64,000 nucleotides of DNA, taken from Ferroplasma acidiphilum (GTDB lineage: Archaea > Thermoplasmatota > Thermoplasmata > Thermoplasmatales > Thermoplasmataceae). Below, piece after piece: positions 1 through 64,000 of this stretch. The notes under the pieces were generated by a model. It was not told where the DNA came from and made no database searches. It worked only from the letters and a program-made list of their open reading frames with translations. Location of the stretch: positions 1,178,001 through 1,242,000 of the forward strand of contig NZ_CP015363.1 of the NCBI RefSeq assembly GCF_002078355.1. The letters are read 5' to 3'. The position numbers and the translations under genes are program-made. Position 1 is the first letter of the stretch. The number at the start of each line of letters is the position of its first letter.

Positions 1-208
1 CACCCTTAGGCGGACCCATAGAAACTATTGAAACGGTTCCACCATATTTTTCCTTTAATCTGAGAGCCTCCTCTATGGCGTGCAAATCAGGAGGATTAAT
101 AATGGCCGGCACGCCCTCCCTGACCAGATTATTTGTTACCGGATCGATCCTTAAATCGTCGGCATCCGGAACCTGCTTTACAGAAACAACAATATTAATG
201 CCTTTCAT
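1..208 (-). CDS. etfB: Electron transfer flavoprotein, beta subunit (5' part only)
   Basis: The reverse strand opens at an ATG at 208 and reads off the window edge, giving about 69 residues. The start MKGINIVVSVKQVPDADD, followed by a segment resembling INPPDLHAIEEALRLKE and then VSIVSMGPPKG, is typical of the N-terminal nucleotide-binding fold of EtfB/FixA. The family forms a heterodimer with EtfA that carries FAD and AMP and passes electrons from acyl-CoA and other dehydrogenases to a quinone oxidoreductase. The partner gene and the C-terminus lie outside the window. Confidence 0.9.
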   Translation of the reverse strand, partial: MKGINIVVSVKQVPDADDLRIDPVTNNLVREGVPAIINPPDLHAIEEALRLKEKYGGTVSIVSMGPPKG

Positions 209-314
209 GAAGGTATATACAGAGTTCTATTAAAAATCTTTTCGAAAGGAAATAAGATTTTATTTAAAAGCGTAAAAGCAATCCATTAAAATTGTGTCAA
301 AATGACAAAAATAC

Positions 315-1055
315 TTAATTTTTAAAATATTTAAATGTGATTTTATTTTTTCTTATCATGTACAGAAAAATACCAAGCAACAGGGCAATAGATATTACGC
401 TTAATATGATTTCATTAAAGGTGCTGCCGTAAATCTGGTTGAGGTAGAAAGAACTTAAAAATGGGCTTGCACCTATAACTAACCCGAAAAATGTTCCTGT
501 AGCACATGCCGGGCATACACCTATGGCGCCTACAAGGGACAGGGGTGTTGCCTTCTTCAATTTTAGCCCCATAATTGAAAAGGCAAATATTGAACTGCCA
601 AGTATTGATGCGCCTATTAAAGAAAGGACCTGAAAAGGGTAAATATATATGCCTATTATATGCGATTCATAAAACAGGAAATTAGGGGTAAACATTGGAA
701 GTCCGTATACAAATGTAAGATAATGGTGGTACTTATATCCCGATGGCATGATATGTACCATTCCTCCCGCTACCATAAGAATAATGGTATAAATTGCAAG
801 AATGGGGTAAAAATGTTTGAGCTTTGGAATAGAATAACGTGATTTTATGAACATATATATCGATATGCCAATAAAGAGGGCACCTAAAATGAATATAATA
901 TCATCCAGTGAGGTGTATAGCCTGGCAGTACTTGCAGATGCCAGGTAATTATATGATTCAGGGTAAAATAGGTATCCAAATTTTGAATAAAGCTCATAAC
1001 CATTCAAAATTATAATAATGCCAACCATAAAGAGTATGAGACTTTTATTTTTCAT
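315..1055 (-). CDS. Polytopic membrane protein with a CPACATG motif
   Basis: This 246-residue protein has about six hydrophobic segments, roughly at residues 5-20, 50-70, 82-102, 133-160, 172-195 and 214-234. A CPACATG motif (181-187) lies inside the fifth segment; two cysteines within a helix suggest metal, haem or disulfide chemistry. I do not recognise the family. A TATA-like element near 1081-1090 lies about 26 bases upstream of the ATG, supporting a leaderless mRNA and this start. It is followed on the same strand by etfB, more than 100 bases away. Confidence 0.75.
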   Translation of the reverse strand: MKNKSLILFMVGIIIILNGYELYSKFGYLFYPESYNYLASASTARLYTSLDDIIFILGALFIGISIYMFIKSRYSIPKLKHFYPILAIYTIILMVAGGMVHIMPSGYKYHHYLTFVYGLPMFTPNFLFYESHIIGIYIYPFQVLSLIGASILGSSIFAFSIMGLKLKKATPLSLVGAIGVCPACATGTFFGLVIGASPFLSSFYLNQIYGSTFNEIILSVISIALLLGIFLYMIRKNKITFKYFKN

Positions 1056-1199
1056 ACCAGCCCATAAAATTATAATTTATATATTTTATGGATTTTTCTC
1101 TATTCATTAATTGACGATATTTTATTGGTAAATTTCGTTTAATGCTGCCATTTTTTTACCAAACGTAATGTTTAAATTAAATCGTACCATGATTAGCCA

Positions 1200-1625
1200 A
1201 TGACTCTCGAAATAAGTAATATCATGCAAAAACATCCTGCTTATATAGATGGTGCTTCAACTATATATGATGGGGCGAAGAAAATGACTGAAGAAAACAA
1301 AGGGTCTCTCCTGCTTGGTTCCGCCGAATCCATGAAAGGGATTGTTACGGAACGGGATATTATTAAGGCAATTGCCGGAGGAAAGTCTCTGACTGCACCG
1401 GTCGGGGACGTTGCAACAAAGGAGAACTTAATTGTTGTGCATGAGGATGACTCCATAACAAAGGCAGCTGTACTTATGAGCAAACATAATATAAGGCACC
1501 TCATAGTAAAATCGGAAAATGGTGCTGTAACGGGAGTTCTCTCTACAAGGGACCTGATGCGTGAGAGCTATACTTTGAAAGAATTGGCAAACGTAAAAAA
1601 TTCAGATTGGTTTGGAAGTGATTAA
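1200..1625 (+). CDS. CBS-domain pair protein
   Basis: This 141-residue protein is little more than two CBS domains (about residues 1-60 and 68-128), with typical motifs such as GIVTERDI and GVLSTRDLM. Stand-alone CBS pairs usually bind adenine nucleotides and regulate a partner. The stop at 1625 is one base from the citrate synthase ATG, so the two genes are probably co-transcribed and it may sense energy charge for central metabolism (inference). A TATA-like stretch near 1168-1178 precedes the start at leaderless distance. Confidence 0.88.
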   Translation: MTLEISNIMQKHPAYIDGASTIYDGAKKMTEENKGSLLLGSAESMKGIVTERDIIKAIAGGKSLTAPVGDVATKENLIVVHEDDSITKAAVLMSKHNIRHLIVKSENGAVTGVLSTRDLMRESYTLKELANVKNSDWFGSD

Positions 1626-1626
1626 A

Positions 1627-2751
1627 ATGGCAGTAAGTTTGGGATTGGAAGATGTATTCATAAAATATACAGGGTTAACATTTATAGATGGAAACGCAGG
1701 CGTGCTAAGATACAGGGGATATGACATAAACGATCTTGTCCAGAATACTGGATTCGAGGAAGTGTGCTATCTCATGACCAATGGGGAGCTACCGAATAGC
1801 CAGCAGCTGGCAGAATTTAAAAAATCTGTTAAGGAACATTATAAGCTGCCTGACCATGTTATGGAATTAATATCTGACCTGCCAAGGGAAGCGGATACAC
1901 TTACAATGATGGAAACCGCATTTGCCTCTCTCTCCTCAGGTGATTACCAGTGGAATAAGGAAAATGACAGAAAACAGGTTCCAAAAATCCTCGGGGAAAA
2001 TTTGGGAATAATATCAAATATATACAGGCACAAGATGGGAATGGGACTCCAGAATCCTGACCCGAAATACGACTACGCCGAAGCATTTCTAAGGAACTGC
2101 TTTGGAAATGCTGATGAGAAAAAGATTTCTGCAATGAATGCTGCTCTTGTTATATACGTTGACCATGAGGTCCCTGCTTCTACAACAGCAGCCCTTGTTG
2201 CTTCTTCTACTCTTTCCGATATGTATTCATGCATAACAGCAGCTACTGCTGCACTTAAAGGCCCGCTGCATGGTGGAGCAGCTGAAGCGGCATATAAGCA
2301 GTTGCTTGACATAGGAAATGTTGACAATGTGGAGAACTGGTTCAAAACAAACATATTAGATGGCAAGAGAAGACTAATGGGATTCGGGCACAGGGTTTAC
2401 AGGACATATGACCCGAGAATGAAAATATTCAAGAAACTGGCAACTACACTGGAACAGACAGATGAGCAGAAAAAACTCTTTGAAATTGCAGTGAAACTCG
2501 AGGAACTTGGTGTAAAGGAATTCGGTGGCAAAGGAATATATCCAAATACAGATTATTATTCCGGCATAGTTTTCAATGAAATCGGCTTCCCCATATACAT
2601 GTTTACAACCCTGTTTGGATTTTCCAGGGTTCTCGGATGGCTTTCACATATAACAGAGTATGTAGAGGAAGAGGAGAGGTTAATCAGGCCCAGGGCAGTG
2701 TATACAGGACCGGACAAACGTGATTTTGTGAAAATGCAGGATAGAAAATAA
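1627..2751 (+). CDS. gltA: Citrate synthase
   Basis: This 374-residue protein matches the short archaeal/Gram-positive type of citrate synthase, which condenses acetyl-CoA and oxaloacetate into citrate. Visible landmarks are the N-terminal IDGNAGVLRYRGYDI, the VDHE histidine (about 180), GPLHGGAAE (catalytic His about 215) and GFGHRVYRTYDPR (His about 255). The ATG at 1627 is preferred over an upstream TTG at 1612 because it begins just after the CBS gene stop and fits the family N-terminus. The protein is cytosolic and part of the TCA cycle. Confidence 0.95.
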   Translation: MAVSLGLEDVFIKYTGLTFIDGNAGVLRYRGYDINDLVQNTGFEEVCYLMTNGELPNSQQLAEFKKSVKEHYKLPDHVMELISDLPREADTLTMMETAFASLSSGDYQWNKENDRKQVPKILGENLGIISNIYRHKMGMGLQNPDPKYDYAEAFLRNCFGNADEKKISAMNAALVIYVDHEVPASTTAALVASSTLSDMYSCITAATAALKGPLHGGAAEAAYKQLLDIGNVDNVENWFKTNILDGKRRLMGFGHRVYRTYDPRMKIFKKLATTLEQTDEQKKLFEIAVKLEELGVKEFGGKGIYPNTDYYSGIVFNEIGFPIYMFTTLFGFSRVLGWLSHITEYVEEEERLIRPRAVYTGPDKRDFVKMQDRK

Positions 2752-2993
2752 TCCCCTGTATTTTTCAGAAAACTAATTAACATTATATAATTTTGAAAAA
2801 GTTTTTTCCAGATGTTAACTTTATAAATGCCCGATTCAGGTTATAACTATATACAGATTTATACAATATTTAGATTTTGTAGATACTAAAAATTATAAAA
2901 TTAAATTTTTCCTAGTTTTTATCATGCCTGAGGGCTTTTTTATCAATCTTTCCAACAGGTGTAAGTGGTAAGCTATCGGTCAACTACCCACAG

Positions 2994-4130
2994 CTAAAGC
3001 AGTGAGCTTGCAACCAGGGTGTCACAATGGACAAAAAAATCACCCGCTACAATAGGCTGGTTGGCAACAGCCCTGTTCCTGATATTGAGGGAAGCAATAT
3101 AATCTGCTTCTCCCTTTAATCCACAGGAAATGCATTTAAATATAGATCTCTCAGGCCGATTCTTTTTAGATATAGTATGGCAGTTGGGGCATTCCCTGCT
3201 CGTGTTATGTGGGTCTATAACAATAACAGGTATTCCTGCTTCTATTGCCTTATACTCTATGAATAACCTGAGCTGGTAGAAAGCCCATGAATTATGAATA
3301 TATCTATTTCCTTTCTTAACAGTTGTCCTCATTTTAATGCCGGTAAGATCTTCAATGGCAATTGCAGAAGAGGTGCCTTTGGCTTTATTTACTATTTCTT
3401 TAGATATTATATGGTTGGTATTGGTGGCAAATCTATGTTCCTTTCCTGAAAGTTTCTTAAGATGCCTTTTTGCTGATCTGGTATTTACTGATTGCAATCT
3501 GGAGCGGAGATCTAAATTGTGTTCTCTTACATTCTTGATCTCATCTCCGGAATAATATTTGCCTGTAGAATCTACGGAGATATTAGCAATGCCCATATCT
3601 ACACCTATAACATTCTTAGGTTCTATAACTGGTTCTTCCTTTATATCAACGCTTACCATTAAATAGAAAATTTTATGCTTTCTTACAAGGTCACATTGGC
3701 CCCTTACCATATCAAAGGGTATATCAGCATATTTTCCAATGGTTATAGGTATTTTTATTCTTCCCTTAATGGTGTTAAGGCTTACTTCATCCATGCCTTT
3801 AAAACTCATAATTCTCTGGTCATATACAATGCTTCCGTATTCCCGGAATTCATGGAATATTGATCTATCAACCATATATGTGTCCACAACCTTTGCAATA
3901 ACTCTTATGGTTAACTGTGCTGATAACCCGAATTTGTTTCTGATATCATAATATACTAATTTCTGCAAAGAGATTTTATTATATATTTTATTATCCCATG
4001 CTATTTTAGAGACAAAATTACATGCTTCATTGAACTTTTTAAATGTGTTAAGGAGTATATCTTTCTGATTATCCTCTGGAAGCAATTTGATTTGAAGGGT
4101 TTTAAGCACATTATTCAAATATAAACTCAA
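2994..4130 (-). CDS. tnpB: TnpB RNA-guided nuclease / transposon accessory protein
   Basis: The 378-residue length and intact motifs fit a full-length TnpB. The RuvC acidic residues are D178 (GVDMG), E260 (AIEDL) and D343 (GEADYIASLNI). A zinc finger is formed by CPNC (314-317) and CISC (333-336). TnpB proteins of this family are known to use an RNA from the element's right end to cleave DNA next to a short target-adjacent motif. The gene starts at TTG 4130; further TTG (4118) and GTG codons follow closely and could serve instead. Codon use does not look decayed, so the protein may be active although it sits in a dead gene. Confidence 0.92.
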   Translation of the reverse strand: MSLYLNNVLKTLQIKLLPEDNQKDILLNTFKKFNEACNFVSKIAWDNKIYNKISLQKLVYYDIRNKFGLSAQLTIRVIAKVVDTYMVDRSIFHEFREYGSIVYDQRIMSFKGMDEVSLNTIKGRIKIPITIGKYADIPFDMVRGQCDLVRKHKIFYLMVSVDIKEEPVIEPKNVIGVDMGIANISVDSTGKYYSGDEIKNVREHNLDLRSRLQSVNTRSAKRHLKKLSGKEHRFATNTNHIISKEIVNKAKGTSSAIAIEDLTGIKMRTTVKKGNRYIHNSWAFYQLRLFIEYKAIEAGIPVIVIDPHNTSRECPNCHTISKKNRPERSIFKCISCGLKGEADYIASLNIRNRAVANQPIVAGDFFVHCDTLVASSLL

Positions 4131-4153
4131 TATATAAAATTGTCGTAATTCAT

Positions 4154-4173
4154 CCTATGACTGAAGTCATAGG
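4154..4173 (-). repeat. Left-end hairpin of the TnpB element
   Basis: A perfect 8-bp inverted repeat, CCTATGAC and GTCATAGG, encloses a 4-base loop. It lies 18 bases inside the proposed left end. Subterminal hairpins of this kind are the recognition structures for TnpA in IS200/IS605 elements. Confidence 0.85.
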
Positions 4174-4589
4174 CTTCCTTGCTACGGGATCGTGAACTGG
4201 ATAATTTTTGGAACTTTATATTTTGCGAGTTTTTCCTAGCAGTATTTTTTAATTTCGTCCTCCGTAACGGATTTGTCGGAAAGTACTATTATTGCCTTAA
4301 CAGTTTCCCCGCGATGCGCGTCAGGTACCACTACAACAGCACACTGGGACACGCCAGAGTGTTCATACAGAATTTTCTCCACTTCCTCCGGGTATATATT
4401 ATACCCGCCTGCAGTTATCATGTCTTTTTTCCTGTCGACTATATTCAATAATTAGTTAATATTTAAACAATTTTCAAATCCCATGAAAGTTATAATTTTT
4501 AAAATAACAACAAATTAATTATTTTTCAGATAATTATAACATATGCATATATAATAGTAATGTTTATATGATAATATTAAATTTATTAA

Positions 4590-4766
4590 CGTAGGTGGAA
4601 TAATCGATGCACTTAAACATAAGGCATCAACACCTATATTTTACCTGAAGATAGCAGGGGATTTACGCCCGGGGAAACATTAACCGATACCTTTGAAGGG
4701 CTTAATACTTCATATGTGAAGGCAAATTATGTCGATGAACCAGGAAGCTTCAATGCTTTGGAATGA
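4590..4766 (+). pseudogene. Probable gene remnant of unknown identity
   Basis: The space between the acyl-CoA synthetase remnant and purC holds two overlapping stretches that read like protein. One frame gives IDALKHKASTPIFYLKIAGD, then stops. A shifted frame continues FTPGETLTDTFEGLNTSYV and KANYVDEPGSFNALE to a stop near 4766. The composition is protein-like in both and the frames switch near 4665, suggesting a frameshifted leftover of a longer gene. I cannot name the family. The stretch 4456-4590 is very AT-rich and shows nothing else. Confidence 0.35.
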
Positions 4767-4772
4767 GGTAGT

Positions 4773-5663
4773 TCACCACTTTAATCCAGTTATTTTTTCG
4801 TACATATGAATGTATAAATCTGAAACTGTTTTAACAATATTTTCCGGCAAAGGTTCTATATCCGGCTCCGGTTGATTATTATCCCTGGCATCATAGAGTT
4901 TCTGGTGGTATCCTGTTTTTCTGTAATATTGCCTTACCATTTCCTTGCTGAGTTCATTTACCTGCCCGTTCTCATAATCTTTCTTATCCCAGAACCTGTC
5001 TTCATCCAGCGTGCCGAATGTATCAATTATTACCGGTTTTCTTTCAAGGCCCAGTGCAAATTCTTTCTTTCCATCGGCATGAATAAGCCCCCTGCTTTCC
5101 ACAGAACTATTTATCCTTCTGTCTATCTTAAAAATGGTTTCCTGAATCTCGCATAATTCACCGGCATCAAGGCCAGAAATTTCAAGTGCCTCATCAGTAT
5201 GAAGATATCTATCAAACTTTTCGAATTTTGTTGAAACTTCAAAAAATGGGTCTGGAAGTTTTTCTCCATAAACAGGAGGATTCTTGAAACCCAGGGAATG
5301 ATAGTCAATTTCCCCCGATTTTACCCTGTCATAGGCGGAACCAGCAAGATAGTACCTTGTTATAAACTCCAGAGGTACCATATAATTTGAAAGAAATTTA
5401 TAACCGCGGTCTATCTGCCTGAATTTTTTTACTTTCATTTCTGAATCAGACACAAGTTCAATAAAATCTGTATCTATCCCCAGGGATGATACAATATTAT
5501 ACCAGTAAGTTGAGGTTCTGCACAGTGATTCGCCCTTATGTGGGATAGAATCTGGAATAATCTTATCGAATACGGATATTCTGTCCGAAAATTTAAAGAC
5601 CAGATCCTTTCCATCGTCATATACATCCTTTACCTTGCCTTTTCTAAGAAGTTCCATGCCCAT
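4773..5663 (-). CDS. purC: Phosphoribosylaminoimidazole-succinocarboxamide synthase
   Basis: This 296-residue SAICAR synthetase ligates aspartate to CAIR with ATP in purine synthesis. Family landmarks are GKVKDVYD near the N-terminus, FSDRISVFDKIIPDSIPHKG (nucleotide- and substrate-binding region), EFITRYYLAGSAYDR, and LIHADGKKEFALG followed by VIIDTFGTLDEDRFW. The length is typical of archaeal and eukaryotic-like forms. Two in-frame ATGs (5663 and 5657) are possible starts; an AT-rich TATA-like element near 5680-5690 favours the first. It appears to be transcribed alone. Confidence 0.95.
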   Translation of the reverse strand: MGMELLRKGKVKDVYDDGKDLVFKFSDRISVFDKIIPDSIPHKGESLCRTSTYWYNIVSSLGIDTDFIELVSDSEMKVKKFRQIDRGYKFLSNYMVPLEFITRYYLAGSAYDRVKSGEIDYHSLGFKNPPVYGEKLPDPFFEVSTKFEKFDRYLHTDEALEISGLDAGELCEIQETIFKIDRRINSSVESRGLIHADGKKEFALGLERKPVIIDTFGTLDEDRFWDKKDYENGQVNELSKEMVRQYYRKTGYHQKLYDARDNNQPEPDIEPLPENIVKTVSDLYIHMYEKITGLKW

Positions 5664-5768
5664 AAATAGTTAATGCCAATATAATTTTATTGATTTCTAA
5701 TGAATAAATATTTGTGAGTCACCCAAATTTAAACATAAAAATTAATTATCAATGCTAAATAACGGTTC

Positions 5769-6380
5769 ATGCTTGTATACATGGTAAGGCACGGTGAGAC
5801 ATATAATAATGCGTCTGCTGTATTTCCTCTTGATGATACTGAATTAAATGAAAATGGATTGGAACAGGCCAGGGAAACGGGAAAATATCTGGAACAGTTA
5901 TATTTTGATGCTGTATACAGCAGCCCGGTTTTGCGGGTAAAACAAACACTTGAAAATATGGGAATTGATAGATATATCACGGACAACAGGCTAAGGGATA
6001 TTGGCACAGGGAAGCTCACAGGAATGAAAATAACGGAAATTGAATCCAAGGATCCGGCGTGGTACTCAACATTTCAGGATGGGGTTGAGAACAGATACGG
6101 TGTGGAAAAGTTTTCTGATCTCAAAAAAAGGGTGAAGGAATTTATAGGTTCTATTTCAGGGAATGGTTTTAAGAAGGTACTTATTGCAACACACCTTGAA
6201 CCGATCCGTGGTATGTATTCGCTGTCAACAGGAGTGGAGGGGCTGCCATTGACGAGTCTTGAAATTAGCAACTGTTCCATATCTATTTTCTCTGTTGAAG
6301 GTTTTGATATAGAATTGAAAGGGTTTAACTGGCTTCCACTAAACAACTACCCCGATAGGAAAAATAAATCTTTCAATTAA
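5769..6380 (+). CDS. Histidine phosphatase (phosphoglycerate mutase-like)
   Basis: The 203-residue protein begins with the phosphohistidine signature MVRHGETYNN (His 7 is the nucleophile) and has a second histidine in ATHLEPIRG that fits the family's catalytic pair. Members range from phosphoglycerate mutase to alpha-ribazole, sugar and nucleotide phosphatases, and the substrate cannot be read from sequence. It converges on the cysteine synthase gene and the two overlap by 4 bases at their 3' ends. Confidence 0.85.
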   Translation: MLVYMVRHGETYNNASAVFPLDDTELNENGLEQARETGKYLEQLYFDAVYSSPVLRVKQTLENMGIDRYITDNRLRDIGTGKLTGMKITEIESKDPAWYSTFQDGVENRYGVEKFSDLKKRVKEFIGSISGNGFKKVLIATHLEPIRGMYSLSTGVEGLPLTSLEISNCSISIFSVEGFDIELKGFNWLPLNNYPDRKNKSFN

Positions 6381-7274
6381 TCTATTATTGATTTCTCAAT
6401 GTATATTGACTGATATTTATAATAGTCGTCAGGAAATACAGTTACGGTAGTACCTTTATTTTCAGATATTGCCAGGGATGCCATATAATTAGCACCCGAC
6501 GAAGGGCCAACAGAGTAAGTTATATTTAGCCTTGAGTTGCCTGACACCCTCATATGCATCGTCTTCCGAGACGGTTACAAAATTATCTATAAGAGATTTA
6601 TAGGTATCAAGAAGAACTCTGTGGTTTGATTTAAATGGATTGCGCAGTCCAACTATTCTTGACCCTTCTGCTGGAAGTACGCCTGTGACATTTATGTTGT
6701 ATTTTTCCTTAAAATATCTGGCAAGCCCTGTAATAGTCCCACCGGTGCCTACTCCCACCACGAGATTGTCAATATGCTCCAATTTTTCATTAATTTCAGG
6801 CCCGGTTCCGTAATAATGGGCGTTAGAATTCATAATATTTGCATGCTGGCTTAGCCTGTAGTATTTTTCCGGATATTTTTCTATCATGTCTTCTACATAG
6901 TTTATTGAGTTTTCTGTGCTATTGCCTGGAGTTGTTACAACTCTGGAACCAAAACTTGAAAGCAATTTCTTCGTGGCGTCAGGTGCCGATTCCGGAATGA
7001 CTATCTCGTTTTTTAAGTTAAGTATACTTGAAATTCCAGCAATAGCAATACCGGTATTTCCTGATGATGCTTCTATAATAGTCTGGTCGCTTCGCAACTC
7101 TCCGCTTTTAAGTGCATAATCTATCATAAAAAATGCTGCCCGATCCTTAATTGACCTGAAGCGATTGTAATATTCAAGTTTAGAATATATTCCTGTTTCT
7201 CCTATTTTGAATAGTGGTGTGTTTCCAATTCCAATTTTATTGGATTCCATAGCAATTTCATTAAATAGTGACAT
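6377..7274 (-). pseudogene. Cysteine synthase / PLP-dependent beta-replacing enzyme, frameshifted
   Basis: From ATG 7274 the protein follows the CysK/CysM fold: GNTPLFK, the PLP lysine in RSIKDRAAF, ASSGNTGIA, and the phosphate loop GVGTGGTITG. The frame ends prematurely at 6489 with LLCWPFVGC. The adjacent frame carries the missing C-terminus, NITYSVGPSSGANYMASLA through to the stop at 6377, including the GPSSGAN motif. The switch lies within about 6515-6535. Read through, the product would be about 300 residues, the normal family length. Either the gene is broken or the assembly has an indel here. A second possible start is ATG 7250. Confidence 0.85.
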
Positions 7275-7394
7275 GAATAGCAAATTAAAATTAAGTAATT
7301 AACACTATTGAAAGACCCGGAATATTAACTAAACATAGTATATATTCTAACATGCTGATTTTTCTATAAAATTTTCTTATTCTTGAATCACAGA

Positions 7395-7520
7395 GCCGGA
7401 ACAGGATGGTTTCCTTAATGTGCCACATATAGCTTTTCCAGGATAGCAAGGAGAGCCGGCTTATGCTGCCGGACTATTTGCATTATTAAAATTGTACAGT
7501 GCGTATAGAAAAAATAATAT
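7395..7520 (+). other. Intergenic stretch with hairpin and possible gene remnant
   Basis: Between the cysteine synthase gene and the next membrane protein is a stretch richer in GC than most spacers here. It contains a short inverted repeat (CCGGC and GCCGG, 7456-7472). One frame reads through as GEPAYAAGLFALLKLYSAY, which looks protein-like, but it has no start and is broken upstream by a stop. It may be the tail of a lost gene; nothing more can be supported. Confidence 0.2.
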
Positions 7521-7541
7521 ACGATATTTAAATGTTAATGA

Positions 7542-8225
7542 GTGGAATATACATTTAAGGATGGAAAGATATACCAGGATGACAATGAAATTTACACAAT
7601 AAAATCAAATTCATCTTCCCTGGGAGCGAAATCAATAGAGATATCAAATACCTCGGGCCTCCAGAGTGTTTATATTGACAAAGCACCTGGTGGCTATAAA
7701 ATTAGCCAGGGATCTATGGACATGGGAACCCTTTCCAGAAACCTTGTAATGAGCTATAACGGCAGGACATATTCTCTATCAAAGCCATATGCAGATATGG
7801 ATACCAGAAAAATGGACATTAAATCCGATGATTCTAAAATAGGCACCCTTACTTTCGGGGCTGGTGTCCTAACGGGCACATATGATTATATGAATGATGA
7901 AGTACCGGTTATAGTCTATATGAGTGTTATGTCCCCCTATGTAAAATCAACATATAATGGGATAAATGCACAGAATCCGCAGGGGAACAGAAGAGCAAAT
8001 GCATACAGGATGCCACGGATATATGCAATTTTATCCAATGTTATTTTCCTTGTTGCAATTGTTATTATTGTATTCTCAACATCTCTTGGAATACCGGGAG
8101 ATTACGATTTCCTGATACTGATAATAGTCATAGCCCTTTCATTCGTTATACGGTCTGCAGGACGGAAGAAGTACCAGGAAGAGCACAAAAATGATGAAGA
8201 CAATGGAATGAATAAAAATTTATAA
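7542..8225 (+). CDS. Conserved hypothetical protein with C-terminal membrane helices
   Basis: This 227-residue protein has a soluble beta-rich N-terminal part (about 1-160) and two hydrophobic helices near 163-183 and 187-204, then a short charged tail. I do not recognise the family. The best start is GTG 7542, because no in-frame ATG lies near; a TATA-like element at 7525-7533 sits close upstream, so the true start may be slightly different. The gene ends 22 bases before elp3, but that gene has its own TATA element. Confidence 0.6.
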   Translation: MEYTFKDGKIYQDDNEIYTIKSNSSSLGAKSIEISNTSGLQSVYIDKAPGGYKISQGSMDMGTLSRNLVMSYNGRTYSLSKPYADMDTRKMDIKSDDSKIGTLTFGAGVLTGTYDYMNDEVPVIVYMSVMSPYVKSTYNGINAQNPQGNRRANAYRMPRIYAILSNVIFLVAIVIIVFSTSLGIPGDYDFLILIIVIALSFVIRSAGRKKYQEEHKNDEDNGMNKNL

Positions 8226-8247
8226 CCATATACAATTATCATATATT

Positions 8248-9795
8248 ATGGATTTTTATGATCAGATAACTTCTCTAATAGTTAACGGGAAAATTAAGGA
8301 TAAGGATCAGCTTCAGAGAGAGAAACTCTTATTATCAAAAAAATTCAATCTCGACGTTGTTCCCAGTGATGTAGAAATTCTTAATTATGGAGATAATAGA
8401 AGATTTGTGCAGTTGCTGAGGAAGAAACCTACCAGGACTGTGTCAGGAGTTGCGGTTGTGGCGGCTATGACATCCCCTGAAGCTTGCCCCCACGGCAAAT
8501 GTATTTTCTGCCCTGGTGGAATTGATAGCAATTCTCCCCAATCATATACAGGGTATGAGCCATCTGCCCTCAGGGGAAGGACAAATTATTATGATTCTTA
8601 TAATATTGCATTCAGCAGGCTAAAACAGCTGGAAACAATAGGCCATGATACCAGTAAAGTTGATTTAATAGTCATGGGTGGTACATTTACCGCCAGATCC
8701 AGAGAATACCAGGAAGAATTTGTTAAAGGATGCATTGATGGAATGAACAGGAAAATATCCCCTACGCTGGACCAGGCAATACTGGAAAATGAATTTTCAC
8801 AGAGGCGCTGTGTTGGCATGACTATTGAAACAAAGCCTGACTGGTTCAACGAGAGGGAAATAGATGAGGCGTTATCCTACGGGACAACTAAGGTTGAGCT
8901 TGGCATTCAGGTACTTAATGACAGGATACTCAGGCTTAACAGAAGAGGGCATGGAGTGGAAGAAATAGTGAGGTCAACCCAGCTCGCAAGGGATGCGGGA
9001 TTGAAGGTTTTATATCACCTTATGCCAGGAATGTACGGGTCGTCCTATAAAGAGGATATAAAAAGCTTTGATATGGTTATGGGTGATGAGAGGTTCAGGC
9101 CAGATATGCTAAAGATATATCCAACGCTCGTTGTAAAAAATACAGCATTGTATAAGTACTGGAAAGAAGGAAAATACATACCATACGATACTGAAAAGGT
9201 AGTCAGGATGGTTACCTATTTTATGAAAAACATGCCACCATGGGTAAGGGTAATGAGGATGCAGAGGGATATACCTGTTAATTTTATTGAGGCAGGGGTA
9301 AAGAGGAGTGACCTGCATAACCTTGTTGACCTGGAAATGGAGGAAATGGGAATAAAAACTATGGAAATTAGAAGCCGGGAAGTTGGAATAATGAAAGATT
9401 CCTTTGGAAATGATTATACCCTCACAAGAAGGAATTACAGGGCATCCGGCGGTGATGAAATATTCCTTTCCTTTGAGAGTTCGAATGGTGATATTATTGG
9501 ATACCTCAGGCTTAGAATTCCATCAGAAATGGCACATCGCAAGGAAGTTCTATCCTCATCAGTGATAAGGGAAATAAAGGTTATGGGAAATATAGTACCG
9601 ATAGGTGAAGAGTCCGGAGAAAACTGGCAGCACCATGGATTCGGGAAAAAACTGCTGGATGAAGCCGAAAGGATATCACTTGAGGAATATGGTAAAAAGC
9701 GTATAATTGTAATCAGTGGAATAGGAGTTAGAAACTATTTCAGGAAATATGGATATGAAAGGCTGGGTCCCTATATGGCCAAGGAAATTTCTTAA
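8248..9795 (+). CDS. elp3: Elp3-type tRNA U34 acetyl/carboxymethyl transferase (radical SAM-GNAT)
   Basis: The 515-residue protein has the Elp3 architecture: a radical SAM domain with the cluster motif CPHGKCIFCPGG (about residue 80), and a C-terminal GNAT acetyltransferase domain (about 380-515) with a motif near GFGKKLLDEAERIS. Archaeal Elp3 uses SAM and acetyl-CoA to start the cm5U34 modification of tRNA wobble uridines. A TATA element at about 8217-8224 lies at leaderless distance from the ATG. The stop at 9795 abuts the convergent aldolase gene. Confidence 0.95.
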   Translation: MDFYDQITSLIVNGKIKDKDQLQREKLLLSKKFNLDVVPSDVEILNYGDNRRFVQLLRKKPTRTVSGVAVVAAMTSPEACPHGKCIFCPGGIDSNSPQSYTGYEPSALRGRTNYYDSYNIAFSRLKQLETIGHDTSKVDLIVMGGTFTARSREYQEEFVKGCIDGMNRKISPTLDQAILENEFSQRRCVGMTIETKPDWFNEREIDEALSYGTTKVELGIQVLNDRILRLNRRGHGVEEIVRSTQLARDAGLKVLYHLMPGMYGSSYKEDIKSFDMVMGDERFRPDMLKIYPTLVVKNTALYKYWKEGKYIPYDTEKVVRMVTYFMKNMPPWVRVMRMQRDIPVNFIEAGVKRSDLHNLVDLEMEEMGIKTMEIRSREVGIMKDSFGNDYTLTRRNYRASGGDEIFLSFESSNGDIIGYLRLRIPSEMAHRKEVLSSSVIREIKVMGNIVPIGEESGENWQHHGFGKKLLDEAERISLEEYGKKRIIVISGIGVRNYFRKYGYERLGPYMAKEIS

Positions 9796-10452
9796 TTATT
9801 TCCAGTTCTTCCACTGATTCAGATAACCTTCTGACATTCCCCTTAGTTTTATTACATCCTCTGGAGGTAGTATATTTACTTCTCCTATCATTTTTGCTGT
9901 AACGAAAATTCTTGCTGATTTTTCAAGAACCTGGGATGCTATAATTGCTCTCTCCATGTCTGTGCCAACAGATACAGCCCCGTGATTTTTCATTATGGTA
10001 GCGTTATTCAACTCCAGCCCTTCAACAACATATCTGGCTAATTCCATGGTCCCTGTTAAAGCGTAACGGGATACATTCACCCGGTTTCCCAACAGCATTG
10101 CCGTGTCCTCTGTCACAGGAGGAATGCCGTCACCGGTAACTGCCAGTACTGAAGAATATATAGAATGTGTGTGTACTATTGCCATTACATCAGCCCTATT
10201 TTTATATATTTCATAATGCATCAGGCGCTCACTTGAAGGCTTTAATTTTCCGTCTATCACTTTACCATCAATATCGGTGATAACCATATCCTCTGCATTG
10301 CTTTTATTATAGTTTGTACCACTTGGCGTAATAACTATATTGCCATCTTTGGCCCTCAAACTGATATTCCCCCATGAACCGACAGTAAGATTGCTGCTTA
10401 CCATTTCCCTGCAGGCATTTAAAACAATTTCTCTTTCTTCTGAATAAAGCAT
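9796..10452 (-). CDS. Class II aldolase family (fuculose-1-phosphate aldolase-like)
   Basis: The 218-residue protein shows the AraD/FucA motifs GSWGNISLR, ITPSG, SSERLMHYEIY, HTHS (zinc histidines) and MKNHGAVSVG. Members cleave sugar phosphates such as fuculose or ribulose 1-phosphate with zinc; the substrate here is not evident. I start it at ATG 10452 because a TATA-like element at about 10475-10485 fits a leaderless mRNA. The open frame extends to 10518, but that part would overlap the upstream stress-protein gene. Confidence 0.85.
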   Translation of the reverse strand: MLYSEEREIVLNACREMVSSNLTVGSWGNISLRAKDGNIVITPSGTNYNKSNAEDMVITDIDGKVIDGKLKPSSERLMHYEIYKNRADVMAIVHTHSIYSSVLAVTGDGIPPVTEDTAMLLGNRVNVSRYALTGTMELARYVVEGLELNNATIMKNHGAVSVGTDMERAIIASQVLEKSARIFVTAKMIGEVNILPPEDVIKLRGMSEGYLNQWKNWK

Positions 10453-10492
10453 TCTAAATAATTGCCATTCTCTATAAAATATTTTTTTGTTT

Positions 10493-11302
10493 TTATTTTT
10501 TAACAAGAATTGTGTCAATTTCCGGTTCTTTAATTATAAACTTGATATCTGATGTCATTCTTATATTGTGTGATCTGCTAGTCCCAACCACTATACAATC
10601 CGGGTTATCGGATTTAATATAATTTCCAACCTCTTCTTTTATTCCTGTGAAGCCACCGGACCGCACAATTCTTATTTCTATCTTGCTTTCAGATAGTATG
10701 CCAGGATTTTCCATCAGTGCTTTAAAACCATGAACCGGATTTTTGTCATATTTCCGCAAATCCAGTATTGTAACATTTGACCGGTTAAGTTTTGCAAGTT
10801 GAAGGGCAAAAAATACGGCCGCCCTTGTATTAATAGATTCGGAAAGTGGCAACATAATATTGCTATATGGATAACCTCTCTCCCCTGAACTCAAGATTGC
10901 CACTGGTATTGAGGAGTTTTTCAATACATAATCTCCTATATTGCCAAAAATTGAGCTTGAAAGCATTGACCTTTTTCTTGTTGAAAGTATAAGAAGGTCA
11001 TAATAATGGCCCGATGTTTCCATAACCAGCCCTTCCCTTGCATTATCAAATGTTTGGATTTTTGGTATGACCTTTATTCCTGCTTTTTTCCCCTCGTTGT
11101 AGGCAGTAGTTACTACACCAAGCCTCCCGGAAATGTCTATCGGGTCATTTTTTTCCCTGATGGTTATAGCAGTTATTTCTGAATTATTAGCTTTAGCCAT
11201 ATCATATGACATTTTTAAAACCTTGCTGGAATTGGTGCCTTTGAACATTGGAATTATTAAGTGGTCTATTTTCAGGTAATATGACCTTGAAGACTCAAAC
11301 AT
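10493..11302 (-). CDS. Tandem universal stress protein
   Basis: The 269-residue product contains two UspA-like repeats: one from LKIDHLIIPMFKGTNSS through SIPVAILSS, the second from YSNIMLPLSESINTRAA to DTILVKK. Duplicated Usp proteins are common in archaea; many bind ATP, but the glycine-rich loop is only weakly visible here. ATG 11302 is chosen because a TATA element (11323-11333) lies exactly 26 bases upstream. The frame itself is open back to 11377, next to the tRNA gene. Confidence 0.85.
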   Translation of the reverse strand: MFESSRSYYLKIDHLIIPMFKGTNSSKVLKMSYDMAKANNSEITAITIREKNDPIDISGRLGVVTTAYNEGKKAGIKVIPKIQTFDNAREGLVMETSGHYYDLLILSTRKRSMLSSSIFGNIGDYVLKNSSIPVAILSSGERGYPYSNIMLPLSESINTRAAVFFALQLAKLNRSNVTILDLRKYDKNPVHGFKALMENPGILSESKIEIRIVRSGGFTGIKEEVGNYIKSDNPDCIVVGTSRSHNIRMTSDIKFIIKEPEIDTILVKK

Positions 11303-11384
11303 ATTATATTTATGTTTGAAAAGAATATAAAAATTGCTATTTTTAAGTGTGACAACCTGTGGTTCTTCAAAAATCATACAATTA

Positions 11385-11459
11385 TGCTCCGGCCGGGATT
11401 TGGACCCGAGTCGGGGGATTGAGAGTCCCTAATGCTTGGCCTGGCTACACCACCGGAGC
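11385..11459 (-). tRNA. tRNA-Glu (CTC)
   Basis: On the reverse strand GCTCCGG (5') pairs with CCGGAGC (3') as the acceptor stem, followed by discriminator A. The anticodon loop CTCTCAA holds CTC, reading GAG. The T-arm loop reads TCCAAAT rather than the usual TTCAAAT, so position 55 is C instead of T. A 27-43 A-C mismatch is also apparent. No intron is seen and CCA is not encoded. A TATA element at about 11475-11490 precedes it. Confidence 0.93.
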
Positions 11460-11610
11460 TTAAGAAGAGTATTACTTTTTTATATTTAATATATTCATTC
11501 CATCCACGGAGAGAGATGCCCCTTCCTATTATTTAATGATCAATTTATTGATAACAGAGGGTTTATATTTAACTAGAATTATGTACACAACAGGATGATA
11601 AGAAATTCCG

Positions 11611-11640
11611 TATATAAAAATATATAAAAATATATAAAAA
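11611..11640 (+). repeat. Triple 10-bp TATA-like tandem repeat
   Basis: TATATAAAAA is repeated exactly three times without interruption. Each copy is a good archaeal TATA box, and the spacing equals one helical turn, so all copies face the same side of the helix. The array sits 48 bases before the glycoprotein/ABC operon. The remainder of the 11460-11687 spacer holds only the divergent tRNA promoter. Confidence 0.85.
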
Positions 11641-11687
11641 TGTATGTTAATGGGAAAGTCTTTTTAGCCTGATTTACATGTATATAT

Positions 11688-12545
11688 ATGAAACCTATGG
11701 CAACCAAGATTGTTGTTATTATCATAGCGGCGGCAATTGTTGCACCGGCTGCATACTTTGCATATGAATACTACTCAAAATCAAATGTCCCATCATCCAT
11801 ACAGCCTTTTCAATATATACCGGGAAATTCAACAGTGATATCAACCGTGCATACGAATGGAACTGAATACTATTTATACATGGATGGCGGCAGTATTGGA
11901 ATAGTAGCCAATATTTCAGCTATTTCACAGGTTGACCCGAATTTAACTGCATCAAATAGCCCTGCTGCTGTATCAGGTTCAGGCACTGCAGGATTATTCT
12001 CCGGGTCCAATGTCAAAACCATTACCTATGACCATGTTACAGTCTACGAAATACAGAATATCAACGTATCAGGAATACTTCAAAATATGCTAAACGTATC
12101 ATTGAAAAATACAAACACTACAGCAAACATATTTGCATACGATACATCAGGAAATTTCATAGTTATCGGGGAACAGAAAGCGATAAATGAGTCTATATCG
12201 GCCCACCTATCATCGAGAGATGCGGTAAGCTTCAAAGGGTATATGAATGATAGTTCCAACATTTCTCTGTACTACAGGGCGAATAATACAATTCCCACTA
12301 TAAGCTATATTACAATGAACTCAACGTCCAACAAAACATATTTTAATATAAGTCCTGTAAATTCAAATGACCTCCAGGTTGACAAATTTCTTATTCAAAC
12401 GGCAATAAGCAATTCTAATGTATCCCGGGAAATAGGAAATAACTATACAATTACAATATCAAACAGTCAGATACATTTAAACATAGATAAGGGCTATACC
12501 AGCCTGCCAGCAGTACTTAAAACGTTAAATATAGGAGTTATATAA
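11688..12545 (+). CDS. Secreted, membrane-anchored protein rich in N-glycosylation sequons
   Basis: The 285-residue protein has an N-terminal hydrophobic segment (about 6-28) acting as signal anchor; the rest should face outside. It carries about 16 N-x-S/T sequons, an exceptional density, plus many Ser/Asn residues. I do not recognise a domain. The gene is followed after 7 bases by an ABC-2 permease and an ATPase, so it may be the cargo, a receptor or an auxiliary of that exporter. Heavy glycosylation of surface proteins is common in cell-wall-less Thermoplasmatales. Confidence 0.75.
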   Translation: MKPMATKIVVIIIAAAIVAPAAYFAYEYYSKSNVPSSIQPFQYIPGNSTVISTVHTNGTEYYLYMDGGSIGIVANISAISQVDPNLTASNSPAAVSGSGTAGLFSGSNVKTITYDHVTVYEIQNINVSGILQNMLNVSLKNTNTTANIFAYDTSGNFIVIGEQKAINESISAHLSSRDAVSFKGYMNDSSNISLYYRANNTIPTISYITMNSTSNKTYFNISPVNSNDLQVDKFLIQTAISNSNVSREIGNNYTITISNSQIHLNIDKGYTSLPAVLKTLNIGVI

Positions 12546-12552
12546 GTAATAT

Positions 12553-13374
12553 ATGTCAAAAACCTCTACTATTTATTTACAGTACATTAAAAACTATTAC
12601 AGATCCAGAAGTTTCTTCCTGATGCTTTTCCTTATACTGCTTATAGGTTCAATGATGTCATATTTTTCATTTAAATATGTAAATGATCTTCCATCGTTCC
12701 TGGGCGGCACTGTATTCCCGGCCTCTATGAAGGTTAATGTATTCTATTATCTCTGGACACTTGTACTCTTATATATACCTGTATTTGCATCAGTATTCTT
12801 CGGGTCTCCTGCCATATCCAGCGAGATAGAAAACAAAACAGCATATTTTATATTTCCATTGCCAATTAATAGATACAAATTATTCTTTGGAAAATATTTT
12901 GCAGCATTCACAGTTACAATGTTTATTGTTGGAATATACCTGATATTCGAAGTTTTTACATTATCATACCTTTTAGGTGCTATACCGGCCACCTATTTTT
13001 CATACTCGTTCATAATGCTGGTTCTGTTCATATTAAGCATAATGTCTGTAACTTTCCTTATAAGTGCAATATTCAATAAAAACACATATGCATACATTAC
13101 AGTTTTTGTTATATATTACATATTTTTTGAAGCAGGCTCCTTTATTATAGAATTATTATACAAATATACTCCGGTATATTTCCTGAATGATGCAGCCAGC
13201 ATCATAGAAAGGGTATATATAAACATAAACCCTGGCAATGCATTTGTAAGCCATATAGATATTAATCCTGCATCATTTTCTGAAATAATGCTTTCTGCCC
13301 TTATAATGGTGATATATGCGGTAATAGCACTGGTAATAGGCATGTTGCTGTTCGATAAAAAGGAGGTGTCCTGA
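12553..13374 (+). CDS. ABC-2 type transporter permease
   Basis: The 273-residue polytopic protein has about six membrane helices in the ABC-2 arrangement: helix 1 near 20-40, a periplasmic-side loop, then clusters up to 245-268. The motif SPAISSEIENKTAYFIFPLP is characteristic of ABC-2 permeases (residues about 91-110). It forms the membrane part of an exporter with the next gene, whose ATG overlaps this stop (TGATG). Confidence 0.88.
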   Translation: MSKTSTIYLQYIKNYYRSRSFFLMLFLILLIGSMMSYFSFKYVNDLPSFLGGTVFPASMKVNVFYYLWTLVLLYIPVFASVFFGSPAISSEIENKTAYFIFPLPINRYKLFFGKYFAAFTVTMFIVGIYLIFEVFTLSYLLGAIPATYFSYSFIMLVLFILSIMSVTFLISAIFNKNTYAYITVFVIYYIFFEAGSFIIELLYKYTPVYFLNDAASIIERVYININPGNAFVSHIDINPASFSEIMLSALIMVIYAVIALVIGMLLFDKKEVS

Positions 13375-14273
13375 TGGAAATATATCTTGACAGTTTAACA
13401 AAAAATTATAGAAAGATAAAGGCACTTGATTCAATAAACCTTAAAATAGAAGGGCATGGGTGTACCGGACTGCTTGGCCCCAATGGAGCAGGAAAAACTA
13501 CAATGTTAAAACTGTGCACGAACATAATAAAACCGTCACATGGCAAGGTTGAATTAAATAATGTAAATGTTGCAATTTATCCAGAAAAGGCACTTGAACC
13601 TGTTGGTGCACTTATCGAACAGCCAGAGTTTTACAGTTACCTTACAGGATATGAGATTCTGGAATTTACATCAAAGATAAAAGGTATCGGGAAGGACGAA
13701 TTCAAATCAGAGATGAAACGCCTCGGGGAACTTACCGGGATAGATGCATATGCCGATAGAAAAACCGGCACCTATTCACGCGGGATGAAACAGAGGCTTG
13801 CATTATCAGTGGCAATGCTTGGAAACCCGGAAATAATAATACTTGATGAACCTACTTTCGGTCTTGATCCAAAGGGCATGGTTGATGTGAGGAATATTAT
13901 AAAAGATATAGCTAAGGAGCATCTAGTTCTTCTGAGCACCCACCTGATTTCTGAAGCGCGTGAGTTATGTGACAGGACTATAATTATTAACGGCGGGAAA
14001 ATAGAATATGATTCAGCTATGTCTGCTGAGCGGAGTTTATTAAAAATTACAGCCACGAACAGTATCGACATAACCGGTGACAAAATAAAAGATTATTCCC
14101 GGGATGGAAATGTGTTTATAATTGAGAAAAACCCAAGCTTCAGCAATTACGATATAATAGGTGATTTAATTAAGCAGGGGCTTAAAATAGAATATGTGGA
14201 AAAATTCGATAATCTTGAAAATATTTATGTTTCAGTGATAGGAGGAAAGGCTAAAGATAATAATTTTTCATAA
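13374..14273 (+). CDS. ABC transporter ATP-binding protein
   Basis: The 299-residue ATPase shows Walker A (GPNGAGKTT, about 40-48), the signature YSRGMKQRL (about 135-143), Walker B with IIILDEPTFGLDP and the H-loop STH. A C-terminal extension of about 90 residues follows, common in DrrA/CcmA-like exporters. The start overlaps the permease stop and is preceded by AAAGGAGGTG, a near-perfect Shine-Dalgarno, as expected for an internal operon gene. The 3' end overlaps the convergent gene by 23 bases. Confidence 0.93.
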   Translation: MEIYLDSLTKNYRKIKALDSINLKIEGHGCTGLLGPNGAGKTTMLKLCTNIIKPSHGKVELNNVNVAIYPEKALEPVGALIEQPEFYSYLTGYEILEFTSKIKGIGKDEFKSEMKRLGELTGIDAYADRKTGTYSRGMKQRLALSVAMLGNPEIIILDEPTFGLDPKGMVDVRNIIKDIAKEHLVLLSTHLISEARELCDRTIIINGGKIEYDSAMSAERSLLKITATNSIDITGDKIKDYSRDGNVFIIEKNPSFSNYDIIGDLIKQGLKIEYVEKFDNLENIYVSVIGGKAKDNNFS

Positions 14274-14742
14274 TATAGCCCGTTAAACTGCTAATTGATG
14301 AAAACCTTCTCCCGTTGAGAGCCAGCCCGTTACGGTTGTATTTTATGTGCAGAAATGGTATTTCTGCCGATGACAGGTATTTGCATAGTGAGTCAAAAGT
14401 GGTTCCGGAATCTATAAACACATACATGGAAGGTTCATCAATTGCCTGTGAGATTACATCTTCCATTGATCTGAATACCCCGAGCCTTACGAACTTATAG
14501 TCAGGCATTTTTATTTCCTGCTCTATTACCATGGTATCATCCTGCTCCACTTTCTTTAATTTTGTATTTGTATATTCCTCAACAGAAATTTTTTTAGCCA
14601 TTTTTCTGACAGCGACAAAAGTAGAAACATTCCTTATATTCTCTTTAAATCCTGTTAATATATTCCGATCATCCCCTATAAAAGCGAAATATTTAACATC
14701 CGTATTAGCCAGCATCTCCTCAAGATCGTCATAATTTATCAT
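14251..14742 (-). CDS. Uncharacterised protein paired with a ribbon-helix-helix gene
   Basis: This is a 163-residue soluble protein starting MINYDDLEEMLANTDVKYFA (the ATG at 14742 is chosen; the frame is open to 14790). It appears to have two alpha/beta halves, with VFIDSGTTFDSLCKYL in the second. I recognise no family or catalytic motif. Its start overlaps the end of the RHH gene by 14 bases, so the two are translationally coupled. The layout resembles a toxin-antitoxin or regulator-effector pair, but the effector is larger than typical toxins. Confidence 0.6.
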   Translation of the reverse strand: MINYDDLEEMLANTDVKYFAFIGDDRNILTGFKENIRNVSTFVAVRKMAKKISVEEYTNTKLKKVEQDDTMVIEQEIKMPDYKFVRLGVFRSMEDVISQAIDEPSMYVFIDSGTTFDSLCKYLSSAEIPFLHIKYNRNGLALNGRRFSSISSLTGYIMKNYYL

Positions 14743-15106
14743 ATCTTTTTTCCTCCTCAAGTATTTTTTCAATTTTGCTAAATTCATCACCGGTGGCTTT
14801 CAACATCCCAGATATCAGATTTTGCCTCCATGCTTCCTTTATTATTTCCTCATATGCGTCATCTATGCTTTTGTAGAATCCAGCTGACACCATTTTGCTA
14901 ATTGCTTTTTCAATAAGTGGATCCGGATGGATACTGTTATTTTTGGTGATTATCCCTATCCTTTTTATGGAAATGTATTCTAATACAGCCATTCGTATAA
15001 ATTCTGACCGGCTCGCATAATTGCTGTTGTATGAGAGAAAAGAATCTATTTCTTCAAGTTCGTCATTAGATATACGTATGGTGAGCTTTTCACTCTTTTC
15101 TGTCAT
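14729..15106 (-). CDS. Ribbon-helix-helix (CopG-family) DNA-binding protein
   Basis: The 125-residue protein begins with an RHH fold: the strand KLTIRISNDELEEIDSFL, then a helix-turn-helix with YASRSEFIRMAVLEYIS (about 30-48). A second part (55-125) is helical, possibly an effector-binding or oligomerisation region. ATG 15106 places the RHH strand at the N-terminus as usual; the frame is open to 15175. RHH proteins bind DNA as dimers of dimers. Two copies of a TGTACA-containing repeat lie upstream and are candidate operators. Confidence 0.82.
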   Translation of the reverse strand: MTEKSEKLTIRISNDELEEIDSFLSYNSNYASRSEFIRMAVLEYISIKRIGIITKNNSIHPDPLIEKAISKMVSAGFYKSIDDAYEEIIKEAWRQNLISGMLKATGDEFSKIEKILEEEKRYDKL

Positions 15107-15168
15107 TATTATGTTAATAGATATATCTGTATTTAAATTTATTGTTTGTAAGGACAATATTCTAGAAA

Positions 15169-15182
15169 TGTACATTTAATTT
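15169..15182. promoter_or_regulatory. Repeat copy 1, TGTACATTTAATTT
   Basis: This is the first of two identical 14-base repeats in the spacer between the RHH gene and the aIF2-beta gene. The TGTACA core is palindromic. It lies 63 bases upstream of the chosen RHH start. Candidate operator for RHH autoregulation (inference). Confidence 0.4.
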
Positions 15183-15284
15183 GTTAGAGCTAAATAATAT
15201 ACATAAGTTAATTAGCCTTAAAATAAAGGATTCAGGAATACAAATAATAAAATCATCAAACTCTAATTTTTTTTAATTTTATTT

Positions 15285-15298
15285 TGTACATTTAATTT
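15285..15298. promoter_or_regulatory. Repeat copy 2, TGTACATTTAATTT
   Basis: Second copy of the 14-base repeat, 52 bases upstream of the aIF2-beta start and 116 bases from copy 1. Two copies in one divergent spacer could allow looping by an RHH tetramer, or coordinate the two transcription units (inference). Confidence 0.4.
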
Positions 15299-15349
15299 TA
15301 AAAATTAATAATAAAACAATATTAATTAACGTGTTTATAATTAGATATT

Positions 15350-15961
15350 ATGGAATTTGATTATAATAAATTACTAAAGGATGCATCCGGCGTTCTATCG
15401 TCCAAAAACCGGACAGAAGATCGGCTAAAGGTGCCTGAACCGGAGATAATATACGAGGGAAAATCTACTATTATCAGGAATTTTATTGATATTACAGAGA
15501 TGCTAAACAGGAATCCGGAGGATCTGGTAAAATATTTTACAAAGGAATTCGGGATAGGAGCTTCCGTAGCCGGCAGGCGGCTTATTATCAATAGAAAACT
15601 CAGGGAAGAAGAGATCAGGGAAAAATTGAATGCCTATATGGCTACATATGTACTCTGCTATGAATGTTCCTCGCCGGATACTACAATAGAGAAAGTTGGC
15701 AGGACATACCTTCTCGTATGTAAGGCGTGCGGTGCAGAGCATCCAATTAAAGCTTCAAGGGAAATTAAGGAAAACGAAGACCAGCTTACTGAAGGAAAAA
15801 CCTACACAGTCCAGATCACAGAAATTGGCAAATCCGGAGAAGGGCATGCATTTTATGGTGATTTCACAATATATGTGCCGGGAACAAAGAAGGGAGAACG
15901 CCCAAAAGTATTGATCAAGAAAATCAGGAAAAATATAGCAATAGGGGAAGTCGTAAAATAA
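15350..15961 (+). CDS. Translation initiation factor aIF2 beta with C-terminal TRAM domain
   Basis: The first 140 residues match archaeal aIF2-beta: an N-terminal helix, the central fold with LVKYFTKEFGIGASVAGRRL, and a zinc ribbon with CYEC and CKAC. aIF2-beta is part of the heterotrimer that brings Met-tRNA to the ribosome. About 55 further residues form a TRAM-like RNA-binding beta-barrel (YTVQITEIGKSGEGHAFYGD and on). The stop TAATG overlaps the next start, so the PIN gene is translationally coupled. Confidence 0.92.
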   Translation: MEFDYNKLLKDASGVLSSKNRTEDRLKVPEPEIIYEGKSTIIRNFIDITEMLNRNPEDLVKYFTKEFGIGASVAGRRLIINRKLREEEIREKLNAYMATYVLCYECSSPDTTIEKVGRTYLLVCKACGAEHPIKASREIKENEDQLTEGKTYTVQITEIGKSGEGHAFYGDFTIYVPGTKKGERPKVLIKKIRKNIAIGEVVK

Positions 15962-16317
15962 TGGACAAAATAATTCTGGATACCAATATATTGATTTATG
16001 CAATTCAAAACAAAATTGATCTTGAAAATGGCATAATGTCAATAACCCCGAGGATGGAGCCACTTATCCCCGCATGCGTTCTGGCCGAATTGCGTGGGCT
16101 GGCAACAACAAAATGGTATGCAAAGGCAGCCTTGAAATATAGTGAAAGGTTTAAAAACATAGAATCCCGTGGTGAAGGAGATTTCTGCATAATGGTGGTT
16201 GCTAAATCATTAAATGCCGCGGTTCTTACAAACGACAGGCGTTTTCGCAAAATATTGAAAAATAAGGGAATTCCGTGTGTTACAATGGGCAACCAGAATA
16301 ACCTTCAGTTTTATTGA
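15961..16317 (+). CDS. PIN-domain ribonuclease (Fcf1/Utp24 or VapC-like)
   Basis: The 118-residue protein is a single PIN domain. Acidic residues in LDTNILIYA (D7), AELRG (E43), GEGDFCIMVVA and LTNDRRF form the expected metal site. The placement, overlapping the aIF2-beta stop by one base and without an antitoxin gene, argues for a housekeeping role such as rRNA processing rather than a toxin (inference). The family itself cleaves single-stranded RNA with Mg or Mn. Confidence 0.85.
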   Translation: MDKIILDTNILIYAIQNKIDLENGIMSITPRMEPLIPACVLAELRGLATTKWYAKAALKYSERFKNIESRGEGDFCIMVVAKSLNAAVLTNDRRFRKILKNKGIPCVTMGNQNNLQFY

Positions 16318-16367
16318 TTCCTATAGCCATTAAAAATATTATAAATATTATAGAGATATACCCATAC

Positions 16368-17030
16368 ATGGATTATAACTTATACAATACAATAAAGATA
16401 CTTAAAAAGCTCTCCGGTTCAGGCAATACAGTATATATTTCATCAGGCGAACTTGCTGAGGAACTCGGTGTTAGCCAGCAAACATCATCACGGTTTATTA
16501 TAGAACTGGCTGATAAAAAATATATCGAAAGGACATTGCAGAACAGGAAACAGAAGATTACATTGCTGGAGCCCTCCCTTGATCTGCTATATTCGGAATT
16601 AAACCAGCTCAATTCCATTCTTGAGATGCGGCAGGAATTTAATTTAAAAGGAGAGATACAGAGTGGATTGGGAGAGGGAAAATATTACATTTCCCAGGAA
16701 GGTTACATGGCCCAATTTCTCGACAAATTAGGAATTTCGCCATACCCTGGCACATTGAATATAAAAATTTTTCCTGAATATGAAAACGTTCTGAGAAGGA
16801 TACGCAGTGCCGATGGAATACATATAGGTGGATTTAAAGATAAGGAAAGGACATTCGGCGGGGTAAAATGTTTCTCAGGGAGAATCGATGGTACCGGGGC
16901 ATGGCTAATTTTCCCTGAAAGAAGCAATTATACCGATATTGTTGAGATCATTTCGGATAAGTTCCTTCGAAAAGATTTAAAACTTCAGGATGGGGATGAA
17001 TTAAATATCAGGGTAGCACTTGATCACTGA
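16368..17030 (+). CDS. rbkR: RbkR-type HTH regulator fused to CTP-dependent riboflavin kinase
   Basis: Residues 1-85 form a winged helix-turn-helix (SSGELAEELGVSQQTSSRFI). Residues 90-220 form the archaeal riboflavin kinase (DUF120) domain with GLGEGKYYISQEGY, PYPGTLNIKI and FGGVKCFSGRI. The domain makes FMN from riboflavin using CTP. Such fusions are described as RbkR, transcription factors for archaeal riboflavin genes. ATG 16368 is chosen over an upstream TTG because a TATA element at about 16333-16345 gives a leaderless start. Dph6 follows after 5 bases. Riboflavin synthesis genes lie at 25.4-27.7 kb and 44 kb. Confidence 0.9.
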   Translation: MDYNLYNTIKILKKLSGSGNTVYISSGELAEELGVSQQTSSRFIIELADKKYIERTLQNRKQKITLLEPSLDLLYSELNQLNSILEMRQEFNLKGEIQSGLGEGKYYISQEGYMAQFLDKLGISPYPGTLNIKIFPEYENVLRRIRSADGIHIGGFKDKERTFGGVKCFSGRIDGTGAWLIFPERSNYTDIVEIISDKFLRKDLKLQDGDELNIRVALDH

Positions 17031-17035
17031 ATAAT

Positions 17036-17665
17036 ATGAAAGCTGTAGCATTATTTTCCGGCGGCAAGGATTCGTTTTTGTCGGCCATGATGGCCGTGGA
17101 ACAGGGATATGAAATTATCTACGGGGTAACAGTTGTTCCTGAAGAGTATTCAATGATGTTCCACTATCCAAACTCGAAGATATCAGAATATGCCGCTTCA
17201 CTTCTTGGTTTCAGCATTAAATATATCAACGAAAAGGATTACAGGAGCTACCTTGGAGAAATATGCAGGAATGGCATTGATGCCATAATAACTGGTGCCA
17301 TAGCTTCAGATTACCAGAAAACCAGAATAGAAAGAGCATGCTATGATACCGATACTATCATATACTCCCCCCTGTGGAGAAAAAATCAGGAATATATCAT
17401 AGACCAGTTAATTTTGCGCGATATACGGGCTATGATTGTATCTGTATCAGCCGAAGGGTTGGGAGAAGGTGACCTTGGCGCTACAATTGATAGAGATTAT
17501 TTCCAGCATCTAAAATATATTAATGGAAAATATGGAATAAATATAGCTGGCGAGGGCGGGGAATATGAAACTTTTGTCTACGGGCTTGGAAACATGGAAA
17601 TACATGGCCTTAAGAAAGAAAAAATATGGAAAAATTCAGGAGGATATATGATTCTCAGCACCTGA
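17036..17665 (+). CDS. dph6: Diphthine-ammonia ligase
   Basis: The 209-residue protein has the ATP pyrophosphatase PP-loop FSGGKDSFLS (residues 7-16) and the family signature GEGGEYETFV (about 176-185). Dph6 amidates diphthine on elongation factor 2, the last step of diphthamide synthesis, using ATP and ammonium. The length suits the archaeal single-domain form. It follows the riboflavin kinase gene by 5 bases and presumably shares its mRNA. Confidence 0.9.
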   Translation: MKAVALFSGGKDSFLSAMMAVEQGYEIIYGVTVVPEEYSMMFHYPNSKISEYAASLLGFSIKYINEKDYRSYLGEICRNGIDAIITGAIASDYQKTRIERACYDTDTIIYSPLWRKNQEYIIDQLILRDIRAMIVSVSAEGLGEGDLGATIDRDYFQHLKYINGKYGINIAGEGGEYETFVYGLGNMEIHGLKKEKIWKNSGGYMILST

Positions 17666-17850
17666 TGCCGTGATGATAAAATTGTACCGGGTCAATGGCT
17701 TTATAACACATTTATTCATAATTACATTGAAACCGAAATAGATGCAATTATACGGAGGAGCCACATTTTATTATACAATTAATATCTGTGTGCCAGGTTA
17801 TAACCCTTTAAGTTTTATTGTTAATAATATATACAATTATTTTTAATTTA

Positions 17851-18315
17851 CTATATATTATTAATTATCTCTTCTCCAGACATCTCTTTCTTGCAGTAAA
17901 CACATTTAATTGTTAATGGGTCAGCATTCACAGTCATAAACTCGGATTTTACTGGTTCACCAGCATTTGTTATACAGTTCTGGTTTGCACATTTAACTAT
18001 GCCTTTAAACACCTGTGGCATATCAAGCTTGAACTTCTCTATGATTTCATAATTCTTAATTATGCTAATAGTGGCTTCATTTGCTATGAGTGCTATTTTG
18101 TCCAGTTCAAGTTTTTCAAGGAATTTATTTTCTATTTTTATGACATCTTTATAGGCAAGCTTCCCACTGGTGACCCTGATGCCAATACTTATAGAATTTG
18201 ACTCGTCAATGCCAAGAATGGCAAGGACTTTCAGGGCTTTCCCGGCGGCTATATGGTCTATTACTGTCCCATCCTTTATTTTTGATATTTTTAACGTTTT
18301 ATCCATTTTATTCAC
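17851..18315 (-). CDS. pyrI: Aspartate carbamoyltransferase regulatory chain
   Basis: The 154-residue protein has an N-terminal nucleotide-binding domain ([19 protein letters not shown], then [19 protein letters not shown]) and a C-terminal zinc domain with cysteines in CANQNC and CVYC. PyrI binds CTP/ATP and modulates PyrB. The ATG overlaps the pyrB stop by 8 bases, giving translational coupling. A second ATG at 18306 is possible. Confidence 0.95.
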
Positions 18316-19234
18316 CTGCTATCATAGAAATTATAGCCATCCTAACAGGTACCCCATAATATGCCTGCTTGAAATATCTTGCAGCAGGAGTATTATCTAC
18401 CTCTGAGGAGATTTCGTCTACCCTTGGAAGGGGGTGCATTATAATAGCTCCCTTCTTTAACTTATTCACATCACTTACAGTTATTTTATATGAACCGATA
18501 AGCCGTGCGTATTCATTCTTATCCGTAAACCGCTCTTTCTGTATCCTTGTAACATAAAGTATGTCGGTTTCCCCGAGATATTTAGTAATGTCAGTTGAAA
18601 TATTCATATTTAGCCTGCCCTTTACGTCATTGTATACATGTTTCGGTATTGCAAGATTTTCCGGAGAGACAAGGTTAACAGTGACATTATACCTCGAGAG
18701 GGCAGAGAGCAGTGAATGAACTGTCCTGCCATATTTAAGGTCACCAATAATAGTTATGGTTTTGCCGTCTATGGAACCGAATTCTTTCCTTATTGTATAA
18801 AGATCAATAAGGGTCTGTGTGGGATGCTCACCAGAACCATCTCCTGCGTTGATTATGGGCTTTGATGAGAATCTGGATGCAAGAAATGCAGCTCCTTCAA
18901 GAGGGTGCCTGATTACAATAAGATCGGAATAGGATTCCACTATTCTTATAGTATCCGCAAGTGTTTCTCCCTTTGAAGTCGAGGACGTTTTTGAATCAGC
19001 CATGCTGATTACTGAACCTCCAAGCCGTTCCATTGCTGATTCAAAGGATAGCCGCGTCCGTGTACTGGGTTCATAAAAAAGAGTTGCAAGTATTTTAGAG
19101 GACATAACATTAATTTTCTTTCCTGATTCTATATTTTCAAGCATCTTATCTGCCCGGGAAAATACCTCATTTATGTCTTCACCGTCAAGGTCAGAGATTG
19201 AAATAATGCTTCTGTTTTTTAACATTATTACCAT
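18308..19234 (-). CDS. pyrB: Aspartate carbamoyltransferase catalytic chain
   Basis: The protein carries the carbamoyl-phosphate motif [16 protein letters not shown], the loop [22 protein letters not shown], the HPTQ motif ([12 protein letters not shown]) and HPLPRVDEI. It condenses carbamoyl phosphate with aspartate in pyrimidine synthesis. The start is uncertain: GTG 19246, ATG 19234 or ATG 19225 are in frame. I chose 19234 because a TATA-like element at 19261-19268 lies about 29 bases upstream. It is followed by overlapping pyrI. Confidence 0.95.
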
Positions 19235-19461
19235 AATTATTAACACTATCTTTAACTTTATTATAAATGGTTATGTATATTATAATAACAGATTTTTATA
19301 AATAAACAGATTATTTTAGAATGTGTTTTTCCAGCAAGCAGTTATATTTTATTGATATTAAATTTGGCAATATTCATGTAAACGGGTGTTTCATGCCGCG
19401 CCATAAATAAGATTCATTATAATGTTCAAAAGTAATTTATAATGAGAATAAATATGCAATA

Positions 19462-19815
19462 ATGGAAGACCTGAAAGATATTGTAAAAAAATATTATATT
19501 GCTGTAGATAAAAATGATCTGGATACCCTGTTTTCTATATTTGCCGATAACATAGTTTACAAACGACCCGGATACGAACCTATAGAGGGCATGGCAAACT
19601 TTAAAGAGTTTTATCAGAAGAATAGAATAATAAAAGAGGGTCACCATACCCTATCGAATATCATAGCAAGCGACCCTTATGTGATTGTTGAAGGAGAATT
19701 CAATGGTATTTTAAAGGATGGCAGCAAATCCCACACAACTTTCGTTGATGTGTATACATTTTCCAGCGGGAAAGCCATAAAAAGGCATACTTATTTCGAT
19801 GGGCAGAGCGTTTAA
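19462..19815 (+). CDS. SnoaL-like / NTF2-fold protein
   Basis: This 117-residue protein fits the small NTF2-like alpha+beta cone: VKKYYIAVDKNDLDTLFSIF, ADNIVYKRPGY, then strands ending in VDVYTFSSGKAIKRHTYFD. Members include isomerases, cyclases and ligand-binding proteins, so the function cannot be given. It is a single-gene unit that converges on the next gene. The 227-base spacer upstream contains nothing recognisable. Confidence 0.75.
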   Translation: MEDLKDIVKKYYIAVDKNDLDTLFSIFADNIVYKRPGYEPIEGMANFKEFYQKNRIIKEGHHTLSNIIASDPYVIVEGEFNGILKDGSKSHTTFVDVYTFSSGKAIKRHTYFDGQSV

Positions 19816-19832
19816 TTTTCCTATCAATAATC

Positions 19833-20639
19833 CTAAAATAATATTTTATCAAGCTCCACGCCGAGCCGTATAAAATCAATGCTCCATAGATTAATCAAAA
19901 AATGTCCAGGATAATTGTAAAATCCGTATGGATGGAGGACCCTGGAATAATCTCCATAAAAACGCCCCAGTTTTGTGATATCAAAGCCAGTGTAAAAACC
20001 AAGCATCCCAAGTATAGCACCCGCCTTTGGGAGTGAAATTGTAAACCTTGTGGCTTCCTTCCCGCATTTTGCACATTTTTCCTCAATGGATATTCCCGCC
20101 TCATCCTCTATTTCCTTTACGGTCCGGGAATATTTTGTGTAAGCCTTCGAATGATTTCCACAGAGCGGAATTCCACTTAGAAATATGGTATTGCCTGTTG
20201 GAACATATTTCTCTCCCATGTAATGCCATATCCGGCCAGTAAATTGCTGTAAGCCATATAATATAAATTTTTTATCTATCAATCTGTGCCATTCCATGTG
20301 TTCCAGTGCAATTTCGTATGGATTGTTTTCAGTTTTCATCATTGAAATTATTTTTACCAGTGAAATTCGTTCAAGAAAAAATCTGGTATTCTCGAATGCT
20401 GCACTGGCCATTCCGTTTTTAGCAGAAAAATGTGCCTGTTTCAGGGCAGTAATGGCACTTCCTGTTATATTATAAGAAAAGTGTTTGTCTGTTTTGTCTG
20501 TTATATATTGCATCAACTCAATTGCTTTGCTTTCATAATTTTCATTTATAATCACATTATTTCCCAGATAATCCAGTATTGACTGTTTTTCAAAGTTAGC
20601 TGTATATTTTTTATATTTAAAAGGCTTATCTTTTCCCAT
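19833..20639 (-). CDS. Conserved hypothetical protein with possible zinc cluster
   Basis: This is a largely helical 268-residue protein starting MGKDKPFKYKKYTANFEK. The middle has PLCGNHSK and, about 30 residues later, KCAKCGKEA; together these three cysteines and one histidine could bind zinc. The C-terminal region is rich in aromatic residues (RVLHPYGFYNYPGHF). I do not recognise the family. It stands alone, divergent from HMG-CoA reductase with a 94-base spacer. Confidence 0.65.
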   Translation of the reverse strand: MGKDKPFKYKKYTANFEKQSILDYLGNNVIINENYESKAIELMQYITDKTDKHFSYNITGSAITALKQAHFSAKNGMASAAFENTRFFLERISLVKIISMMKTENNPYEIALEHMEWHRLIDKKFILYGLQQFTGRIWHYMGEKYVPTGNTIFLSGIPLCGNHSKAYTKYSRTVKEIEDEAGISIEEKCAKCGKEATRFTISLPKAGAILGMLGFYTGFDITKLGRFYGDYSRVLHPYGFYNYPGHFLINLWSIDFIRLGVELDKILF

Positions 20640-20733
20640 ATCCACATGTATTCATTTATATTTTAAATGCTTTTATTGTAATCTGGATCCGGAATTGTGA
20701 TAAAAATTAATAATATATGAATGATTACTTAAC

Positions 20734-21969
20734 ATGGATTCATTAATACATGGCTTTCATAAGATGACCGTAGATGAAAGAAGACAGATCATCAGGGAGT
20801 TTTCAGGCCTCTCTTCAGAAGATATGGAGGCAATGGATTACAGGATGGATATTAGCACCGCCGGAAATATGATAGAAAATGTGTATACTATTATGGATTA
20901 TCCAGTGGGAATTGCCACAAACTTCAAAATTAATGATAAAGAATATTTAATACCTATGAGCCTCGAAGAACCATCTGTTATAGCTGCGTGTTCCAATGCC
21001 GCCAGATATGCACGGCCAGGAGGCTTTACCGCATATTCTACTAATTCTTATATGCGGGGCGAAATTGAATTATATAATGTACCGGACCCGGATTATGCAG
21101 CCATAAATATTCTTAAAAATAAGGAAAATATATTGAAAATGGCAAATACAAGATCAAAAACACTCTCAGGCATGAATGCTGGTGCAAAATCAATAGACCT
21201 GCATTTTGTTAATAATGAACTTATAATTAATATTATAATAGATGTGGCTGATGCTATGGGCGCTAATATAATAAATACCATGCTCGAATATGTGTCAGGC
21301 TATATAGAAGAACTCACAGGAGGACAGGCAAATCTCAGGATCATGAGCAACCTTACAACAGAAAGAATTACATATGCATATGCAAAATTTGACGGGAAAA
21401 TGCTTGGAGAGGAAACAGTGGATAGGATAATACGGGCAAATGAATTTGCAAAAAATGATATATACCGTGCCACTACCCATAATAAGGGTATAATGAACGG
21501 CATCGATGCTGTGCTTCTGGCAACCATGAATGATTTCAGGGCACAGGAAGCAAACTCACATGCCTATGCATCCATGGGTGGATATGGCCCACTGACAGAG
21601 TATAGAAAAGACATTGACGGGAATTTGATTGGATCAATAAAAATCCCTATAGCTGTTGGCACAGTAGGCGGGGCAACAAAAACATCCAGAAAAGCAATGC
21701 TTGCAATGAAGATAATGGGGATCCATGGTTCCAATGAATTTTCAAATATCCTGGGTTCAGTCGGGCTGGCACAAAATTTTGCAGCACTGCGGGCACTGGC
21801 AGCAGAGGGAATCCAGAGCGGGCATATGAAATTGCATGCAAGAAATATAGCTATTGCAGCAGGTGCTACAGGAGAAATGGTTGAAAAAGTTGCCGGCGAG
21901 ATGATATCCACCGGGAGCATTAGCTACACAGCAGCAGTCGATATAATTAAAAAATTTAGGGATGAATAA
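20734..21969 (+). CDS. hmgA: Hydroxymethylglutaryl-CoA reductase, class II type
   Basis: The 411-residue enzyme shows the class II pattern, with catalytic Glu in LEEPSVIAA, Lys in THNKGIMNG, Asp in ATMNDFRAQEANSHAYAS and His in GHMKLHARN, plus DVADAMGANI. It makes mevalonate from HMG-CoA for archaeal isoprenoid lipids. Class II enzymes are usual in Thermoplasmatales and probably came from bacteria. The TPR gene follows after 2 bases. Confidence 0.95.
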   Translation: MDSLIHGFHKMTVDERRQIIREFSGLSSEDMEAMDYRMDISTAGNMIENVYTIMDYPVGIATNFKINDKEYLIPMSLEEPSVIAACSNAARYARPGGFTAYSTNSYMRGEIELYNVPDPDYAAINILKNKENILKMANTRSKTLSGMNAGAKSIDLHFVNNELIINIIIDVADAMGANIINTMLEYVSGYIEELTGGQANLRIMSNLTTERITYAYAKFDGKMLGEETVDRIIRANEFAKNDIYRATTHNKGIMNGIDAVLLATMNDFRAQEANSHAYASMGGYGPLTEYRKDIDGNLIGSIKIPIAVGTVGGATKTSRKAMLAMKIMGIHGSNEFSNILGSVGLAQNFAALRALAAEGIQSGHMKLHARNIAIAAGATGEMVEKVAGEMISTGSISYTAAVDIIKKFRDE

Positions 21970-21971
21970 AT

Positions 21972-22700
21972 ATGGAAGAATACGAACAGAATATAAAGAA
22001 TGGGGATGCATTTGTTAAGAAGGAAAAATTCATGGATGCTATCAGGGAGTATACTAAAGCATATGACGCAATTTCAGAGGATGACATAAAAGCTGAAATT
22101 TGTTATAAACTCTCCCAGTGTTATTCTTCCCTGGATCACAAAAGTACAGAAAATCCACTTAAATATGCAGAAGAGTCACTTGAACTCCACCACAAACTTG
22201 GAGATAACGAGCTTGAGGTAATGGATCTGATAAATATTGGCTATATTTATCTGGACAGCGGCAAAAGGGAAGATGGGATTTCTTATTTCAATAAAGCTAT
22301 AGAGGCAGCAGATGCTATAAAGGATGTTACTTTATTTGCACTTTCAAACAATGCAAAGGCAGAGGCACTTTCCAGCCTGAAATCCAAACAGGCAGAGGCA
22401 ATGAAAATATATGATAACGTTCTGGAACTAACAGAGAAGTCAGAAGATTGGGAGAATTACTTCGAGGCATTGTATGGGAAAATTAGCATATTACGTGATG
22501 CCGATATCAATGCTGCCTTCGATGCTGGAAAAGCAGGGCTGGATAAAATAGATACGGTAATGAATACTATTAAAACAAAGAAGGATAAAAAAGAATTTAA
22601 AGACTCTGTTTCATACCTGTATGACTCTGTATCAGATATTGCAATGGAGCTTGAAAATATAGATGAAGCTATGAAAATAGCATCCAGGTCAAAGGAATAA
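21972..22700 (+). CDS. TPR-repeat protein
   Basis: The 242-residue all-helical protein has degenerate tetratricopeptide repeats, clearest at KKEKFMDAIREYTKAYDAI, EVMDLINIGYIYLDSGK and AEAMKIYDNVLELTEKS. TPR arrays bind partner proteins; no enzymatic motif is seen. It sits tightly between HMG-CoA reductase and an alpha/beta hydrolase, one base from the latter, so the three form one operon. A scaffold role is possible but not shown. Confidence 0.82.
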   Translation: MEEYEQNIKNGDAFVKKEKFMDAIREYTKAYDAISEDDIKAEICYKLSQCYSSLDHKSTENPLKYAEESLELHHKLGDNELEVMDLINIGYIYLDSGKREDGISYFNKAIEAADAIKDVTLFALSNNAKAEALSSLKSKQAEAMKIYDNVLELTEKSEDWENYFEALYGKISILRDADINAAFDAGKAGLDKIDTVMNTIKTKKDKKEFKDSVSYLYDSVSDIAMELENIDEAMKIASRSKE

Positions 22701-22701
22701 A

Positions 22702-23421
22702 ATGGAAAGAAAATACTGTACAACCAGGTATGGAAAACTGTCGTACCTGGATGGCAACTCCGGTTATCCTGTAATTTTTTTGCACGGTTTTGGGGGCACC
22801 GGAAATACGTGGCTGAAAACCGCGCCATACCTGGAAAAATGCATACGGCCGGTACTTGTGGATTTGCTAGGGCATGGACATTCTGATAAGCCAGATATTG
22901 AATATATAGTAAAACAGCAGGCTGAATCCATCGTTGATTTAATCAGTACACTTGAAGTTTCAAAGTTTTCCATTGCAGGAAACTCCTATGGAGGCTGGAT
23001 TACGCTGAAACTTGCATCGGGAATGCTGGAACCTGATATGATCTTCCCTGTTGATAGCGCCGGAATCTCGCCTGCTTTAAGCAATGGAAGCAGGGAGAAT
23101 ATGAACCGCGTCCTTGATTCCATTTTAAAATTAAGGAACTATAATAACAGAAACGCATTGGAAAGAATAATGGAAAATAATAAAAAACAGGAAGAGAAAA
23201 TAAGTGATACAGCTTTAGGCAACATAAAAAGCAAAACAACTATAATATGGGGAAGTGCGGATAATATAATACCTGTATCCTACGGGTATGCCATGGAAAG
23301 CAAAATTTCTGGCAGTGAATTAATTGTTATGCCTGATGCCGGCCACACGCCATTTATAGATATGCCAGAGGAATTCGCAGAAATAATCAACAGAAAAATT
23401 AAAGAATACGCTCTCTGTTAA
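22702..23421 (+). CDS. Alpha/beta hydrolase
   Basis: The 239-residue protein has the oxyanion segment FLHGFGGTGNTW, the nucleophile elbow GNSYGGW (Ser about 97), an acid residue in WGSADNIIP and the catalytic histidine in DAGHTPFID. It resembles the esterase/C-C hydrolase branch of the family; the substrate is unknown. It is the last gene of the hmgA-TPR-hydrolase unit. Confidence 0.85.
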   Translation: MERKYCTTRYGKLSYLDGNSGYPVIFLHGFGGTGNTWLKTAPYLEKCIRPVLVDLLGHGHSDKPDIEYIVKQQAESIVDLISTLEVSKFSIAGNSYGGWITLKLASGMLEPDMIFPVDSAGISPALSNGSRENMNRVLDSILKLRNYNNRNALERIMENNKKQEEKISDTALGNIKSKTTIIWGSADNIIPVSYGYAMESKISGSELIVMPDAGHTPFIDMPEEFAEIINRKIKEYALC

Positions 23422-23931
23422 TCACATTTTTCCAGTTTGTTTCCTGATTCCATCAACAATATTTTTGTATTCTTCATACCTTTCTTTGTCTGCATTGCTG
23501 AATGCCAGGAAATTTTCTGATGGCAATATATAACGATCACCATTTAGAGAAAGTTCCGGAAATCTTTCATCTCCGGATGCAGACATACTAATATCATGAA
23601 TATCGGCAAATTTTATTTTCCTATATTCTTCACTGTCTTTTTCATTATCGATCTCCTGAATTTTTGCAGATTGATTTGAATTATAATGCTGAAAGATAGT
23701 TTTAATCATGTTTTTTATATCATTATACAGGTCCTCAGGCTCCACCGGATCTGTAGCTCCGGGTACAATAAGCGAATCAATGTAATCCATATCCTTTTTG
23801 AGATGAAGCTTCTCTTCTATATACTTGCCGGAAAATATCCTGTAAATTTCAAGGCTATCCTCATTTATTATGATTTTAAAAATACCGCCCCTCGACAGTG
23901 GAACCTTCCATGCGTTATCAATACTTTTCAT
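23422..23931 (-). CDS. Conserved hypothetical protein
   Basis: This 169-residue acidic, soluble protein starts MKSIDNAWKVPLSRGG. It has a beta-rich N-terminus resembling a PH-like or conserved archaeal fold (FKIIINEDSLEIYRIF), a helical middle and a charged C-terminus. I do not recognise it. It converges on the hydrolase gene with no spacer (stop at 23422). Confidence 0.6.
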   Translation of the reverse strand: MKSIDNAWKVPLSRGGIFKIIINEDSLEIYRIFSGKYIEEKLHLKKDMDYIDSLIVPGATDPVEPEDLYNDIKNMIKTIFQHYNSNQSAKIQEIDNEKDSEEYRKIKFADIHDISMSASGDERFPELSLNGDRYILPSENFLAFSNADKERYEEYKNIVDGIRKQTGKM

Positions 23932-23975
23932 ATAACTGAATATCCGGGATGTTAATTAAATATTCCCACAAACAC

Positions 23976-24209
23976 TTATTCTAACTTTGCCTTTGCTATC
24001 TGGTTGAATTTTGTAACGTTCCCATCATCATCTATGCTCAGATAAACGGTATAATGAAAGCCGGCATAGTCAAACTCTGTTGATACATCGTATCTATCAC
24101 TATTGTCTACTATGCTGTTAATTGTAAAGTTTGAGATGTTCTCCCCATACATATCCTTAATATTTTTTTCAGCAATGAGTTTAACATCTTTCATACTTTC
24201 TACGCCCAT
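23976..24209 (-). CDS. Small hypothetical protein
   Basis: A 77-residue protein with a helix followed by three strands (SNFTINSIVDNSD, YDVSTEFDYAGFHYTVYLSI and DDGNVTKFNQIAK), reminiscent of a PepSY-like small fold. The start may be ATG 24209 or ATG 24194; a TATA-like stretch at 24224-24233 precedes it. Function unknown. Confidence 0.55.
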   Translation of the reverse strand: MGVESMKDVKLIAEKNIKDMYGENISNFTINSIVDNSDRYDVSTEFDYAGFHYTVYLSIDDDGNVTKFNQIAKAKLE

Positions 24210-24371
24210 AGGTGGTTATCTGTATTTTATTAATAATTGTTTCCAAATTTCAATTTATTTTTTATATTGTAGGTAATATTAATAATTGTTGTGATTACTT
24301 TTATAGAGAATAGTTGAGTTAACTGAAAGACCTTCGATATGTGCATATAAAGTATAATGCAAACTAAAAAA

Positions 24372-25370
24372 TTATAAAATTTTTACCGGGTTAAAATAAT
24401 GTTTTTTTGTTACGAGCTGGTATTCATTCAACAATTCATTTTTGAAAAATAGGTATCTCTTTTTAATTTTTATATTATTTTTTTTAAGAAAAGTATATGG
24501 ATTATCTATAACCATTTTTAAAATATTTTCAGGGCTTACATAATTTAAAAATCTTTGATACCTGTACAAAAAATCCATTTCCGAGAATATATCCGGCTCT
24601 GTGACAAAGACATTATCAGTTCCCAGCATTAAATTTATATTATGCTTCAAGAATTTATTGTAATCTGGCCTTTTGCCATAGAATATATTTGACCTGGGTG
24701 TTATTACAATACTTACATTATTTTTACCTATTATATCTAGATCAGTATCATTTGCTTCTATTCCGTGTATTAATAAATCAGGCTTCAAATTCATAACCTT
24801 ATCTATATCTTCATTTATATTTTCACTGAAATGCAAAGCAAATATTTTATTTTTTTTATGGGTTTTAATGCTGACGTCGTAGATATCATCATAATCCATG
24901 TCTGAGATTGAACTTATACCCACTCCATTAGAATTGTCTATTATCTTATTTATATCATCGTTATTGTAAGGCCTTGCAAATATTACGGGTTTTATAAACT
25001 TTTTATTTCCTCTTTTTATCATATTTATTCCCTTCAACCCATTTTCTCGGAAATCAAAATATGATATTGTTCCATTTTTCTCCATAAAATTGTTGGTTTT
25101 TGATATATAATTTATTACTTCATTATCATCAGCATTATCTAAAAATCTATGCTTTAAGCCATCAGGACCCACGATTTCAGGCAATGTGCCCTTCGGCTCT
25201 TCGTTTATAAATGAATCACCTACATGTGTATGGGCATTTACAGGCATTGGAATTAATGTGCCATGGTTCGTATTTCCGGTTTTATTACTGAATGATTCAC
25301 CGGTGTCATCTACTTTTAATGTGCCTCTTCGCAACTTTCCATTATAATATATATTGCCTGAAAATTCCAT
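24372..25370 (-). CDS. Amidohydrolase-family protein, candidate riboflavin-pathway deaminase
   Basis: The 332-residue protein has the metal ligands of the deaminase branch of the amidohydrolase superfamily: HTH (H47, H49), LHFSE (H180, E183), IHG (H202) and GTDN (D252), plus TPRSN. Relatives deaminate SAH, MTA, guanine or similar ring compounds. It is divergent from arfC-ribB-ribC-ribH across an 86-base spacer. The archaeal riboflavin route needs a deaminase after the ArfC reductase, and none is otherwise visible here, so this gene is a plausible candidate (inference). The codon choice is AT-rich, like that of the rib operon. Confidence 0.75.
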   Translation of the reverse strand: MEFSGNIYYNGKLRRGTLKVDDTGESFSNKTGNTNHGTLIPMPVNAHTHVGDSFINEEPKGTLPEIVGPDGLKHRFLDNADDNEVINYISKTNNFMEKNGTISYFDFRENGLKGINMIKRGNKKFIKPVIFARPYNNDDINKIIDNSNGVGISSISDMDYDDIYDVSIKTHKKNKIFALHFSENINEDIDKVMNLKPDLLIHGIEANDTDLDIIGKNNVSIVITPRSNIFYGKRPDYNKFLKHNINLMLGTDNVFVTEPDIFSEMDFLYRYQRFLNYVSPENILKMVIDNPYTFLKKNNIKIKKRYLFFKNELLNEYQLVTKKHYFNPVKIL

Positions 25371-25456
25371 TTTTTATAATAGAGATATATTATAAAAGTT
25401 TAACTCATAATTAGGTAATATCTCAAAATTGTTATATTAGTTCTTAATAAGGTTAT
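25371..25456. promoter_or_regulatory. Divergent promoter region of the amidohydrolase and rib operon
   Basis: The reverse-strand TATA box centres near 25394 (TTTTATAATA) and the forward one near 25431-25438 (GTTATATT), each about 25 bases from its start codon. Inverted arms GAGATATATTA (25382-25392) and TAATATCTC (25416-25424) flank a 23-base gap and cover the reverse TATA box. The sequence ATAGAGATATA here also occurs just upstream of the riboflavin kinase/regulator gene (about 16349-16360). Confidence 0.5.
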
Positions 25457-26026
25457 ATGATTCCATATATTATAATAAACGTTGCAATGTCGATAAATGG
25501 TAAAATATCTGCTATAAATGGGAGATACAGGATTTCAAATGATATTGACATCAACAGGGTAATGGAAATAAGGAAAAATGTTGATGGCGTTTTACTGGGG
25601 GCTAACAGCGTAAAGGTAGATAATCCAGTTTTGAATTATGCAAAGAATAGGATAATTTTAGATGAAAAATTAAGATTAAACGATAATTACAATGTTTTCG
25701 ATGGAAAAATAAAATCGTATATATTTTCAAGAAATAATAAGAAAATAAAAAATGCGGAAATAATAATTTTAGATGATTTATCAATAACCAGTATATTAAA
25801 AAAACTATATGATATGGGGATAAAAAGCATATTGGTAGAAGGAGGTTCCAATGTTATAAATCAATTTATAGATAAAAAAATATTTGATGAATTTTATATA
25901 TTTATAAATCCTGGTTTAATATTAGATGGGATACCGTTGTTTAAAGAAGAAATGAAATTAAATTATAAAATATCCATGGAAGGTGATGGTTTATTATTGA
26001 ATATTAAAGATATTAATAACTTTTAA
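25457..26026 (+). CDS. arfC: 2,5-diamino-6-ribosylaminopyrimidinone 5'-phosphate reductase
   Basis: The 189-residue protein is a RibD C-terminal-type reductase with the starting motif VAMSINGKISAING, GVLLGANSVKVDNPVLN and ILVEGGSNVINQFI near the NADPH and substrate sites. In archaea it reduces the ribosyl side chain before deamination. It is shorter than average (about 220) but complete. It is the first gene of the four-gene rib operon. Confidence 0.9.
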   Translation: MIPYIIINVAMSINGKISAINGRYRISNDIDINRVMEIRKNVDGVLLGANSVKVDNPVLNYAKNRIILDEKLRLNDNYNVFDGKIKSYIFSRNNKKIKNAEIIILDDLSITSILKKLYDMGIKSILVEGGSNVINQFIDKKIFDEFYIFINPGLILDGIPLFKEEMKLNYKISMEGDGLLLNIKDINNF

Positions 26027-26070
26027 AATTATCAACTCATTTATAAGTATTTACCAAATAATTAAATAAT

Positions 26071-27266
<1,196 letters not shown>

Positions 27267-27275
27267 GTGATATAA

Positions 27276-27680
27276 ATGAAAATAGGAATGGTAGTTGCAG
27301 AATTTAATTATGATATAACAATGATGATGGTGGAGAGAGCTAAAGATTATGCAGATTTTCTGGGTATTGAGTATAAAATACTTAAAGTACCTGGAACTTT
27401 TGATATACCCTTAGGAATTAAAAAATTGTTAAAAATTGACGATATAGATGGTATAATAGCAATAGGTGCTGTGATAAAAGGGGAAACAGACCACCATAGA
27501 ATAATAATGGAAAATGCAGCAAGAAAAATAACTGATTTATCATTAGAATATGAGAAGCCTGTTGCTTTAGGCATATCCGGCCCTGGGGAATCCAGGTTGC
27601 AGGCTGAAGCCAGAATAGACATGGCAAAGGAAGCCCTGGAAAGCTGCGTTAAAATGGTTAAATCATTGAATAATTTATAA
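27276..27680 (+). CDS. ribH: 6,7-dimethyl-8-ribityllumazine synthase
   Basis: This 134-residue lumazine synthase has MVVAEFNYDITMMMVERA, KVPGTFDIPLGIKKLL, AIGAVIKGETDHHRIIMENA (with the catalytic His pair) and ALGISGPGE. It condenses the ribityl-aminouracil with dihydroxybutanone phosphate. The family forms pentamers or 60-mers. It is the last gene of the rib operon. Confidence 0.94.
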   Translation: MKIGMVVAEFNYDITMMMVERAKDYADFLGIEYKILKVPGTFDIPLGIKKLLKIDDIDGIIAIGAVIKGETDHHRIIMENAARKITDLSLEYEKPVALGISGPGESRLQAEARIDMAKEALESCVKMVKSLNNL

Positions 27681-27726
27681 ATTTATTTTAATATATTATT
27701 TGGAAATTTCATAATAAAATTTAATA

Positions 27727-28005
27727 TTATTTTTTATTTTTCTTCGGATCATAACTATAATTGTCATATTTTGTTCTGTACCAAACAGCTGTCATTACAA
27801 TTGTTACTATTACAAAGAATCCTGTAATTGCAACAGAATAGGCGTTGGGGTCATAACCATTGTATGTACCGGATGTCAGTGCAGCAGTAACTATTACAAT
27901 GCCCACCATAGTTATTACAAAGGCTTTGACTCCTCTTTCATCTTTCTTTTTCGGCTCAACATTTTCTCTGTTTATTTCAGCCTGATCAATTTCTTTTTCT
28001 TCCAT
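27727..28005 (-). CDS. Small two-helix membrane protein
   Basis: The 92-residue protein has a charged N-terminus (acidic and lysine-rich, 1-26) and two hydrophobic helices (about 28-45 and 58-75), then a lysine-rich tail. It directly follows the broken YeeE/YedE gene with no spacing, so it was probably its operon partner. Function unknown. Confidence 0.65.
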   Translation of the reverse strand: MEEKEIDQAEINRENVEPKKKDERGVKAFVITMVGIVIVTAALTSGTYNGYDPNAYSVAITGFFVIVTIVMTAVWYRTKYDNYSYDPKKNKK

Positions 28006-29626
28006 TTAGTTCACCTTCCTGTATATTAAACGGGCGGCAATTAGCAGGAATATTATCACTACTATAAAGAATTCCAGGCTACTTACTGCCATCTGCAAAT
28101 CACCGCTCAGTATATGCCCTGAAGCACAGCCATCTGCCATCCTTGCCCCAAGCAACATCATGAAACCTCCTGTAAAAGCACCTCCTGCCCTTTTTATCTG
28201 GCTGTTTCCAAATCTTGTCTCCCATGAAGGAGGAATAACGCTGTTGAATGATTGAAATCTCCTTGTGAAAAATATTGAAGCCAGAAAAGCACCGAATAGA
28301 GTACCTATATCACTGAAAGGTTCCCATCCTATTGTGTGGACAACAAGAGTGCTATAGCTATATACTCCTGCAGAAGCCATATTTTTGCCACAATCCATGA
28401 ATACGTTGTTGATTCGCCAAAGATCTGGTGCAGAAACATTTCCAGTACAAGCATTAACCCTATAATTATTCCTACGGACATCATGACCACACCAAATAAT
28501 TTAGATGAAACAGTCCAGTGATAATTTACTTTCTCAGCAATATTGTTCTTGCCAAGTGGCATAGAAGCCCCTTCCATAAGCATTCCCGCAGTTTCTATGT
28601 ATTTTTCCTGTTCAACTGTGCTCATTTTCCCTGATTTGTGCAATGAAGTATAAGCACAGCTTTTTCCTCCCTTATACCTTGGAAGGAAATATGCTATGGA
28701 GAACATAACTATTGCCCACACAACTGCTATTCCAAATCCAACGTATAGATTTGTATCTACTTTGCCACCGAAATAAATTTGCCCAAAATTATCGTAGCTT
28801 ATTAACCATTGCCCGAACGATGTCTGATATATCAGTGTCCAGGATGCTGCTCCAAGCAATCCACCAAGCAGCGCGTATATAGCGTCACGCCTTCCTTCTC
28901 CGAGTCCCATCCATACCGTACCTGGAACATATCCTGAAATTGCAATTCCTACTCCGAACAATGCAGCTCCAAAGGCCACACCCAGTACATAATCAGGTTT
29001 AACTCCCCAATGGAATGCAACACCAAGTGCAGCTAACCCATAAAGTGCAAGAGCTCCTGCCCCTATAGCTATTGCTATACACCCTACAAATAACCTGTCC
29101 TGCCATTTACGATCCCGTAGCAGAAAGCCTCCTGATTCAGCTGTAGGATGAATGCGTAAATTCTATATACTTATAAAATATCAATATTCAGGCATTATAC
29201 TACTTTTAAGCAAGTTATGCCAGTAAATCCTGAGTATATCATTGATCCGTAAGGACTTGTGTAACAGGTTGGAAATGCCTCTGTGCCCCGGTACAGCATG
29301 GTACAGGCAAAAGGCATATTCAAATTGCATGTAGACAGAGATGCGTACAAAGGGAACACTGACACCCCTGGAGAGGCAACATCATAACCGGTAGCTACCT
29401 TAAAACTCAACAATTGGTTCCTGCAAAACCGTCCGGACCGCGAGGGATGAAGACGAATCATAAGGAAAAGTAGGAACCCCACATGCTTTAGCAGTGGGAG
29501 TATGTCAGCTAATCTTATAAGTACCTCGGGATTAGAGATTCCCCAGGCTTCAGCGAGCCCTCCTATTACCATTCCAATAAATAAACCAATCCATTCCCAT
29601 GCAGTTACACTAATCATTTCATTCAC
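28006..29626 (-). pseudogene. YeeE/YedE-family sulfur-compound transporter, interrupted and frameshifted
   Basis: The N-terminus (29626 down to about 29503) encodes [20 protein letters not shown] and ends at [11 protein letters not shown]. It is interrupted by an element (29111-29502), then resumes KWQDRLFVGC and the membrane core with GYVPGT and GLGEGRRDA. Near 28377 the frame shifts: KIW is followed in the other frame by [21 protein letters not shown], running to the typical [12 protein letters not shown] and the stop at 28006. The family imports thiosulfate or related sulfur compounds. With two lesions it cannot make a normal protein unless both are by-passed. Confidence 0.88.
29111..29502 (+). 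mobile_element. TnpB-less IS605-type derivative
   Basis: The left end reads GATCCCGTAGCA, the same first 12 bases as the TnpB element at 2979-4191, followed by a degenerate version of its hairpin (GCCTCCTGATTCAGCTGTAGG is the region 29127-29147). The right end carries CCCAC-TGC-TTTA-GCA-GTGGG (29478-29499), related to the other right end. The left flank is TTTAC. Removing it allows RLAD-S-KWQDRLF to read through. The roughly 390 bases have no long ORF; the interior may derive from a tnpB 3' end and guide-RNA region. The exact right end is uncertain by a few bases. Confidence 0.75.
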
Positions 29627-29854
29627 TCTTTTTTCCTGGTTTCTATTACTTACAAATTAACATTATTTTTAGGTATTTTAAAATGTATGCTTATATATAA
29701 GGTATCTTATTAAAATATTATAATATTATATAATTTATATTTTTTATGGGAACTTAAATTTTAAAATAACATTATTCGATTCAATATATATCAGGCAATT
29801 TATTCTGGCATTCAATATTATTATATATACAATAATAATTATAACTGGATTTGA

Positions 29855-30532
29855 ATGAAAGTTTTTCTGGACAGTTCCGATATTAACGAAATCAGGGAGA
29901 TATCAGATTACGGCTTCATTGATGGGGTAACAACAGATCCTGTTTCTATAGCAAGGGAAGTATCAAAGGGCTCCACTACGGAACAGGTGATTACATCCAT
30001 AATTAAGGCGGTTAATGGGGAGGTGCATATACAGGTTGTTTCACAGGATTACGATTCTATAATGTCCCAGGCATTTAAAATCCATTCCCTCGGGATGAAT
30101 GTAATAGTCAACATTCCGGCAACATTTACCGGGATTAAAGCAATGTTGAAACTAAACGAGAAAAAGGTAAAATGTTCTGCTTTGTCTGTTTACAATACAG
30201 TTCAGGCCATTATGGCAGCACAGAACTATCCCGAATATGTTTCTATAAAAACCGGAAAAATAAAAAATACCGCCGAGGATGGGATGGAGCTGGCCTACAA
30301 TGTAAACCAAACATTTAAAAACTGTGGATTTGACGCGAAGGTTCTTGTTGGAGGTATCTCAAAGCTTGAAGACATAACCAGGGCAGGTATCATGGGTGCC
30401 GGTGCAATCTCAGTTACGTACCCGCTCCTTAAACAGGTGGAAGGAGATATTAACATGGGAACAGAAATAGCGGAACAGATGGAGGCGTGGAATAAAATTG
30501 CTGAAAGCAGCAGAACGTTTTTTAATAAATAA
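29855..30532 (+). CDS. Transaldolase-like protein lacking the Schiff-base lysine
   Basis: The 225-residue protein aligns along its length with the short archaeal transaldolase/fructose-6-phosphate aldolase family (FLDSSDINEI, GVTTDPVSIAREV, VQAIMAAQ, VLVGGISKLEDI). The family's catalytic lysine lies in V-K-I/V-P. Here residue 86 is Asn in VIVNIPAT. Other active-site signatures also differ: TTDP instead of TTNP, and SIKTGK instead of SPFVGR. A normal transaldolase reaction is therefore doubtful; a changed role is likely. A TATA box at 29820-29828 precedes a leaderless ATG. Confidence 0.85.
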   Translation: MKVFLDSSDINEIREISDYGFIDGVTTDPVSIAREVSKGSTTEQVITSIIKAVNGEVHIQVVSQDYDSIMSQAFKIHSLGMNVIVNIPATFTGIKAMLKLNEKKVKCSALSVYNTVQAIMAAQNYPEYVSIKTGKIKNTAEDGMELAYNVNQTFKNCGFDAKVLVGGISKLEDITRAGIMGAGAISVTYPLLKQVEGDINMGTEIAEQMEAWNKIAESSRTFFNK

Positions 30533-30661
30533 TGTTATAAAATTAATTTAAATATGTAACGGTTTCTGTGGAATTTTTAGAACACCCCGTAAATAAAGTT
30601 CGTTTTATAAATTCAGCCACATTATGTTTTTATATGCAGTTGGTATATATAAATGATTAAT

Positions 30662-31132
30662 ATGGTAGAAGAAGGAGAATTGGCCCCGGATTTCGAGGCT
30701 CTGGATACAGGATTGAAAAGCAAAAAATTGTCTGATTATAAGGGAAATGTTACCATGCTCGCATTTTTCCCCGGTGCTTTCACATCTGTCTGCACAAAGG
30801 AAATGTGCACATTCAGGGACTCTATGGCAAATTTTAACAAATTTAACGCAAAAGTTGTGGGCATCAGTGTGGATTCACCGTTCTCACTCAAGGAATTTGC
30901 CACAAAGAACAACCTGCAATTTGACCTGTTAAGTGATGGCAACCGTGAAATATCGGATAAATACGGAGCTTTATACAAAAGTTTTCTTAACATAAACGGG
31001 TTGACAGCATCTAAAAGATCTGTTTTTGTGCTTGACAAAACAGGTAAAATTGTATATAAATGGGTCAGTGAAGATGCTGGAAAGGAACCGGATTATAAGA
31101 AAATAGAAGAAGTAATTTCAAAATATAATTAA
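30662..31132 (+). CDS. Peroxiredoxin (BCP/AhpE-like)
   Basis: The 156-residue peroxiredoxin has the peroxidatic-site motif PGAFTSVCTKEMC, with a second cysteine five residues after the first as in some BCP-type enzymes. A thioredoxin-fold ending (SVFVLDKTGKIVYKWVSED) follows. It reduces hydroperoxides using thiols. I start at ATG 30662 (MVEEGELAPDFEA); the frame begins one TATA-distance earlier at 30653. A second, AhpC-type peroxiredoxin is at 51.2 kb. Confidence 0.92.
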   Translation: MVEEGELAPDFEALDTGLKSKKLSDYKGNVTMLAFFPGAFTSVCTKEMCTFRDSMANFNKFNAKVVGISVDSPFSLKEFATKNNLQFDLLSDGNREISDKYGALYKSFLNINGLTASKRSVFVLDKTGKIVYKWVSEDAGKEPDYKKIEEVISKYN

Positions 31133-31153
31133 ATTGAAGTTAACCGGAAATAT

Positions 31154-31678
31154 TTATTTTTTTACTACTTTTAAATTTTCCAGATACCGCTTACAGAAGC
31201 TGTTGTAATTTTCCTTATACTTTTCCCAGGTTTTCATGTACTCTTCAGAAACCTCGCCGACAACTTTTGCCGGAACGCCTACAGCTATTGACCTATCAGG
31301 TATTTTGCTTTTGCTTTTAACAACAGCACCTTCACCTATAGCTGCCCATTTTCCTACTGTAGCAAAATCTGAAACGGTAGAATTCATTCCTATCACAGCA
31401 TAATCATCTATGGTACCGGTATGTATAACTGACAGGTGCCCGATCGTAACATGTTCTCCTATTGTAGTCTTTTCACCAGGCCTTGCGTGTATTACACAGT
31501 TATCTTCAATTGCAGAGTAAGCACCGATAGATATTTCACCATAATCACCCCTCAATACAGCGCCCGGTCCTATCCATACATAATCCCCTATATGGACATT
31601 GCCTATCACTGTGGCATTATCAAAAACATACGCTTTCCTGCTTATTTCCGGGACCTGCCCTTCGAACTCATATATCAT
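31154..31678 (-). CDS. Gamma-class carbonic anhydrase family protein
   Basis: The 174-residue protein is a left-handed beta-helix with hexapeptide repeats (IGNVHIGDYVWIGPGAVLRG and on). The three zinc histidines fit VIHARPGE, GEHVTIGHLSVIH. Members include Cam/CamH carbonic anhydrases and many proteins of unproven activity. The C-terminal helix packs the trimer. It converges on the peroxiredoxin gene. Confidence 0.88.
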   Translation of the reverse strand: MIYEFEGQVPEISRKAYVFDNATVIGNVHIGDYVWIGPGAVLRGDYGEISIGAYSAIEDNCVIHARPGEKTTIGEHVTIGHLSVIHTGTIDDYAVIGMNSTVSDFATVGKWAAIGEGAVVKSKSKIPDRSIAVGVPAKVVGEVSEEYMKTWEKYKENYNSFCKRYLENLKVVKK

Positions 31679-31734
31679 GCAGGTAGAACAGAGATAAAGA
31701 TTTAAATTTAATTATCTGGGAAAATGTAAGGAAT

Positions 31735-31995
31735 TTATTTTTTGCTTTCCTTGAACCGGAAATAACGCACAAGCTTTCCGTCCTGATTGTATATGTCCCT
31801 GTACTCAATTTTATCTGACCATACAAGAAATGTCAGTTCCATATGAATAATCAGATTATCGTGGTTCTTTGCAATATGTTCATCTATTTCTTTTAAAGTG
31901 TATGCATTTACCGTGTTTTCTTCAAGAAATTCAAGTACTGTTGCCCCGATTGAATTGGTTCCGGATGATTCGAACTGTTGTTTATCTACAGGCAT
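31735..31995 (-). CDS. Small hypothetical protein
   Basis: This 86-residue protein has a helical part (ATVLEFLEENTVNAYTLKEI) that could be a winged-helix fragment, and a beta-hairpin ending in VRYFRFKESKK. It follows the CoxG-like gene by 12 bases, so they are probably co-transcribed. I cannot assign a function. Confidence 0.6.
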   Translation of the reverse strand: MPVDKQQFESSGTNSIGATVLEFLEENTVNAYTLKEIDEHIAKNHDNLIIHMELTFLVWSDKIEYRDIYNQDGKLVRYFRFKESKK

Positions 31996-32007
31996 AGCAA
32001 TCAGTTC

Positions 32008-32460
32008 TCAGTTCCCTGCATCCTCTTCGAGGGCTTTTTTATAATTGCCAACCAGTTTTACAATATATTTCTGGGCAGCACTTTTGAGCATCCTTGCACC
32101 CATGCTTGCTGCGGTCCCAACAATATTCATATCAGCCTTCCAGTTAACCTTTGTACCCTGGTCATCAGGCAAAAAATCAAAATTAACGGTAAAGTCAACA
32201 GATGCCCCTGAACCGTTTCCCTTGCCTTTTAAAGTGATATGTTCACTGGCTTTTTTGTCGGTAATATCCAGAACAAGGTCAAATTTTCCCTTTATGAATG
32301 AAACCCCTGCTTTAGCAGTTAGCTTCATTTCGTTTTCATCTACTTTCTCATAATTCAGGAGGTCTGGAATAAGCTTTATCAGTGCTTCCTGGTCCACAAC
32401 ATATCCGTAAGCTTTTTCCGGCGTGGTTTTTACATCAAAAGAGTCTTCGAATGTTAACAT
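32008..32460 (-). CDS. CoxG-like SRPBCC protein
   Basis: The 150-residue protein fits the START/SRPBCC fold of CoxG (carbon monoxide dehydrogenase subunit G family): SFDVKTTPEKAYGYVVDQEA, strands with ASEHITLKGKGNGSG, and a C-terminal helix MGARMLKSAAQKYI. CoxG proteins bind hydrophobic ligands or recruit dehydrogenases to membranes. No CO dehydrogenase genes are nearby, so a generic ligand-binding role is likely. Confidence 0.8.
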   Translation of the reverse strand: MLTFEDSFDVKTTPEKAYGYVVDQEALIKLIPDLLNYEKVDENEMKLTAKAGVSFIKGKFDLVLDITDKKASEHITLKGKGNGSGASVDFTVNFDFLPDDQGTKVNWKADMNIVGTAASMGARMLKSAAQKYIVKLVGNYKKALEEDAGN

Positions 32461-32791
32461 ACAATTACATTAAAACATAATAGATAAATCTTTATGCTGA
32501 TCCATTGTATTTTTGCTTTCAATTACCCGCTGCATATTTCATAGAATTATATGAAACAGTTATAGTGCAATTATAAACAGCATGATATTTTCAGGGCGCC
32601 ATCAATTTACTATTTTTACTCTGTTCCAGTATACAGTTTTTATAATTTGCCCGGCCCGTATCTACAGCTCTCCGATCACGCATTTCTTAAACGTCTTTGT
32701 ATAATTTATAAATTGCAACAATGCTTATATGATATAACCCCTATGTGGTATATAAGTGACAACATGTAAGAGGAATAGGGCGAACCAGGTA
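32461..32791. other. 331-base spacer with no gene seen
   Basis: The spacer between the CoxG-like gene and the prephenate dehydratase gene holds no convincing ORF. TATA-like stretches on both strands and one long-range inverted pair (CCCTAT at 32739, ATAGGG at 32775) are visible. Nothing else can be supported. Confidence 0.5.
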
Positions 32792-33604
32792 TTAGTCTTC
32801 ATCGTTGATGTAGGCGGTTTCATATGTCCCCAGAATTTTAAACTGTTCTACTGATTTCTGTATATCTGCTATTGCCGCATCAGTATTTTTGTTATTTTCT
32901 ATATCTATAAAAAATATATATTGAAATGGTGTGTATTGTACCGGCCTTGACTCTATTTTTGTCATATTTATCCCGTAGTCGTTAAGTATTTTCAAAATTT
33001 TATATAAAGCCCCAGGTTTATTTTTTGTTGAAAAAACTATTGATGTTTTAGATGGAACAGATACCTTAACAGGTGTTTTAGCTATTAAAAAGAATCGAGT
33101 ATAACTGTGCCTGTTGTTTTCTATGTCCTTCTCAAGTATATCCATCCCATTTAAATTAGCTGCGATCTCACTTGCAATAGCTGCGTGGGATAACCCGTAA
33201 TTTTCTTTAATTATCTGTACACTTCCGGCAGTATCGTATTCACTTACAGGTTTCATGCCGTGATTATATATGAAATCGGAACATTGCGATAAAGCCTGTG
33301 GGTGGGAGTGGACATGCGTTATATTATCTGTTTTTGCTCCAGCATGCCCTATAAGGCAATGTTTTATTCTCAGATAGTACTCTTTAATTATATAAAAATT
33401 CATCCTGAATAGAAAATCATATGTCTGGTTAACTGCGCCTTCAATTGAATTTTCAACAGGAACGACAGCAAGGCTTATTTTTCCATTCTCCAGTGACATG
33501 AATACTGCCCTTACCGATTCCAATGATACATATTCACCTGTAGCCATCTGTATAGCTGCAATATGGCTGTATGCCCCCGGTTCGCCAAAATAACCTATCT
33601 TCAA
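32792..33604 (-). CDS. pheA: Prephenate dehydratase
   Basis: The 270-residue protein has the dehydratase domain (GYFGEPGAYSHIAA, VPVENSIEGAVNQTYDFL, HSHPQALSQC, and NNRHSYTRFFLIA with the essential Thr-Arg-Phe) and an ACT regulatory domain (KTSIVFSTKNKPGALYKIL to the end, including IESRP). It converts prephenate to phenylpyruvate, and phenylalanine probably inhibits through the ACT domain. It is preceded by the SpoIIM gene 25 bases upstream. Confidence 0.95.
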   Translation of the reverse strand: MKIGYFGEPGAYSHIAAIQMATGEYVSLESVRAVFMSLENGKISLAVVPVENSIEGAVNQTYDFLFRMNFYIIKEYYLRIKHCLIGHAGAKTDNITHVHSHPQALSQCSDFIYNHGMKPVSEYDTAGSVQIIKENYGLSHAAIASEIAANLNGMDILEKDIENNRHSYTRFFLIAKTPVKVSVPSKTSIVFSTKNKPGALYKILKILNDYGINMTKIESRPVQYTPFQYIFFIDIENNKNTDAAIADIQKSVEQFKILGTYETAYINDED

Positions 33605-33628
33605 TAAAACATAATATAATTAATATAT

Positions 33629-34300
33629 TTAAAACTGGCTAAAGTCGTATTCATCTTTTTCAATTTCTTTTTTGTGCTTATATTCATCTGAATCCATATG
33701 CCTGTAAAGCCATATGAGGAATATTATAATAGGGACTGCAGGAATCCACATATATAGAGAATATAATGGATGTGCAGATTCTTCCAGTATTATTTCAGAT
33801 GTTTCAATAGCTCCTGCAAATGCCAGTTCTATAACTACAAATATATACATATAAATAATTTTCATGTATTTCTTTCCCATTTGCCCCTTGACAAGGTAAT
33901 ACAATATGTATATACTGGTGCTTGCGGCTACAGCATAAGCTGGAAGTTCCAGCCAGGAATGCGGGAGTATCATAAGGCTTGTAAATATTGCCAGGCCGCT
34001 AACCTTTGTGGAGGTCCCCTCTACTGCTATCACACTTGCAGTTGACCCTATAGAAAAGCCGAACATGAGTATTCCTACTACCGGTATAAACTCTATACTG
34101 GCTATTAAAAGGTTATGTGGAAATATGCTTAGCCACATTGGAAAAAAGGATTTTGATATAATGGCACTATCCTCTGATTTGAAACTTGCATAAAGTGCGG
34201 GGTCATGTATTGGAAGGGATGAAATGACGGCAAACCCGACGAGTTCTATAATGAATGATAATAAAAATATTTTCCTGAGCCTCGGCATTTTTATTTCCAT
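33629..34300 (-). CDS. SpoIIM-family (DUF95) membrane protein
   Basis: The 223-residue integral membrane protein has five or six helices (near 12-30, 58-85, 90-120, 145-165 and 180-203). The segment PHSWLELPAYAVAASTSIY is a hallmark of the SpoIIM/DUF95 family. Archaeal members are uncharacterised. The ATG at 34300 lies 26 bases from a TATA box at about 34323-34334. Confidence 0.82.
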   Translation of the reverse strand: MEIKMPRLRKIFLLSFIIELVGFAVISSLPIHDPALYASFKSEDSAIISKSFFPMWLSIFPHNLLIASIEFIPVVGILMFGFSIGSTASVIAVEGTSTKVSGLAIFTSLMILPHSWLELPAYAVAASTSIYILYYLVKGQMGKKYMKIIYMYIFVVIELAFAGAIETSEIILEESAHPLYSLYMWIPAVPIIIFLIWLYRHMDSDEYKHKKEIEKDEYDFSQF

Positions 34301-34359
34301 ATTTCCTAATCTCAATTGTATTATTTATATTTTGGTCAAAAAAGTGGCTAAAATATAAT

Positions 34360-36123
34360 TTAGTCTGAATCCTCCTGGTTTATAAGTTTTATATCGTCTT
34401 CGTATTTATTCAGTATAGAATCGAGCGTTATTATACCCATAAATTTTCCATTATCCACAACAGCGCACCATTTGGTCCTATTTTTCATCATAAGTTCCCA
34501 TGCATTTTCTGCACTATTTTCGAGTTTCACATATGAAATACCAGCTTTGTAATAATCCTTTACATAACCGTATGACCTGTTAACAATATCATAAAGATAA
34601 ACGGCTCCCATTAGCTTTTCATGGTAAACAACAGGGAGAGACAATAACTCATTTTCCTTCATAATATTATCAGCACGGTATATAGTATAGTAAAGGTCTG
34701 CGTAAACGTCATTAATAATATTCAAACTTGAAACTTTCATCTCCAGAAGCATAGGCGTATGGTACTCACCCATATTTGCCGGGGAGTCCCTCCTCTGCTC
34801 CACCTGTGATTCGTAAATGGAGTATTTTGTCCCGGAAGCTATATACGCAATTGATACAGCCAGCATTGCACCGGGCAACAATTGCAGGCTTCCTGTCATT
34901 TCAACTACCATAAGTATCACAGCAAGAGGGGCCTTTCCCGCTGCACCGAAAAATGACAGCATGCCTATAATAACAAATGGTGCCACCGCCGGCACAATTC
35001 CTGGAGAAACCATATGGAAGAGGACGCCAAAAAGTGCACCAAGTGAAGCCCCGATAAATATGCCCGGTGCAAAGACACCACCGCTTCCTCCCGAGGAAAC
35101 AGTAAATGAGGTTGCAATAATCTTGACAAATGGAAGCAATACGAGAATAAGGAGAATTGGGAGTCCAAAAGTTACCAGTTCATTGAATTTCCCATATTCC
35201 AGTAATTCAACCCAGCCATAGCCCGTGCCAAGTATTTCAGGAAACAGCAGAGCTATCACTCCGACTATGGCACCGCCGATCATTGGTTTAAAATGGTTTG
35301 GTATTTTGAATTTTTTGAATAGGTTTCTAACGCCATAGAAAGTCCGTATATAGAGAATTGAGAATAATCCTGCAACAAGCCCCAGTACTGCATAAAAAGG
35401 CAATCTCAGAACATTGAATGTATTGAGATAATCACCAAATATAGGTGCGAATCCAACAACGGATGCAAATATTGAGTAGCCTATGGATGATGCCACCAGA
35501 GATGGAAATATTACTTCGGATTCGAAGTCTCTCCGGTATAGTATTTCAGCTCCAAGGACGGCTCCGCCAATAGGTGCTTTAAATATTGTCCCTATGCCAG
35601 CGCCTATGCCAACAGCAACAGCTATTCGCCTATCTTTAGGGCTGAGCCCGAGAATATCGGCAAGAAATGAGCCGATGCCCGCAGCTATAAGCGCTGTGGG
35701 GCCTTCCCTACCAGCACTGCCGCCTGAACCGATAGTAATTGCAGAAGCTATTGTTTTGACCACAGGAGTTCTGCGTTTAATTTTTCCATGGTTATAGTGA
35801 AATGATCTTATCGCTGCATCTGTCCCATGCCCTTCCGAGGAGGGGTCAAACGTATAAATTATAAATCCTGTAATCAGGCCACCGGCAGCGACAACAACTG
35901 GAATAAGATAGTACCTCAATGCATAAAAATGATAAACAAGTGAACCACCTTCACCAAGTGGGTGCGGTATTGGCATTCCCACTATATGGGTAAAAAATAT
36001 TAATTCAAAAAGGCGGATAGCAAAATAAAAAGCAAGCGCACCAAAACCGGCAACAACACCAATTATGGCACCCACTATGAACCAGCGCTGGAAGTATGGT
36101 AGTGTTGATAGTTTAAGATTCAT
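34360..36123 (-). CDS. ClC-family chloride channel or antiporter with CBS domains
   Basis: The 587-residue protein has the ClC core (about 1-440) with GSGGSAGREGP (selectivity region) and SSGGSGGVFAPG, and a C-terminal CBS pair (about 450-587). ClC proteins exchange chloride for protons or conduct chloride; the glutamate in GREGP is present, which is common to exchangers. In an extreme acidophile such an antiporter could affect pH and charge balance (inference). Confidence 0.93.
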   Translation of the reverse strand: MNLKLSTLPYFQRWFIVGAIIGVVAGFGALAFYFAIRLFELIFFTHIVGMPIPHPLGEGGSLVYHFYALRYYLIPVVVAAGGLITGFIIYTFDPSSEGHGTDAAIRSFHYNHGKIKRRTPVVKTIASAITIGSGGSAGREGPTALIAAGIGSFLADILGLSPKDRRIAVAVGIGAGIGTIFKAPIGGAVLGAEILYRRDFESEVIFPSLVASSIGYSIFASVVGFAPIFGDYLNTFNVLRLPFYAVLGLVAGLFSILYIRTFYGVRNLFKKFKIPNHFKPMIGGAIVGVIALLFPEILGTGYGWVELLEYGKFNELVTFGLPILLILVLLPFVKIIATSFTVSSGGSGGVFAPGIFIGASLGALFGVLFHMVSPGIVPAVAPFVIIGMLSFFGAAGKAPLAVILMVVEMTGSLQLLPGAMLAVSIAYIASGTKYSIYESQVEQRRDSPANMGEYHTPMLLEMKVSSLNIINDVYADLYYTIYRADNIMKENELLSLPVVYHEKLMGAVYLYDIVNRSYGYVKDYYKAGISYVKLENSAENAWELMMKNRTKWCAVVDNGKFMGIITLDSILNKYEDDIKLINQEDSD

Positions 36124-36253
36124 TTAACCACCACATAGATATCATTGTTATTGAATTTTAAGGGTATTTGCGCTGAATGTAAATATATATTTAAATACAT
36201 TATTGTACAGTATTAATAGTATTTATATAAATTTTGAGAATTGGAAACAATAG

Positions 36254-36273
36254 CCTCTGGAGTTATTCAGAGG
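36254..36273 (-). terminator. Hairpin in spacer upstream of the ClC gene
   Basis: A perfect 6-bp inverted repeat, CCTCTG and CAGAGG, with an 8-base loop lies between two same-strand genes. It could end transcription of the hypothetical gene at 36.3-36.9 kb, or regulate the ClC gene. There is no strong U-tract, so a terminator role is uncertain. Confidence 0.35.
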
Positions 36274-36333
36274 AGCACAAATATAAATTGCAAATAATTA
36301 AGGTTCTCAATACCTGTTATATAGATTGGTATT

Positions 36334-36897
36334 TTACGGCTTCCCCTTATCAAAATAATCTTTAATTTTTTCAGATACGATATTGAATGAAGTTTTTACC
36401 AGGGCTGCTGGAGACCAGGGGATAAGTAATTCAGGATTCAGCAGGCGGAACCAGTAATTTTCATTAATATTTTCAACCATGTATCTTGATTTGTATGCCA
36501 GTATAAATTCTCCGAATACAGATTTATAATATCTATAGGGTTCGTAAATAACAGGCTGCACATATTCGAAATTTAAATGTTGCAGATATTTTCTTGCAAT
36601 CTCTATGTGCGCCATCATTTTGGAATAGCCCGGAAAATACGAATCATTGTATAACCGGATATGCAGCTCCCATGGAGCTTTTATTATCTTAGAAATACCA
36701 TAATCTTCGCCATGGTCAAAACTCGGAGTTGCATTTGCAAAGCCCCTGTGTATTTTCAAATACTGTATCACCATGTCAGATTTCTTTTCGGGTATTAAAA
36801 GGGAAAATGATTCTTCATCTTTCACAGTTTTCCTGTCTATGTATATGCTGGTGTTATCCTTAACCTGAATATTTTTAGGAAACAATATATAAGACAT
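36334..36897 (-). CDS. Conserved hypothetical protein
   Basis: The 187-residue soluble protein has several His, Trp and Tyr residues (APWELHIRLYNDSYFPGY) and ends in a basic helix. I find no known motif. It is likely monocistronic, with 210 bases to the ClC gene downstream. Confidence 0.6.
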   Translation of the reverse strand: MSYILFPKNIQVKDNTSIYIDRKTVKDEESFSLLIPEKKSDMVIQYLKIHRGFANATPSFDHGEDYGISKIIKAPWELHIRLYNDSYFPGYSKMMAHIEIARKYLQHLNFEYVQPVIYEPYRYYKSVFGEFILAYKSRYMVENINENYWFRLLNPELLIPWSPAALVKTSFNIVSEKIKDYFDKGKP

Positions 36898-37017
36898 TAC
36901 TACCTTTATTGCTTTATATAATTAAGTTTTTTCTTAAATGAAGTTAGGGCTTCCTGAATTCAGGAATTAATCAAATAGAAAACCATATATTTATTAATAC
37001 AGGATAATTTTACCAGC

Positions 37018-37566
37018 ATGGACCTGGAACAATACAAAAATGAAGGGATCAAAGCCCGGAAAAATATAGACATAAGCCAGATTAAGAGCATAGCCAGTGG
37101 CATAATAAATTCTTTTAGAAACAATGGAAAGTTAATAGTGTTTGGAAATGGTGGATCGGCTGCGGATGCACAGCATTTCGTTGCAGAACTCACAGGGCAT
37201 TACATGAAGGAGAGAAAGGCCCTCCCGGCTATTGCACTGACGACAAATACTTCAGCACTTACTGCAATTGGAAATGATTACTCATACAATGATATATTTT
37301 CCAGGCAGGTACAGGCCTTATGCAAAAAGGAAGACTATGTGGTTGGAATAAGCACTTCAGGAAATTCAAAAAATGTGGTAGCAGGCATAGAAGAAGCAAA
37401 CTCAATAGGCGCATTTACACTGGGATTTACCGGGAAATCAGGTGGCAAGCTTGCTGGAATATGCAGCGATGTTTTTCATTCGGATAGCGATATAACTCCT
37501 ATAATACAGGAAATACATATAACAGCCATACATATGATCTGTGCTATTATAGACGAGGATTTTTGA
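37018..37566 (+). CDS. gmhA: Phosphoheptose isomerase
   Basis: The 182-residue SIS-domain protein has GNGGSAADAQHFVAEL and GISTSGNSKNVVAGIEEA, matching GmhA, which converts sedoheptulose 7-phosphate to D-glycero-D-manno-heptose 7-phosphate. The zinc and catalytic histidines and the C-terminal HITAIHMICAIID helix are present. The heptose 7-phosphate kinase is the next plus-strand gene, so the pair starts a nucleotide-heptose pathway, presumably for surface glycans. Confidence 0.92.
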   Translation: MDLEQYKNEGIKARKNIDISQIKSIASGIINSFRNNGKLIVFGNGGSAADAQHFVAELTGHYMKERKALPAIALTTNTSALTAIGNDYSYNDIFSRQVQALCKKEDYVVGISTSGNSKNVVAGIEEANSIGAFTLGFTGKSGGKLAGICSDVFHSDSDITPIIQEIHITAIHMICAIIDEDF

Positions 37567-37726
37567 TATTTCAGCTATTTCCTGAAGCTTTTCGTTTCAA
37601 TGAATAAATTTATTCTATCCGGTATATTTCTAATCTTTATTGAACAATACAGGAATAAGCCTGCATCCGTTTATTAGGGCCTGCTAATGAAAAAGGAGAA
37701 AAATATATTTATTTATAACTATGGAC

Positions 37727-37862
37727 TTAAAACATGCACTTTATGCCCTGTTCAATTAAAAATGAACTTTCGGGTTTAAGGTATATTTTCCCGACTGCAT
37801 AGAGAACAAATCCTGGCAATTTAAACCATAGATAATTTTTTATAAAGATTTTCACTGAACTT
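37727..37862 (-). pseudogene. Possible glycosyltransferase C-terminal remnant
   Basis: The reverse strand reads SVKIFIKNYLWFKLPGFVLY and continues AVGKIYLKPESSFLIEQGIK to a stop. This looks like the end of a membrane-associated glycosyltransferase. It has no start of its own, and beyond 37862 the open frame is only the antisense of hddA. It may be a leftover of a sugar-modification gene that once lay between gmhA and hddA. Confidence 0.3.
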
Positions 37863-37864
37863 TT

Positions 37865-38833
37865 ATGATTATAACTAAAACTCCATTGAGAATTGGTTTG
37901 GTTGGAGGGAGCACGGACATCCCGGAATATTATAGGAATTATGGAGGATTGCTTCTTTCTGCTGCTATTAATAAATATATTTATATTATTGTAAACAAAA
38001 AATTTGACCATAAAATAAGGGTATCGTATTCCAGCACAGAAATTGTTGATACAGTTGACCAGATAAAACATCCCAGTGTAAGGGAAGCAATGAAACTACT
38101 TGATATAGACGGCGGAATTGAAATTCTCAGTGTTTCAGATATTCCATCGACAGGAACCGGATTAGGTTCGAGTTCAACATTCCTTGTAGGGCTCCTTAAC
38201 GCATTGCATGCATATAAATCAGAATTTGCCAGCAGGGAGCAACTTGCGAGGGAAGCAATAGAAATAGAAAGAAATGTATTGCAGGAACCAGGAGGAATGC
38301 AGGATCAATATATGGCTGCCTTTGGTGGCATCAATATGCTGAAATTTAATGAAAACGACTCTGTTTATGTAAATCCAGTAACATTAAATTATGAAAAACT
38401 TGAGAAACTGAAAGATAATATGTCCTTGCTTTACACCGGGATAGGGCACAACTCTGGAGGAATCCACAAAAACATACGGGGCGAAATATCGGAACACCTG
38501 GATGATTACCGGAAAATGAAAGAATATACAATGGATTTTTACCATGCTTTATACGACATGAATATTGAAAGACTTGGAAAGCTTCTTGATCAGAACTGGC
38601 ATTCAAAGAGAGCTTTATACAAAGAAATTTCGACACCCGTTGTGGATGAATATTACTCTAAAGCACTTAGCCTCGGGGCTTATGGTGGAAATCTCATCGG
38701 CGCAGGCGGCGGTGGCTTTCTGGTATTCATAGTAGAGGCAAAAGATAAACACAAATTGCGTGAGCTCGGACTCCGTGAGATAGATTTCGATTTTGATTTT
38801 GAAGGTTCCAGAATAATATATTTTTCACAGTGA
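37865..38833 (+). CDS. hddA: D-glycero-D-manno-heptose 7-phosphate kinase (GHMP kinase)
   Basis: The 322-residue GHMP-family kinase has KTPLRIGLVGGSTDIPEY at the N-terminus, the ATP loop STGTGLGSSSTFLVGLLN, and motif 3 NLIGAGGGGFLVF. The close similarity to HddA and the neighbouring gmhA suggest phosphorylation of heptose 7-phosphate. Related kinases act on fucose and mevalonate, so the substrate is strongly but not fully defined. Confidence 0.9.
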   Translation: MIITKTPLRIGLVGGSTDIPEYYRNYGGLLLSAAINKYIYIIVNKKFDHKIRVSYSSTEIVDTVDQIKHPSVREAMKLLDIDGGIEILSVSDIPSTGTGLGSSSTFLVGLLNALHAYKSEFASREQLAREAIEIERNVLQEPGGMQDQYMAAFGGINMLKFNENDSVYVNPVTLNYEKLEKLKDNMSLLYTGIGHNSGGIHKNIRGEISEHLDDYRKMKEYTMDFYHALYDMNIERLGKLLDQNWHSKRALYKEISTPVVDEYYSKALSLGAYGGNLIGAGGGGFLVFIVEAKDKHKLRELGLREIDFDFDFEGSRIIYFSQ

Positions 38834-38953
38834 AATAAATATTTTTAGCCCTGGACAATATACTTCTGCACCGGGATTAAATACGGTAAAACACATGCCC
38901 CTGCACCCCGGAATTTTGCATATTATTTTAATAATTATTATTAATTATGTGCT

Positions 38954-39760
38954 ATGAATTCAGACTATTCCCGCTATATAATGGATAATATTTTTGATTT
39001 TTTTCAATATCCTGAAAATTATGACCGGGCAATTATTAATGCTGCACTTGGGAAAATGGAGTGTGCAGGAAAAAATCTACTGTTTAACGGTGTAAAAGTT
39101 AAGCCAGATTTTCAGTGTACAGATGAAAATATGCTAGGTTTTTTTCTGGCAAACCTGCCACTCATGTTCAATGAAAGAGGCAACAGAGAATATAAATTGC
39201 CGCCCAAACTGGAGAAGCTAAAGACCGATACAGAAGAACTTATCAGTATGCAAAAATTTAATGAACTCGCAACACTGGAACTTTATCTACTCCTGGAAAT
39301 GGCTATGAGATGTGCCTATTCAAAATGGCTGGGCAATAAAATTGTAATATCCCGATATGGAATGGATAATATTGTTCTGGAAAACTATGATTACAGGCGG
39401 TTGAAACTCTACATAAGGCTAAACCATCTGGGCAGAACAGATATAAAGGTCAATGGAGACATTTTTCCGGGGTCAGAGAATGCATTGCTTGGCTGGGCGA
39501 CAAAATTTATGGACAGACCAACACAATTAATGTTCAGGCTTTCGTTAAATGTAAGAAATTTGCTGGCACATGGAGAAAATGAATGGTACCTGTTTCCTGT
39601 TTTGCCAAGTGTACCCCTGGCTGCCAATGCCGCAGGCAAGTTGCTTTATGAAATTAAACCAGGGATGGAAATAAAAAACAATGGATATAAAATGGCACAT
39701 ACTGGAAATGGGAGGAATACAAAAAGGCCAACCTTTTACCATGGAATAAATAAGCATTAA
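38954..39760 (+). CDS. Uncharacterised helical protein with HEPN-like RNxxxH motif
   Basis: This 268-residue, mostly helical protein has RNLLAH at 201-206 in a helix (MFRLSLNVRNLLAHGENEW). This matches the R-N-x-x-x-H signature of HEPN ribonucleases. The preceding regions (LYLLLEMAMRCAYSKWL) are also helical. If it is a HEPN protein, it could be an RNA-targeting effector, but no nucleotidyltransferase partner is adjacent. The small gene on the opposite strand converges with a 3-base gap. Confidence 0.6.
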   Translation: MNSDYSRYIMDNIFDFFQYPENYDRAIINAALGKMECAGKNLLFNGVKVKPDFQCTDENMLGFFLANLPLMFNERGNREYKLPPKLEKLKTDTEELISMQKFNELATLELYLLLEMAMRCAYSKWLGNKIVISRYGMDNIVLENYDYRRLKLYIRLNHLGRTDIKVNGDIFPGSENALLGWATKFMDRPTQLMFRLSLNVRNLLAHGENEWYLFPVLPSVPLAANAAGKLLYEIKPGMEIKNNGYKMAHTGNGRNTKRPTFYHGINKH

Positions 39761-39763
39761 AAA

Positions 39764-40039
39764 TTAATTTCTGGCCTGAATTCTGAAATCGGGCTTTCTG
39801 TAATCCCATTTAATCCAGAAATCTTTAATATTATCCATGGAGATAGAAAAAATCTGTGAACTAACCCTGTATATATGAAGGTTTTCGTTTTTTATTGAAA
39901 GCATATTTATTTTTAAATATACCGTTTTATTGATAGATATGTCATAAAACCCTTTCAGAATGTATGATTTCATCTGGATATTTTTAATAGAGAAATATAT
40001 GAATCCATCCAGAAAATGTTCGATATCATCCATCAACAT
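39764..40039 (-). CDS. Small hypothetical protein
   Basis: This 91-residue protein is beta-rich (YILKGFYDISINKTVYLKIN) and starts MLMDDIEHFLDGFIYFSIK. No family is recognised. It converges on the HEPN-like gene. The following 283 bases to folD hold no gene that I can support. Confidence 0.5.
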   Translation of the reverse strand: MLMDDIEHFLDGFIYFSIKNIQMKSYILKGFYDISINKTVYLKINMLSIKNENLHIYRVSSQIFSISMDNIKDFWIKWDYRKPDFRIQARN

Positions 40040-40322
40040 AAGTAATATCTGTCAATTAATAAATGTTTCTAATTCTTATTAGCACTGTATGAAAAATTGT
40101 GCATTCAACTGGATTAAAAAAATCAGGGATTAAAATTTTTATGTTGAATTGCAATAATATGCTGTATTTTTGTTGTCTATCAACTGTGCCAGGATTGCTA
40201 TTTACTATAATGCCGAAATGGCAAATATTCATTTCCGCTTGCAGGATTCGGGATGGCTGCAAATTGCATAAAAAGTTATTAAATGGAATGGCCTGGGAAA
40301 TAGATGTTATTATATAATTCCA

Positions 40323-41168
40323 TTAAATTAATTTCTCTTTGATTTGGTATTTCATCCCGTTGAGAAAATTTTCGAATATGTCTGTTGCAGTTACTATTCC
40401 AACCCCTCCGGGTACAGGCGTTATATTTTTTGCTTTATTGCTCACAGAATCAAAATTTACGTCACCGGATATTTTATTTCCGGAATAATTTATTCCCACA
40501 TCTATTACTGTAGATTCAGATGTTACATAACTTTCATCGATATAATCTGGTTTTCCGATTGCAACTACAAGAACGTTGTTTTCCCTTGCTATTCTCTTAA
40601 TGTCAACTGTTTTGCTATGGCATAACGTTACAGTATAGTCCCTGTTAAGCAACAACATTGCCAGAGGGCGCCCTACTACAGCTGACCTGTTTATAATGCA
40701 GGCATTTCCCGGCTGTATCTTATAATATTCCAGTATATCTACAACTGCCCTCGCAGTGGCAGGCGCTATCATCTCATTTTTTGTATACAGGTTTCCCTGG
40801 TTAAAGGATGTCATTCCATCCGTATCTTTGTAAAAACTTATATTGTCCACTACTTCCTGAAAATTAAGTGGGGGAGGAAGTGGAGATTCCACCATTATAC
40901 CATTTATACGTGGATTTGCATTGGCATCTTTTATATAATCAACCAGCTTGTCCATGGTAATATTATCGAATTTTTCCAGGGTAACATTTATTCCAAGCTT
41001 TGTACCTCTCTTTATTTTTGAATTTGCATATATGGTGCTTGCAGGGTCATTGCCAACCTGGATTAATTTTAATTCCGGCTCAATTCCATATTTTTCAATT
41101 ATGCCTTTAATCTCACTCTTCAATCGTTCCATTTTCTCAGATGCAACTACTTTTCCATCAAGTAACAT
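40323..41168 (-). CDS. folD: Methylenetetrahydrofolate dehydrogenase/cyclohydrolase
   Basis: The 281-residue protein has the catalytic YANSKIKRGTKLGI (Tyr and Lys), GIMVESPLPPPLN, the dinucleotide motif RSAVVGRPLAMLLL (Asn precedes it where Gly is usual), and PVPGGVGIVTATDI. It interconverts methylene- and formyl-tetrahydrofolate. ATG 41168 directly follows the glucose dehydrogenase stop, so I prefer it to GTG 41177. Confidence 0.93.
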   Translation of the reverse strand: MLLDGKVVASEKMERLKSEIKGIIEKYGIEPELKLIQVGNDPASTIYANSKIKRGTKLGINVTLEKFDNITMDKLVDYIKDANANPRINGIMVESPLPPPLNFQEVVDNISFYKDTDGMTSFNQGNLYTKNEMIAPATARAVVDILEYYKIQPGNACIINRSAVVGRPLAMLLLNRDYTVTLCHSKTVDIKRIARENNVLVVAIGKPDYIDESYVTSESTVIDVGINYSGNKISGDVNFDSVSNKAKNITPVPGGVGIVTATDIFENFLNGMKYQIKEKLI

Positions 41169-41170
41169 TT

Positions 41171-42259
41171 TTACCACTTTATTATAGATTTAATTTCTTC
41201 AGGCGGCTTTGCCCTGAATATTTCCGTATCTTCCGGTTTATAAATTCCGGTTATAAGTTTATTTATAATCCCACCGCTGGAAGATCTCCACTTTTCCAGA
41301 TAACCGATAGCATCCATGTAATGTTTTTTGGAGCCATCAACAGACCCGGAAATTGCAATATTATGTTCAATAATATAGTTCAGGTCATTCCCCGTCAATT
41401 GTGAATTGGGGGCAGCGCCGTTGGTTCCGAAAAGAATAGCGATACCGTTATAATTTAATTTCTTTACAAATTTCATAACTGCTGCAGGGTCACCACTGGT
41501 ATCAATAAGAAGGTCTATTTTATCCGGCCCATTTTCCTCAAGATAATTATAAAATAAACCGTGAATTCCTTCAATAATTCCCATTTTCTCTTCTAAAAGC
41601 CTGTGTCTGTTTGTCAGATAAACGGTCATGTCATATTCTCTCGCCATAAAGGCATATAGAAAAGCTTCACTTCCAGTTCCAATTATCAGGCAGTTTTTAG
41701 ATATATAGGTGGAATCTTCAGCTTCGAATATAGACCTTTTTGTTAATTTATCAAATATTTCAAATGCTTTCATAACATTTTTTGCCGGCTCTGTTAGGGT
41801 GCTTAACATCGCCATTGAACTATCATTAACTTTTATTAAATTTTCCGGAGAATCGAAAAAATATTCGGAGTTGAAACCATCGGCACCCCGTATGCCTGCC
41901 TCTGTTATATCATTATCTGCATCAGAACAATTGTCCTGCCGCCCGATTCTGCAATTTATACATGTTCCCCTGCGCCTCACAATGGGGATAACGTAGTCAC
42001 CGGGCCTGATTCTGGAATTGTTTTCTCCTATATCTATGACCTGGCAAACTGCCTCATGGCCAATGACCATATAATTTTGCCCTGTGGGATTATATGCAAA
42101 TGGCAGGTGGCCAGCAATTTCAGCACGGTCTGTCCCACATATCCCGGTGTATACTGGCCTTATCTTTGCTTTCCCATCCTTATAATCTGGCATATTAATT
42201 CTGCCATAAGATATGCCACCCCCGGGTGCGGATGTTGTCAGTGTCATAACTCCTTCCAT
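41171..42259 (-). CDS. gdh: Glucose 1-dehydrogenase (zinc MDR type)
   Basis: The 362-residue enzyme matches the Thermoplasma/Sulfolobus glucose dehydrogenases: GICGTDRAEIAG (zinc Cys), VIGHEAV, VRRRGTCINCRIGRQDNCS (structural zinc), LTEPAKNVMKAFE, and LLIDTSGDPAAVMKF. It oxidises glucose with NAD(P), the first step of the non-phosphorylative Entner-Doudoroff path. The ATG at 42259 or 42247 fits family N-termini; the frame is open further to 42355 but that part is not protein-like. Confidence 0.93.
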   Translation of the reverse strand: MEGVMTLTTSAPGGGISYGRINMPDYKDGKAKIRPVYTGICGTDRAEIAGHLPFAYNPTGQNYMVIGHEAVCQVIDIGENNSRIRPGDYVIPIVRRRGTCINCRIGRQDNCSDADNDITEAGIRGADGFNSEYFFDSPENLIKVNDSSMAMLSTLTEPAKNVMKAFEIFDKLTKRSIFEAEDSTYISKNCLIIGTGSEAFLYAFMAREYDMTVYLTNRHRLLEEKMGIIEGIHGLFYNYLEENGPDKIDLLIDTSGDPAAVMKFVKKLNYNGIAILFGTNGAAPNSQLTGNDLNYIIEHNIAISGSVDGSKKHYMDAIGYLEKWRSSSGGIINKLITGIYKPEDTEIFRAKPPEEIKSIIKW

Positions 42260-42385
42260 GCTTAGGTTAGGATATGATGATAAATCAACCTGTCGATTAT
42301 AACTGTTTATAGAATACCGGATAAATATAGATATACTTAATATAATTATATTCAAATATATACTAGTAATGAATATAGGATATCT

Positions 42386-42724
42386 ATGGACACAGAAAAA
42401 AAATTAGAGGAAGTAAACAGAATAATGAAAGAAGCCGGTAAAGACAATAGTGCATTCGCAGGTTCTTTTATGAATTTCATGGGAGCCACAATGGGAAAAG
42501 GCGCACTTGACACTAAAACGAAGGAATTCCTGGCACTTGCACTTGGCATTGCTGCCAGATGCGAATGGTGCATTTCATACCATGTCAATGAGGCAATAAA
42601 AGCCGGAGCAACCAGGAAGGAGCTTATGGAGGTCGGGTATGTAACTGTGCTAATGTATGGTTCACAGGCCCTGATGGAAATGAATAGTCTAGTTGATGCT
42701 ATAAATAAACTTGAAAAACAATGA
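42386..42724 (+). CDS. AhpD-like carboxymuconolactone decarboxylase family protein
   Basis: The 112-residue helical protein carries CEWCISYHVNEAI, the CxxC-x3-H redox motif of AhpD-type proteins. Such proteins form oligomers and take part in peroxide reduction or thiol redox. Its stop overlaps the start of the following methyltransferase gene by 4 bases. Confidence 0.85.
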   Translation: MDTEKKLEEVNRIMKEAGKDNSAFAGSFMNFMGATMGKGALDTKTKEFLALALGIAARCEWCISYHVNEAIKAGATRKELMEVGYVTVLMYGSQALMEMNSLVDAINKLEKQ

Positions 42725-43881
42725 GATTATATAATTTCCTGGCAAAATTAGTTAATTCAGAAAGTTACTATAAATTAATTGATAGCGAAATAAATGAGAT
42801 TGTAAAACTCATCCGTGCTGGCTATCAACCAGAATACATAAAAAAAATTCATAAAAATAACTTCAATTTTTTATTTGAATTTGCTAAATCGAGAATAAAA
42901 ATTGCAGGCAAATTTTCTCTGCACGATCATTTATTCATGGATTATTATTCATCCATGTATTCCACACCTGAAATAGTGGGGAAATACAGGGCGAAAAAGC
43001 TGGCCGGGAATAAAATAGTAGATGCAGGCAGCGGAGCTGGAATGCAGGATATAATGTTTTCTGAGTTCTCAGATGTGACGGGTGTGGAAATTGATTCAAA
43101 CAGGTATGCAATGGCTAACCTGAATAAAATACCATACAGTTCTAATGTGGATTTTATCAACAGTGACATTTTTTCATTTAATGGCGATTTTTCCGGAAAT
43201 ATTTTATTTTCTGATCCGCTGAGGCCGGTGAATTCCGGTGAGAAGTTATTTTCCCAGCTCGTACCGGACCCTGTAGAAATAATACATAAAAAACCAGAAT
43301 TATCAGGCTATGCTATTGACCTTCCTCCACATATGGAATGGGATAATATACCACTTAAAGGGGAGAAGGAGTATATATCCATTAAAGGTGCATTGAACAG
43401 GCTTACCCTGTATTCGCCTTCAATCTCTGAAAAAATAAGTACAGCAGTAATCCTGCCGGAGAATACAGTTATAACAGGCAAGCCATGCACATTTAAGGCA
43501 AACATAGAATATGGCAGGAGTACAGGACAATACCTGTATGTCCCGGACATTTCTATTACCTACGCAAAGCTTCTCAACATGGTTGTAAAGCCGGAGTGGG
43601 TGCCGGTATATATTGATGAGAGAAGGCAGATATTTTCAGGCAACTCATACGAATCAGCGTTTCCCGGGAAACAGTATAGTGTGATTTCATATTCTGATAA
43701 TATGAATATTGTTCCTTTACTGCGCAATGTGGATGCGGGAAAAGTTTTTTTCAGGTTTAAAATGAAACCGGAAGAAACATACCATTATAAGAATTCTATT
43801 GAAAAGGAATTAGCCGGGTCGAAAAATGTATATATATTCCGGAATAACGACAGGTATATTATTGCTGAAGAGATAAATTGA
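42721..43881 (+). CDS. SAM-dependent methyltransferase with THUMP-like C-terminal domain
   Basis: The 386-residue protein has a helical N-terminal domain (1-90), a Rossmann core with IVDAGSGAGMQDIMFSEFS and VTGVEIDSNRYAMANL (about 98-130), FSDPLRPVN as a motif IV-like site, and a beta-rich C-terminal domain (200-386). This is the arrangement of the putative tRNA/rRNA methyltransferases with THUMP-like tails. The substrate is unknown. It overlaps the AhpD-like gene. Confidence 0.82.
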   Translation: MRLYNFLAKLVNSESYYKLIDSEINEIVKLIRAGYQPEYIKKIHKNNFNFLFEFAKSRIKIAGKFSLHDHLFMDYYSSMYSTPEIVGKYRAKKLAGNKIVDAGSGAGMQDIMFSEFSDVTGVEIDSNRYAMANLNKIPYSSNVDFINSDIFSFNGDFSGNILFSDPLRPVNSGEKLFSQLVPDPVEIIHKKPELSGYAIDLPPHMEWDNIPLKGEKEYISIKGALNRLTLYSPSISEKISTAVILPENTVITGKPCTFKANIEYGRSTGQYLYVPDISITYAKLLNMVVKPEWVPVYIDERRQIFSGNSYESAFPGKQYSVISYSDNMNIVPLLRNVDAGKVFFRFKMKPEETYHYKNSIEKELAGSKNVYIFRNNDRYIIAEEIN

Positions 43882-43970
43882 CATTCTGAAGAAAAATTAA
43901 CTTTATTTTAAATAATTAAAAATATTTTTAAATATGTTTTTATAGAATTTTGTAATTTCTTTTGATAAAA

Positions 43971-44549
43971 ATGATTGAATTCTATGCGAAAGCAAAATTG
44001 CCAACAAGGTTTGGTGTGTTTAATATATACGTATTCAAGAATGAAGATAATAAAGATCATGCAGTACTTGTTCACGGGGACATTGAGGGAGAAGAAAATG
44101 TACCGGTACGTATACACTCTGAATGCTTGACAGGTGATGTATTTGGTTCCATGCGATGCGACTGCAGGGACCAGCTCATAACATCCTTAAAGTATATCGG
44201 CAGCCGGGAACGTGGGATGTTAATATACCTAAGGCAGGAAGGTCGGGGAATTGGCCTTTTAAATAAAATACGGGCATATAACCTTGAGGATAACGGGAAA
44301 GACACTGTGGAAGCAAATATTGAACAGGGATTGCCAGCAGATAACAGACATTATAATTTTGCTGTAGATGTTATAAAATACTTAAATATAAAATCTATAG
44401 AGTTAATGACAAATAACCCGGAGAAAATTAAAAACCTTGAAGAAAATGGCATAAAAATAAGTAAGAGGATACCGGTAATAATAGAGCCGAATTCCTTTGA
44501 TAAATTCTATCTGGAAACAAAAAAAGACAAAATGGGACATATGCTTTAA
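43971..44549 (+). CDS. ribA: GTP cyclohydrolase II
   Basis: The 192-residue enzyme has zinc cysteines in [15 protein letters not shown], the HSE motif, [17 protein letters not shown] and the C-terminal [17 protein letters not shown]. It opens GTP to 2,5-diamino-6-ribosylaminopyrimidinone phosphate, replacing the two-step ArfA/ArfB route of many archaea. A TATA box near 43936-43945 precedes ATG 43971. It is unlinked from the rib operon at 25.4 kb but serves the same pathway. Confidence 0.95.
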
Positions 44550-44569
44550 CCATATCTCTAATTGGCACC

Positions 44570-44795
44570 AGGCGGATGGCTTTGTTTGCCATTTAATCTT
44601 ATATTGATAGACTGAGGACGAGAGATTAATAATAGTTAGGTATAGGAAAGTGCAAGGAAGTTAAAAATCAAGGAAATATACAAAGTATTGTATAATCGCA
44701 TAAGGTGTACTGGAATCCAGTAGGAAGGAAAACTCAAATCTATATTAAACCGGAGGTAATTCAAACCACTGAACTCTTATAAATATTGAAAAACA
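44570..44795 (+). ncRNA. Hairpin-rich intergenic stretch, candidate structured RNA
   Basis: The stretch between ribA and the small protein gene has two perfect adjacent hairpins: TATACAA-AGTA-TTGTATA (44677-44694) and TACTGG-AAT-CCAGTA (44708-44722). Purine-rich stretches (GAGGACGAGAGA, GGTATAGGAAAG) surround them. No ORF is convincing. It does not match the conserved segments of RNase P or SRP RNA that I can recall. It lies just upstream of tRNA-Ser and could be a leader or independent RNA. Confidence 0.35.
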
Positions 44796-44801
44796 TAATA
44801 T

Positions 44802-44984
44802 ATGCCTAATAATTATAGGTGTATGGGAGAAAGTCTGGCTGACATTGAAATATCTAAGGATGGCGAAATATACTATGTCCGTATGACTTTGCCAAGTGGC
44901 GAAGTTGTAAGCATGGAGAATGAAAACTTTGAAGAGATACTGGAAGAAATAGCAAATGACCTCCAGGATAGGTATCCAGCATAA
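44802..44984 (+). CDS. Small conserved protein
   Basis: A 60-residue acidic protein with YYVRMTLPSGEVVSMENENF, a beta-strand pair, and a C-terminal helix EEILEEIANDLQDRYPA. It resembles small archaeal conserved proteins of unknown role. A TATA element at about 44776-44785 fits a leaderless ATG. The stop is 2 bases before tRNA-Ser, so the two may be on one transcript. Confidence 0.6.
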   Translation: MPNNYRCMGESLADIEISKDGEIYYVRMTLPSGEVVSMENENFEEILEEIANDLQDRYPA

Positions 44985-44986
44985 AT

Positions 44987-45069
44987 GCGGGGATGGCCCA
45001 GTGGTACGGCGGCAGCCTGCTAAGCTGTTTCTCGAAATGAGAGCATGGGTTCAAATCCCATTCCCCGCG
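44987..45069 (+). tRNA. tRNA-Ser (GCT)
   Basis: GCGGGGA (5') pairs with TCCCCGC (3') as the acceptor stem, with discriminator G. The anticodon loop CTGCTAA flanked by CAGC/GCTG gives anticodon GCT (codons AGC/AGU). A long variable arm (TTTCTCGAAATGAGAG) confirms a class II tRNA-Ser. The T-arm reads GGGTTCAAATCCC. No intron is seen and CCA is not encoded. Confidence 0.95.
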
Positions 45070-45286
45070 TTCTAATTATATTATTTTAAATTAATTAATT
45101 GAAGTAGTTTTTATTGATTATACCTGGAAATTATTTGAGCCAACAGGTACTAAATTATAATTCATAACATCCCATATAGTCAACTCATATATTTCCACAT
45201 CACTTGAATATCTCAAGAGATTTCATCAATGATATGCGGTATTGAGATATTAGCAAAATTATAACCCTCTACCGGAATCTAATGTT

Positions 45287-46099
45287 TTATATTCCACCTA
45301 TTAGAAAACACACCATTCCATAGATCATAGCTACCTTCGAAACTTTTTCACCGCGGGATATATTAGCTTTCAGGTACCATATGGTAATGGCAAACAGGAG
45401 ATCGTCTAATACCACTGCATAAAGATAGTAAATTGATAGCACATGGAAATAATATGGCAGGACAGATACTGAAATTGTTATGACTACAAAAATAGCGGAT
45501 ACAATTTTTGCCATGCCAATTCCATATTTTTTTGGGAACGTAACCCTATCAACATCCCCATTTATATCTTCTATATCTTTCATTATTTCTCTGGACATAT
45601 TGGAGAAAAAGGCAAGTAGAAAGAGAAGGAGCATTTTTGATATGGTGCCGGTGATAAAACCTCCATAGAGAAAAATCATGCCTATAAGCAGGCTTACCGT
45701 AAGATTTCCTGGTAACCCAATTTTTTTAGTTTTAAATTCATAGCTGACAAGCAACAATTCAGCTATTACAACCACCACACTTATAAAAATAGATATAAAA
45801 GTAGATACTATGAATGCAATAATAAAAAATGAGATAGCTAAATATGATGCTGCTTTTTTTGTTATGGTTCCTGAAGGCAACGGCCTGTCCGGATGGTTAT
45901 ATTTGTCTGTTTCCACATCACTGATATCATTTATTATATTTCCCCCTGCTGTTACGAGGAATACACTTATTGCACCCAATGTCAGTGGTATGATGAATTC
46001 AGCAATATGCAGGTTTACGGCAATAAATCCTACTATGTATATGGAGAAGAATCCCATGAGCCCGTTTACCGGACGTGTAATTTTAATCCACTTATTCAT
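45287..46099 (-). CDS. UbiA-family prenyltransferase (DGGGP synthase candidate)
   Basis: This 270-residue protein of about eight helices has the first aspartate motif NIINDISDVETDKYNHPD followed by RPLPSG, and the second in REIMKDIEDINGDVDR. It matches the archaeal geranylgeranylglycerol-phosphate geranylgeranyltransferase type that attaches the second prenyl chain to membrane lipids. The geranylgeranyl reductase at 54 kb and HMG-CoA reductase at 20.7 kb act in the same route. Confidence 0.88.
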   Translation of the reverse strand: MNKWIKITRPVNGLMGFFSIYIVGFIAVNLHIAEFIIPLTLGAISVFLVTAGGNIINDISDVETDKYNHPDRPLPSGTITKKAASYLAISFFIIAFIVSTFISIFISVVVVIAELLLVSYEFKTKKIGLPGNLTVSLLIGMIFLYGGFITGTISKMLLLFLLAFFSNMSREIMKDIEDINGDVDRVTFPKKYGIGMAKIVSAIFVVITISVSVLPYYFHVLSIYYLYAVVLDDLLFAITIWYLKANISRGEKVSKVAMIYGMVCFLIGGI

Positions 46100-46213
46100 T
46101 TAGAGACTGATATTTACATAGATATTATATTTTTGTCCTTTTTGAAAGTTGTAAATATTATTTTTCTCGATCAATTTGCATATATTTATATATTCTGATT
46201 CGCATAATCATTT

Positions 46214-46519
46214 ATGGATGTTTCGGGATATATAATATTAGCTATTGCTTTAATCGATGGATTACTATTCGGGCTTGCCATTAAAAAGGGAATTGTTTCG
46301 GCTATCTTGCTCATAATAGCATTTGTGCTGGCTAGTTATGCCGGGCTTTCATTCGTACCCAACGTTTCATTCAGCAAGGTATACACATATGCAAAGACAT
46401 TTTTCATTGACAATATAAGCAAAGCGCCAGGGTTAGTAAGCCTTGGACATGTTGGATCAGTTACGCTTGTGCTTGTATTATTCCTCATAGGCCTCGGTGT
46501 TGGAATCTGGAAAGGATAA
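46214..46519 (+). CDS. Small three-helix membrane protein
   Basis: The 101-residue hydrophobic protein has about three helices (4-24, 30-48 and 78-97), with a short loop containing FSKVYTYAKTFF. No family is recognised. A TATA-like stretch at 46180-46190 gives a leaderless start. It is alone between convergent and divergent genes. Confidence 0.65.
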   Translation: MDVSGYIILAIALIDGLLFGLAIKKGIVSAILLIIAFVLASYAGLSFVPNVSFSKVYTYAKTFFIDNISKAPGLVSLGHVGSVTLVLVLFLIGLGVGIWKG

Positions 46520-46548
46520 AAATACCGGAAAATAATTAAATTAATAAT

Positions 46549-47490
46549 TTATTTATAACTTTTTAAAATTTCTGGAAATGAATCCAGATAGAAATAATTG
46601 GTATTAAAATGCCCATTCGGGTATTCCTTATAATAATGGTCAATTTGATTTCTTTTCAATATTTCATGTATCATATTCATTCCGATGTTTATTTTGTACT
46701 CGTCCCTGTTGCCAGTCTGCAATATTATTTTCTTGCCTTTTAGCTTTTCCACTTCACCGGAAAGCCGGTTAACAGGGTCAAATTCCAGCCATTTATTCCA
46801 TACATCTGGAAGTATTTCACCTGTGTCTATTGAAAATGGGAGCTGTATATTTTTCCCGTCTGGAGAATAGGAAGCGGCCATTGCCACAACGTTGTATGTC
46901 TCCAGTTCATCCTGGCTGTGTACCATTTGCTGGCGATACGATTCAATAAAGCCCTCCAGCGTTTTTCCTTTCATTGTGAGGTATGCAGTTGAAAAATCCG
47001 GTAGATAACAGTATGGAAAATATGAATCGCCCGATATGTCTATAAATCCTTTGAAGATCTCCGGGTAATCCAGGGTGATAGAAATTGAGCCGAATCCCCC
47101 TGATGACTTCCCGAATAGATAAATGTCACGATTTCCATACAAACTATGTATATAATCTACCAGATCACGGGCAATAAAACTTTTATAGTTTCCAATTGCA
47201 GTTGAATCTACAAACTGGTTCCCTCCAAATTTTGTCATAGTATCTGGAAGAATCATAATGTAACCATATTCGGTGTCAAGCTTTTCAAGCAGATCTTTAA
47301 AATCGAAAGATGTATAACTTTTATTGAGGAAACTGTTTCCGGACCCAAAAAATCCTGGAAGTCCTATAAATACAGGTGTACTGGATTTTACATTGTTCTC
47401 TATCTTTATTATTTCCCTGTTATATTCATCCCTGAGAGGATTGCCTTTCAGAGATTCTGCCACCAATTTGTCTACAATAATTTCATGCAT
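46549..47490 (-). CDS. Alpha/beta hydrolase, esterase family
   Basis: The 313-residue protein has an oxyanion-like FIGLPGFFGSG, the nucleophile motif LFGKSSGGFGS (Ser), an acid residue in TGNRDEY and a histidine in YPNGHFNT. It is in the broad esterase D/S-formylglutathione hydrolase branch. ATG 47490 is chosen because a TATA box (47511-47520) lies 26 bases upstream; the open frame extends to 47556. Confidence 0.85.
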   Translation of the reverse strand: MHEIIVDKLVAESLKGNPLRDEYNREIIKIENNVKSSTPVFIGLPGFFGSGNSFLNKSYTSFDFKDLLEKLDTEYGYIMILPDTMTKFGGNQFVDSTAIGNYKSFIARDLVDYIHSLYGNRDIYLFGKSSGGFGSISITLDYPEIFKGFIDISGDSYFPYCYLPDFSTAYLTMKGKTLEGFIESYRQQMVHSQDELETYNVVAMAASYSPDGKNIQLPFSIDTGEILPDVWNKWLEFDPVNRLSGEVEKLKGKKIILQTGNRDEYKINIGMNMIHEILKRNQIDHYYKEYPNGHFNTNYFYLDSFPEILKSYK

Positions 47491-47610
47491 ACTGGTCAAT
47501 GTTTCAGACGTATAAAGATTTGAGCTTGAATTTTTAATTAATAGCAGAGTGAACAATTATACCAAAAGTTTATTTACCATTATATTTATCTATACAGTGG
47601 AGGTGCTTCA

Positions 47611-47682
47611 ATGGTCAGTTTCATGACACGTTATGACGATGACGACGATGATGATGGGGACGAGGATGAAGATGACGAGTAA
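47611..47682 (+). CDS. Aspartate-rich 23-residue microprotein
   Basis: The short ORF starts MVSFMTRY, then has seven consecutive Asp followed by GDEDEDDE. Fourteen of the last fifteen residues are acidic. GGAGGTG (47599-47605), a strong Shine-Dalgarno, lies 5 bases before the ATG. It is too short for normal gene calls. Such a tail could bind metal ions or a basic partner protein, but no relative is known to me. It lies in a 295-base spacer before the CoA-disulfide reductase-like gene. Confidence 0.55.
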   Translation: MVSFMTRYDDDDDDDGDEDEDDE

Positions 47683-47785
47683 TATTGCTGTCTAGAATTG
47701 TTTCCTGTAAATGCTTTTTATCTGTTTTTGATTTTTTATTTAATGCTGTAGATTAAGATTATATAGCCAGTACATATAATTATTC

Positions 47786-49102
47786 ATGAATATAGTGGTT
47801 ATTGGCGGAGGTGCAGCAGGAATGTCCGCAGCATCCAAAGCAAGGAGGATGGACAAAACTGCCCGCATAACTGTAATTGAACAGACAGGATATGTGTCCT
47901 ATGCTGAATGTGGAATGCCATATTATCTTTCAGGGTATTTTGAGGATTCTGGTGAACTTCTTCATTACCCCCTAAGTGAATTTACGGAACATAGAAACCT
48001 GGAAGTAATTACAGGCACGAAAGTTGAATATATAAATCCGGGTGAAAAATATGTATTCGCAGGGAACAAGAAGTTTCCTTATGACAAACTCGTTATAGCC
48101 ACCGGGGCGGAACCACGGATACCTGATGAATTTAAAGGGTATGCATATGCCCTGAGAAATATGGATGACGCAATAGGCATAAAGGAAAAGATAAAAGGGC
48201 TGAACAATGTAACTATAATAGGTGCAGGTGTCCTGGGCACTGAACTTTTTTCACTGCTTTCACATAAATTTAAAGTAAAGTTAATTTCCAAACATGAATA
48301 CGTACTCCCGCATATGGATAGTGATATGGGGAATATACTCACTTCCATAGTGAATGAAAGCGGAAATGAGATTGAATATAACTCTATCCCATCAGCAATA
48401 TCAGGAACACCGGGCAATTATCAGGTAACTACCGGTAATGGGCCATTCAATACACAGATTGTAATTTTTGCTACTGGAATTAAACCATCAACAGAACTTG
48501 CAGAGAAAGCCGGATTGGAGCTTACTGCAGATGGGCTCATCAAGGTAAATGACTTTTTGCAAACATCGAATTCAGATATTTACGCCGCCGGCGATAATGT
48601 AGCAACAAAAAATATTGTTACCGGGTCATATGGATACTACCCCCTGGCACAGATTGCAAATAAAATGGGAAGGACTATTGGAATTAACATGTTCGGAAAT
48701 AGCAGGGTGTTTCCTGGAGCGCTGGGGACCACAATAATAAATGTCTTTGGTTACCAGGTCGGGTATACCGGAATAAATGAAGCCACTGCAAAGAAAACCG
48801 GGATTGATTATGGAAGCGTTTACATAAAAGCAAAGAGCAAATCAAATTATCTGCACGGCTCCAATATATTCTTGAAAATTATTTATAATAAAAAAACAGA
48901 AGAAATTATGGGTGGGCAGATTATTGGCAAAGACAATGCAGCTTGGAGGCTAAATGTAATAGCCACAGCCATATCCGGCCATATGAATCTATATGACCTG
49001 TTATACAATGACCTTGGCTACGAGCCGGAGTACGGCCCTGTATGGGACCCGATAATAATTTCAGCAAGCCTTGCATTAGATAAAGAGAATAAAAAGGTAT
49101 GA
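47786..49102 (+). CDS. CoA-disulfide reductase / NADH oxidase-type flavoprotein
   Basis: The 438-residue protein has an N-terminal FAD motif VVIGGGAAGMSAASKARR, the redox cysteine in YAECGMPYYLSG, a second dinucleotide motif TIIGAGVLGTEL, and DIYAAGDNVATKN. It belongs to the single-cysteine group (CoADR, NADH oxidase, persulfide reductase). In archaea these reduce CoA-disulfides or polysulfide. The 3' end overlaps the convergent glycosyltransferase gene by 27 bases. Confidence 0.92.
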   Translation: MNIVVIGGGAAGMSAASKARRMDKTARITVIEQTGYVSYAECGMPYYLSGYFEDSGELLHYPLSEFTEHRNLEVITGTKVEYINPGEKYVFAGNKKFPYDKLVIATGAEPRIPDEFKGYAYALRNMDDAIGIKEKIKGLNNVTIIGAGVLGTELFSLLSHKFKVKLISKHEYVLPHMDSDMGNILTSIVNESGNEIEYNSIPSAISGTPGNYQVTTGNGPFNTQIVIFATGIKPSTELAEKAGLELTADGLIKVNDFLQTSNSDIYAAGDNVATKNIVTGSYGYYPLAQIANKMGRTIGINMFGNSRVFPGALGTTIINVFGYQVGYTGINEATAKKTGIDYGSVYIKAKSKSNYLHGSNIFLKIIYNKKTEEIMGGQIIGKDNAAWRLNVIATAISGHMNLYDLLYNDLGYEPEYGPVWDPIIISASLALDKENKKV

Positions 49103-49831
49103 AAAAACTATCATCAGTATAACGAGCGCAGCCATTCCAAGAATCGCGCGGAATATCTTTTTGTTATATATTACAAAAAGAAAAAAATTTACAATTTCAC
49201 GCATTTTTAACTTTGATTTTCCCTGTGTCCTCTTGACAAATACAACAGGATATTCAGTAATTTTAAATCCATTGTGTGCCAGCCTGCTTACTATATCAAC
49301 CTGGCCAACGTAACCATTTTCTATATCTACCTGCTTCCCAAGGTAATCACATGCCTTTCTGCTGTATACCCTGAATCCGGATGTACAGTCATTCAGATTT
49401 ATATCAAATGATATCCGGAATAGCATATTGGCGATCCTGCTTATGATTTTACGGATAAATTCATCATTTGTTATACCCTTATCTGTGTATCTAGACCCTA
49501 TAACCAGATCTGAAGAAGTTCTTATAGCCTGATCTATCAGCCCGGGTACATCTTCAGGCCGATGGGAAAGGTCAGCGTCCATTACCACAACATACTCGGT
49601 GCCACTTAACCGCATTCCGTCTATTTCTGCGCTTATAAGCCCCAGCCTGCCACCCCTGAAAAGGAAATGCACATCAGGATATTTTTTAACCAGGTCTGCT
49701 GTGCCATCTGTTGATTGGTCATCTATGATATATATTGATGAAATGTTGTCATCTGCAAGAGCAGGTATTAGCCTGTTTAAATTTTCTTTTTCATTCAGGG
49801 CAGGAATTACAACAGAGGCATTATATTGCAT
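49076..49831 (-). CDS. Dolichyl-phosphate hexose synthase-type glycosyltransferase
   Basis: This GT-A family 2 protein of 251 residues has VVIPALNEKENLNRLIPAL, IDDQSTDGTADLV, VMDADLSHRPED (metal-binding DxD) and GFRVYSRKACDY, with a C-terminal membrane helix (226-250). It is like dolichol-phosphate mannose/glucose synthases, which supply activated sugars for protein glycosylation. This fits the very sequon-rich surface protein at 11.7 kb, though no link is proven. Confidence 0.92.
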   Translation of the reverse strand: MQYNASVVIPALNEKENLNRLIPALADDNISSIYIIDDQSTDGTADLVKKYPDVHFLFRGGRLGLISAEIDGMRLSGTEYVVVMDADLSHRPEDVPGLIDQAIRTSSDLVIGSRYTDKGITNDEFIRKIISRIANMLFRISFDINLNDCTSGFRVYSRKACDYLGKQVDIENGYVGQVDIVSRLAHNGFKITEYPVVFVKRTQGKSKLKMREIVNFFLFVIYNKKIFRAILGMAALVILMIVFSYLFILFI

Positions 49832-49884
49832 ATATAAACGGAATAGTATTTTTCCTATTAAAATATTGCAGTGTATGTGTAACC

Positions 49885-50028
49885 ATGATAAAAAGGTGGA
49901 TATCAGGAAGCTACTCGACCTTAAATGTTGAAAGGAGAGATATTTTATGCACTCCTCGGCGCAGGGAACTGGATACGGCCGAAAATTCTATTGTGGCACT
50001 ATCCAGGACGGACCTATATACTTTATAA
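49885..50028 (+). CDS. Candidate small ORF of 47 residues, with overlapping 34-residue ORF
   Basis: The spacer 49832-50120 contains MIKRWISGSYSTLNVERRDI and on, 47 residues, starting 26 bases from a TATA-like element (49857-49866). A second ORF in another frame, starting MHSSAQGTGYGRKFYCG (49947-50051), has a Shine-Dalgarno (AAAGGAGAG). Both look moderately protein-like; at most one is likely real. Confidence 0.3.
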   Translation: MIKRWISGSYSTLNVERRDILCTPRRRELDTAENSIVALSRTDLYTL

Positions 50029-50120
50029 TCAGGCAAGTTAACAGAGGTTAGTTGCCCTATAACACATGCTGGTATGCGATTATAAATGGTATTTATCCGG
50101 ATAAAACAACCCGGGCAGAA

Positions 50121-51149
50121 TTATTTAGTATTATTTTTTTCTGCGGTTAACTGGAATTTTTCGAGCCTTATATCTTCTATCCTTGTTAACCTTCCTCCAA
50201 CTGTAAATACCCTTTCATCGGTTTCTATAAGGAAAGAATTTTTGTATCCAGGTATTACATCTGTTCCCTTTACGTTACCGCTAATATCAATTTCACCGTT
50301 CTGGGTTTCTCCTATTACCCTCCCGGTTAATTTATATCCATTGTTCATGAATACATTTATTGCCTCACATGATATCCATGAAGTCTTAAATTCCCATTTT
50401 TGTCTAATCTGGAACTTTGATATGTAAATTGACGGTTTCCATACAATATTGTAGTAATAATAATTAATGATGTGTATCATTTCCTGTTCCTGGAAATCAA
50501 GTGCGTATTTTGCCCGAGCACTTACATTGTCCACATAAACTATTGCCTCATCTCTATCCTTTATCATGATTTCCGGTGAAATTCCTGGCCTCCTTTTTAT
50601 AACAACCCTGTTAACAAGTTCACTTATATCATAACGGTCAGAATCAGGGAATATTGTAAGTATTACAGAAATGCCTCTATCGGCTGCATCCAGTATATAC
50701 CTATCAAGGTATTTTAAAAGCGGGAGCCGTAAAGAAAGTATTATTTCTGTTTCTGCATTAATTACCATATTTTTCATCTGTTCCCGGATTAAATTTGTAT
50801 TGTCTAAATACCATAAATATGGATTATATTTGGTCATTTCCGGTTCTGAAACTTTTACATATTCTGTCAATTCGTCCTTGTATGCTGTCATATCCTCTAT
50901 TATTTTATTAAGTGCGATATCAACTGGAACTGCCCTGTATATTTTTTTCTTTCCAGGGCTTATTTCAATTAATCCTTTATTTAAAAGATTGTTAAAAAGA
51001 TCATAAACTCTCGGTTGTGGAACGCCAGCGGTCGATACTATAGATGTGGATGTCTGAGGCCCATTCAACAACAGTGTCTTATAAACCTTTATCTCATATG
51101 GCGATAGGCCAAATTTCGATAATTTGCTAAATAATTCATCACCGGTCAT
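50121..51149 (-). CDS. TrmB-family transcriptional regulator
   Basis: The 342-residue protein has an N-terminal winged helix (GLSPYEIKVYKTLLLNGPQT then TAGVPQPRVYDLFNNL) followed by a linker, a phospholipase-D-like middle (110-230) and a C-terminal domain found in TrmB (sugar-sensing) regulators. TrmB proteins bind sugars and control sugar transport or glycolysis/gluconeogenesis. The target genes are unknown; the palindrome upstream of ppsA is one candidate. Confidence 0.9.
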   Translation of the reverse strand: MTGDELFSKLSKFGLSPYEIKVYKTLLLNGPQTSTSIVSTAGVPQPRVYDLFNNLLNKGLIEISPGKKKIYRAVPVDIALNKIIEDMTAYKDELTEYVKVSEPEMTKYNPYLWYLDNTNLIREQMKNMVINAETEIILSLRLPLLKYLDRYILDAADRGISVILTIFPDSDRYDISELVNRVVIKRRPGISPEIMIKDRDEAIVYVDNVSARAKYALDFQEQEMIHIINYYYYNIVWKPSIYISKFQIRQKWEFKTSWISCEAINVFMNNGYKLTGRVIGETQNGEIDISGNVKGTDVIPGYKNSFLIETDERVFTVGGRLTRIEDIRLEKFQLTAEKNNTK

Positions 51150-51200
51150 ATACGTTTATTGTAATTATCTAAATAAATATTTATATTGAAAAATAAAAAA

Positions 51201-51788
51201 TTATAATTTTCCTATATCTCTTACTACATTTATATCCAGCGGAGATTCTCCTGGAGTCCAGTCTGCTGGTATTGCACACATATGGCCTTCCCCTTCCGGT
51301 GTGTCGTGAAGTACTTTCAAGCCCATAAATGCACCATATATATGCCTGACATCCTTTCCAAGGCCATCATTGAACATGGCTTCATACTGGATTTTCCCTT
51401 CAGGGTCAACAATGACAAGCCCCCTCTGTGCCTGGTATCCCTTTGCATCAAGGAATCCATAGTTTTTCGCAATCTCCTTTGTATAGTCGTCAATCAGAGG
51501 TATCTTGCTCTTGCTTACCCTGGGAGATGTATCGCACCATGCCTTGTGGGAAAACACTGAATCCTCGCTAATTCCAAATACCTGGGCCCCTTCCTTAAGG
51601 AATTTATCATATGATCCCATAAGAGCCTCAATATCTGTTGCACAGACAAATGTGAAATCTCCTGGATAAAAGGTCAGTATAACCCACTTGCCTCTATAAT
51701 CTGACAATTTAATCTTCTTTATCTCTTTCTTTTCCGGAAAATAAGTTTCCGTTTCAAATTCAGGTGCTGATTCTCCTATCTGTAACAT
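51201..51788 (-). CDS. 2-Cys peroxiredoxin (AhpC/TSA type)
   Basis: The 195-residue protein has PGDFTFVCATDIEALM (peroxidatic Cys; Ala replaces the usual Pro after Cys) and a C-terminal GHMCAIPADWTPGE (resolving Cys). It reduces peroxides with a thioredoxin-like donor. It lies between the TrmB regulator and, after a long spacer, a DtxR-type metal regulator. Confidence 0.94.
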   Translation of the reverse strand: MLQIGESAPEFETETYFPEKKEIKKIKLSDYRGKWVILTFYPGDFTFVCATDIEALMGSYDKFLKEGAQVFGISEDSVFSHKAWCDTSPRVSKSKIPLIDDYTKEIAKNYGFLDAKGYQAQRGLVIVDPEGKIQYEAMFNDGLGKDVRHIYGAFMGLKVLHDTPEGEGHMCAIPADWTPGESPLDINVVRDIGKL

Positions 51789-52245
51789 TTTTATCGATAT
51801 TGGATAATTATATCTTATATTAATTTAATCCTTATAAATAAAATATAAATAAAAGGTAGGCAAATCAATTTTACTGTATAGTAAAGGCTAATGTAGGGGT
51901 CATTCTGACTATACAGGTTAATGTAAGCATTAATGCGGTAAAAGTAAAGTTAATTGCCCGGTGACCCCGAAAATATAATATGCTTTATAAGTGGAATTTC
52001 CAGGCAGAATATAAATTTAAATGCAATTCCCCTGGCTTTGTGGAAAATAGTGAGATCAAACAGCTTATCCCGGAACCATTCAGGTGGTTGCTGGTTCCTT
52101 TACATTAAGCATGGATTGATTAGTTCCGGAAATATTTCCAGCCATTCAAAATTACTCAGTTCAATTAATTTAAATTCATGCATATAATTAGATATAACAT
52201 GTATTAGGATAAAAAAACTTAATTAGATATACATAATTCCTATTT
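51789..52245. other. 457-base spacer before the DtxR gene
   Basis: No clear gene is present. One forward frame near 52000-52190 reads for about 60 codons (starting after a TATAAATTTAAA element), with fragments such as IPLALWKIVRSNSLSRNHS, but with no convincing start. It may be a small ORF or a remnant of a lost gene. TATA-like elements and the promoter of the downstream regulator lie at the right end. Confidence 0.35.
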
Positions 52246-52869
52246 ATGAACTTCAAGAATAACGAGGAAGATTACATTAAAACAATTTTTTCATTATGCG
52301 AAGCATTCGGCAGTGCCAATGAAAATATGGTAAGCAAGGATCTTGGAGTATCTATGGCTACTGTGTCTGAATATCTTTCAAAACTTGAAGGGAAAGAACT
52401 TATAACCAGGAAAAATAGAGATATATACCTGACAAAGCAGGGTTACTCAATGGCTATACCTGTAATCAGAAAACACCGGGTCTCAGAGGTGTTCGCAGTA
52501 AAAATGCTTGAGGTTCCATGGGAATATTCACATTCTGCAGTTATGGATATAGAACATACAATAGAAGACAAATATTTTGATACATTCTCCAAAAACCTTG
52601 GAAATCCGCTTACCTGCCCACACGGTAATATGATATATTTTAACCATGAAATAAAAGATATTAATGCTTTAACAGCTAATTCAGGTAAATATAAATTAAA
52701 TAGAATTGTTTATGAAAATACAGATATATTGAAAAAATTAGCTGATTTCGGTATGTACCCGGGAACGCCTATAGAAATTTTTACGGACAATAACACAGTA
52801 ATATCAAATGAAAATGGTGAATTAAAGTTGCCTATTTTATGGGGTAAAACTATCAGGCTTATTAAATAG
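52246..52869 (+). CDS. DtxR-family metal-dependent regulator
   Basis: The 207-residue protein has an N-terminal winged helix (ENMVSKDLGVSMATVSEYL), a dimerisation/metal-binding domain (HRVSEVFAVKMLEVPWEYSH with later AVMDIEHTIEDKY), and a C-terminal SH3-like FeoA domain (YPGTPIEIF). DtxR/MntR proteins repress iron or manganese uptake. In an iron-rich acid habitat this could be central; no metal-transport gene lies nearby. Confidence 0.93.
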   Translation: MNFKNNEEDYIKTIFSLCEAFGSANENMVSKDLGVSMATVSEYLSKLEGKELITRKNRDIYLTKQGYSMAIPVIRKHRVSEVFAVKMLEVPWEYSHSAVMDIEHTIEDKYFDTFSKNLGNPLTCPHGNMIYFNHEIKDINALTANSGKYKLNRIVYENTDILKKLADFGMYPGTPIEIFTDNNTVISNENGELKLPILWGKTIRLIK

Positions 52870-52929
52870 TTATAGGATTATAATGCATATAAGATAATAA
52901 ATAGTATTTATTTATTTTGCAGCTAAATT

Positions 52930-53712
52930 TTACGGAGAAGTTTTTTTGGGCTTTACCGGTTTTTTAGTAGACATAGAACGTTTTTTTACTGTTATATTGT
53001 TTTCCAGAAGAAAACGGTATTTTTCCAGCAATCCCTTAAAATTATCATTTGCAGCATTCAATAGTTCCATAGTTTCTCTCAGGCTTTTTTCTTTGATCTC
53101 GGATGTTTTTAAATCATGGTTTAACTCGTAATTATGAAGATCCAGTTCTTCTATGAGTGAGTTTTTATCCTTAATTTCTTTCTGAAGTGACTTAATTTGT
53201 GCGGACTGTTCCCTGCCAGTAGACGATAGTTCATTAATAGCTTTCTGGCTCTGTGAATCTTTAGATTCAAGCTCGGAAATATACTTTTGCAGCCGGTCAA
53301 TTTTCTCCTTTAACTCTGATGAAATTTTCTGGCTGGAAGCAGTAGTATTTTCCATATCTTCCTGGATCTTGCTATTTTCAATTTTCAGGTTTTCTATTTC
53401 TTCTTCCATAGTTTGTGTTTTTTCTGCAGTGCTTTCCAGCATGGTGTTTTTATCTGCAAGTTCGTGTTGTATATCCTCATTTTGCTTCTTAAAAGATTCA
53501 AGTGCCTCATTAGTGTCAAGAAGAGAACTTTTAAGGGATTCATTCTGGTTTTTTAGGTCCTCTTCCCTTTTCAGGCCTGCTGCTATTTTATTATTAAGTT
53601 CATTTATCCGGGATGTTAATTCCTGATTTTCAGCCTGGACAGCTTCAAGATTTGCATGCATTGTCTGTAGTTGCTCCTGAAAATCTTCCAGTTGTTTTTT
53701 TGCACTAACCAT
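52930..53712 (-). CDS. Long coiled-coil protein
   Basis: Nearly the entire 260-residue protein is predicted heptad coiled coil (about 4-235), rich in Glu, Lys, Gln and Leu, ending in a basic tail (KKRSMSTKKPVKPKKTSP). No other domain is seen. Such proteins are structural or chromosome-associated; the basic tail could bind nucleic acid. Low complexity makes homology hard to judge. Confidence 0.8.
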   Translation of the reverse strand: MVSAKKQLEDFQEQLQTMHANLEAVQAENQELTSRINELNNKIAAGLKREEDLKNQNESLKSSLLDTNEALESFKKQNEDIQHELADKNTMLESTAEKTQTMEEEIENLKIENSKIQEDMENTTASSQKISSELKEKIDRLQKYISELESKDSQSQKAINELSSTGREQSAQIKSLQKEIKDKNSLIEELDLHNYELNHDLKTSEIKEKSLRETMELLNAANDNFKGLLEKYRFLLENNITVKKRSMSTKKPVKPKKTSP

Positions 53713-54021
53713 GTAGCATTATGCGATATTCAATATATAATTATTTGTATTAAATTTGTATAGATTAGTTCACCATTAATGCTTGATACATACTAAAAAT
53801 AGCAGCGTGTTGAATATGCATTATACAGTTAGACTGTGTTTTCTTGCTATAATTATGGTAAGGATATAACCATAGAATTATATTCAGAAGATTTAAGTAC
53901 CAGAGATATAATAACTTTTAAAGTTTCGTATGCAAATAATTTCGGGCAATGTGCGATCTAATATTAAGTTTACAAGCTTTGACTGTACAGGAATTAATAA
54001 TTACCGGTGAGGGATTTTAGT
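53713..54021. other. 309-base spacer with no gene seen
   Basis: This AT-rich region between the coiled-coil gene and the geranylgeranyl reductase gene shows no ORF that I can support. It holds TATA-like stretches on both strands and GGTGAGGG upstream of ATG 54022, a probable ribosome-binding site. Confidence 0.5.
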
Positions 54022-54999
54022 ATGGATAACAAAAATTATGACAGGATAAAAATAGCAGGTCTGGGAATATCAGGAATATATCTTTACAGGAGATTAAAGA
54101 ATGCAGGATTTGATGTACGCGCCTTTGACCCCAAAAAAAGAGGCTATTACATCCCATGTGGCTACGCTACAAATGAATTTAACATATCCAGATATATGTC
54201 AAATATTAATATAGATTTTTCAGACTACGTGTTGAGCCGGGCAGATGATATTACATTTTCTGGAAACAAATTTGATGGTAGAACCCTGAAATCCAGTGGT
54301 TTGTGCACATTCGATAAAAACAGGCTTGAGGAAAACGCTGCTGCCGGTATTCCAATGTCACCTATACGGCAGGAAGAGGGTGATTTAATAATTGATGCCA
54401 CAGGGATTTCAAGGGCTTATATAGGGCCATCAGCCGGTGATTTGCAGTACAGAACGCTCGAATATCTTACTACATATTCTGACTATAAAGATTTTTATTT
54501 TTATTTCCTTCCAGGAGGAAGGGGGTATTTCTGGAGTTTTCCACTGGGCAGAGAGTTCCATATAGGTGTCGGGTCACTTTCCAGTGAAGATTTCTCACTG
54601 GTGAGAAAATACAGAAAAATAAAGATCGCTACAAGGAATATCAGGATGTCTCCACTGTTTAAGAATATGGGAAAGGAAAATATAATAGGCATAGGGGAAG
54701 CTATTGGAACTGTATCGCCTATTACCGGAGAGGGAATAGTGCCTTCACTTGAAAGCGCCGAGATACTATTTAATTGCCTGAAGACCGGAGACGTTACCGG
54801 CACACTGGAAGAATACCGGAAGCTGATTAATCAGAGATTTGGATATTACAACAAACTTGCATCGGTGGTTATGAATATACAGAGGGGAAATATAATGAGA
54901 CTACGGAATTTGGTTGCTGTAAAAGATATTAAGAAAACAATAAATGAATTTGGAATTAAACTGGAAATAATGCCATTTCTAAAACATTTCCTCAGCTAA
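54022..54999 (+). CDS. Geranylgeranyl reductase-family flavoprotein
   Basis: The 325-residue protein has the N-terminal FAD motif IAGLGISGIYLYRRL and the family motif GEAIGTVSPITGEGIVPSLE near the C-terminus. The enzyme saturates geranylgeranyl chains of archaeal ether lipids. I start it at ATG 54022; a GTG at 54007 is also in frame but lies within the probable ribosome-binding region. Confidence 0.85.
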   Translation: MDNKNYDRIKIAGLGISGIYLYRRLKNAGFDVRAFDPKKRGYYIPCGYATNEFNISRYMSNINIDFSDYVLSRADDITFSGNKFDGRTLKSSGLCTFDKNRLEENAAAGIPMSPIRQEEGDLIIDATGISRAYIGPSAGDLQYRTLEYLTTYSDYKDFYFYFLPGGRGYFWSFPLGREFHIGVGSLSSEDFSLVRKYRKIKIATRNIRMSPLFKNMGKENIIGIGEAIGTVSPITGEGIVPSLESAEILFNCLKTGDVTGTLEEYRKLINQRFGYYNKLASVVMNIQRGNIMRLRNLVAVKDIKKTINEFGIKLEIMPFLKHFLS

Positions 55000-55025
55000 A
55001 AATGGATGTTTAGCGGTTAAAAATA

Positions 55026-55685
55026 TTATTTTAATTTATGGAGGAACTCAACTATACGGTCATTGAATCCCTTGCTATCATCGAGATAGCAGGCATGTTG
55101 CCTGCCTATATTAGAAAATTCAGCTGATGGATTATAGCGCATAAGCATCTCATAGTTTCCCGGCACTGATATTGCGTCATTCTTGCCCCAGATTAAAAGC
55201 ATAGGCTTCCCTTCAAGTTTGCTCAAATCAGGTTCAAAATCAGATATCCCTACAGCACCTACGAGAATCAATGCCTTAACCTTTTCTGGATGCTTTGTTG
55301 CGAATCCAGTTACAGCCTCTCCGCCCATTGAAGCACCCAGTATAACAACGGGTTCAAGCTTGAGGGTATCTATGAAAGTGGAAATGAAAGTATACATATC
55401 TATAGAAAGGTTTTCGGACTTTCCATATCCAGGAAAATCAAGAGAAATCGCGTGGAAACCTGAATCTACAACTGCCTGTATAGTTTCAGTTTCTTCGTAT
55501 GTCCTTGCATTAAACCTGGCTCCATGGCAGAAAATAAATGGCAAACCTTTTCCATCTTCTATATAGTGTATTTTGGCATCATTGATATTAACAAATTTAT
55601 CTTCTAACATAATTGAACATGCTTTCGTATTAGTTAAAATTTTGGATTTTCCATATTTAAAGGGCTTGTCAAAGCGCAATTTCAT
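55026..55685 (-). CDS. Alpha/beta hydrolase
   Basis: The 219-residue protein has FCHGARFNARTYEE (oxyanion), LGASMGGEAVTGF (nucleophile Ser), WGKNDAISV (acid) and a histidine in GRQHACYLDD. A shorter start at ATG 55610 (MLEDKFVNIND) would give a more typical N-terminus. The substrate is unknown. It converges on the geranylgeranyl reductase gene. Confidence 0.82.
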   Translation of the reverse strand: MKLRFDKPFKYGKSKILTNTKACSIMLEDKFVNINDAKIHYIEDGKGLPFIFCHGARFNARTYEETETIQAVVDSGFHAISLDFPGYGKSENLSIDMYTFISTFIDTLKLEPVVILGASMGGEAVTGFATKHPEKVKALILVGAVGISDFEPDLSKLEGKPMLLIWGKNDAISVPGNYEMLMRYNPSAEFSNIGRQHACYLDDSKGFNDRIVEFLHKLK

Positions 55686-55862
55686 ATAAGTATCGATAAA
55701 CTAATATAATACAATTATAGTATTTAAATATTTTGTATTATTGTATTTAATATAAAATTCATATCAATTTAGTTACAAACAATTCAAAATGTGTAATTTT
55801 AACTCATAATATTTGCATAATATTACAATACAACTTTCATTTTTGAAACTTTTACTATACTT

Positions 55863-55876
55863 AATCAACGTTGATT
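55863..55876. promoter_or_regulatory. 14-bp palindrome upstream of ppsA
   Basis: AATCAACGTTGATT is a perfect palindrome, 60 bases before the ppsA start and about 30 bases before its TATA element (about 55906-55915). An upstream position relative to TATA suits an activator. A degenerate relative (AATCAACGTTAAATT) occurs at 59217-59231, upstream of the epimerase gene. A gluconeogenesis regulator such as TrmB is one possible binder (inference). Confidence 0.45.
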
Positions 55877-55935
55877 GACGAAAAACTGCTATTATTATAG
55901 GTAGTAGTTAAATATCAGGAAAAAATATTTAGCCA

Positions 55936-58299
55936 ATGACAGATAGAACTAGTGCTAGAATTCTGTGGTTTAGTGAGATATCAAAGGAAGATTTGCCTCT
56001 TGTTGGCGGAAAGTCTGCTAATCTAGGCGAAATGGTTAGAATGAAAACGGTGCCTGTACCAAACGGATTTTCCACCACCAGTTATGCTTATAAAGAATTT
56101 ATTACAGAAAATGACCTGGACGATAAAATTATTAACATAATAAAACACACCGATATAGAAAATTCCACGAAACTAAAAGAAGCAAGTGAGGAAATAAGGC
56201 AGCTATTCCTCAATGCCCATTTCAACGCTAGCCTCGGGAAAGAAATCAGGGAATATTACCGCAAACTTATTGAAAAAGAAAAAAACGTATACGTTGCCGT
56301 GAGGTCATCTGCTACGTCTGAAGACCTGCCGGATGCAAGCTTTGCAGGGGAACAGGATACCTATCTGAATATACATGGTGAAGATGATGTGGTACAGAAT
56401 ATAAAGGCATGTTATGCAAGTCTTTTCAGCCCGCGGGCTATATATTACAGAGAAAAGAAAAATTTCGGGCATTTCAATATATACCTGGCTGTAGCAGTAC
56501 AGAAGCAATTATTTTCTGAGGTATCCGGGGTTATGTTTACAGTTGATGTGTCCACAGGGGATAATTCCAAAATAATTATTGAATCCAGCTATGGCCTGGG
56601 TGAATATATAGTGGGCGGTGTTGTTACGCCCGATACATATTATGTTGACAAGTCAACAATGAAAATTACAAACAAGATAATAACAAACAAAAATAAAATG
56701 TTAAAATGCCTGGAGACGGGCGGCACCGAGGAACTGGTGGTTGAGAAAGAAATGGCGAATAAACAATCGCTTTCAGATGAAGAAGTCATACACCTGGCAA
56801 ATTATGGGCTCCAGCTGGAGAAGCATTATGGAAACAGCATGGATGTCGAATGGGCGAAGGATTCTTTTGATCATAAAATATATATTTTACAGGCTAGATT
56901 TGAAACTGTATGGAATGGAAACAGAGTTGGTGAAGATAAAATGCAACAGGAAAAAGAAGCAAATGAGAATGAGGTTATTTTAAAAGGTTTGCCTGCATCG
57001 CCGGGAAAGGTGGCTGGAGTGGCCAAAGTTTTGCTCTCAGTTGATGAAATGGATAAATTTAAGGAAGGAGACATACTGGTAACAAAAATGACTGCCCCTG
57101 ACTGGGTTCCTATAATGGGCAAAGCAAAAGCTATAGTAACCGATGAGGGGGGACTCACATGCCATGCGGCAATAATTTCCAGGGAACTTGGAGTGCCATG
57201 CATTGTCGGTACATCATCATATGGAAAAAAGGCAACAGAAGTACTGAAAGATGGGGAAACCATTACAATTGATGCTAAAAACGGCCTGATATACCTTGGT
57301 GGCATCACCACAGGAACAGAAGAAAAAACTCCGGAACAGAATGTTTCCTATGAAAGTGACATAATAACAGGGACTAAAGTTCTTGTTAATATGGGTGAAC
57401 CACAACTTTCGGAAAAGGTTTCAAAACTTCCATCAGATGGAATAGGTCTTATGAGGGAAGAATTCATATGGGCAGAAATAGGCGAGCATCCGCTCTCATT
57501 GATAAAAAATGGCAGGGGCGAATACTTTGTAGACAGATTATCATCAGAACTGGCAAAGGTTTGCAGGGATTTTGCACCAAGGCCTGTGGTATTGAGATTT
57601 TCGGACTTTAAATCGGATGAATACAAAAGCCTGAAGGGTGGAAAAGAATTTGAGCCGGAGGAGGACAATCCACTCCTGGGATGGAGGGGGGCCTCAAGGT
57701 ATTATGACGATCGCTACAAGGAGGCTTTCAAGCTTGAACTGCAGGGCATAAAGAAAGCACGGGACGAATACCTTCTGAAAAATCTATGGGTTATGATACC
57801 TTTCACCAGAACAGTTGAGGAGTTAAAAAGGGTAGTCAAGATAATGGAAGACAATGGACTTGAAAGGACAAAGGATTTCAAACTGTTCCTTATGGCAGAA
57901 ATACCGAGCAATATTTTATTAGCAGACAAATTCAACCAGTATGTTGATGGATATTCAATCGGTTCCAATGACCTTACCATGCTTCTCCTCGGTTCTGACA
58001 GAAATAACGGAAAAATGAGCTCTATGTTCGATGAACGTGACCTTGCCATTAAAAGGGCAATAAGGTATCTGATAAAAATAGCCCACAGGGACGGCAAAAT
58101 AGTCTCAATATGTGGCCAGGCACCATCACAGTATGATGAAATTGTGGACTTTCTTGTCAGGTCCGGAATAGATGATATATCAGTTAATCCTGATGCTGTT
58201 ACACATGTCAGGAAGATGGTTGCATCTGTAGAAAAGAGGATTCAACTGGAAGCAGCCCTGGGGAAAGTTTACTCAGACCCTGATTGGGATCTTCCATAA
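55936..58299 (+). CDS. ppsA: Phosphoenolpyruvate synthase
   Basis: The 787-residue protein has the N-terminal ATP-grasp part (VGGKSANLGEM, RSSATSEDLPDASFAGEQDT), the phosphohistidine swivelling domain with GGLTCHAAIISREL (His about 409), and the C-terminal PEP-binding barrel (RPVVLRFSDFKSDEY, GSNDLTMLLLG, SICGQAPSQY). It makes PEP from pyruvate and ATP, the entry to gluconeogenesis. TATA and palindromic elements lie upstream. Confidence 0.96.
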   Translation: MTDRTSARILWFSEISKEDLPLVGGKSANLGEMVRMKTVPVPNGFSTTSYAYKEFITENDLDDKIINIIKHTDIENSTKLKEASEEIRQLFLNAHFNASLGKEIREYYRKLIEKEKNVYVAVRSSATSEDLPDASFAGEQDTYLNIHGEDDVVQNIKACYASLFSPRAIYYREKKNFGHFNIYLAVAVQKQLFSEVSGVMFTVDVSTGDNSKIIIESSYGLGEYIVGGVVTPDTYYVDKSTMKITNKIITNKNKMLKCLETGGTEELVVEKEMANKQSLSDEEVIHLANYGLQLEKHYGNSMDVEWAKDSFDHKIYILQARFETVWNGNRVGEDKMQQEKEANENEVILKGLPASPGKVAGVAKVLLSVDEMDKFKEGDILVTKMTAPDWVPIMGKAKAIVTDEGGLTCHAAIISRELGVPCIVGTSSYGKKATEVLKDGETITIDAKNGLIYLGGITTGTEEKTPEQNVSYESDIITGTKVLVNMGEPQLSEKVSKLPSDGIGLMREEFIWAEIGEHPLSLIKNGRGEYFVDRLSSELAKVCRDFAPRPVVLRFSDFKSDEYKSLKGGKEFEPEEDNPLLGWRGASRYYDDRYKEAFKLELQGIKKARDEYLLKNLWVMIPFTRTVEELKRVVKIMEDNGLERTKDFKLFLMAEIPSNILLADKFNQYVDGYSIGSNDLTMLLLGSDRNNGKMSSMFDERDLAIKRAIRYLIKIAHRDGKIVSICGQAPSQYDEIVDFLVRSGIDDISVNPDAVTHVRKMVASVEKRIQLEAALGKVYSDPDWDLP

Positions 58300-59079
58300 T
58301 CAGCTGAATACATTTTTCTCTTTCAATTTATAATTTTTTGAAAAAATATACGCATTGTTAACTTTGTCAAAATTAATCAAAACATAGCCTGCGGAAAAAA
58401 CATCATGAAATTTAGACCTTAACATTAATTTAGTCTGAACTGCTTTATTAAGGTCATTCTTTTTAAATTCATAAAAATCCCTGATTATTTTTATCCCGAT
58501 AACATCGCCTGCAGGTTTTTCTGTAAACTCCATATTGTACCCATCAACCTGATTAATAAATTGAGGATTATTGAACTGAACATTATAGTTTTCCTTTATA
58601 TGCCATTCGGCAACAAGCCTGTCGGTTGGAAGGCCTTTATTAATCCCATCGTTCATCACACCGTAAAAATTGTCCAGATAATTGCGTGACACTGCACCGA
58701 GTTTGCCTATATTGAAATAGCCGTTCAGGCTCATAACCGGATCAAAGGTCCATGCTATCATTCTGTACCCGTAATCCAGCGCCAGCTCTTTCTGTTTCAT
58801 CTTCATCATGTACCCGACACCGGAGTATTTCTTCTGGTCAATTACACCGGTCATGTGTGAATACAGGTATGTGTAATTATTTTTATATCCTGGATATGAA
58901 AAACTCATGCCAATTAATTTCTCCTCATCCCACGCGCCCAGAACAAAACCACCATGGTATGCCATTGAGTGTATTGTATCCTTAAAACCGGATAATGCAG
59001 AATCACTATGCCAGGCAGATTTTATAATTTCCATAAAATTTTCTATTTCTGACGAATTTTCAACACGCCTGACTTCCAT
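58300..59079 (-). CDS. GNAT-fold acetyltransferase-like protein
   Basis: The 259-residue protein has a GNAT-like N-terminal region (GAWDEEKLIGMSFSYPGY, then GVGYMMKMKQKELALDYGYR, motif A) and the segment MIAWTFDPVMSLNGYFNIGK, which resembles a group of uncharacterised predicted acetyltransferases. It converges on ppsA without a spacer. The substrate is unknown. Confidence 0.75.
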   Translation of the reverse strand: MEVRRVENSSEIENFMEIIKSAWHSDSALSGFKDTIHSMAYHGGFVLGAWDEEKLIGMSFSYPGYKNNYTYLYSHMTGVIDQKKYSGVGYMMKMKQKELALDYGYRMIAWTFDPVMSLNGYFNIGKLGAVSRNYLDNFYGVMNDGINKGLPTDRLVAEWHIKENYNVQFNNPQFINQVDGYNMEFTEKPAGDVIGIKIIRDFYEFKKNDLNKAVQTKLMLRSKFHDVFSAGYVLINFDKVNNAYIFSKNYKLKEKNVFS

Positions 59080-59389
59080 GCAACCTTATTGCGAACTAAA
59101 TTTAAATTTAACTGGCCCATTTACCGTCAAGTTGTGGCAATATATATCTTCTAAGCCAGATAACACGGGTTTTAAAATAGTAATCAGATATTTTTCATGC
59201 ATAAGTTCAGGTTGGAATCAACGTTAAATTCATTAATACAGTATACACTGCTTCATGCTGAAAATTATCCACATACGCCAGATACTGAATAAGTCTCATA
59301 GAAACCCTGTAATTTCAGGAAAATAATGTCGATTTAACATCAGAAAAATAAATAAAAAACTTATTTATATACATGTGCAATTACAGGTC
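59080..59389. other. 310-base spacer upstream of the epimerase gene
   Basis: No gene is seen. The stretch contains the degenerate copy (59217-59231) of the ppsA palindrome, and a TATA box at 59363-59370, 26 bases before the epimerase ATG. Confidence 0.5.
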
Positions 59390-60310
59390 ATGTCAATAAA
59401 GAACAAAGAAATTTTAGTTACCGGGGGAGCTGGATTTATAGGATCAAACCTGGTAAATACATTATCAAAGGACAACCATGTATATGCACTGGATGATCTT
59501 CAAACAGGGTCAATGCATAATCTTAAAGATTCTATGGACAGAATAGAATTTATTAAAGACCGGGTAAAGAATATAAATGATTATGAGATAAATCCTGATT
59601 ATATTTTCCATATAGGCATATACTCCTCTTCCCCAATGTATAAAAATAATCCACACCTAATGGCAAACGCCATAGATGATCTTATTACGGTACTTGAATA
59701 TGCAAAAAAGAATAAATCTAAAATAGTTTATGCTTCAACTTCTTCCATATATAATGGAATAGAGGAACAGAAAGAAGATGTAATACCGAAGGTATCAGAT
59801 TATTATACAGAAGCCAGAATAGCTATGGAAAGAATAGCCAACCTTTACTGCAATCTATATGGCATGGATGTCTCAGGGATGAGATTTTTCTCGGTGTATG
59901 GGTATAATGAAAGATCCAAAAAAATCTATGCGAACCTGGTTTCCCAGTTCCTATGGGCAATGCATGACAACATTGCACCTGTATTATACGGTGATGGGGA
60001 ACAGAAAAGGGATTTTGTCTTTGTTGAAGACCTTGTCAAAGCACTCATGCTTGCTGCCGAAAATAATAAAAAATTCAATGTGTACAATGTGGGAACGGGT
60101 AAAAATTATACACTTAATGAACTGGTAAAAATACTTAACAAACATCTGGGAAAAGACATAAAGCCCGAATATATCGAAAATCCCATGAAAGACACATATG
60201 TTTACTATACCCTTGCTGATATTAAAAAAACAGAGCAGAAAATAGGCTTCAAAGCCAGCATTTCCCTCGATGAGGGAATAGATAAACTCATAAAATATTA
60301 TAATTATTGA
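59390..60310 (+). CDS. NAD-dependent sugar epimerase/dehydratase
   Basis: The 306-residue extended short-chain dehydrogenase has VTGGAGFIGSNLVNTL and the catalytic triad region YASTSSIYNG followed by DYYTEARIAMERIA. A Tyr-x3-Lys is not obvious: YTEAR has Arg in the Lys position. It resembles UDP-glucose 4-epimerases (GMRFFSVYGYNERS). It could supply hexoses for surface glycans. ATG 59390 fits the TATA box. Confidence 0.85.
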   Translation: MSIKNKEILVTGGAGFIGSNLVNTLSKDNHVYALDDLQTGSMHNLKDSMDRIEFIKDRVKNINDYEINPDYIFHIGIYSSSPMYKNNPHLMANAIDDLITVLEYAKKNKSKIVYASTSSIYNGIEEQKEDVIPKVSDYYTEARIAMERIANLYCNLYGMDVSGMRFFSVYGYNERSKKIYANLVSQFLWAMHDNIAPVLYGDGEQKRDFVFVEDLVKALMLAAENNKKFNVYNVGTGKNYTLNELVKILNKHLGKDIKPEYIENPMKDTYVYYTLADIKKTEQKIGFKASISLDEGIDKLIKYYNY

Positions 60311-60377
60311 TTTTAAAAATATTCTGGTTTAGCAGAAAAGCAGGGATACTTTTTAATAATATTTTTTCATTAATAAT

Positions 60378-60722
60378 ATGATGTCAGTATCTCCAAGAAA
60401 AGGCATGTTTATTCCAAAAAGAGCAACATTTGTTCGCAAAAGAAAACATTCATCTAGAGAAAGGTTTGAACCGGGATACTTAACCAAAGAAAAACAGAAA
60501 ATGAAGGCGGAAAAGGACAATATTACGAACCTCAGGAAGGCCCTGAATAAATGTGGGGCGAGGATGGATTGTGCCAGAAAAGCCATAAAAAGAAGCAGGA
60601 TATGCAGGCATAACTTCGAAGAAATAGAATCAGGATATCATAAAGTAATAAGGGTATACCTTAGAAATGGCGGATATATACATCTGGAAAATGACCGGTG
60701 GATCTACCATAAAAAGGAATAA
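60378..60722 (+). CDS. Small basic hypothetical protein
   Basis: The 114-residue protein is strongly basic (RATFVRKRKHSSRERF) with C59, C65, C76 and H78 (NKCGARMDCA, RICRHN), a possible zinc site, and a C-terminal beta-hairpin (GGYIHLENDRWIYHKK). It may bind nucleic acid. TATA-like sequence near 60352 gives a leaderless start. It converges with no gap on the uracil-DNA glycosylase gene. Confidence 0.65.
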   Translation: MMSVSPRKGMFIPKRATFVRKRKHSSRERFEPGYLTKEKQKMKAEKDNITNLRKALNKCGARMDCARKAIKRSRICRHNFEEIESGYHKVIRVYLRNGGYIHLENDRWIYHKKE

Positions 60723-61385
60723 TTAACCGACAAAATTCCTTATTTTCTTTAACAAGGATATAAATTCCTCCTTCCTGAGCAGCCCGGTATTTACATTCCT
60801 GGGACTGGGATGGTAGGAACAGTACAGGCGCACACCCCCAATATTGTAGTATTTTCCATGAATAAATTTAATGCCACGAGTATTAATTTGATGGGCTCTA
60901 AAGAATTTTAATGTGGAATCAAAGGCGATCTTTCCCAGGCACAGTATGGCTTTAAGATTTTCCATCTGTTCAATTTCTTTTTCAAAAAATCCACTGCAAT
61001 TGTTAAGTTCTTCTTTTTCGGGCTTATTGTCCGGTGGTGCGCATTTCAATGCCAGGGTAATGTAAGTATCTATATACTTCAGCCCATCGTCCTTCCGCTC
61101 TGATGTTGGCATATTGGCAAGCCCGGCAGCATATAGGGAAGAAATGAGGAAATCTGAACTTTTGTCCCCTGTGAAAATCCTTCCCGTCCTGTTTCCTCCA
61201 TCAAACGCAGGTGCAAGCCCGACAATAAGAATCCTGCTTCCTATACTGCCATAACCTGTTATTGGCTTATTCCAGTATGTTTCCCCTGCAAATCCTGCCC
61301 GGGGGCTTCTGCTACTCCGGTATTCAACTAGCCGCGTGCATTTCCTGCATGAAATAATTTCACGGTTTAATTTTTCTATATTCAT
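60723..61385 (-). CDS. Uracil-DNA glycosylase, family 5 (UDGb)
   Basis: The 220-residue protein has the iron-sulfur cysteine pair CRKC near the N-terminus, GLAPAFDGGNRTGR (family 5 active-site motif, lacking the polar residue of family 4), ILCLGKIAF and CSYHPSPRNV. It removes uracil and other deaminated bases from DNA, useful at high temperature and low pH. Its start overlaps the stop of the SDR gene (ATGA). Confidence 0.9.
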   Translation of the reverse strand: MNIEKLNREIISCRKCTRLVEYRSSRSPRAGFAGETYWNKPITGYGSIGSRILIVGLAPAFDGGNRTGRIFTGDKSSDFLISSLYAAGLANMPTSERKDDGLKYIDTYITLALKCAPPDNKPEKEELNNCSGFFEKEIEQMENLKAILCLGKIAFDSTLKFFRAHQINTRGIKFIHGKYYNIGGVRLYCSYHPSPRNVNTGLLRKEEFISLLKKIRNFVG

Positions 61386-62089
61386 TTCAGGCTGTGCCCT
61401 CCGTCTACTGGTATTATTGCGCCATTAATCCATGATGATTTTCCCTCTACAAGGAAATCTATAAGATCGGATATATCCTCAGGTGGTGTTTCCAGATCTC
61501 CGTATTTTCTCATTTTTGAATAATTTCTTCCAATTTCAAAGTTTTGCTTTATGTATTCCGGGGCGACAACGTTTACCCTTATGCCTTTTTCAAGAAGCTC
61601 GGCCGCCATTATCTTTGCTGACTTCTCCAGTGCATATTTTGATATTGAATATGACAGGAGATTGGTCTTATTTTTTATGGAGATTGAAGAATTGCTAACA
61701 AAAATTATTGAAGAGCCGTATACCATATGTTCCAGAGCGTATTTAGACAGATATAGTGGAATTTTCAGATGGTTTGTGATCATACTTTCAAGCCCATCCA
61801 GGTTTTCAATGCTATCTTCTATAAAGCCACCCACCATTACAATCAACGAATCAATATGTTTTATTGATTCTGCAGCTTTCACTACCAGATTTTTGCAACT
61901 TCCTTCATCCTTCAATTCCATGGCTATATAATCAATTTTTCCGTAAATTGAAAATTCAGAAACGATTTCTTTTAGCTTGCCGGCATCCCGGGAATTAATT
62001 ATCACGCGGTTATTTTGAAGAAGTAGATCGTAACTCAATGATTTCCCTAATTCTCCGGTTCCTGCAATAAGTATATTTTTTCCAGACAT
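61382..62089 (-). CDS. Short-chain dehydrogenase/reductase
   Basis: The 235-residue SDR has ILIAGTGELGKSLSYDLL in place of the usual TGxxxGxG, VMVGGF, and the catalytic Ser, then YSISKYALE (Tyr-x3-Lys). The substrate is unknown. ATG 62089 lies 26 bases from a TATA box (62111-62120), better than ATG 62110. It overlaps the UDG gene. Confidence 0.86.
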   Translation of the reverse strand: MSGKNILIAGTGELGKSLSYDLLLQNNRVIINSRDAGKLKEIVSEFSIYGKIDYIAMELKDEGSCKNLVVKAAESIKHIDSLIVMVGGFIEDSIENLDGLESMITNHLKIPLYLSKYALEHMVYGSSIIFVSNSSISIKNKTNLLSYSISKYALEKSAKIMAAELLEKGIRVNVVAPEYIKQNFEIGRNYSKMRKYGDLETPPEDISDLIDFLVEGKSSWINGAIIPVDGGHSLK

Positions 62090-62224
62090 GTGGATACCAT
62101 TAGCTACCATCTAAAATATATTGCGGTATAGAAATTTCCTCCGGTTATCATAGTACATTATGTATTGGCCGAAAATAATACCGGAATCTTAAGATTAATA
62201 TATTATAATTATATTGATTTTTGC

Positions 62225-62530
62225 ATGGGGCAGATAATAATAATTGGATACATTTTAGATACAATTGTAGCTTTTTTCATCGGAGCATGGTTTTCCCGAT
62301 TCTGGTTAAGGCATCCATTCCGGAGAAAACCGGCCACAGGGAAAGATTCCCTTGTTGGAAAAACAGGAGAAATTAAGTTAACACTTAAAAATAATTTCTA
62401 TGAAATTGCAGTAGACTCCCAGCTCTGGAGGGCTGTTCCGGATGATCCAGGTGAAACTTTTGAAAAGGGAGAAATTGCATATGTAAAGTCTGTGAGGGAC
62501 CTTACACTGTACATTTCCAAAATTAAATAA
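62225..62530 (+). CDS. NfeD-like membrane protein
   Basis: This 101-residue protein has one membrane helix (1-22) and a C-terminal OB-like domain (SLVGKTGEIKLTLKNNFYEI and on) typical of NfeD-C. NfeD proteins partner with stomatin/SPFH membrane proteins; none is next to it. A TATA box near 62195-62203 supports ATG 62225 over the upstream TTG frame. Confidence 0.8.
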   Translation: MGQIIIIGYILDTIVAFFIGAWFSRFWLRHPFRRKPATGKDSLVGKTGEIKLTLKNNFYEIAVDSQLWRAVPDDPGETFEKGEIAYVKSVRDLTLYISKIK

Positions 62531-62558
62531 TTATATACCTTTTAACACTTTGTTTATT

Positions 62559-63050
62559 ATGTATAAATATAATATTGGCGTAATTGGCGGTAGTTTTGCC
62601 GATAAAAAATATTGCAACATAGCATATGAAGTTGGAAAAAAACTTGCAGAAAATAATTGTGCCGTTTTCTGTGGTGGAAAAGAAGGCATAATGGAATGCG
62701 TATCCCATGGAGTGCATGACAGTAATGGGATGGTGGTAGGAATTCTTCCCGGGGAAAACAGGATGGAGGGCAATAGGTATCTTTCACTGGCTATCCCTAC
62801 CGGAATAGGTTACATGAGAAATTTTTTAATTATAAGGGCATCGGATGCAATAATAGCCATAGAAGGTTATTCCGGGACTACTTCTGAAGCCGCATTTGCA
62901 ATAACAGAAGGGAAAACGGTGGTATCCATAGGAGACCTGCAAATAAAAACAAAGAATACCGATGGAAAATTAGTTCATGAGAATAATCCGGAAAAAGCTG
63001 TAGAAATAGCTATACAGGAAGCAAAAAATTTTGTTGAAAAATTTCACTGA
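62559..63050 (+). CDS. LOG/MoCo carrier-like Rossmann protein
   Basis: The 163-residue protein has the family motifs IGVIGGSFADKKY, VFCGGKEGIMECVSHG, GYMRNFLIIRASDAIIAIEG and GYSGTTSEAAFAI. It belongs to the TIGR00725/lysine decarboxylase-like superfamily, which includes phosphoribohydrolases and molybdenum cofactor carriers; which applies is unclear. A TATA box near 62530-62538 precedes ATG 62559. Confidence 0.88.
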   Translation: MYKYNIGVIGGSFADKKYCNIAYEVGKKLAENNCAVFCGGKEGIMECVSHGVHDSNGMVVGILPGENRMEGNRYLSLAIPTGIGYMRNFLIIRASDAIIAIEGYSGTTSEAAFAITEGKTVVSIGDLQIKTKNTDGKLVHENNPEKAVEIAIQEAKNFVEKFH

Positions 63051-63562
63051 GTTTTATTTTTCATTAAATGTACCTTTGTGAGGTGTGATATCATGAATAT
63101 TACCAGGAAAATTCCTATTAAATACTCAACCAAGACATCACCCAGCAGGCCGAAACGTACACTGAACATCTTATACGGAGCAAGCAGATAATAAAGCAAT
63201 ATTATCCCTATTACAGCTATTATTACCAGTGTCAGTGCGGGTTTTAATGATCTCAGTTTTTTGAAATACAGAAGTGAGGGCAACACAATAAATATGATAC
63301 TTAATGGTAGTGCAATCTCACTGAATTCATTCCATTTTACATGTGCAATGCCCTTAATCTGTACAGAAGCAATTATTATAAGTATAATTCCAACTATGGC
63401 TATTCCAATTTCTATGTATAATTTAACATTTTTATCTGGCTTCACAGGTGTAGTTTTGACAGGCTCCCTGTTCTGTGTACCGGTTTCCTTATGGCCAGAA
63501 TTTTCAGTATCAGGGGAATAATTTTCTTCCGGATTTGGTTCAGCGCTATTTTCTTCCGTCAT
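63044..63562 (-). CDS. Membrane protein with acidic N-terminus
   Basis: The 172-residue protein has a hydrophilic, acidic 45-residue N-terminus (NSAEPNPEENYSPDTENSG), then four hydrophobic helices (near 49-68, 80-100, 108-128 and 140-162). No family is recognised. The 3' end overlaps the convergent LOG-like gene by 7 bases. Confidence 0.65.
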   Translation of the reverse strand: MTEENSAEPNPEENYSPDTENSGHKETGTQNREPVKTTPVKPDKNVKLYIEIGIAIVGIILIIIASVQIKGIAHVKWNEFSEIALPLSIIFIVLPSLLYFKKLRSLKPALTLVIIAVIGIILLYYLLAPYKMFSVRFGLLGDVLVEYLIGIFLVIFMISHLTKVHLMKNKTQ

Positions 63563-63654
63563 TCAGTTAACATAAGTTTCCTGTTATTAAATTTTCCTAT
63601 ATTCGATAATAGCCGATGATAAAATAAATAAAGCCATGGCATATATGGAAAAAT

Positions 63655-64000
63655 ATGAAAGATGTGTATATTGTTTCAGCAAAACGTACACCTATAGGGA
63701 AATTTGGAAAATCCCTTGCAAAAATAAAGGCCACCGAACTCGGTGCTGCTGCTATTAAAGGTGTAATTCAGGATTCAGGTATAGACAAAGACCTTATTGA
63801 GGAGGTTATAATGGGAAACGTTATACAGGCTAATGTCGGGCAAAATCCGGCAGGCCAGGCGGCATTTTCTGCCGGACTCAAACCCGAGGTAACAAAAAAT
63901 ACAGTAAACGTTGTATGCGCATCCGGTATGCTCGCAACAGAGAATGCTGCAAGGGAAATTATGCTGGAAGAGCATGACATTATTGTTTCAGGAGGGTTTG
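63655..64000 (+). CDS. Acetyl-CoA C-acetyltransferase (thiolase), 5' part
   Basis: The ORF runs off the window at residue 115. KDVYIVSAKRTPIGKFGKSL, AAIKGVIQDSG, EEVIMGNVIQAN and NVVCASGM (with the active-site cysteine) are thiolase signatures. It condenses two acetyl-CoA, feeding HMG-CoA and isoprenoids, or acts in fatty-acid degradation. The start is the first ATG after an AT-rich promoter-like stretch. Confidence 0.93.
   Translation, partial: MKDVYIVSAKRTPIGKFGKSLAKIKATELGAAAIKGVIQDSGIDKDLIEEVIMGNVIQANVGQNPAGQAAFSAGLKPEVTKNTVNVVCASGMLATENAAREIMLEEHDIIVSGGF

What the first reader, a model, noticed from the sequence alone, without database searches (positions are those of the whole stretch)
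2979..4191. TnpB element with a fully reconstructable empty site inside a dead acyl-CoA synthetase
Deleting 2979-4191 exactly restores the frame of the acyl-CoA synthetase C-terminus (QFT-DSLPLTP), with no target duplication, so both ends are defined to the base. TnpB itself keeps all RuvC and zinc residues. The flank TTCAC gives a candidate target-adjacent motif, and the sequence past the right end (CGATAGCTTACCACT on the reverse strand) would be the current guide of its RNA. That guide points into the damaged host gene.
Basis: partly seen in the sequence, partly recalled or inferred. Interest (0 to 1): 0.75.

Follow-up and report, generated by a model that had tools for sequence, protein, structure and literature searches.

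The report
Transposase-less TnpB insertion in Ferroplasma pseudogene

Summary
The window lies in the 1,826,943-bp genome of Ferroplasma acidiphilum YT. At 2979-4191 (minus strand) is a 1,213-bp IS200/IS605-type, tnpB-only (IS1341-group) element. Its sister Fer1 carries the empty site in an intact acyl-CoA synthetase gene, with no target duplication. Three more filled/empty pairs exist between the two genomes, and all eight full copies share these ends. The left flank is [T/A]TCAC in seven of eight copies. TnpB keeps its RuvC D-E-D residues and zinc cysteines. The right end is an omega-RNA-like region: third-codon positions are 99% conserved in the last 88 nt of the ORF (73-83% before), and the terminal hairpin covaries.

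Corrections: the ends are ambiguous by two bases (TTC[AC]/TTG[AC]). TTTAC belongs to a different, tnpA-bearing lineage in the same genome, and the difference tracks the left-end guide (GAAG with TTCAC, AAAG with TTTAC), as IS608 base pairing predicts. The guide matches the host gene by construction; its only match in this genome is the filled site itself, next to TTGAC, one base from the motif. The host gene also lost about 1.6 kb and gained a stop codon. RNA production and cleavage are inferred. New member of a known kind.

The parts
2979..4191 (-). tnpB-only IS200/IS605-type (IS1341-group) element, 1213 bp (equivalent placements 2980-4192, 2981-4193)
   Evidence: same length and ends in 8 copies; empty site in Fer1
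4192..4196 (-). target / predicted TAM, TTCAC, 5' of the left end
   Evidence: TTCAC or ATCAC beside 7 of 8 full copies; kept in the Fer1 empty site
4174..4177 (-). left guide GAAG, pairs with TTC of the target by the IS608 rule
   Evidence: GAAG with TTCAC/ATCAC, AAAG with TTTAC
4154..4173 (-). left-end subterminal hairpin CCTATGAC-TTCA-GTCATAGG
   Evidence: folds as ssDNA; 7 of 8 pairs with compensatory changes across 12 copies
2994..4109 (-). tnpB, 371 aa from a GTG start (ORF listed as 2994-4130 from TTG)
   Evidence: NCBIfam guided_TnpB 173.9 bits against cut-off 100
3597..3599 (-). RuvC-I Asp171
3351..3353 (-). RuvC-II Glu253
3102..3104 (-). RuvC-III Asp336
3123..3191 (-). zinc finger CPNC...CISC
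2979..3082 (-). predicted omega-RNA scaffold, overlapping the 3' end of tnpB
   Evidence: third-codon conservation 0.99 here against 0.73-0.83 upstream; three helices, 97% of cells paired
2986..3007 (-). right-end terminal hairpin; tnpB stop codon lies in it
   Evidence: 5 pairs with compensatory changes
2979..2983 (-). right-end terminus TTGAC; right guide CAAG at 3007-3010 can pair with its TTG
2959..2978 (-). predicted current guide CGATAGCTTACCACTTACAC
   Evidence: flank of the right end; no TAM-flanked match in this genome
4192..4448 (-). acyl-CoA synthetase pseudogene, upstream piece (in-frame TAG at 4236-4238; truncated at about 4441)
2912..2978 (-). acyl-CoA synthetase pseudogene, C-terminal piece with the PLTPVGK motif

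Best explanation
This is a tnpB-only member of the IS200/IS605 family (IS1341 group) in Ferroplasma acidiphilum YT. A single-stranded circle of the element inserted 3' of TTCAC, most likely by a HUH (Y1) transposase acting in trans, with the left guide GAAG pairing to the target; no bases were duplicated. The tnpB transcript is expected to run through the right end into the flank and be processed to an omega RNA whose last 16-20 nt (CGATAGCTTACCACTT...) match the empty site. TnpB would then cut chromosomes from which the element has been lost (TTCAC plus guide target), and repair from a filled copy would restore it. The filled site escapes because TTGAC, not TTCAC, abuts the guide. Shown: anatomy, ends, empty sites, TAM and guide covariation, conserved catalytic residues, constrained right end. 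Inferred: trans-mobilisation, RNA processing, cleavage, retention.
For: TnpB domains and family; catalytic D/E/D and four Cys aligned to solved TnpB/Cas12f chains; empty site in Fer1 plus three more filled/empty pairs; identical ends in 8 copies with different flanks; TCAC flank P about 4e-17; GAAG/TTCAC and AAAG/TTTAC covariation matching the IS608 rule (PMC5934647); right end constrained beyond its coding role with a covarying hairpin; left hairpin covaries; two intact Y1 transposases elsewhere in the genome; right-end RNA with about 16 nt of flank and TAM-dependent cleavage shown for ISDra2 (PMC8612924) and TAM-dependent cleavage for archaeal SisTnpB1 (PMC10640517).
Against: No RNA-seq or biochemistry. 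Both tnpA-bearing elements of this genome have a different left target (TTTAC/AAAG) and right terminus, so trans-mobilisation is not demonstrated. In S. islandicus, unlike IS605-group tnpBs, the IS1341-type tnpB genes showed no right-end transcript (PMC11043419). The RNA folding energy of this one copy is only mildly unusual (z = -1.8). Two of four orthologous empty sites (those in YT) lack the exact TAM: ATTAC and AGCCA.
Confidence: 0.85

Rival explanations
1. A dead or purely passive relic: the element moved in the past, but TnpB and the right end no longer do anything.
For: The genome holds many decayed fragments; the third full copy L003 has stops; the host locus is decaying.
Against: Frame and catalytic residues intact in this copy; first and second codon positions are far more conserved than third between copies; the right end is conserved at third positions too; copies differ in position between YT and Fer1.
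Confidence: 0.12
2. TnpB domesticated as a host regulator using the flank-derived guide, not a transposon-retention nuclease.
For: A tnpB-only element has no tnpA of its own; the frame is intact.
Against: RuvC residues intact; flanks and hence guides differ between insertions and no conserved guide target is seen; copies are still polymorphic in position.
Confidence: 0.03
3. The Fer1 locus is not a never-inserted site but one from which the element excised precisely.
For: Excision of this family is also precise (general knowledge; PMC8612924); only two genomes were compared at this locus.
Against: Insertion after divergence is simpler; homologous acyl-CoA synthetase genes in other Ferroplasma align without an insert.
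Confidence: 0.1

Closest known systems
IS1341-group (tnpB-only) elements of the IS200/IS605 family in archaea, e.g. Haloquadratum and Natronomonas (PMC3119063) and Sulfolobus islandicus (PMC11043419, PMC10640517)
   Same: tnpB alone, subterminal palindromes, no terminal inverted repeats, no target duplication, transposase-free small derivatives alongside
   Different: Target-adjacent motif here WTCAC (solo tnpB elements of S. islandicus: TTTAT predicted); right terminus TTGAC
ISDra2 TnpB of Deinococcus radiodurans (PMC8612924)
   Same: RuvC D/E/D and zinc finger, right-end RNA overlapping tnpB, guide taken from the flank, TAM equal to the insertion target
   Different: TAM TTGAT; carries its own tnpA; activity shown there, not here
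IS608 of Helicobacter pylori (PMC5934647)
   Same: Target read by DNA-DNA pairing with a guide 5' of the left hairpin (IS608: TTAC with AAAG; here TTCAC with GAAG)
   Different: IS608 carries tnpA; right cleavage site TCAA/GAAT there, TTGAC/CAAG here

Membership tests
IS200/IS605 family, IS1341 group | TnpB with RuvC D-E-D and zinc finger | tested here: met
IS200/IS605 family, IS1341 group | no tnpA inside the element | tested here: met
   one search shows only tnpB; one search places the two Y1 genes elsewhere
IS200/IS605 family, IS1341 group | insertion 3' of a short fixed target without duplication | tested here: met
IS200/IS605 family, IS1341 group | subterminal hairpins instead of terminal inverted repeats | tested here: met
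   the right hairpin did not form in the single-copy ssDNA fold but covaries in the alignment
IS200/IS605 family, IS1341 group | guide sequences 5' of the hairpins pair with the cleavage sites | tested here: met
   (left: GAAG/TTCAC, AAAG/TTTAC); right CAAG/TTGAC read from the sequence; right end of the tnpA-bearing lineage not resolved
IS200/IS605 family, IS1341 group | movement by a HUH transposase via single-stranded circles | not testable with these tools
   needs excision assays
OMEGA TnpB nuclease | right-end RNA with conserved structure overlapping the 3' end of tnpB | tested here: met
   (conservation and covariation only; expression not seen)
OMEGA TnpB nuclease | RNA-guided, TAM-dependent DNA cleavage | not testable with these tools
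   needs biochemistry
IS607 family | serine recombinase tnpA in the element | tested here: not met
   no other gene in the element

The most novel reading that the evidence does not exclude
The filled allele is a natural footprint of TnpB-driven retention. The first ~22.6 kb of the window is about 99.4% identical to Fer1, except an island of divergence at 2735-4440 that holds the insertion; incoming empty DNA would have been cut by TnpB and repaired from the resident filled copy.
Probability: 0.06. Interest if true: 0.7.

Novelty: new member of a known kind. Interest (0 to 1): 0.3.

Why it matters
It gives a clean, fully delimited tnpB-only element in an acidophilic archaeon with four filled/empty pairs between two close strains, a predicted TAM, guide and omega RNA, and two lineages in one genome whose targets differ by one base in step with their left guide. 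That makes two questions easy to test: whether TnpB tells TTCAC from TTGAC by one base (self against non-self), and whether TnpB and the transposase read the same target in parallel.

Tried and rejected
Rfam: only sub-threshold matches (HEARO 25 bits against cut-off 83, on the opposite strand; Acido-Lenti-1), treated as chance. Off-target reading of the guide: the paralogous acyl-CoA synthetase at 988,871 has TTCAG and many mismatches, so it is not a target; no other match to TAM plus guide in the genome. L003's TTCAT: its left flank does not match that of its right-end orthologue L111, so it was not used as evidence for a TAM variant. L007's TTTAC: its left guide is AAAG, so it belongs to the tnpA-bearing lineage. 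Co-conversion by TnpB as the cause of the divergence island: not favoured, because filled/empty differences can only be seen outside recently exchanged DNA, the part closest to the insertion is the least diverged, and the L002 site shows no such pattern. Structure prediction was not run, since the family assignment did not need it.

Full report
What was checked. The window is G000:C1:1178001-1242000 of a 1,826,943-bp single-contig genome. That length is exactly the published size of Ferroplasma acidiphilum YT (PMC5473848), and the best named relative is F. acidarmanus Fer1, whose genome (same coordinates as G042) is grouped in the same species by the search tool. The ORF at 2994-4130 minus is a TnpB (NCBIfam guided_TnpB 173.9 bits, cut-off 100; Pfam OrfB_IS605 and Cas12f1-like_TNB). 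The alignment with solved TnpB/Cas12f chains pairs its D171, E253, D336 and four cysteines with theirs. The likely start is GTG at 4109, giving 371 aa; this rests on the usual TnpB N-terminus, from general knowledge.

Ends and empty site. Removing 2979-4191 restores the acyl-CoA synthetase frame. Fer1 carries the uninterrupted site, CAGTTCAC-TGATAGC, in an intact synthetase gene. The junction can slide by two bases because TTCAC and TTGAC both end in AC, so sequence alone does not fix the cut; the family convention does. Three more sites give the same answer: the YT copy L002 is empty in Fer1 at TTTCAC-ATATAG, and the Fer1 copies L114 and L105 are empty in YT. In the last two, the YT empty site reads ATTAC and AGCCA instead of ATCAC.

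The family of copies. Eight full copies (three in YT, four in Fer1, one in G002) are 1212-1213 bp with the same ends. Left flanks are TTCAC or ATCAC in seven and TTCAT in one rearranged copy; P for TCAC in at least 7 of 8 is about 4e-17. More distant relatives in the family also sit behind TTCAC or ATCAC and end in GTAGTTGAC.

Target reading. All these elements have GAAG directly 5' of the left hairpin. In the same genome the two tnpA+tnpB elements and one left-end fragment, and one further left end in Fer1, sit behind TTTAC and have AAAG. Position 3 of the target thus covaries with position 1 of the left guide, as the IS608 pairing rule predicts (GL AAAG with TTAC; PMC5934647). On the right, CAAG stands 5' of the hairpin and the element ends TTGAC, again a TTG/CAA match. 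So the two ends differ by one base in their cleavage sites, each matched by its own guide. The consequence for TnpB is an inference: in the filled site the guide target is preceded by TTGAC and not by the TAM. In the whole YT genome the only match to TTCAC plus the first 15 guide bases (up to 3 mismatches) is this filled site with TTGAC; in Fer1 it is the empty site with one mismatch at guide position 1.

The RNA. Between the eight copies, third-codon positions are 73-83% conserved up to about 100 nt before the end and 99% conserved in the last 88 nt of the ORF, which marks a second, non-coding constraint there. Nineteen right ends fold into three helices (97.2% of cells paired; slid controls 27-59%), with compensatory changes in five of eight pairs of the terminal hairpin. 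The left hairpin has such changes in seven of eight pairs. These hairpins are also expected transposase binding sites on single-stranded DNA, so covariation alone does not separate RNA from DNA function; the third-codon signal upstream of the terminal hairpin speaks for RNA.

Mechanism. The best-supported account is insertion by a Y1 transposase in trans, followed by retention through RNA-guided cleavage of empty chromosomes, as proposed for ISDra2 (PMC8612924). Shown here: anatomy, precise insertion, shared ends, target code, intact catalytic residues, constrained right end. Not shown: RNA, cleavage, trans-mobilisation. A caution is that in S. islandicus the tnpB-only type lacked a detectable right-end transcript (PMC11043419).

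The host gene. It carries three lesions: this insertion, which separates the C-terminal PLTPVGK part; a CAG-to-TAG stop at 4236-4238; and a deletion of about 1.6 kb with a few bases of microhomology, joining at about 4441 to a remnant of another TnpB element. Their order is unknown.

Mosaic surroundings. Window 1 to about 22,600 is about 99.4% identical to Fer1 against 96.5% over the whole window, apart from 2735-2978 (88%) and 4192-4440 (95%). The simplest reading is that filled/empty differences can only persist in DNA that was not recently exchanged. A TnpB-driven retention event is possible but unsupported; two of the three other sites lie near the edge of an identical tract and one does not.

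Verdict. Observation confirmed, interpretation supported with corrections, new member of a known kind.

Noticed in passing
G000:C1:967600-968500 (L161), element about 321 bp: A tnpB-less mini-element with the same ends (TTCAC|GATCC...GGGTAGTTGAC) and an omega-RNA-like right end; resembles the PATEs of Haloquadratum and could borrow TnpB in trans.
   Followed up: partly
window 1-22600 and 2735-4440: Mosaic similarity to F. acidarmanus Fer1: about 99.4% identical with a divergent island around the insertion; the rest of the window is mostly 90-96% identical.
   Followed up: partly
window 4441-4790: Remnant of a second TnpB element type (related to the 470-aa TnpBs of this genome), identical in Fer1; the deletion that removed the synthetase N-terminus ends in it.
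   Followed up: partly
window about 29106-29169 (L007): Solo left end of the tnpA-bearing lineage (TTTAC target, AAAG guide).
   Followed up: partly
L004 (G000:C1:1480582-1480743) and L117 (G041:C1:617575-617736): Right-end-only relic of this element kept at the same place in both genomes, with a decayed terminus TTGGT.
   Followed up: no
L122 and L123: Two YT empty sites orthologous to filled Fer1 sites lack the exact TAM (ATTAC, AGCCA); too few cases to say whether this reflects escape from cutting.
   Followed up: no
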